Part shown: positions 1 through 21,254 of the stretch, piece by piece
How the letters are laid out: every line of letters starts with the position of its first letter
How positions within the stretch are numbered: the stretch's first letter is position 1
Source of the DNA: a virus
IMG/VR virus record: IMGVR_UViG_3300044825_001260
Span: 1-21,254 of that record
Direction: 5' to 3' (one strand)
Length of the DNA: 21,254 bases
Made by a program: the position numbers and the translations under genes
Notes under the pieces: generated by a model
What the model saw: the letters and a program-made list of their open reading frames with translations, nothing else
Told to the model about the DNA's origin: nothing
Databases searched by the model: none

Positions 1-13
1 TTTGAATTGACAT
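1..13 (-). CDS. start of next tail gene (partial)
   Basis: The tape measure gene ends in TAA, and an ATG shares its last base (TAATG), giving the codons ATG TCA ATT CAA before the window ends. The same TAATG coupling is used elsewhere in this window (terS/terL and 14945). In long-tailed phages the gene after the tape measure normally encodes a distal tail or baseplate protein, but only four codons are visible, so the product is not determined. Confidence 0.4.
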
Positions 14-2442
14 TATGCAAATCTCCTACTTGGTTGGCTCTGACGTCCACGTTCAGTCACAGCATAGATAAATGCAGGATCTCTTGCCACTAGACTGCGG
101 AAACTTTGAGCATCAACTGCTTGTATAGTATAGTTTACGTTTGTTACCATAGGAGCAGGATTATTGCCACCAGTTAGTTGATTATTAGGAATAATCTTAC
201 CTGCCATGTTTGGAATAAACATTTCTGGTCCACGTTCTCCCACCATATAACCTTGCCCTGGATTAACTTGACCTCCAGCAGCACGACCTCCAGCGAATCT
301 AAAGAAATTCATTAACATGCCACCGCCCTTTTCGTCACCAAACAGGGCAAGGAATGCCTTTTGTGCTTGGAGACGTAGGAATTGTGCTATCATGTCGTTA
401 ATAAGTCCTTTGAATGCTTCTCTAATTCCAGGAAATCCGCGTATCATGCTGGCAAAGATATTTTCAAAGCCACGACTGAATATTTCAAAATATTCGCGTG
501 CTTGTTCAGCACTATTTTTTGCTCTATCTACATAGTTCTCAAATGCTTCACCCCAACCTGTATCAAATCTGCGACTTGCTACAACCAATCCATCTAAATC
601 AGCCTTAAGTCCAGCGGTGGCCGCTTTTACTTGTTCTATAGCACGGTTAAAACCTTCCTGATCAACTATCTCGCCTTCTACGGTAAATGCTTCAGTTAAG
701 GCACGAATTGAATCTGTTCTAAACTTATCAATTTCTCTACGGCGTGTTAATAGATCTCGTTCAAATCCGCCTTTACCTAATAGACTGCGTTCAAAGGCAA
801 CATCACCTCTACGCTCAACAATACTTTTTATAACATCGCCTACTTGTTGATATCTTGAGATTTGATCATCAATTGCTTGAGTAGTATTTTTTACCTCCTG
901 TGTTATTGCGATTTGAGATAATATATTTTTTGTATTGGTATTATAGATCTTATTAACTTCATTGGCTTCATTTTGTAAGATTCTAATTCTACCAGATAGA
1001 ATAGCATTTTGTTCTATTTCATTGGCTTTAAGAGCGGATCTATCTTGTGTTAATTTTTCTATCTCACGATTGATTGAGCCAATTTTATCTCGTCTCGCAT
1101 CTTCTAACGAATTTACAGCAATGGCTATTTCTTTTTGGTCTTCATTTAATCCGAGAATGTTTCTTTCAAACTTTAATTTTTCTTCGGTATTTTTAAGATT
1201 TTCTTTTAATATTTCAAGACTCTGCTTGCTTTCTAATCTGGCCTTGGCAATACCATCAATAATTTTCTTTTGTGATTCTAGGTCGTCTTTGGCTTGTTTT
1301 TGCCTACGACGAAAGTCTTCTAATTCAATATTACCCTCTCCTCGTCCTGCTCCGGCAGTCGATGGGGGACTAACTAATCCAAATGTCACTATACTGGCAT
1401 ATTCTCTAACCTTATCAATTACTCGTTGAATATTATCCGCTACATATCCCCAATAGGCCGCAAGGGCACCTACGATAGGAACTATTAATGGTTTCAATGC
1501 TGCAAACACTGGGCCGGCTAATTCAGCGACAGCACCAGCTACTGCTAAAATTATTACTTTTAGTCTAGCAAAAATACTGCTAAGTTGAGCAGTAGATTTC
1601 CAAATTATGCCAAATGCTTGATATAGATTTTTTATAACTTCAATAAATGTTTTTGCTCCACCTGCTACAGCATATATGCCATCTTTTAATAAAATAAAGA
1701 ATCTAATCACTCTACCAGCAACGAACAAAGTGGCGAGAGCCATTCCTAATGTTAATATTGCTTGAATAAATCTTGTAATTGTTTCTGGTGGGATACTTTT
1801 AATAAAATCATTTATTGGTTTCAAAACAACTAATATTTGAAGTTTGAGTTCAGTCATTGCCTCACTTAACTTGTCAGTGGCCTCGGCTGAACTTTTAATA
1901 GCAGAAACAAATTGAGCACTATTTGCTCGTGCGGCTCCAAATCCTTCACCAACACTTTGAAGATTTACCGATTTAAATTCTTTACCTAATAATTGAGCAC
2001 TAAGTCTATTGCGTTTCGAAACGTCATCAATCTTACTCAATCCCTCTATGGTCTTCTTGAATATATCTTCGCTGCTTAGAGTTTGTAGATCTCGGAGACT
2101 TACACCAATATCCATAAAAGCAGCACGAGTTTCTCCGGATTTACTTGCGGCTTCGTCTATACCTACAACCAATTTGGATATGGCCTTTTGTGCCCCATCA
2201 AAACTTCCACCACTGGCTGCAACAGCACGACTGAATCCCAATATGGTATCACTACTAACCTCTGTGGCATCACTTAGGTCTTGAATGCTATCAGCAAGTT
2301 GATTGGCCTGTTGAATTAATGCACCAAAGCCAATGCCTAAAATTGCCGACTTTAGACCAGCAAAACTATCTTTAAGTGTTTGAAGACTGCGTTGTGCTTG
2401 ACTGCTATCAACTTCAACTTTGATTGTGGTATCTGCTGCCAT
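13..2442 (-). CDS. tail tape measure protein
   Basis: This 809-aa protein probably sets tail length, fills the tube lumen and is delivered at DNA ejection. It is the longest gene of the tail module and follows the tail chaperones, the classical position. The N-terminal 200 residues are helical and Ala/Ser-rich. Hydrophobic segments lie at about residues 225-260 and 295-335. A long charged coiled-coil region covers about 370-640. The C-terminus has the GRAAGGQV...MVGERGPEMFIP motif shared by many lambda-type tape measures. I see no lysozyme or peptidase domain. The ATG is preceded by AAGGATCAAATAAC, an acceptable ribosome binding site, and lies one base after the upstream stop. Identification is firm from position, length and the C-terminal motif. 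Confidence 0.93.
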   Translation of the reverse strand: MAADTTIKVEVDSSQAQRSLQTLKDSFAGLKSAILGIGFGALIQQANQLADSIQDLSDATEVSSDTILGFSRAVAASGGSFDGAQKAISKLVVGIDEAASKSGETRAAFMDIGVSLRDLQTLSSEDIFKKTIEGLSKIDDVSKRNRLSAQLLGKEFKSVNLQSVGEGFGAARANSAQFVSAIKSSAEATDKLSEAMTELKLQILVVLKPINDFIKSIPPETITRFIQAILTLGMALATLFVAGRVIRFFILLKDGIYAVAGGAKTFIEVIKNLYQAFGIIWKSTAQLSSIFARLKVIILAVAGAVAELAGPVFAALKPLIVPIVGALAAYWGYVADNIQRVIDKVREYASIVTFGLVSPPSTAGAGRGEGNIELEDFRRRQKQAKDDLESQKKIIDGIAKARLESKQSLEILKENLKNTEEKLKFERNILGLNEDQKEIAIAVNSLEDARRDKIGSINREIEKLTQDRSALKANEIEQNAILSGRIRILQNEANEVNKIYNTNTKNILSQIAITQEVKNTTQAIDDQISRYQQVGDVIKSIVERRGDVAFERSLLGKGGFERDLLTRRREIDKFRTDSIRALTEAFTVEGEIVDQEGFNRAIEQVKAATAGLKADLDGLVVASRRFDTGWGEAFENYVDRAKNSAEQAREYFEIFSRGFENIFASMIRGFPGIREAFKGLINDMIAQFLRLQAQKAFLALFGDEKGGGMLMNFFRFAGGRAAGGQVNPGQGYMVGERGPEMFIPNMAGKIIPNNQLTGGNNPAPMVTNVNYTIQAVDAQSFRSLVARDPAFIYAVTERGRQSQPSRRFA

Positions 2443-2443
2443 G

Positions 2444-2746
2444 TTATTTGATCCTTGCTATTTGTTTTAGTTGCTTTTCTAACCACTTGGTAAAAGGTTT
2501 AACAATGCCTTGCCCCTTTGTCTGTTTACTCCAGTTATTATCCAAACGTTCAGCATAAGGATAATCAGCATGTATGGTATTCTTGTTTTCTAAACGAGTT
2601 TCTCTACGCGCACGGCCAGTATCAATTGGGGTTAGACGACGAAATTCATCTAACCCTTCTTGAGGTAATCGTTGAATTGCCTGAACCTGCTTTGAAATCT
2701 TTTTATCAATTTTAGCAGTATCAACCTGTGTAGAAACTTTGATCAT
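2444..2746 (-). CDS. HK97 gp10-like tail/neck protein
   Basis: This 100-aa protein contains TPIDTGRARRET followed by a YPYAERLDNNWSKQ segment. That arrangement (P-x-DTG-R, then YA..l..GwSkq) is typical of HK97 gp10-like tail-completion proteins. The family usually acts at the head-tail interface or neck. Here the gene sits between the tail chaperones and the tape measure, a position also seen in some environmental phages. Its ATG overlaps the upstream stop (ATGA), implying translational coupling with the chaperone extension. The basic C-terminus (KQLKQIARIK) is ordinary for the family. The exact role cannot be settled from sequence alone. Confidence 0.72.
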   Translation of the reverse strand: MIKVSTQVDTAKIDKKISKQVQAIQRLPQEGLDEFRRLTPIDTGRARRETRLENKNTIHADYPYAERLDNNWSKQTKGQGIVKPFTKWLEKQLKQIARIK

Positions 2747-2943
2747 ATGCTGTTTTTAATAGCCATTAAGTGTTCTTCACTGTAATGACTAAAATCTCCT
2801 TCTGCTTCTGCTTGTTTTACCTGCTGATATCTAATTGCTGAATTACAAATCCACATGTCAAATGTTGTGGCACGCTCTAACAATTCACTGGGCAACATGC
2901 CATAACGCTGTGCCATTGTGTCTATGCTTAGAATTGTGCCCAT
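2743..2943 (-). CDS. tail assembly chaperone, frameshift extension (GT-type)
   Basis: Read alone this ORF gives 66 aa from ATG 2943, with AQRYGMLPSELLERATT and a helical, acidic tail, similar to the C-terminal half of G/GT-type chaperones. I see no good ribosome binding site before that ATG. The reading frame is open upstream through VTQAESNWDSNR directly to a GGGAAAG heptamer at the end of the preceding gene (2976-3272). It is therefore probably made mainly as the C-terminal part of a -1 frameshift fusion covering 2743-3272, of about 176 aa. In lambda the equivalent gpGT links the tape measure to the tail tube protein. The stop overlaps the next ATG (ATGA). Confidence 0.75.
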   Translation of the reverse strand: MGTILSIDTMAQRYGMLPSELLERATTFDMWICNSAIRYQQVKQAEAEGDFSHYSEEHLMAIKNSI

Positions 2944-2975
2944 ACGATTTGAGTCCCAATTAGATTCAGCCTGTG

Positions 2976-3272
2976 TTACTTTCCCAAGACTTCACTCATC
3001 TTGTTCATAACACGAATTAACACATCAGTTGGTAATGTTTCTTCGCCGGTCAATAGAGGTTTGCCATTCTCATCAAGAATCATTTCTTTGAGAACGAGAA
3101 ATATATTTTCCACATTACCACCATTTTCACTGGCAAACTTGAAAAATGTCTGTAAGGGTTGGCGATCCCAAACGAACCATTCAATGGGCTCACCATATTT
3201 TTTGACGATGTCAGCATCATCGAGAGTCATTTTAACAAGTTGGGGTTTTGCGATTAGGTTATTGAGTTTCAT
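2976..3272 (-). CDS. tail assembly chaperone (G-type)
   Basis: This 98-aa protein begins with an Asn/Lys-rich leader, followed by a compact domain containing KKYGEPIEWFVWDRQPLQTF, a pattern common in tail assembly chaperones. These proteins bind the tape measure and recruit tail tube subunits, and are not usually part of the virion. The gene follows the tail tube gene and precedes the tape measure, as in lambda and HK97. The last codons read TTG GGA AAG TAA, so a slippery heptamer abuts the stop codon. Its ATG lies 14 bases inside the preceding small gene. The function call rests on position, family resemblance and the recoding signal together. Confidence 0.8.
   Translation of the reverse strand: MKLNNLIAKPQLVKMTLDDADIVKKYGEPIEWFVWDRQPLQTFFKFASENGGNVENIFLVLKEMILDENGKPLLTGEETLPTDVLIRVMNKMSEVLGK
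2979..2985 (-). other. -1 ribosomal frameshift site GGGAAAG
   Basis: On the minus strand the heptamer G GGA AAG is in the correct phase (X XXY YYZ) of the 2976-3272 gene and is followed at once by TAA. Slipping back one base gives GTA ACA CAG GCT GAA, which stays open and enters the 2743-2943 ORF in frame. The heptamer is the same as that of the lambda G-GT site. I did not find a clear pseudoknot or strong stem downstream. Confidence 0.85.
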
Positions 3273-3438
3273 CTTTCTGTCTTTCCTTTAATTCATGTAT
3301 TGCAGCAAGAATAAATCTAATTCTTGCTATGGCCTTGTCTAAATCACCTAGAGCACATTTTATTTCACCTATGCTCTTGGCTGATTCGGCTTCGATGCTC
3401 TTGAGAACATCCTCAGTAGTGTATTTGCTTACATACAT
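3259..3438 (-). CDS. small helical protein of unknown function
   Basis: This 59-aa gene begins MYVSKYTTEDVLKSIE and ends KERQKDETQ. It is predominantly helical (KSIGEIKCALGDLDKAIARIR), with possible heptad character. A purine-rich AAAGAAAGG lies before the ATG, and a late-promoter-like GTAAATACT element sits about 20 bases upstream. Its end overlaps the tail chaperone start by 14 bases in another frame, so it would be first in the chaperone/tape-measure transcript. No family is recognised. It could be a chaperone partner or a leader peptide that couples translation. The open frame and context make it likely real. Confidence 0.7.
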   Translation of the reverse strand: MYVSKYTTEDVLKSIEAESAKSIGEIKCALGDLDKAIARIRFILAAIHELKERQKDETQ

Positions 3439-3455
3439 CTTCCTGAACCTTTCTT

Positions 3456-3467
3456 TATAGTATTTAC
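3456..3467 (-). promoter_or_regulatory. late-promoter-like motif GTAAATACTATA
   Basis: The element lies between the terminator of the tail tube gene and the 59-aa gene, at the distance expected for a -10 element. It shares TAAATACT with the elements at 6559, 14571 and 16980. No sigma70 -35 box is evident at 16-18 bases. Confidence 0.45.
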
Positions 3468-3478
3468 AAATTAAACAA

Positions 3479-3506
3479 GAAAGGGCCCAGATTAACGGGC
3501 CCTTTC
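3479..3506 (-). terminator. intrinsic terminator after tail tube gene
   Basis: A perfect 10-bp stem, GAAAGGGCCC/GGGCCCTTTC, has an 8-base loop and is followed on the minus strand by TTGTTTAATTT. The U-tract is interrupted, so termination may be partial. This would give the major tail protein a separate, abundant transcript. Confidence 0.8.
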
Positions 3507-3523
3507 ACCAATTTAATTAAAAA

Positions 3524-3979
3524 TTAAACTGTTCCAGCTGTTAGGTCGCCGTCTACTGAAATAGTAAGCGGAGAAACCCACACAGGTGCAGTTGGCGAAA
3601 CTGTCATGGCAAGGTTAGTTACATAACCCTGACCGCTAACATATTTGGCACCACTAGCTTGTCCATTAAAATAGACACGGAAGTAGACAAGATCCTTGTC
3701 TGCACTTAGATCGAAAATTCCAGGAACACCATTGCTACCACTGAAGAATGCTGTGCTATCAAGCACGAAGTTTCCACTGATAGAATTTGTTGCTGGGGTT
3801 GCTACGGATTTTTGACTCTGGCTGTCCAACTGAGTCCAGTTAAACACCTGATTTTGGTTGTTTACAGTTATGTCCTGCAAGGCCGGAACTACATATCCAC
3901 TGCTGGTTGTTGAGATACTAGCAGTTGAAAGTTGTAGAACAGCGCGGCTTGTAGGACTCGAAACGTTAATATATGACAT
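3524..3979 (-). CDS. major tail (tube) protein
   Basis: This 151-aa protein is rich in Ser/Thr/Val beta strands, with almost no long helices. It starts SYINVSSPTSRAVLQLSTAS and ends in a beta-rich PLTISVDGDLTAGTV segment. Size, composition and position (after the terminator-like gene, before the chaperones) fit a tail tube subunit, which polymerises into hexameric rings around the tape measure. A strong intrinsic terminator follows at once, as is common after highly expressed structural genes. I see no extra Ig-like domain. Family membership is inferred mainly from context because tube proteins diverge strongly. Confidence 0.78.
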   Translation of the reverse strand: MSYINVSSPTSRAVLQLSTASISTTSSGYVVPALQDITVNNQNQVFNWTQLDSQSQKSVATPATNSISGNFVLDSTAFFSGSNGVPGIFDLSADKDLVYFRVYFNGQASGAKYVSGQGYVTNLAMTVSPTAPVWVSPLTISVDGDLTAGTV

Positions 3980-3991
3980 TTGTTTGTTCCT

Positions 3992-4393
3992 TTATGTTGT
4001 TGCGACATTTAGTCTAAACTCGAAAGTATAAACTAAAACGTCCTCTTGTATTTCCACCACATAGTCGCTTTCTGTTCCAAAATTGACTATGCCAGTGAGG
4101 TCTCGGGCACTTAATATGCTGGTTATTGCTTGATTGAGTTGGCTTGGAGGATTCTTAGCATCCGTCGCAAGGTAAACTTCCGCGATACGATCATTTTGAT
4201 AGACATCCTGTCCTGGACCTACGAGAGCAATTAGAGTAGTTTGTTCCACTCTATCTGGTCCTACATAGATCTTCTTGAGATTTTTTCTGTATAAGGGTTG
4301 ACCATTTTGATCCCACGGCAATTCCTGACTAACACTGAACTGTGTCAATGTTGAAGTGGCTGTGGTAATTGCTGCGAGTAAATTTGATCTCAT
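3992..4393 (-). CDS. tail terminator/completion-like protein
   Basis: This 133-aa protein has an alpha/beta composition: an N-terminal helix (MRSNLLAAITTATSTL), a middle region with RIAEVYLATDAKNPPSQL and a C-terminal strand VLVYTFEFRLNV. Proteins of this size and ending, placed between the head-tail connector and the tube protein, commonly cap the tail tube in lambda gpU/HK97-like phages. The ATG overlaps the upstream stop (ATGA), so translation is probably coupled to the connector gene. No catalytic motifs are visible. A neck protein is the alternative. Confidence 0.6.
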   Translation of the reverse strand: MRSNLLAAITTATSTLTQFSVSQELPWDQNGQPLYRKNLKKIYVGPDRVEQTTLIALVGPGQDVYQNDRIAEVYLATDAKNPPSQLNQAITSILSARDLTGIVNFGTESDYVVEIQEDVLVYTFEFRLNVATT

Positions 4394-4914
4394 CTTATTC
4401 TCACTAGATTAGTTTTGACTGGCATTCTTTCTGCTGGAGTGACCGAACCGGTTCCATTGAAATCATACCAAGCACCATCATCTAATATCTCCTGGAAACG
4501 CTGTCTAAACTTTTGATCAAATAAACCAATTTTCTTTTGCTCTGCTGAATCCTGCACACTAAAATCCGCAATTTTAGGATAGATTAATTGACTTAATGCA
4601 TAATATACACATAGGTCAGTAAAATCATTCTGTCTTGCTTGGATTTTATTTGCTTCAGGAGCAGGAACGTAGATTTGGTTTGTTGTATAGATATCGGGGT
4701 TTAGATTACCTCCGCTTTGACGGATGTAATAGGTCTTCCACCAATCTGTCTGTTGAATCATTAGTAAGATCCTTTCTGTGGCTCTTACTAAATGATCTTC
4801 AACAATGGACTCCGACAGTCCCTCATTGGCCTCGAAAAGTCTTTGGTCTGTATTGGTGACATCACTATATTCCGCGAACGAAATAACATTGCCACCTACT
4901 ATAATGAAAGCCAT
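4390..4914 (-). CDS. head-tail connector (adaptor) protein
   Basis: This 174-aa protein follows the major capsid gene and carries a mainly helical core: SIVEDHLVRATERILLMIQQ, later FTDLCVYYALSQLIYP, then KFRQRFQEILDDG. Such helical bundles right after the capsid gene are typical of adaptor proteins of the gp6/gp15 connector type, which dock under the portal after packaging. The N-terminus (MAFIIVGGNVISFAEYSDV) may form a strand. The C-terminus is basic. Its stop overlaps the next start. The precise connector class is not distinguishable by eye. Confidence 0.65.
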   Translation of the reverse strand: MAFIIVGGNVISFAEYSDVTNTDQRLFEANEGLSESIVEDHLVRATERILLMIQQTDWWKTYYIRQSGGNLNPDIYTTNQIYVPAPEANKIQARQNDFTDLCVYYALSQLIYPKIADFSVQDSAEQKKIGLFDQKFRQRFQEILDDGAWYDFNGTGSVTPAERMPVKTNLVRIR

Positions 4915-4932
4915 GTCGGACTCCTTGACAAA

Positions 4933-5796
4933 TTAGTTAATTACGCCTTCAGCCGTAATAGCAACACCGTGTGTGCTCTGAACAACAGCAGCACCAGCAA
5001 CAGCCTTAAGAACCATGTCGGTAGCACGAGCAGCAGGTAGATATAGAGTGTTAAGATCTAAACCACCACGCTGTGCAAGACCGATAGCACTAGGAGCAAA
5101 CACACCAGCACGATATGCTGTTGCACCGCCAGTTGTGACAGCGCCAACTAATGGGCTTTCCATGATATTTACATTTGCAATGCTACCCAAATAGAATGCG
5201 CTTAGAACGCCTTCACCAACGCCGCTTAGTGCAGGAACGTTAGTCTGAGCAACATATGTTAATTGCTTCTTAATATTATAGGCCTGCGCCGGATGCACAA
5301 CTGCGAAGAAAGGACCTGTTAGTTTACGAGCACGTAGAGTAGCAGCAGCTTGAAGGATCAAGTTAGCTGTTAGTTCTGTAGAAGTAGATCCAAGATCGCT
5401 TGAGAAGCTTCCGAATGTGCCCCAAGCCATTGTGTCTAGGCTTTCACCGATTGCACGACCGCTTTGGTCAGCAAGTTGAGCCATGACATCACCGTAAGAG
5501 CTGTCTCTTAACATATCGGTAATTTGGTTATATACGACGTGCTCTTTCAATGTGATTGTAGGAGCAGTTGTGTTTGTGGTCTTAGCAGTTGCAACACTCT
5601 CGTCGTCGATGATGTCAGCACTGATAGAGGCCCAGACGGGAACTTGAACGACTTTACCACTGTTAAATGGAACGTCATAAACTGTGGTCATTGCACGAGC
5701 AAGACTAGTTTCATAAGCAGCAAACTCAGCGTCTGCTACGAAATTGGCAAATAATTCACTGTTAATATCAGTGTTATTGTTTGATGGAAATGGCAT
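4933..5796 (-). CDS. major capsid protein
   Basis: This 287-aa protein is preceded by a scaffold-like gene and a strong ribosome binding site (AAAGGATTAATAAAATG). It opens with an Asn-rich segment and a helix (FVADAEFAAYETSLARAMTTVYDVP). The middle part contains HVVYNQITDMLRD and an Ala-rich helix, and FFAVVHPAQAYNIKKQL is typical of HK97-fold capsid proteins (the A-domain/P-domain boundary). The end is Ala/Val-rich and beta-like. The lack of a long N-terminal delta domain agrees with a separately encoded scaffold. No protease gene is visible near it, so maturation without cleavage is possible. Confidence 0.9.
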   Translation of the reverse strand: MPFPSNNNTDINSELFANFVADAEFAAYETSLARAMTTVYDVPFNSGKVVQVPVWASISADIIDDESVATAKTTNTTAPTITLKEHVVYNQITDMLRDSSYGDVMAQLADQSGRAIGESLDTMAWGTFGSFSSDLGSTSTELTANLILQAAATLRARKLTGPFFAVVHPAQAYNIKKQLTYVAQTNVPALSGVGEGVLSAFYLGSIANVNIMESPLVGAVTTGGATAYRAGVFAPSAIGLAQRGGLDLNTLYLPAARATDMVLKAVAGAAVVQSTHGVAITAEGVIN

Positions 5797-5814
5797 TTTA
5801 TTAATCCTTTAAGG

Positions 5815-6477
5815 TTAAGATTTTTGTGCTGATCTTGATTCCTTATAAAGCTTCCTATGTTCCGGATTCTTTAAATCTAAGGACTTTAGATCTATTTTGC
5901 GAGAAGTTTGATTAATATTGCTCTTACCCTGTGTTGTGCTTGGGGTGGCAGCAACAAAGTGAGGATTAGTTTGTAAAAACTCTTGAACTAAATCTTCTAC
6001 TTTGAACGGCGTGCCTTTGTCAGAGTATCTAACAGCACCCTTGCTGTCTAATACCTCAACCTCACCATTGTCGTTGACACGCACTTGAGGTTTCAATAGT
6101 TGCTTGACCTGCTCTGGATTAACAGAACGAAGTTGTGCGGCTACATTAACCAATGGCACATCTACAGTATAGTTGCGTATAATCTCGTCTCGCTTCCTAA
6201 TTTCTTGATCCTTCTTATTTGCTAACTCTTGTAGGATATTTTCAAACTCACCGCGCTTTTTCTGCTCGTCAAGTTTGCGTTTTTCATAATCCTGTTTGAT
6301 GTTACGCAATTCGTCTGGATCGCCTAACTCTTCAAAAAGTTTCTCATATTTCTTTTGAACAGAACCCTTGGTCCTGGCCATCATATCATCAACTTCTTTC
6401 TGAGTGTATGTTCTTTCTTGTGCCTGGTTATTTTGAGACCCACCAGTTGAGTCATTAGCCAATGTGTTATCGGACAT
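5815..6477 (-). CDS. capsid scaffolding protein
   Basis: This is a 220-aa, highly charged protein. An Asn/Gln/Ser-rich N-terminus is followed by TYTQKEVDDMMARTKGSVQKKYEKL and a long Lys/Glu coiled coil to about residue 95. A helix-capping region with VNPEQVKQLLKPQV follows, and then a basic C-terminus that may bind coat protein. It lies immediately before the capsid gene, as GP20/DUF4355-type scaffolds do. The frame is open up to an ATG at 6546, but I chose the ATG at 6477 because AAAGGCAGG precedes it, whereas the earlier codons have no such site and would lie in the leader of the TATAAATA-type promoter. Confidence 0.82.
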   Translation of the reverse strand: MSDNTLANDSTGGSQNNQAQERTYTQKEVDDMMARTKGSVQKKYEKLFEELGDPDELRNIKQDYEKRKLDEQKKRGEFENILQELANKKDQEIRKRDEIIRNYTVDVPLVNVAAQLRSVNPEQVKQLLKPQVRVNDNGEVEVLDSKGAVRYSDKGTPFKVEDLVQEFLQTNPHFVAATPSTTQGKSNINQTSRKIDLKSLDLKNPEHRKLYKESRSAQKS

Positions 6478-6558
6478 TGTCGCCTGCCTTTCAAAGTAAA
6501 GTAATCTTGAGGAAATGTGCAGGTAGGTTAAACCAAACACCTGCACAATCCATAATAG

Positions 6559-6566
6559 TATTTATA
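6559..6566 (-). promoter_or_regulatory. T4-late-like promoter TATAAATA upstream of scaffold/capsid
   Basis: The minus strand reads TATAAATACTATTATGG, an exact TATAAATA. It sits about 80 bases before the scaffold start and directly before the genes needed in largest amount. No convincing -35 box accompanies it, as expected for a late promoter of T4 type. Confidence 0.55.
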
Positions 6567-6587
6567 GAATCCCTGAGAATATGGTTA

Positions 6588-6617
6588 TTAATATTTCTTT
6601 TTCTTGCCTTTTTTCAT
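6588..6617 (-). CDS. possible 9-aa basic peptide
   Basis: ATG overlaps the TGA of the gene above (ATGA) and encodes MKKGKKKKY before TAA. It resembles the 11-residue MKKRGKGRKRG start of the gene at 6959. It could be a coupled micro-gene or chance in A-rich DNA, and nothing else supports it. Confidence 0.2.
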   Translation of the reverse strand: MKKGKKKKY

Positions 6618-6959
6618 TTTAGACCCTGTCTTATTTGTTCTAATCGTTGTCTATCTTGTTGTATTAAAACTGGAACAGGGGTTGAAAATCTTTTATATCT
6701 TGGATGACTAAACAACCATTCACAATTGGGATCTTGTGAATCCCTACTCTTACAGATCTTCTTTAATCTTCGTGGAGTTATTTGAGGATAGACATAGATC
6801 CTGGCTTGAAAAAGTCCAAGTGGTAATATCTTACGACTACGCACTATGTCTATTTGTCCCTGATTCCAAGCAGATTTACTCCAAGGGCATTCTCGTCGAA
6901 TGCTCTCAAAATATTCTGCCCAATTAACCGCGCTTACGGCCTTTTCCTCTTTTTTTCAT
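6614..6959 (-). CDS. hypothetical protein, frameshifted at an A7 run
   Basis: The 3' part (6614-6844 from a GTG) encodes a basic protein with PQITPRRLKKICKSRDSQDP and RFSTPVPVLIQQDRQRLEQI. The same frame remains open upstream through NWAEYFESIRRECPWSKSAW, yet has no ATG, GTG or TTG start there. An ATG at 6959 with an excellent site (AAAGGAGCACTAAAATG) begins MKKRGKGRKRG and stops at 6924. Removing one A from the seven-A run at 6950-6956 joins both parts into a single 114-aa protein starting MKKEEKAVSAVNWAEYF. Either the sequence has a homopolymer error, or the gene is recoded by slippage, or it is a recent mutant. Function is unknown. It lies among small genes between portal and scaffold. Confidence 0.6.
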
Positions 6960-6971
6960 TTTAGTGCTCCT

Positions 6972-7139
6972 TTATGATTTCTTAGTGAACCTAGCCTTCA
7001 ACCTTTTTGGTGCAGCAGCACGAGCAGTTGAAAGTGCTATGGCAATGGCCTGACCTTGACTCATGCCAGGATGCTTCTTCATTTCATAAGCAATATTTCT
7101 ACCAATTGTTTTTTGTGAATAACCTTTTTTTAGCGGCAT
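6972..7139 (-). CDS. small basic phage protein
   Basis: This 55-aa protein reads [20 protein letters not shown], followed by [20 protein letters not shown] and a basic tail. The pattern KxGYSxxxIxxNIxxEMxxGxxxxQAxAIALxxAR is widespread as a short protein in phage genomes, often near structural genes, with no established function known to me. The site GGAG-AAAGAAA-ATG is strong. The gene begins 41 bases inside the preceding gene in another frame. The downstream gene starts 12 bases after its stop, so both are probably in one transcript. Confidence 0.8.
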
Positions 7140-7248
7140 TTTCTTTCTCCAAATATTTTAATATTGTGGGATGATAAGGTTCGCGAGGCATCCATCCGTA
7201 TGCTTTAACTAACTCACGAACCAGCGGGCTAAAATATAAAGTCTCCAT
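7099..7248 (-). CDS. hypothetical 49-aa protein
   Basis: ATG at 7248 follows the portal TAA directly (TAAATG), with GGTGAG upstream. It encodes [20 protein letters not shown], then [20 protein letters not shown] and a short basic end. The aromatic and Pro-rich middle and the tight junction with the portal gene look like real coding sequence. No family is recognised. Its last 41 bases overlap the next gene in a different frame, an arrangement also seen at 15431-15459 in this genome. Confidence 0.55.
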
Positions 7249-8766
7249 TTACTCACCTATATGAACCCAACCTGCTTGCATTAGAGCCATATGTTGTTCA
7301 TTAGTTTGAACCATTTGCTCTTCACCTGTCTCTGGATTACGCATGATGTGAGGTTCCGTCAATCTATCCTCACTGATAGCCATAATTTCTTCTTCGTGTT
7401 CTGTTTCATCGGGCTCATTTATGATTTCTAATTCTGTAGGCAATGTGGGATCATCTAACATTTCACGCAGACGGAAATCAATTACTGCTAAAGCCTCTGG
7501 GCTGGTTGCAGCACTCTTTGCCTGTGCTAATTGCTGGAATTCACGCTGATCATCACGGATTGAGAAACTGTTTGGATATTCAATCTCACCATCCCATGTG
7601 CGTTGTTGATAGACCCCAAACAATTCCCATATTTGTTCTTCTGCTAATGCTAAGTTAGATGCTTTCTCACTTAGTTTGGCATTTAGCAATTGAAATTCAA
7701 CCTCTTGTGCAACACCTGAACTTGTCTTTGCGGCTGTTACTCTCACTCCACCTGTATTTGCCATACGATCAATAGATTCAATTAACTTATCCATAGAACT
7801 ATGAATACTAGTTATTGCAGCATTGGAAAATTCTAATGCATAGGGGTTCTGACCGGGGTCTGCGCCTTCTTGGAGCATAATCATGGCACCAGCACCGCTA
7901 CCTACCTGTGCTGTGCTTGGAACTACTAATGTGGGATGTGTGCCTAATCTGATTGCTTGATCCTGTTCCGAAGTTAGGTTGTAGATCATCTTTTGCACAT
8001 CGGCGACATCATTAATATCACTAACGCCGATACCTTTAACAACACTTCTGCGGTTATAAACTAAAACAGCAGGAATCATACCTAATTGATTTGGTTCTTC
8101 TAACTTGAGATAGGCCTCTTGTTTTTCTTCATACATTTCCCAGGTTAGGATACGGTCAGGGAACCATTCTTTAATAACGGTTAATTTATCTACAATCTCT
8201 TCAATATATTTGAGATACACTAATTTATAGCGACCATTAGCCTCACGCTCCCACTTCCAATCGCTAACAACGAGTGGGGTTATAAGATTAACATATGGGC
8301 GCACACCTGCTGCCAATTCTTGTGCCATAGTTTGTGCACCAATGTTGGGCTTTGTCATAATAACCCAGCAATGGCCGAAAACAGAACTCCATATAGAAAC
8401 ATCCTTCATGAATGCATCAAAACTGCGACCTTCTAAATCACAATCCATTAAGAAATCCTCAACATCCTGTTGTCCAGTCCAAGAATAGAATTCACGCTCT
8501 GGTCCTTCACGGAATAAGAAACTCATATAGGTTGAGATAACTGAGGCGCAGTGATTATCAAGTGGAGTTGTCATTAGGCGTTTTTGATATTCGCCATCGC
8601 TTTCAAGTTGATAGCGATTTAGGTGTCCGGCATCAGTGTAATCTTTGCCGCCGACATATGATTGATAAAGAAATAGCCAACGGTCACGATTGCGGCTATA
8701 TTCATTGTGTTTGAGATTTAGTTTTCTAAAATCTTCTAATATTGTGGTATTTGCTATAGCACTCAT
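7249..8766 (-). CDS. portal protein
   Basis: This 505-aa protein would form the dodecameric ring at the packaging vertex. It lies 10 bases after the large terminase gene and before the scaffold and capsid genes, the standard position. Features include an N-terminal helical region (WLFLYQSYVGGKDYTDAGHL), a central NDVADVQKMIYNLTSEQDQA segment corresponding to a portal stem/wing region, and a Glu-rich C-terminus (EPDETEHEEEIMAISEDRL) typical of the crown. Length fits SPP1 gp6-like and related portals (about 450-550 aa). The ribosome binding site is AAGGAACCCATAATG. Confidence rests on size, position and motif pattern together. Confidence 0.88.
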   Translation of the reverse strand: MSAIANTTILEDFRKLNLKHNEYSRNRDRWLFLYQSYVGGKDYTDAGHLNRYQLESDGEYQKRLMTTPLDNHCASVISTYMSFLFREGPEREFYSWTGQQDVEDFLMDCDLEGRSFDAFMKDVSIWSSVFGHCWVIMTKPNIGAQTMAQELAAGVRPYVNLITPLVVSDWKWEREANGRYKLVYLKYIEEIVDKLTVIKEWFPDRILTWEMYEEKQEAYLKLEEPNQLGMIPAVLVYNRRSVVKGIGVSDINDVADVQKMIYNLTSEQDQAIRLGTHPTLVVPSTAQVGSGAGAMIMLQEGADPGQNPYALEFSNAAITSIHSSMDKLIESIDRMANTGGVRVTAAKTSSGVAQEVEFQLLNAKLSEKASNLALAEEQIWELFGVYQQRTWDGEIEYPNSFSIRDDQREFQQLAQAKSAATSPEALAVIDFRLREMLDDPTLPTELEIINEPDETEHEEEIMAISEDRLTEPHIMRNPETGEEQMVQTNEQHMALMQAGWVHIGE

Positions 8767-8776
8767 TATGGGTTCC

Positions 8777-10012
8777 TTAATTTCTTGCTAATTTATGGCC
8801 CCACATTTGAACTGCGGGTCGTTGTATTGGTTGTGTTATTGGGAATAAGTATTCAACTGCATAACGTATGCAATCACCTAAGTGGTCGAAGCCGGAATCT
8901 TTATCAGGAATACTGGTCCCTTCCTTATAGCAGAATTTTTCCATTGTTTCAATTGTATATTTACACTTAGGATCAATAAACAATGTAGTAATGCCAAGAG
9001 AATTGCGAAGTTTAGCATTTACTGCGTTTATGCCATCTCTAACGCTGGCAGTTACTGACCTCGCCCTAACTTGGAATCCTGCTGCTCTAAGTATTGTATG
9101 ATCTGTTCTGCCGCCTGCTGAAGTTTTACGTTGGCCACCAGCAGGGTCTGGATAAGCCGTAATAAACTTTTCAGGGTAGCGATTCTTAATTTCTGTGACA
9201 AGTTCATCGGTGTTACTTCCAAATATTCTAATTTCGTCTACAATGTGCAATGCATTGCCTACCTTAACAAAAACCACAGCGGTGATTGGATCCACGTTAA
9301 AGTCAATGCCAATATGTAATTCGGGTGGCAATGGTTGTGTATAAGCTCTTACATTTTGTGCACGGTCAAAAGCATAGAATATTCTGCCAGAAAAAGTCTC
9401 CCACGAGGCTTCATATTCTTGCCTAAAAATTCTTTCATCTAAGGTTCTGCGTGCTGCCTCAATTTCTTCAGGCTTAACATTACCGCCTTGCAATGTGGTA
9501 TACTGAAAACTAGCCCACTCTTCAGGATATTCTTCATTCATTGTGTAAAGATCATGTGCCCAGTTCATGCCCTTTGGTGTGCCTATGAAAAGTGCTGATC
9601 CTAACTTATCACTTAGTGTAGGTCTTAGTGTTTCATACCATGCATCGGGGTGAATGTCAGCAAATTCATCTAACACTAAAAAATCTAATCCAATACCTCT
9701 AAGTGAATCATAATTGTCCGCGCCTTTGAGACTGATAACTGATCCGTTTTTGAGGTCAATGCTTAATTCTGTTTCATTGATCTTTTTGGCCCAACGCAAT
9801 TCTAATAATTTGTTGCGTAGTTTCTTCCAAGTGATCATTTTGGCCTGGCGGTATGAAGGCGCGACATACCAAACATTGCGTTCAGGTAAGCGTGCTCTAT
9901 AACATAGTTCTCTAATTGAGAGATGTGTCTTGCCAAAACGTCTGCCGGCTATAACAACCTTAAATCTTTGTGGGGCAGCGACAATGGTTTGTTGAGGCAG
10001 ACTTAAGGGCAT
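8777..10012 (-). CDS. terL: terminase large subunit
   Basis: This 411-aa protein is the ATPase-nuclease motor that packages DNA through the portal. The Walker A motif GRRFGKT is at residues 23-29, the Walker B motif LVLDE at 112-116 and the coupling motif GTPKG at 144-148. The RNase H-like nuclease starts at HIGIDFNVDP (catalytic Asp near 237), with a late acidic motif SGFDHLGDCIRYAVEY near the C-terminus. The length is normal for Terminase_3/6-type enzymes. The ATG shares its A with the terS stop (TAATG), so translation is coupled. All expected catalytic motifs are present, so it should be active. Confidence 0.96.
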   Translation of the reverse strand: MPLSLPQQTIVAAPQRFKVVIAGRRFGKTHLSIRELCYRARLPERNVWYVAPSYRQAKMITWKKLRNKLLELRWAKKINETELSIDLKNGSVISLKGADNYDSLRGIGLDFLVLDEFADIHPDAWYETLRPTLSDKLGSALFIGTPKGMNWAHDLYTMNEEYPEEWASFQYTTLQGGNVKPEEIEAARRTLDERIFRQEYEASWETFSGRIFYAFDRAQNVRAYTQPLPPELHIGIDFNVDPITAVVFVKVGNALHIVDEIRIFGSNTDELVTEIKNRYPEKFITAYPDPAGGQRKTSAGGRTDHTILRAAGFQVRARSVTASVRDGINAVNAKLRNSLGITTLFIDPKCKYTIETMEKFCYKEGTSIPDKDSGFDHLGDCIRYAVEYLFPITQPIQRPAVQMWGHKLARN

Positions 10013-10416
10013 TATTCGTCATCACTCCAAGGCAAAGGACTGTTGGCTTCTGAGTTAACTGGGTTGTCACTCATGCCTAGTATATTCTTTGCGAGGAAAA
10101 TCTGGAGTGCCGCATTGTTATTATTAATAGCATTATGCAGCATGGCGCGGCGTAGACTTTGTTTTAATTGTTCTCGCCCTTTTGCCATTATAGTAGCAAA
10201 ATTATAGGCTAAAGTATTTTCGTCTATGTCAAACCAAGTGGCTATTTCTTTATTGGTGCAGCCCATTGCAGCCAGTTTGAAAACATCTTGGTCAAAAACA
10301 ACCTTGCGTCTCACACCTCGGCCAACTTCATAACCAGTTACTTCAACTGTAACAAGGTCTTTGGGTTTTGGTCCAGTTTTCTTTCGGGAGGTGGGAATAT
10401 CATCTGATTCACTCAT
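10012..10416 (-). CDS. terS: terminase small subunit
   Basis: This 134-aa protein would recognise packaging-initiation DNA and regulate TerL. It has a charged N-terminus (SRKKTGPKPKDLVTVEV), a helix-turn-helix KLAAMGCTNKEIATWFDIDE at about residues 47-66, and a C-terminal helical oligomerisation region (LKQSLRRAMLHNAINNNNAA). The gene directly precedes terL. I see no ribosome binding site before the ATG. Instead TATAAATA ends five bases upstream, so if it acts as a promoter the mRNA would be nearly leaderless. A later start is conceivable but would remove the conserved basic N-terminus. Confidence 0.87.
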   Translation of the reverse strand: MSESDDIPTSRKKTGPKPKDLVTVEVTGYEVGRGVRRKVVFDQDVFKLAAMGCTNKEIATWFDIDENTLAYNFATIMAKGREQLKQSLRRAMLHNAINNNNAALQIFLAKNILGMSDNPVNSEANSPLPWSDDE

Positions 10417-10421
10417 AAAGT

Positions 10422-10429
10422 TATTTATA
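10422..10429 (-). promoter_or_regulatory. T4-late-like promoter TATAAATA before terS
   Basis: Exact TATAAATA is followed by ACTTT and the terS ATG. Placed as a -10 element, transcription would start at or within a few bases of the ATG. Confidence 0.45.
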
Positions 10430-10468
10430 GGGATGGTAAAATAATTGTTAGGTAATTGGATTTTTCTG

Positions 10469-10612
10469 TGCTATAATAGTATTACACCAATAATAATTGA
10501 CTAATGTGTAGGATTCGATGAGACTTGCTCGGGATGGACGGCGAGGCTGCGCAAAGGTTTTAGAGTATTCAGTCAAAAAAACCCGCCGGATTAGGGCGGG
10601 CTGGATTTATTT
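10469..10612 (+). ncRNA. candidate plus-strand structured RNA or packaging-site region
   Basis: No gene fits between terS and the helicase. On the plus strand an extended -10 (TGCTATAAT, 10469-10477) precedes a segment closed by TTGACT-AATGT (10497-10507) pairing with GTATT-c-AGTCAA (10565-10576, one bulged C). Inside is a GC-rich stretch at about 10516-10556, unusual for this AT-rich spacer. The hairpin CCCGCC/GGCGGG follows, then TTTATTTG. No good -35 box is seen. It may be a small RNA. Alternatively, lying beside terS, it may be a cos/pac recognition region. The evidence is moderate to weak. Confidence 0.3.
10575..10600 (-). terminator. intrinsic terminator of helicase operon
   Basis: The minus strand reads CCCGCC, a 7-base loop, GGCGGG and seven T. 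It lies a few bases after the helicase stop. Confidence 0.88.
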
Positions 10613-13600
10613 GTTATAATATTCTTCGCGACCTTTTTCTGTTTTTTCGATCCAATCTTTATATCTGGGGTCAGATTCGTCAATATTATAATTCCAAGGT
10701 TTTTTTCCTCTTCTTAAAAATGCTGCACTACAGTAAGCCTTCATTTTAATTTCTTTAGCAAGATCTTGGATCATATTAAATTCCTTGTTAGACAAAGCAC
10801 CATAAAAATCACTTTTAATAAATCTAGTTCTTATAGTATGGCCTGAAACATTATAGATTGATATTCCTTGTTCTTCTAACATAGGAATAATCATTTCACT
10901 CCATTCTATTAAATTATTGGCATCTTTAGCAGTTTTAATTAAGAGGTCATACACAACTCGATGTCTTTTCTTCCAAAATGATTTTTTTGCATACCATTTT
11001 TTTGTTATAGAACTTGTAATAGGCCAAATTTGATGAGGAGGATATCCAAACATTTCGACTAATTGTGATGTTATTGAATTATAATTGTTATCAGGAGCAA
11101 ATTGTTTTGAAACTTGTTCTTCAGCAACTACTGCCATAATTTCAAAAATATCATCTCTATGTTTTTTAAGTTTTTCTTTAAACAATTTAAATTCAATAAG
11201 ATTCTGTGTAATTTGATCTTTAGTTTCCTGAGAAAAACTATTAGTTCCTTTCAACACATAATCGCCGGCCCAAAATTTTTCTCTAAACATTCTAGGGTTA
11301 GTCTTATACAAGGTATAATACTCAAATAGGGGTTTAAATTTTTCAATTTGCAAAAACTCTTGATTTATTGGCGGTGTGGTTTTAGGCGTTATATCGGGCA
11401 ACGACAGATATTTTTCCAACAGCCAAGTGTGCGCTTCAACAACAATATTATCAATCAATTGACCTTTGCTTTTGTGCGAAATCCATGTAATCAATTTAGA
11501 AAAATAGATAGGGTCGAATTCTTCGGGGATCCAAATTCTATTATTCGGACCACGAATTTGTTTGGTTCGACTTCCATTAGGATTTTGAACAAGACTTTGG
11601 AACTCGTCAAAAATGTTTTTATTGCATTGAAGAATTCCAAGCAGTTGTTCTAGCCTATCCTCGCTGAATGAGGGTTTGTCATCAACATCGTTGAATCTCA
11701 TAGGAAGAATATAATATGCGTTGGGGTCTCCGCATACAGGTTTCTTAGTTTTGGGATCAATATCCAGTCGAGTAACTCGCCAAATTTCTTGAGTGGCATT
11801 TACAATAGTTTTGTAATCAAAGTGAATGGCCGCATGATGTTTTGGGCTATACTTATCATCATACCCTCGACCAAATACCTTGCAACTACCAATGGCATAT
11901 CGATCGTGCGTTTTTGCTCGTTTAATAGCAAGGGTATGATTCTTAATTGATGCCGAATTATAATCATCATCATTAAGCACTTGCCAAAAAAGTTTCTTGA
12001 CACTTTTTTCAATGTTTGTATTGCCAAGAACCTTTTTACAAATCCAAGGCCAATTCATTTCTGCCAATTTATTGGTTTTAACCTGATGACTAAATGTAAG
12101 CAGTCTCTTAACTTCGGGGTATTCAACCAAAGTTTTTGCCAATGCTACAAGATCTGCAATCAGACCGGCATGCGGATAGGTATTATCAACAGGAACACCT
12201 TGCACACGCATATTCCAATCTACACGACCTTTAGCATCCACAAATTCCGGGAACATTTGTGCCACTTCGCTTTCCTTAACGCAGGGCATGATTAGAATCA
12301 AAGGTTTTACCAATCCGGCGTTCTCGGCCTGAGCCCAAGTAAAATTATGAGCACAAACACCGTGAATATTGATATTATTCAGACCGTAATCAACAATAGG
12401 ATCTTTGCCCAACCGTTCGGTTCCGGAACTTCCAAAGGTGATAACACTTTCCGTTCTATCATCCAGAGCAGGAGCAAAAGAAGAATGTGCATTGCTGCAA
12501 GGCCAATCGCATTCGTCTCGCTTACGATACCAAAACTTGAATCCTGGATAGTATCGATCCAATTGCCTTTTAATCTGTTCAATTTGAGTGGCATGGTGAT
12601 ACAATGTCAACAGTAGGACACTTTTATCTCCATCCAATGCTTGTTTAATTCTGACCACTGCTTCGGAAACTGAAGTGGTTTTAAAGAAAGGGCTGGAGAG
12701 ATTATTATCGTTTTCGCCATCAATTACCGAGGTGCCACTTACCACAATAACTTCATCATAGAGACCTTTGGCTCTACGACGCATAACTTCTTCCCAACCA
12801 TTTTTGGGCAGAGTTTTGCTGCTGTGATAAAAACTTACGCTAACAGGGCGCGGAGTTTTAGTATAGACTGGATTAAACAAATATTCTAGTTCAGCCAGAA
12901 TAATTGGATCCAAAACACTTTTACCTAGAGCACCTGCTCCAAGTTGATGCCATTTTGGTTGGCCGTGAATTTGAAATGCTTTTTTACCAAACGTGGTGCC
13001 GGCATTGACGTAACCATCCTGTTCGGGACCTCGAGAAACAAATCCAAAAATCTTAGTAGTTGGTTTATCTTTTCTCTTAGCGCGAATGTTATTCCAAAAT
13101 GTTTTGTCGCGAGCAATTTCTTCGACATTATTTTCGTCGGCAACAAATTTGTCATAACCAAAAGTTAGAGGGGTTTGATCTTTCCAAAGGCGAGCATAGT
13201 GAGAAAGATCCTGCGCGGTAGTGTTAATGACAAAATTTCGGATATTCTTTAGAGGGTTATTGCGCAGGCTCATCATCTTAGCAGCCTTATCTGTGCCCAA
13301 CTTTTTATCCATGTGTAGAGTGCTCTTATCCTGATGGATATCAATTTTACCATCAATTCGAGTCACACAAATTTTGTCAATGCCAAAAGAGTTGGCACCT
13401 TTTTGCAAAAGTTCCCAACCATCAATTTTGTCAATAATATGCGAAGGAATAGAATGAACATTGTTGGCATTATAAACCGCAACATAGTCATTATATTCCA
13501 AATGCCATTCTCTAGTAAATTCTTCAAAAAGGTCGCCGGCTTCGCGAGTTTTATTACCATCGTTCGCGGCCAGAAGTTGAGCAATATAATCAAAAAATGA

Positions 13601-13633
13601 TTTTGTGGTCTTAAATGATTGAAGTGTCTTCAT
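10607..13633 (-). CDS. restriction-endonuclease-fold/SF2 helicase fusion
   Basis: This is a protein of about 1008 aa. Residues 30-105 resemble the Mrr-like nuclease of type ISP/type III-related enzymes: GDLFEE at 33-38, GIDK at 84-87 and QDK (QxK) at 101-103, a PD-(D/E)xK pattern. A divergent SF2 helicase follows: Walker A GAGALGKS (232-239), DECD box (373-376), SSGTER in place of SAT/TATPR (402-407), LLTFSH motif IV (511-516), FGRGYDD motif V (587-593) and QEIWRVTR motif VI (615-622, Gly replaced by Trp but both Arg kept). About 360 residues of unrecognised C-terminus follow. There is no methylase domain. I chose the ATG at 13633 because GGAG lies six bases before it and it follows the upstream stop by one base. 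The frame is open to 13654. It could serve replication, recombination, host DNA degradation or phage competition. Confidence 0.78.
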   Translation of the reverse strand: MKTLQSFKTTKSFFDYIAQLLAANDGNKTREAGDLFEEFTREWHLEYNDYVAVYNANNVHSIPSHIIDKIDGWELLQKGANSFGIDKICVTRIDGKIDIHQDKSTLHMDKKLGTDKAAKMMSLRNNPLKNIRNFVINTTAQDLSHYARLWKDQTPLTFGYDKFVADENNVEEIARDKTFWNNIRAKRKDKPTTKIFGFVSRGPEQDGYVNAGTTFGKKAFQIHGQPKWHQLGAGALGKSVLDPIILAELEYLFNPVYTKTPRPVSVSFYHSSKTLPKNGWEEVMRRRAKGLYDEVIVVSGTSVIDGENDNNLSSPFFKTTSVSEAVVRIKQALDGDKSVLLLTLYHHATQIEQIKRQLDRYYPGFKFWYRKRDECDWPCSNAHSSFAPALDDRTESVITFGSSGTERLGKDPIVDYGLNNINIHGVCAHNFTWAQAENAGLVKPLILIMPCVKESEVAQMFPEFVDAKGRVDWNMRVQGVPVDNTYPHAGLIADLVALAKTLVEYPEVKRLLTFSHQVKTNKLAEMNWPWICKKVLGNTNIEKSVKKLFWQVLNDDDYNSASIKNHTLAIKRAKTHDRYAIGSCKVFGRGYDDKYSPKHHAAIHFDYKTIVNATQEIWRVTRLDIDPKTKKPVCGDPNAYYILPMRFNDVDDKPSFSEDRLEQLLGILQCNKNIFDEFQSLVQNPNGSRTKQIRGPNNRIWIPEEFDPIYFSKLITWISHKSKGQLIDNIVVEAHTWLLEKYLSLPDITPKTTPPINQEFLQIEKFKPLFEYYTLYKTNPRMFREKFWAGDYVLKGTNSFSQETKDQITQNLIEFKLFKEKLKKHRDDIFEIMAVVAEEQVSKQFAPDNNYNSITSQLVEMFGYPPHQIWPITSSITKKWYAKKSFWKKRHRVVYDLLIKTAKDANNLIEWSEMIIPMLEEQGISIYNVSGHTIRTRFIKSDFYGALSNKEFNMIQDLAKEIKMKAYCSAAFLRRGKKPWNYNIDESDPRYKDWIEKTEKGREEYYNK

Positions 13634-13634
13634 T

Positions 13635-13886
13635 TTATTCTCCATCTTCCTCATCCATTAGATCTCTGGCGATTTCACACCAATCAAAAACTTCATTGAC
13701 CAAATTTTTTTCACTCCAACCTCTCATATGCAATTGCACAATACAATTGGTCATCAGACTCAAAATTAATGATTCTTTTCTCTCATCATTTTCATCCAAT
13801 TCAGGATATTCTTTCAAAATCTTAAAAAAGATTTCATTACCTTCTTCGATTCCAACTTCGATCAAATTATCAATTTTTTTGTCCAT
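13635..13886 (-). CDS. acidic 83-aa protein, helicase partner candidate
   Basis: The protein begins MDKKIDNLIEVGIEEGNEIF and ends DLMDEEDGE, and is strongly acidic and helical. The middle contains CIVQLHMRGWSEKNLVNEVF, which looks like a conserved helical motif, though I cannot assign a family. It is the first gene behind an extended -10 promoter and is translationally coupled to the nuclease-helicase, one base separating stop and next start. The ribosome binding site is GAGG six bases before ATG. An inhibitor, loader or DNA mimic for the helicase is possible from charge and linkage only. Confidence 0.8.
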   Translation of the reverse strand: MDKKIDNLIEVGIEEGNEIFFKILKEYPELDENDERKESLILSLMTNCIVQLHMRGWSEKNLVNEVFDWCEIARDLMDEEDGE

Positions 13887-13914
13887 GTGAACCTCTGTGT
13901 GTTAAAGTGTTATT

Positions 13915-13943
13915 ATTATAGCATAGGTCATGCTACATGTCTG
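13915..13943 (-). promoter_or_regulatory. sigma70-type promoter, helicase operon
   Basis: CAGACA (-35, 13938-13943), a 17-base spacer and TATAAT (13915-13920) with an extended TGC. It lies about 30 bases before the first ATG and after the LuxR-gene terminator. Confidence 0.75.
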
Positions 13944-13965
13944 TGGCAAAAAAACAACACTTAGC

Positions 13966-13998
13966 CAAAAAAAAGCAGTCCGGTCATGACTGCTTTTT
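13966..13998 (-). terminator. intrinsic terminator after LuxR-type gene
   Basis: AGCAGTC/GACTGCT stem with 7-base loop, followed by eight T on the minus strand and flanked by A/T on both sides, so it may work in both directions. A nested hairpin (AGAACC/GGTTCT, 14000-14029, with CTTTC/GAAAG inside) precedes it and overlaps the LuxR stop codon. Confidence 0.85.
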
Positions 13999-14027
13999 CA
14001 GAACCTATACTTTCGTCTAGAAAGGTT

Positions 14028-14219
14028 CTATTTCTTGACAAATACCACAAGTTGGGTTCTATTACGCAAACCATATTTGCGGAGAATATTTCCCATATGC
14101 AGTTTGATTGTGCTTTCACTTACATTCAACAATCTTGCCAAATGTTTGTTTGAGCACACTCTTGTCAAAAAGAGATCAAGAACTTCTTGTTCCCTTGGCG
14201 TTAGTCTAACATTATCCAT
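14028..14219 (-). CDS. single-domain LuxR-type HTH regulator
   Basis: This 63-aa protein is almost exactly one LuxR/GerE DNA-binding domain: LTPREQEVLDLFLTRVCSNK, ARLLNVSESTIKLHMGNILRKYGLRNRTQL. The conserved Glu (REQEVL), the recognition helix around SESTIKLHMGNIL and the fourth helix are present. There is no receiver or ligand-binding domain, so it resembles GerE-like stand-alone regulators. It would bind DNA as a dimer. It has its own sigma70-like promoter and terminator. The site AAAGGA lies in a small hairpin (GGTTC/GAACC, 14224-14240), which may limit translation. Targets are unknown. Confidence 0.93.
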   Translation of the reverse strand: MDNVRLTPREQEVLDLFLTRVCSNKHLARLLNVSESTIKLHMGNILRKYGLRNRTQLVVFVKK

Positions 14220-14223
14220 TTTT

Positions 14224-14240
14224 GGTTCCTTTCAAGAACC
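14224..14240 (-). promoter_or_regulatory. leader hairpin holding the LuxR ribosome binding site
   Basis: GGTTC-TTGAAAG-GAACC places AAAGGA partly in the loop and partly in the 3' arm, a few bases before ATG. The stem has only five pairs, so any control would be mild, temperature-dependent or protein-assisted. Confidence 0.4.
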
Positions 14241-14269
14241 GGAAGGATTTATTTTAAACAACATATATA

Positions 14270-14298
14270 AGTATATCTTATTGTTAAAAATTTAGCAA
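14270..14298 (-). promoter_or_regulatory. sigma70-type promoter of LuxR-type gene
   Basis: TTGCTA (14293-14298), 17-base spacer, TATACT (14270-14275), located between an upstream terminator and the gene. Confidence 0.7.
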
Positions 14299-14311
14299 GA
14301 AATATTTTAAT

Positions 14312-14343
14312 AAAAAAGCCCGGGAGTGACGAATTCCCGGGCC
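14312..14343 (-). terminator. intrinsic terminator after 59-aa gene
   Basis: GCCCGGGA/TCCCGGGC stem with 9-base loop and six T, 33 bases after the stop codon. Confidence 0.9.
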
Positions 14344-14375
14344 CAGACTTGGTTTATAGGTAGTTTAGAGATTTT

Positions 14376-14555
14376 TTATTTTATTGCCGAGAGAATATCG
14401 GCGTAATCAGACATAGTAATAGTTTTCTTTTTAGAAAGTTCGGTGGCCTTTTCTGCGATGAAATGAATCTGCGCATCACTCTTCAGCGTTTCTCTTGCAA
14501 GTTCTAACAATCTAATAAAAGTTGGGACATTTACTTTAATGACATCTGGTTCCAT
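14376..14555 (-). CDS. hypothetical 59-aa helical protein
   Basis: The protein begins MEPDVIKVNVPTFIRLLELA, with ARETLKSDAQIHFIAEKATE and an end SKKKTITMSDYADILSAIK. It is helical and mildly charged, of a type common among small phage accessory proteins. The frame is open to an ATG at 14573, but GGGAG-AATATT-ATG makes 14555 the better start. It forms its own unit, with a TAAATACT element just upstream and an intrinsic terminator downstream. No family is recognised. Confidence 0.75.
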   Translation of the reverse strand: MEPDVIKVNVPTFIRLLELARETLKSDAQIHFIAEKATELSKKKTITMSDYADILSAIK

Positions 14556-14570
14556 AATATTCTCCCTGCA

Positions 14571-14580
14571 CAAGTATTTA
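14571..14580 (-). promoter_or_regulatory. late-promoter-like motif TAAATACTTG
   Basis: It shares TAAATACT with three other intergenic elements and lies about 15 bases before a start codon and after a terminator. No clear -35 box is present. Confidence 0.4.
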
Positions 14581-14629
14581 GAATAGGTTAGGAAAAAAGA
14601 ATATCGACTAAAGTGTTAGTGTTTAGGTC

Positions 14630-14665
14630 AAAAAAATGCTCGGGGCTATGACGGACCCCGAGCAC
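14630..14665 (-). terminator. intrinsic terminator of accessory operon
   Basis: Nine-bp stem TGCTCGGGG/CCCCGAGCA, 10-base loop and seven T. It ends the operon 16299-14736. The 70 bases between the last stop codon and the stem hold no convincing gene. Confidence 0.92.
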
Positions 14666-14735
14666 TAAGATAAAAGTTCTAAGATATTTGCCTTTTCATG
14701 ACAACAAGAACCTCATTGCTCTTGCTGTGCTACTA

Positions 14736-14945
14736 TTATGCTGGATCTTTAGTGTCTAAGTCAAGCACTGATTTTACCAAAAATAATTCACAACCTTTTA
14801 GGGTCAACAAAGTTGATGTTGGGCTGGGATATCGAATCCAATAACCGTTTTGTTGTGGGTCATGCCAAACATCACGGTTATCCAAATCCTGTTTTCTCAC
14901 ACCACAATTGACTACTTCAAAATTGGTGAGAAAAGCACAACCCAT
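14736..14945 (-). CDS. hypothetical 69-aa protein
   Basis: The sequence runs MGCAFLTNFEVVNCGVRKQD, then RDVWHDPQQNGYWIRYPSPT and KGCELFLVKSVLDLDTKDPA. It is beta-rich with two or three cysteines that do not form a recognisable metal site. Its ATG overlaps the preceding stop (TAATG), and it is the last gene of the accessory operon before a strong terminator. Function is not recognised. Confidence 0.65.
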   Translation of the reverse strand: MGCAFLTNFEVVNCGVRKQDLDNRDVWHDPQQNGYWIRYPSPTSTLLTLKGCELFLVKSVLDLDTKDPA

Positions 14946-15145
14946 TATAGCAATTCCATGAACTCAATATGCTTGATGGCCAAACCACCACACACACCTT
15001 GAGCACGAAGCTGTTCATAATGTTCGCGAGCCATGTCGCGGTCATTATATTCAAAGCGGGCGGTCTTTTGTTCCTGTAGGCGAAGATCAATTTGAAACTT
15101 TCGAGGTTTTTGGGGATCTCGAAGTATGGCTGCTGTCTTTTTCAT
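14945..15145 (-). CDS. hypothetical 66-aa protein
   Basis: A basic, mixed alpha/beta small protein: MKKTAAILRDPQKPRKFQID, then LRLQEQKTARFEYNDRDMAR and an end AIKHIEFMELL. The two strands around KFQIDLRL and TARFEYND with a following helix (REHYEQLRAQG) suggest a compact fold, with no known family. Stop and start codons overlap with both neighbours (ATGA upstream, TAATG downstream), showing co-translation. Confidence 0.68.
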   Translation of the reverse strand: MKKTAAILRDPQKPRKFQIDLRLQEQKTARFEYNDRDMAREHYEQLRAQGVCGGLAIKHIEFMELL

Positions 15146-15459
15146 ATTTCCTCTTTATTGTAATGGTCAAGGGCATAGCCCATCTTTCTTGCCACCTTGG
15201 CACGGAGATGTTCTTGGCGTGTGATTACACGACAGTTATCTGCTTGCCATGGATGCTTGGTGTCCAATCTGAAAAGCACAAGATTATCTGGTTGGCGTCC
15301 TCTTTGGTTCCATATGGTCTCTGTGGGCCAGAACGCACAAAAATCTTCAAATGTGAGATTCCAAGCCTCATTACGAAAACGTGCTTGGCTGCGTGCTCGA
15401 ACCCAAGTTAATCTTCTATCGCGTGTGAATTTATCGGGATACATTTTTTGTCTTGACAT
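15142..15459 (-). CDS. HNH-endonuclease-related small protein
   Basis: This 105-aa protein contains TWVRARSQARFRNEAWNLTF, EDFCAFWP and PDNLVLFRLDTKHPWQADNCRVITRQEH. The L-x-R-x-D...W..dNcrvit..eH segment matches the C-terminal half of phage HNH/His-Me-finger proteins. The first catalytic His is not evident, so activity is doubtful. The frame is open up to 15531, but most of that lies inside the preceding gene. I chose ATG 15459, which follows AAGAAAG and leaves a 29-base overlap. It may be a degenerate homing-type endonuclease or a DNA-binding derivative. Confidence 0.6.
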   Translation of the reverse strand: MSRQKMYPDKFTRDRRLTWVRARSQARFRNEAWNLTFEDFCAFWPTETIWNQRGRQPDNLVLFRLDTKHPWQADNCRVITRQEHLRAKVARKMGYALDHYNKEEI

Positions 15460-15904
15460 ATCTATCTTTCTTATTAAGTGGTTCGTAGTTGAGGACCTGT
15501 GCTGTGGGATAACCACTGCAATATCTTCCATAGATAAACCATCTATTTAGACCTCTTAGTTCAGCCCATTCTTTAATTGTTAATGTTTTGCGTCGGTAAG
15601 TGATCTTTATGGTTCTATCTTTGCGTTTGCTGACCTTCATACATTCACTCCACATTAAATTGCCGGGTTCATAGTCCTTGGTCATGTCTTTGCGTGTGAG
15701 TTGACTGTGAAATCCATTAGGTGGAGGACCTAAATGTCGCATAATATAGTTATGGAAATCACGAGCCGAGTCCCAAAATAAACGGATTCCTGCACCACCT
15801 ACATTTGGATAATCTGGGCAACGCTTATTGTAGACCATTTGTCTTATGGCGGTATATCTGCGAAATACTGGTGATTGGCGAACTGCTCTTAAATCATCTT
15901 TCAT
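15431..15904 (-). CDS. HNH/AP2-like DNA-binding protein
   Basis: This 157-aa protein follows a pattern widespread in phage HNH proteins: FRRYTAIRQMVYNKRCPDYP, then GGAGIRLFWDSARDFHNYIM, a G-PP-G turn, LTRKDMTKDYEPGNLMWSE, and a C-terminal LTIKEWAELRGLNRWFIYGR helix-turn-helix-like segment. The usual D-R-I-D-N block is altered (TRKDMTKD), so cleavage activity is uncertain while DNA binding remains plausible. Together with the next gene it may be a diverged duplicate pair. It follows the 127-aa gene by 11 bases. Confidence 0.62.
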   Translation of the reverse strand: MKDDLRAVRQSPVFRRYTAIRQMVYNKRCPDYPNVGGAGIRLFWDSARDFHNYIMRHLGPPPNGFHSQLTRKDMTKDYEPGNLMWSECMKVSKRKDRTIKITYRRKTLTIKEWAELRGLNRWFIYGRYCSGYPTAQVLNYEPLNKKDRYVKTKNVSR

Positions 15905-15915
15905 TATCTTTCTCC

Positions 15916-16299
15916 TTAAACAAACAAGTTATTAAATGTGGAATTGCGAGCCCAACCATCATAATACAATTGTCCTTTGGCGGCTGCATCACATATGGCC
16001 ATTACTTCTCGACCTGTTCTTGTATCACTGAGATATAGTGCGTTTTTGTGATTAACTCCGGGAGCTAATTTTCTACAATGTAGGATTTGATCCTTGAGCC
16101 ATTTGAAAGTATTAATTCCTGGATGATTTAATTTCCACTCATTGTCTTTGATCTGTTCTAGTAAACTGGGCAAAAACATAGTCTCAAATGTCGTCCATGA
16201 ACTGGGCTTCAAATATTGGCTTTTGTAATTTACTATATCCTCTGTGATGTCAATTATCTTATTGAGGTGTTCTGGTCTCAACTTAATCTTACTAGGCAT
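15916..16299 (-). CDS. hypothetical protein, first gene of accessory operon
   Basis: This 127-aa protein begins MPSKIKLRPEHLNKIIDITE, has FETMFLPSLLEQIKDNEWKL and NTFKWLKDQILHCRKLAPGV in the middle, and ends TRTGREVMAICDAAAKGQLY followed by an aromatic tail. It is mainly helical. No family is recognised. ATG 16299 is preceded by AAAGGAG at eight bases, whereas the earlier in-frame ATG at 16326 has no such site. Five tightly spaced genes follow in the same transcript. A weak CATAAATAAT element lies just upstream. Confidence 0.7.
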   Translation of the reverse strand: MPSKIKLRPEHLNKIIDITEDIVNYKSQYLKPSSWTTFETMFLPSLLEQIKDNEWKLNHPGINTFKWLKDQILHCRKLAPGVNHKNALYLSDTRTGREVMAICDAAAKGQLYYDGWARNSTFNNLFV

Positions 16300-16392
16300 G
16301 TCATAATCTCCTTTTACCTTAGTCATATGTATTATTTATGTGATTTAGATAAAAGGGGTATAAAATAGGGGTCTTTTTGTTCAGTCTTTAAG

Positions 16393-16444
16393 GAATGAAC
16401 TGCGTTCATTCAAGATATATGTTCGCTTGCGCTCACCTATATCT
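16393..16444. repeat. two tandem hairpins
   Basis: GAATGAAC-TGC-GTTCATTC is a perfect 8-bp stem with a three-base loop (16393-16411). One base later comes AGATATA/TATATCT (16413-16419 and 16438-16444) with an 18-base loop containing GTTCGCTTGCGCTCAC. They lie about 95 bases before the accessory operon. There is no long U-tract on the minus strand, while the plus strand continues with eight T after the second stem, so it could end a plus-strand transcript. Confidence 0.6.
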
Positions 16445-16591
16445 TTTTTTTCAAAGTCATTTAACTAAAAAAACAGATCCTATGTAAAGCATTTAGATGT
16501 AAAAGGTTTGACCCTGAGCCACAAGGCACCCATCTAAGTGGATGCCCAAAAAATTTGACCCCTCGCACTGGATCGGCAGTTGGATATTTGG

Positions 16592-16792
16592 CTACGAGTG
16601 CTTGTTAAAGCCACCAAATATTATTTTATTGACCGTGTCCTCCTGTTCTGGGCTCTGTGCCATACCCAACCAACCACGATTTTTAATGATTACTTTCAGG
16701 TGCCAAATGTAATCAATGACAGGATTGTTACTAAACGCTATGCATTTGTAAAACACGGATTTATTAAGATAGTCTAAATTGCTATCAACCAT
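16592..16792 (-). CDS. doubtful 66-aa ORF
   Basis: The ORF encodes MVDSNLDYLNKSVFYKCIAF, then NPVIDYIWHLKVIIKNRGWL and an end FGGFNKHS. Composition is compatible with coding, but no ribosome binding site precedes the ATG, the stop lies in the loop of an 8-bp hairpin, and the opposite strand is also open here. I keep it as a weak candidate within a segment that may be RNA. Confidence 0.3.
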   Translation of the reverse strand: MVDSNLDYLNKSVFYKCIAFSNNPVIDYIWHLKVIIKNRGWLGMAQSPEQEDTVNKIIFGGFNKHS

Positions 16793-16979
16793 TTACGATT
16801 AGAGAAAGCAGTGGCATACCCCGTATGTTTGCTTTAAGGCATCTCCTTTGCGTAGGAGGTAGTCTCTAAAAGCTGGACTATGGCGATCCAATTTGGCTAC
16901 CGTCACACATCAGAACGGATTTACCAGCAGTATTACAATCGGCCTGCCAACCTTGAAACCACATAAATTTTAACATTAG

Positions 16980-16987
16980 TATTTATA
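16980..16987 (-). promoter_or_regulatory. T4-late-like promoter TATAAATA
   Basis: The minus strand reads GTATAAATACTAATG, sharing TATAAATACTA with the element before the scaffold gene. It lies 41 bases after the ncRNA terminator tract and would transcribe the hairpin-rich stretch and perhaps the accessory operon. Confidence 0.5.
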
Positions 16988-17028
16988 CTTTACAGAAAAA
17001 ATGTTAATAAAACAAGAGTTTTTTAGCC

Positions 17029-17058
17029 AAAAAAAAGCCCCGAGGGGTATTCGGGGCT
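17029..17058 (-). terminator. intrinsic terminator of the ncRNA
   Basis: AGCCCCGA/TCGGGGCT (8 bp), 7-base loop and eight T on the minus strand. Confidence 0.92.
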
Positions 17059-17256
17059 TGAGCAGGGCATTGCACCCCACTGTGGAGACTCCAAGAAATG
17101 TCGGTAGCTGGAGTCAAATTCTTTGATTGCTTTGTATGGACACACCACTGCTTCTACAAGGTTCATCAATCAAAGAACTGTGTTGCTTACGCTTTTTGGG
17201 AAATAGTTGTTAAAATTGGCATCAAGGTAAAAAAAGAATCTGCGTAAGCAACACAT
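17029..17256 (-). ncRNA. novel structured RNA, about 225 nt
   Basis: Three consecutive perfect inverted repeats and a terminator fill this segment. Stem P1 has 14 bp (17242-17255 with 17179-17192, 49-base loop). Stem P2 has 11 bp (17167-17177 with 17119-17129), continued inside by TACAA/TTGTA. Stem P3 has 7 bp, GACTCCA/TGGAGTC (17087-17093 with 17109-17115). P1 and P2 are separated by one base, so they could stack. A promoter lies exactly upstream and the intrinsic terminator closes the unit. No ORF of note is inside. I recognise no known RNA family such as tmRNA, 6S or tRNA. Confidence 0.72.
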
Positions 17257-17257
17257 T

Positions 17258-17286
17258 ATTATTTATTATTTAGAATAAAAAGTCAA
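17258..17286 (-). promoter_or_regulatory. sigma70-type promoter of the ncRNA
   Basis: TTGACT (-35, 17281-17286), 17-base spacer, AATAAT (-10, 17258-17263). The predicted start near 17251-17255 coincides with the first stem. The -35 box includes the TGA stop of the zinc-ribbon gene. Confidence 0.68.
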
Positions 17287-17465
17287 GTCTTTTTGGTTAA
17301 AATTCTCCACTTTTGATCACAATTTTCGCAGGTCTTTGTCCAATTATCCCAACGACTTTTACTAAACACTACAACCCTGTTTACGACTTCTTTTTGGCAA
17401 TCACCACAAGTTTTTGCAGCTGGTTTGACCTGTTCCAATCTTTGTTTGAATTCGGCGTGTTCCAT
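17283..17465 (-). CDS. small zinc-ribbon protein
   Basis: This 60-aa protein carries two CxxC knuckles, TCGDCQKEV and TCENCDQKW, separated by about 24 residues, a likely single zinc ribbon. The N-terminus is a charged helix (MEHAEFKQRLEQVKPAAK). Such proteins bind nucleic acid or partner proteins, and no closer family is recognised. The site GAGG lies six bases before ATG and the gene follows the coiled-coil gene by 10 bases. Its stop codon is part of the ncRNA promoter. Confidence 0.75.
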   Translation of the reverse strand: MEHAEFKQRLEQVKPAAKTCGDCQKEVVNRVVVFSKSRWDNWTKTCENCDQKWRILTKKT

Positions 17466-17475
17466 TGAGACCTCA

Positions 17476-17703
17476 TTAGTGTTTAGTCAATATAACAGCG
17501 ATAGCACCGATAACACTGACCACAATAGTTCCGGCGGTTCCCACCATGACTTTGAAGAAATCAAGGCGGAATTTGTTAATATTTTTCTCTAAACCATCTA
17601 ATTTCGTCTCTAATTTATCAAGTCTTTCTTCCACGTGTTTATAGCGTTCTTGGCAGAGACTGACATGAGTTGGTAGGCTTTCGCTTTCAATATCAGTGCT
17701 CAT
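17476..17703 (-). CDS. coiled-coil membrane protein, XhlA/holin-accessory-like
   Basis: This 75-aa protein has an N-terminal charged coiled coil (RYKHVEERLDKLETKLDGLE) and one C-terminal membrane helix (GTAGTIVVSVIGAIAVIL) followed by a short basic end. This layout matches haemolysin XhlA-type proteins that assist phage lysis from the membrane. The frame is open to 17793, but that part overlaps the preceding gene. ATG 17703 has AGAGGAT upstream and lies four bases after the preceding stop. No endolysin is visible in this window, so a lysis role stays inferred. Confidence 0.65.
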   Translation of the reverse strand: MSTDIESESLPTHVSLCQERYKHVEERLDKLETKLDGLEKNINKFRLDFFKVMVGTAGTIVVSVIGAIAVILTKH

Positions 17704-17707
17704 AATT

Positions 17708-18025
17708 TTATCCTCTCTGATCAATCCAACCTTGTGCCAAGGCCTTGGCCTGTGCTCTAAATGCTTGATAATCAGCATAGGCCTGACCACCATTGTTAAT
17801 CAGAGCAAATTCTTGATCGATGCTGTAAATGCTTCGAATGATTTTGCTGACTAATTCACTATAGGAATCATTTTTGCCCGCCAGGGCCTCATTTTGTATC
17901 CATGAGGTTCGTCCTGGCACGGGGATGTGTGATTCAAATGGAACTTCTTGAGCATTCCAATGTATTCTTAATTCTTGGCCACTGACTTGATAATCAGGAA
18001 GTCGTTGACTACTGGTAACTTTCAT
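17708..18025 (-). CDS. hypothetical protein next to tail fibre
   Basis: This 105-aa protein begins MKVTSSQRLPDYQVSGQELR, contains IIRSIYSIDQEFALINNGGQ and ends YADYQAFRAQAKALAQGWID. The C-terminal part resembles the helical end of small fibre-associated proteins often found directly after long tail fibre genes, sometimes acting as fibre chaperones or tip attachments. It lies 14 bases after the fibre gene. No definite family is recognised, and the assignment is by context. Confidence 0.6.
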   Translation of the reverse strand: MKVTSSQRLPDYQVSGQELRIHWNAQEVPFESHIPVPGRTSWIQNEALAGKNDSYSELVSKIIRSIYSIDQEFALINNGGQAYADYQAFRAQAKALAQGWIDQRG

Positions 18026-18039
18026 TATATTCTCCTAAA

Positions 18040-21000
18040 TTAACGAGCAAGTCTTGCGCCAATACTTGCATAACTGAATGAACCATCAGCACTAATTGCA
18101 TCGGTTGCAAATATTCCACTTGGAGCCACTGTGTAAGTTCCTCCAACACATGGGCAACGATCCGCGGTAGTATCAACATATGGTTGGTCAGCAAAATATG
18201 TGGCGCTGCTTCCGCTTGAACTAATTGTGCCAGGAATTATAAATCCATTTGATGTGGCGGTGCTGTTTGTGACCATACCAGTCATCCAATCTCCACCAGT
18301 AGCACCCGAAGTGGTCAATAAAAGCATTCCTGTTTTGGCAGTATCACTGAAATTAGCACTGTTATTGGTAAAATACCATTCTGCACTATTAGCACTTACT
18401 GATCCGTCAGGATTTACTATCACTCCATCAACAAATGTCCAGACGTTACCATATAGGTTTTCAATACCACGGTAAGTCATAAATGGAGGGCTGTTTGAAG
18501 CACTACCTGATGTTGTATCTGTGGATCCATTACCAAATCCATTGCTTTCACCCGCATAACTGTTTCCATAACTGCCTGCGGTAGCAGTATTACCTTCACC
18601 AGTAGCCGCTTGGCTGTTTAGAGTTTGATATTCAACTATGAATAGGATTTGGATCGCTGCCCACAATGCCCAATCAAGTTGACGCCATCCAGCACCACGG
18701 TTAGATGCAAGTGTTCTATATGCACCACGAACTAGACCAGGCATGCAACGAACACCACTTACGCTGGCCAGTTTGTCGCCTGTGCCTGCTGTGAGATCAA
18801 CAAGACTGCTATTATCATTTCCACCATAACCATCAATGTAGGTTGAAGCACTGACATCATAAACGCAGGCATCATATGCGCTGATATAACGGTAATCAAC
18901 TTCCACACCATCTTTCATGAAGGCTGGATGCAATGTGTAACCAGCTATTGGCTTGTTGCTGATACTCCAAGTGTATTCAGTTCCAGTAGATGAGAACTTG
19001 TGATAGAACTTAGGAATCTCAACCATGACCTGTCCATCAGTTCCAGTTGTGATAGCTGTGGTTCCATCTGCTTTCTTAGAGGAATCGGTAGCACTGAGGT
19101 AATAGACTACATCGCCGCTGTTATTCATAACACAACGACGCATACCTCTGTGAGTTTCAGTTACAACACTGGTTCCTCTATTAATACTTGCTCCAGAACT
19201 TGAATTTGCACTATTCCAAGTAAATGATCCAATGCTTACGAAATCTTGTGCGTAAACATAACCATTAACTGTTAGGCCAGCAAAGGTCACTGTGCTTGTG
19301 GTATAAAGAGCTTGGTCATAACTTGCTCCACCACCAGCAGCACCTTGTGCGCCCTGAGCACCTTGAGCACCTTGTGCGCCAGTTCCAGCTTCACCTTGAT
19401 AACCTTGAGCACCTTGAGCTCCCACATCACCTTGTGCGCCTTGTGCACCGGTTGCACCTTGAGGACCTTGTGCACCACCAGTAAATGCTGTGGTCTGTAT
19501 AGTGTTGTCCGGGAATTCTAATCCACCAGTTTCATTAAACTTCCAAATATTAGTTCCAGCAGTTCCGGCATTGTATGAGGTAACACGAGTGAATGTTTCT
19601 TGTGTTAGAACTTGACCTTGGCCACTTTCTATTTTTACACCATAACCACTTGAACTCTTATTTTTAATAACAAGTTCGTGATCGCCTACTGTTCCAATAG
19701 TTCCAATTTGATTGCTGGGTTGAATACGAATAGAACCAATGTCACTTACTAGGGATGTTGAAGTAACATTAATTGCTAAAAATTGTGGACTATTAAATGT
19801 GTTAAGATCCTGGTCATAAGAACCTGCAGCGCCCTGTGCGCCTTGTGCACCGGTTGCACCTTGTGCGCCCTGAGCACCGACATCTCCTTGAGCACCTTGT
19901 GAACCAGTGTCACCTTGAGCACCTTGTGCTCCGGTATCACCCTGAACACCTTGACTGCCTTGAGCTCCAGTTAGGCCCTGTGCACCAACATCACCTTGGA
20001 AACCTTGATGTCCTTGAACACCTTGACTGCCCTGTGCACCAGTTAGGCCTTGTGCGCCAACATCACCTTGGAAGCCTTGATGTCCTTGAACACCTTGAGC
20101 ACCTTGAGCTCCAACATCTCCTTGGGCACCAGTTGAACCTTGTGCGCCTTGGCTACCTTGTGCACCTTGTTGTCCTTCAAGACGAACAATTAAGGCCACA
20201 GGATCATTGTTTGAGAATGAGTGTGTGCTGGTTGTTAAACTAACTGGGAATACAAGATATGTTCCCTGATTTGTTGGAGCACCACTAATACTCCATAATT
20301 GATAATTTGTGCTATCTGACTTATCTTGAATTCTAAAGTCATCACCTGTGTTGTATAGATCCAATAGATATTCAATGTCTTGACTTAAATTATCAATGTG
20401 GCTGATATGTAATTCAGTTGCTGATGTCTGTGTGGCATTGTTCCATAACAAATAATTGCTGCCAGGATCACCAGAGGTGCTGGTTGTCTTGGCCTTATAT
20501 TCAAATATGCTTGAACTTGTGCCGGCTGAACCTTGATTTCCTTGAGCACCTTGTGCACCAGCGTCTCCCTGTGCCCCAGTTGCGCCTTGTGCACCTACTT
20601 CTCCTTGGAAGCCCTGTGCTCCTTGAACGCCTTGGAAGCCCTGTGCACCTTGAACGCCAGTTGCGCCAACGTCACCCTGGAAGCCCTGAGCTCCTTGAAC
20701 ACCTTGGAAGCCCTGTGCACCTTGAACGCCAGTTGCGCCAACGTCACCTTGAAAACCTTGTGCGCCTTGCGCGCCTGCTGCTCCTTGAGGACCGGATCCG
20801 GCTATGTAACTGACTTCCTTAGTAGAAGTATTGTATTGTAGTGTAAAGCCGGTTGGTGAAGTAATATTTCTAACTGGATTAACAAATAGACCTTCAGTTA
20901 AACTGTTTAATGCCACATTGTCAGCATTAAGAATAATGCTCTTAGATGTTGCAGTGGTTTCACCTGCTCTATTACCAATTGCAATGCTATAAGAACCTTG

Positions 21001-21254
21001 ATTGTTAAAACCAGCTGCGGTTCCAATTGCTATGGCATCTCCCGCCTGATTTGCACCAGCAGCTTCGAAACCAATTGCAATACTGTTGGTGCTTTGTCCA
21101 GTTTCTCCACTGCGTCTACCAATAGCAACAGCGCCAGAACTTTGATTGTTAACACCTGCTCCATTACCAATAGCTACAGCATTTTGACCTTGATATTGTT
21201 CACCGCTATTTTTGCCTATAGCAACGGCATTTTGTCCTTGATTGCTCAGACCAG
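18040..21254 (-). CDS. long tail fibre with AIG repeats, collagen-like blocks and lectin-like tip (partial)
   Basis: The frame is open from the right window edge to 18040, at least 1070 codons. The GTG at 20916 is internal (NADN-V-ALNSL) and not a start. At 20940-21254 six copies of (A/S)(V/I)AIG repeat every 16 residues, like trimeric adhesin heads. Three collagen-like Gly-x-y blocks, mostly GAQG, lie at about 20793-20520, 20170-19825 and 19478-19325. Between them are SYDQDLNTFNSPQF-type fibre domains. The C-terminus contains RGIENLYGNVWTFVDGV and a final GGTY...GIF...YASIGARLAR, similar to FGE/C-type-lectin-fold tips of phage fibres. It probably forms a trimeric receptor-binding fibre. Confidence 0.88.
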   Translation of the reverse strand, partial: GLSNQGQNAVAIGKNSGEQYQGQNAVAIGNGAGVNNQSSGAVAIGRRSGETGQSTNSIAIGFEAAGANQAGDAIAIGTAAGFNNQGSYSIAIGNRAGETTATSKSIILNADNVALNSLTEGLFVNPVRNITSPTGFTLQYNTSTKEVSYIAGSGPQGAAGAQGAQGFQGDVGATGVQGAQGFQGVQGAQGFQGDVGATGVQGAQGFQGVQGAQGFQGEVGAQGATGAQGDAGAQGAQGNQGSAGTSSSIFEYKAKTTSTSGDPGSNYLLWNNATQTSATELHISHIDNLSQDIEYLLDLYNTGDDFRIQDKSDSTNYQLWSISGAPTNQGTYLVFPVSLTTSTHSFSNNDPVALIVRLEGQQGAQGSQGAQGSTGAQGDVGAQGAQGVQGHQGFQGDVGAQGLTGAQGSQGVQGHQGFQGDVGAQGLTGAQGSQGVQGDTGAQGAQGDTGSQGAQGDVGAQGAQGATGAQGAQGAAGSYDQDLNTFNSPQFLAINVTSTSLVSDIGSIRIQPSNQIGTIGTVGDHELVIKNKSSSGYGVKIESGQGQVLTQETFTRVTSYNAGTAGTNIWKFNETGGLEFPDNTIQTTAFTGGAQGPQGATGAQGAQGDVGAQGAQGYQGEAGTGAQGAQGAQGAQGAAGGGASYDQALYTTSTVTFAGLTVNGYVYAQDFVSIGSFTWNSANSSSGASINRGTSVVTETHRGMRRCVMNNSGDVVYYLSATDSSKKADGTTAITTGTDGQVMVEIPKFYHKFSSTGTEYTWSISNKPIAGYTLHPAFMKDGVEVDYRYISAYDACVYDVSASTYIDGYGGNDNSSLVDLTAGTGDKLASVSGVRCMPGLVRGAYRTLASNRGAGWRQLDWALWAAIQILFIVEYQTLNSQAATGEGNTATAGSYGNSYAGESNGFGNGSTDTTSGSASNSPPFMTYRGIENLYGNVWTFVDGVIVNPDGSVSANSAEWYFTNNSANFSDTAKTGMLLLTTSGATGGDWMTGMVTNSTATSNGFIIPGTISSSGSSATYFADQPYVDTTADRCPCVGGTYTVAPSGIFATDAISADGSFSYASIGARLAR

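Follow-up and report, generated by a model that had tools for sequence, protein, structure and literature searches.

A phage gene beside the terminase genes with a predicted methylase-free fusion of nuclease and SF2 motor

Introduction

The window analysed here, that is the whole stretch of 21,254 bases, comes from an environmental phage (a linear IMG/VR virus record) and carries, next to its terminase genes, a large gene whose product is probably a single-chain fusion of an Mrr-like (PD-QxK) nuclease with an SF2 (ResIII-type) motor, as predicted from the order and spacing of its motifs and from profile comparisons. The gene looks like moron-like cargo with its own terminator, placed between a conserved phage gene for an 83-aa protein and TerS, and it is an orphan, carried beyond the window by one near-identical viral contig. 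For the explanation as a whole, in which the large protein would be an ATP-driven, DNA-cleaving motor acting as a cargo effector against the DNA of competing phages or of the host, we put the chances at about even.

In type ISP enzymes, as parts of the published accounts describe, the methylase and specificity domains recognise the site, after which the Mrr-like nuclease works jointly with the SF2 translocase (PMC7049714, PMC3874165). Nuclease-helicase systems that choose their targets without methylation are also on record, and part of a further article names Nhi, Gabija and Hachiman (PMC12904381).

Results

The genes for portal (7249-8766), TerL (8777-10012; phrog_2, E 4e-51) and TerS (10012-10416; phrog_309, E 1e-5) give the structural and packaging context, and before them lie the ORFs of the large protein (10607-13654, 1015 codons) and of the 83-aa protein (13635-13886), all on the minus strand. 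Both ORFs are found where an earlier note on this DNA had placed them, and the long one is not a chance ORF, with 1016 codons between stops against a maximum of 201 in 1000 shuffles of positions 10001-14300. Judged from the sequence context, the large protein more probably starts at Met8, an ATG at 13633 with GGAG 6 nt before it and the TAA of the 83-aa gene one base before it, and therefore the two genes probably abut and do not overlap.

An intrinsic terminator was found by the terminator scan directly 3' of the large gene (10602-10580, minus strand; fold z –3.4), and another, spotted by eye and absent from the scan output, closes the upstream gene for a 63-aa HTH protein with a hairpin (minus strand, stem at about 13994-13974) and a T run (fold z –3.8); neither was equalled in stability by any of 200 shuffles. 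Between this upstream terminator and the 83-aa gene is an extended –10 promoter-like site, CAGACA-17-TATAAT with TG (13943-13915, minus strand). The promoter that the earlier note had invoked thus exists as a consensus match, but it is only suggestive when taken alone, because such sites are not more frequent in the region than in shuffles (18 versus 16.3 expected). With this site before them and a terminator on either side, the 83-aa gene and the large gene look like one closed transcription unit, whose promoter is a consensus match only. A repeat search and Rfam gave nothing of use.

The 83-aa protein is acidic (pI 4.25, net charge about –14) and has homologues of 54-63% identity in three further contigs (L096, L098 and L099). 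L098 has the 83-aa gene directly before TerS, with TerL and portal after it, which is the arrangement of an empty site; in L096 the 83-aa gene is separated from TerS by genes that include those for a ParB_N protein and a TET-associated glycosyltransferase; in L099 it is followed by a long gene, read as structural. None of the three homologues is thus followed by the large gene, so that the two genes show no conserved co-occurrence in these contigs, and the control of the large protein by its acidic neighbour, suggested earlier, is not supported. By its homologues, the 83-aa protein is a phage gene product with its own history, a neighbour in the unit and no dedicated partner, and the large gene is therefore an addition behind the 83-aa gene.

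All the peptides on which the proposed nuclease-helicase fusion had been based are present in the large protein, and they occur on the minus strand in the following order. The nuclease-like domain is marked by G..FE (residues 40-44; 13523-13537) and by a PD-QxK-like core, GID...QDK (residues 91-110; 13325-13384), in which GID, continued as GIDK, occupies residues 91-93 and QDK residues 108-110. The D-to-Q distance of 15 in this GID-x14-QxK arrangement is that of the type ISP enzyme taken as reference, which is encoded by the Pseudomonas plasmid pGLE121P3 (L084:4994-9901). The motor part has a Walker A sequence, GAGALGKS (residues 239-246; 12917-12940), a motif II, DECD (residues 380-383; 12506-12517), SSGTER at residue 409, whose reading as motif III is a positional guess, and a motif VI, QEIWRVTR (residues 622-629; 11768-11791), aligned with the Q.iGRv.R of phage helicases; motifs II, III and VI are divergent. 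When residues 1-200 were shuffled 300,000 times, the ordered nuclease pattern (G..FE, GID, QxK) came up 3 times, and a loosely defined helicase pattern (motifs I, II and VI in order) never came up when residues 201-700 were shuffled 200,000 times. These figures overstate the strength of the patterns, since both were written after sight of the sequence. The C-terminal region (about residues 690-1015, 325 residues; 10610-11587) is basic and has one weak PHROG match (E 0.18), and the pI of the whole large protein is 9.0.

In Pfam, where the reference enzyme matches PF22240, PF02384 and PF18135, the large protein has no match, and no coupler, methylase or specificity domain is recognisable in it. 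More generally, no match above chance was obtained in Pfam, NCBIfam, PADLOC or PDB sequences, and the PADLOC models (2023 library) gave 0 families at E<=10 for the large or the 83-aa protein. A motif scan of the large protein found no methylase motif of the [NDS]PP[YFWH] or F.G.G type, and outside the structural genes no other ORF has the size of a methylase; the lack of a methylase, as claimed before, accordingly holds only for the 21-kb fragment. Among the 25 annotated records of TerL relatives, from those listed, 21 are of about 30-38 kb and four of 53-109 kb, and on these sizes a third or more of this phage genome may be outside the window. It is possible that the unseen part holds a protecting modification gene.

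The best database match of the large protein is the helicase of cyanophage ACG-2014f (residues 324-451, 24% identity, database E 9), and pairwise comparison of the two around motif II gave E 4e-6. Profiles were prepared from seven phage SF2 helicases (A3) and from ten N-terminal halves of type ISP enzymes (A4). With hhalign, A3 scored 38.0 (P 0.0012) over residues 339-638, with motifs II and VI in register, against 32.9 for the best of 100 shuffles, a score somewhat favoured by the choice of A3 from the ACG-2014f match, and A4 scored 30.1 against 28.9. The likeness to type ISP enzymes put forward in the earlier note is limited to the first two domains, and the helicase part scores higher against the phage ResIII-type helicases than against type ISP. 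For the first 200 residues compared with the type ISP nuclease domain the score was 21.6 (best of 100 shuffles 20.8), in an alignment that spans residues 35-61 and pairs TREAGDLFEEF with the EREKGTYFEEL of the type ISP enzymes.

To see how real proteins score, 182 further phage ORFs (350 aa or longer) were run as a null, giving 121 non-terminases, including the large protein, and 62 terminases. Among the non-terminases the large protein ranks first for A3 and for the nuclease domain and second for the type ISP helicase, and the terminases that score above it are 29, two and five, respectively. Terminases share the P-loop motor fold. By its Walker A sequence, its DExH-like motif II and its QxxxRxxR motif VI, the last two in register with the family profile, the large protein can be placed with the SF2 helicases of ResIII type, the relationship being remote, with 29 of 62 terminases higher. 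With HMMER the large protein exceeded its shuffles for A3 (3.7 versus 3.0 for the best shuffle), the sole one of three models to do so, and stayed below them for the type ISP nuclease (2.8 bits versus 7.2) and helicase (–1.0 versus 5.2) models. Taken together, motif order, spacing and profile ranks give moderate support to the nuclease-helicase fusion.

Some further comparisons were made and set aside. A MAFFT alignment with type ISP enzymes was rejected as proof: it places the catalytic residues in register, yet the overall matching is not above chance, with 45 of 169 type ISP invariants matched in the global alignment, a mean of 37.7 and a maximum of 53 in shuffles, and 47 matched by two of 38 unrelated ORFs. 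AlphaFold2 gave no usable structure, the mean pLDDT being 36 for the large protein alone and 34 with the type ISP alignment. The low-confidence model with that alignment contains a helix (33-52), two strands (94-100 and 103-110), a helix (118-127), a strand (138-145) and a helix (151-165). This order would suit a PD-(D/E)xK core, although at such pLDDT it is not evidence. Foldseek on the low-confidence model had isocitrate dehydrogenases as its best hits, with XisH proteins 17th and 26th, and was not used. A candidate for a separate Mrr-like nuclease gene beside the helicase of cyanophage S-P4, matched by the type ISP query from residue 30, was dropped, its translation looking cysteine-rich instead.

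In IMG/VR the large protein was found, besides the window, only in IMGVR_UViG_3300047557_003778, which shares 99.98% identity with the window along 11,974 bases. A TerL search, from which 80 loci of 180 relatives were kept (L003-L082), many of them fragments, provided a further comparison: tblastn over 82 loci (L001-L082) matched the large protein only in L001-L003, which are the window and the near-identical contig, and it was present in 0 of the 30 whole records behind 30 TerL loci. No homologue was found in plasmids, and none of the 25 stretches recovered from GTDB contigs held a relative; all these searches can pick up only relatives whose identity is moderate to high. Peptide-pattern searches of IMG/VR gave no diverged homologue, and among the stretches obtained there with two degenerate DNA motifs (3 and 11) only the near-identical contig encodes the large protein. 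A DNA search of E. coli genomes gave no match to the large gene; phage records gave 12 matches in 50,697 at E<=10, all weak; the genomes of three phyla (398, 387 and 398) gave 0, 0 and 1, the single match (L125) looking by eye like a polysaccharide deacetylase and being dropped. In the literature, judged by title and abstract opening, no methylase-free type ISP-like phage protein was seen, which is weak evidence of absence, with subscription journals thinly covered.

Discussion

The features of the large protein recall several known systems, each in part. Type ISP enzymes (LlaGI, LlaBIII), compared here through the pGLE121P3 enzyme, share the N-terminal G..FE and GxD-x14-QxK at an equal D-to-Q spacing, followed by SF2-like motifs in the same order, whereas the large protein lacks their coupler, methylase and specificity domain and its sequence similarity to them is very low. 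The best sequence similarity and the best profile score are those of the cyanophage ResIII-type SF2 helicases (such as that of Synechococcus phage ACG-2014f, phrog_16), of which the one examined differs in its length of about 480 aa and in having no fused nuclease-like domain. Nhi, Gabija and Hachiman likewise combine nuclease and helicase and, in the portion of the source that treats them, choose targets without methylation (PMC12904381); in contrast, the large protein, known here from its sequence alone, matches none of the PADLOC defence models.

By analogy with these systems, the large protein would load on DNA via its C-terminal region, the ResIII-type part would translocate along double-stranded DNA with ATP, and the N-terminal Mrr-like nuclease would cut the DNA. 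The basic C-terminal region would occupy the place of the type ISP coupler, methylase and specificity domains, this region or the condition of the DNA, and not a methylation of its own, would decide the target, and the DNA attacked may be that of competing phages or of the host. If the protein is active, the nuclease-motor half of type ISP enzymes can exist without a methylase in a phage that must spare its own genome, and how the protein tells DNA apart becomes a directly testable question.

Other explanations can be given for the same data. The large gene lies directly before TerS and TerL and the nearest matches of its product are cyanophage helicases, as might be expected of a helicase-nuclease that serves the phage's own DNA in replication, recombination or packaging and stands beside the terminase as acting on the packaging substrate. 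A core role of this kind should be retained among relatives, but the gene is in none of the TerL relatives examined other than the near-identical contig, and L098 shows this gene order with the large gene missing; we regard this role as unlikely, if still of some weight. The insertion-like distribution would also suit a homing-like mobile nuclease gene, inserted beside TerS and cutting TerS-region DNA that lacks the insert, and mobile-type nucleases are indeed present in the region, as shown by an HNH endonuclease gene (15431-15904, phrog_3377). Against this origin, which appears quite improbable, Pfam gives no match of the large protein to a homing-endonuclease family and, to our knowledge, a motor-nuclease of 1015 residues would be no usual homing enzyme.

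The large protein could, moreover, be a motor whose nuclease and ATPase sites have degenerated and are inactive, or a different sort of protein with chance motifs, as its divergent motifs, the non-significant HMMER and MAFFT tests and the low-confidence structure predictions might suggest; the rarity of the ordered patterns in shuffles, albeit of patterns written post hoc, and the ranks among non-terminases speak against it, and make it a rather unlikely reading. A toxin-like system of two genes, with the nuclease restrained by the acidic 83-aa protein, would agree with one transcription unit, abutting genes and opposite charges, but with the large gene missing behind all three 83-aa homologues it is very improbable.

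As to the reading of the large gene as cargo, what is found is a gene with a terminator and a promoter-like site, absent from the TerL relatives examined, the near-identical contig apart, and, at the same place, from L098. Genes around TerS vary among the 48 TerL-bearing loci that extend 2.5 kb or more upstream. Ten variable genes near TerS, hand-picked and no full survey, were given to Pfam: three matched AAA ATPases (two below the curated cut-off), two a TET-associated glycosyltransferase and one each an FkbM methyltransferase, ParB_N and an N6/N4 DNA methylase, and two were without match. Because these genes were hand-picked and some of the variable genes sit between TerS and TerL and not before TerS (L016, L021), it can be advanced only as a hypothesis that the place of this phage's cutter is taken in relatives by DNA-modification genes. 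In a doubtful, more specific version, the large protein would be a methylase-free type ISP-like nuclease motor that chooses foreign DNA without its own methylation, in a cargo region where some relatives hold a TET-associated glycosyltransferase with ParB, or an N6/N4 methylase, so that one phage lineage would have a cutter in the place where relatives have a shield. Variable cargo at a fixed genome place is also the mark of the antiviral gene hotspots of phages and satellites, as part of one report presents them (PMC9122126), although these belong to different phages and the TerS-flank genes are without known defence activity. The large gene, if its product is active, also suggests the TerS flanks in this phage group as places to look for conflict genes.

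Motif II region and a type ISP enzyme half

The motif II region of the large nuclease-helicase-like protein (window 12341-12538, minus strand) weakly and repeatedly matches phrog_29085, a family of unknown function, with E values of 0.11 and 0.043, and of 8.9e-5 when computed for this record alone. A phrog_29085 match was found in none of the 13 records carrying type ISP or related helicase genes. A type ISP enzyme half (39.5% identity over 98%) is encoded in two records labelled ‘Listeria phage’ (L097, OR848216.1); they are unverified, each about 11 kb long, and possibly bacterial contigs.

Other genes of the window and of related phages

A stand-alone LuxR-type HTH gene of 63 aa (14028-14219, minus strand; GerE match, E 2.4e-14) is enclosed by two strong intrinsic terminators, as though each of the small genes in this area formed a separate unit. 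On the same strand, an HNH endonuclease gene (15431-15904; phrog_3377) and a second ORF (15142-15531; phrog_16521, a family of unknown function) overlap within 15142-15904, and a 958-aa ORF (18040-20916), rich in G-x-Q repeats of collagen-like type except at its non-repetitive C-terminus, is, from reading of the ORF, probably a tail fibre. In related phages, genes for TET-associated glycosyltransferases, assigned by Pfam, lie beside TerS, in L096 (6979-8692), where the gene adjoins a ParB_N gene, and in L021 (3661-4533); their possible role would be in DNA base modification.

Follow-up and report, generated by a model that had tools for sequence, protein, structure and literature searches.

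We asked whether the gap behind the fibre genes of a viral genome encodes an autonomous structured RNA, as an initial annotation had proposed, and what such an RNA might do. The window (the whole stretch of DNA that was analysed) is the 21,254-base IMG/VR virus record IMGVR_UViG_3300044825_001260, which is probably a fragment. The genes flanking the RNA run on the minus strand, and the unit reads from 17286 to 17029. Its parts and surroundings are listed here in reading order.

17476 to 17793, minus strand: gene for an XhlA-like small membrane protein, upstream by its position relative to the RNA
17283 to 17465, minus strand: small zinc-ribbon-like gene directly upstream of the RNA; its homologues precede the RNA in relatives
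17258 to 17286, minus strand: sigma70-like promoter TTGACT-17-AATAAT (TTGACT at 17286-17281, AATAAT at 17263-17258), a possible second, overlapping promoter
17260 to 17266, minus strand: T4-late-type promoter box ATAAATA with predicted +1 at 17254; in relatives the box is followed by P1 after 3-5 nt
17029 to 17254, minus strand: predicted transcript of the small RNA (sRNA), with P1 at +1 and the terminator at the 3' end
17242 to 17255, minus strand: 5' arm of P1, TGTGTTGCTTACGC, in a 14-bp perfect inverted repeat
17193 to 17241, minus strand: P1 loop, 49 nt and mostly unpaired, with the antisense segment 17228-17208 inside
17179 to 17192, minus strand: 3' arm of P1, GCGTAAGCAACACA, in the same 14-bp perfect inverted repeat
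17118 to 17178, minus strand: P2 hairpin of 11-12 bp (arms 17178-17167 and 17129-17118)
17087 to 17115, minus strand: P3 hairpin of 7 bp (arms 17115-17109 and 17093-17087)
17061 to 17081, minus strand: P4 hairpin with a GCAAU loop, seen in the fold and absent from the initial annotation
17035 to 17059, minus strand: intrinsic terminator stem-loop (inverted repeat), then a T run and GGC
16980 to 16986, minus strand: second T4-late-type box, 49 nt past the terminator, the predicted start of the target transcript
16950 to 16975, minus strand: leader segment complementary to the P1 loop (17228-17208), from complementarity tests and duplex energy
16562 to 16968, minus strand: conserved noncoding stretch in the target transcript, a putative distant relative of Polynucleobacter-1 RNA, with a 19-nt core at 16918-16900
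15916 to 16326, minus strand: conserved downstream gene, which served as query for further loci

The perfect inverted repeats of 14, 11 and 7 bp described initially were found on the minus strand (17255-17242/17192-17179; 17177-17167/17129-17119; 17115-17109/17093-17087), with a single base between P1 and P2 as had been claimed, and the terminator stem (17059-17035) with its T run is present as well. The start had been placed at the first stem, and this agrees with the predicted +1 at 17254, from which P1 is formed starting at the first base. Folding of 17255-17029 gave -73.1 kcal/mol compared to -50 ± 4.25 kcal/mol for 200 dinucleotide shuffles (z = -5.4), none of which was as good, and both P1 at the predicted +1 and P2 were better than all 300 shuffles (p = 0.0033 each, which is the floor). 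A coding role of the RNA was rejected, as the only frame has 48 codons and occurs in the window copy. An Rfam scan, also proposed in the initial annotation, assigned the RNA to no family at the gathering threshold, and the weaker matches cover mostly the terminator.

Related loci were collected with the terminase large subunit as a query, by which about 180 relatives were fetched and 80 kept. The order of XhlA-like/zinc-ribbon genes, gap, accessory gene and shared downstream genes recurs in L125, L127, L131, L132, L136, L144, L145, L147 and others, and most such gaps hold a unit of matching architecture. Further loci (L203, L204, L289, L305 and L312) were added by searches with the XhlA-like protein, the 15916-16326 protein and the conserved terminator tail. 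In total the unit was found at the equivalent position in about thirty related viral genomes: 3' of the zinc-ribbon gene, right behind an NTAAATA box and usually about 50 nt ahead of a second box, the distance from terminator to next box being 49-53 nt in 11 loci. An out-of-sample locus, L315, was the sole result when bacterial genomes were scanned once for the 15916-16326 protein family; its source is a metagenome bin with the name Legionella. The zinc-ribbon gene with a box at its stop, P1, an adjacent P2 and a GCAA-loop terminator are all present in L315, and its second box lies 42 nt past the terminator. Ten further loci fetched through the downstream 19-nt core carry the box, P1 and terminator. 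Nucleotide searches with the RNA in phage records gave chance matches only, an exact search of viral contigs with the P1 arm gave 14-mers attributable to chance, all without the second arm, and two neighbouring proteins used as sole queries found no relatives.

The stems are kept in these loci with different sequences. P1 from +1 was significant against dinucleotide shuffles in 18 of 20 loci (Fisher 3e-22) and the adjacent P2, which is also present in L203, L204, L136, L145, L289, L305 and L315, in about half of the loci (Fisher 1e-6). The P1 sequence is different yet complementary in nearly every locus, with several pair types at each position, and GCAA loops were found again in the 3' hairpin or terminator of relatives. 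P1 covaries across loci, as the initial annotation had asked of the stems; because complementarity was also the criterion by which P1 was located, the pair counts are partly circular, and the fixed offset between box and P1 and the shuffle test are the stronger arguments. Stem sequences and loop lengths are too variable across loci for a useful covariance model. There is good support for an autonomous structured non-coding RNA: P1 arms are 98% paired within a locus compared to 44% after swapping arms between loci, the unit is syntenic in relatives, and it comes with a promoter box and a terminator of its own. The RNA is very probably a real transcript.

The promoter assignment had to be revised. 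The sigma70-like promoter of the initial annotation, TTGACT-17-AATAAT, is indeed present in the window, but the conserved element is the NTAAATA box (17266-17260). Among 12 loci checked, all have the TAAATA box and four (window, L203, L204 and L131) a TTGAC-like -35. Promoters like TTGACT-17-AATAAT are by themselves within chance (22 sites in 7.3 kb compared to 16.8 ± 3.6 expected). The -35 in four of 12 loci appears to exceed chance expectation, and an overlapping early-type promoter is therefore possible. NTAAATA boxes are strongly strand-biased (11:0 in the window) and precede genes more often than randomly chosen positions do. The box and the zinc-ribbon stop codon overlap in several relatives. 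P1 starts 3-5 nt past TAAATA in all 12 distinct high-scoring loci with box, stem and terminator (25 offsets were allowed), while box offsets are flat for stems that no terminator follows. The T4 late promoter is TATAAATA with no -35, and its cyanophage counterpart is NATAAATA (PMC2984593, PMC2988020). The boxes described here resemble these promoters in their TATAAATA-like NTAAATA sequence, their place on the coding strand before genes and the lack of a -35 conserved across relatives. Unlike the T4 late promoter, they belong to small siphovirus-like genomes of about 30 kb, where no gp55-like sigma was seen. In the complete relative DSL-LC06, of which part of the proteins was scanned, neither the annotation nor the PHROG scan showed gp55, gp33 or gp45. 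The presence of T4-late-type promoters in such small genomes, with no T4-late factor seen, raises a testable question, namely whose polymerase reads them.

The P1 loops point to a function. Complementarity of each loop to the first 75 nt past the next box was scored through the reverse complement, with about 101 control leaders as reference; whole-region RNA duplex energies and a loose gapped score were too permissive to separate own from foreign leaders, and a tighter leader score was used. The own next leader beat the approximately 101 control leaders in eight of 15 core loci (L203, L204, L289, L145, L127, L305, L153 and L131), the window and L132 reached p = 0.039 each, and the match was not significant in the remaining five (L136, L125, L144, L198 and L230). 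The Fisher p for the 15 core loci is 1e-9; the test in this first set came after the pattern had been noticed in it, and the independent evidence is that of L315 and the second set only. In L315 the loops are complementary to the next leader with p = 0.008, and the second set, the ten loci obtained through the downstream core, gave a Fisher p of 0.007, which is weak, with six of the ten loci above p = 0.1. When the sense strand of the entire contig was compared with the P1 loop, the next leader scored best for the window, L145, L127 and L153. The loop-leader duplex of the window has an energy of -20.8 kcal/mol, reached by 1.2% of shuffles, and its leader match is modest (p = 0.012 to 0.04); GCCAA stands in place of GCCAT in this loop, and no start codon is evident close to the target leader. 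Loop-leader pairings contain bulges.

Composition of the loops gives a similar indication. GCCAT occurs in 13 of 28 P1 loops compared to 1.5 in shuffles, a count in which the loops of L312 and L371 were scored on the wrong strand, the correct strand carrying GCCAT. GCCAT followed by an anti-Shine-Dalgarno (anti-SD) sequence occurs in 8 of 28 loops compared to 0.3 in shuffles, whereas ATGGC and SD, the sense motifs, are about as frequent as in shuffles. GCCAT with anti-SD is the complement of SD...AUGGC, a common gene start in these phages.

Conserved place, box, stems and terminator, and complementarity in most core loci, were computed directly. From these we infer, with moderate confidence, a phage-encoded antisense sRNA predicted to be transcribed, to pair in the cell with neighbouring phage messages and to repress them. 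Among the functions listed initially (regulator, sponge, packaging or host-modulating RNA), loop complementarity thus favours a regulator that acts by antisense pairing on phage messages. The sRNA would be transcribed from its own T4-late-type promoter, perhaps also from the overlapping sigma70-like one, and would end at its own terminator. Its 5' end would be tied into P1, with P2 directly after it, and the stems would stabilise the RNA and hold out large single-stranded loops. These loops would be complementary to translation-initiation regions, in many members through an anti-start/anti-SD block (GCCAT...UCC/CUC), and in many members would match the leader of the transcript starting about 50 nt past the terminator. 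Pairing would block translation of the neighbouring transcript or destabilise it, and possibly act on other phage messages with SD...AUGGC. For the window, pairing is predicted with the 5' leader (16975-16950) of the transcript that holds the Polynucleobacter-1-like RNA.

The unit could instead be a stable transcript end with no function in trans, which ends the late operon, insulates the next promoter and protects RNA ends while its loops drift. It is always found at the end of the fibre/XhlA/zinc-ribbon block ahead of a new promoter, its stem sequences are not conserved, and a 5'-terminal stem is a known protection against decay. We nevertheless consider this unlikely, since a terminator alone would suffice and the unit has its own promoter box, and since the loops are enriched in GCCAT and anti-SD and match their own next leader far above controls. 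That the sRNA targets host messages through SD-complementary loops, as a regulator or a sponge, seems quite improbable: an anti-SD/anti-AUGGC loop could bind many bacterial messages, but the loops vary among relatives and in most core loci follow the neighbouring phage leader. Large perfect inverted repeats can form in DNA too; an origin or cruciform is nonetheless very improbable, as the polarity of box, P1 at +1 and terminator, and the fixed offset of the box, fit a transcript. A role in packaging or structure, as for the phi29 pRNA, would suit an RNA that is phage-encoded, structured and situated between the blocks of fibre and terminase genes, yet is scarcely plausible given that no Rfam match was found at gathering, that a motor part would need a conservation of sequence and loop length which is lacking here, and that these phages carry a terminase large subunit. 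In Rfam scans, bacteriophage pRNA models gave no match at gathering or with E up to 10.

The antisense reading has a natural and an engineered precedent. The c4 RNA of P1/P7 is encoded just upstream of its target and in the same orientation, and the sRNA has the corresponding position and strand relative to its putative target. This c4 antisense RNA blocks translation by pairing around the target ribosome-binding site, with the complementary sequences in loops (PMC12197685). Similar loop complementarity around the ribosome-binding site is present in L145, L127, L131, L153 and L203, while the window leader has no evident start codon. In contrast to c4, the sRNA comes with a promoter box and a terminator of its own, and the target transcript begins at a second promoter; these separate boxes argue against c4-type processing from a transcript shared with the target. 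Also unlike c4, its large loops are closed by long variable stems and the target differs between phages. Paired-termini antisense RNA is an engineered design (Nakashima 2006; used in PMC3694883), in which, as here, a stretch antisense to a start region is enclosed by a long stabilising terminal inverted repeat; the sRNA differs in being natural, in having a second hairpin and a terminator, and in carrying a different stem in nearly every locus. Most probably the RNA works like c4 RNA with a paired-termini layout and would act as a repressor, yet it is not a member of the Rfam C4 family, which gave no match at gathering or among matches with E up to 10, and none in eight relatives. Betaproteobacteria toxic small RNA (RF02278) was also rejected, as it scored 25.4 bits compared to a gathering threshold of 50 and matched only the 3' end with the terminator.

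The RNA thus belongs to an undescribed family of a known general kind. More tentatively, and short of an even chance in our estimate, this may be a widespread family of late-expressed phage antisense RNAs, in small phages with promoters as if read by a T4-like late transcription system. Its architecture (T4-late-type box, 5'-terminal paired-termini stem, second stem, terminator and a second box about 50 nt on) would be constant, and its loops would be rewritten to fit whichever leader follows, making it a re-programmable natural repressor slot. To our knowledge, only a small number of phage antisense RNAs have been described, very few of them in aquatic phages that have not been cultivated. 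The design is simple and testable, has the layout that engineers chose for stable antisense RNAs, and seems to be re-used in nature with new target loops.

Downstream of the RNA, the loci differ. In L125 and L203 the next gene encodes a small protein, and in L131, L144, L145, L153 and L315 another protein of about 350 amino acids (L131 4454-5545, L144 3701-4759, L145 1131-2183, L153 2182-3225 and L315 2699-3772). This family has the motifs DYDIE..APTL and HDG and no Pfam or PHROG function where scanned. Its model resembles family-A DNA polymerases, with T7 DNA polymerase as the best match (Foldseek probability 1.0, E = 0.0012, pLDDT 73); the resemblance is to the palm, and the protein is unusually small. 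In the window, L204, L289 and L312 a conserved noncoding stretch follows the sRNA. At least 119 viral stretches, some from contigs of T4-like size, contain an exact copy of its 19-nt core, CCGTTCTGATGTGTGACGG (window 16900-16918), and several of these match Rfam Polynucleobacter-1 RNA (RF01718). The RF01718 model did not match the window copy in the Rfam scan. Judged from the CCGTTCTGATGTGTGACGG core shared with RF01718-matching loci, window 16562-16968 (minus strand) appears to be a distant, unannotated relative of Polynucleobacter-1 RNA, which is the neighbour of the sRNA and not the sRNA itself. The stems TGATTAC/GTAATCA, GAAGTAG/CTACTTC and GTAGTC/GACTAC in this stretch vary between the window, L312 and L204 with pairing kept. 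Another conserved noncoding stretch, 79% identical between L125 2200-2440 and L136 4079-4321 and belonging to no Rfam family, lies between the accessory and 15916-type genes.

Elsewhere in the window, 14028-14219 (minus strand) encodes a 63-amino-acid LuxR/GerE-type DNA-binding protein in the phage accessory region. A 1015-amino-acid protein (10607-13654, minus strand) has no Pfam or PHROG match and was otherwise seen only in the near-identical contig L121; it is perhaps a helicase-like or restriction-like accessory gene. In L314 (OR003941, DSL-LC06, 29.8 kb circular), NTAAATA boxes precede genes, and a PHROG scan of ten hypothetical proteins showed neither a replication gene nor a late-sigma gene. 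Satellite-like dependence on a T4-like helper phage is a candidate explanation for both observations. This genome also has a P1-like stem at 1634-1725, placed at +1 of a TAAATA box and followed by no terminator; the stem forms part of the leader of the gene at 1732 and could be a cis-acting variant.
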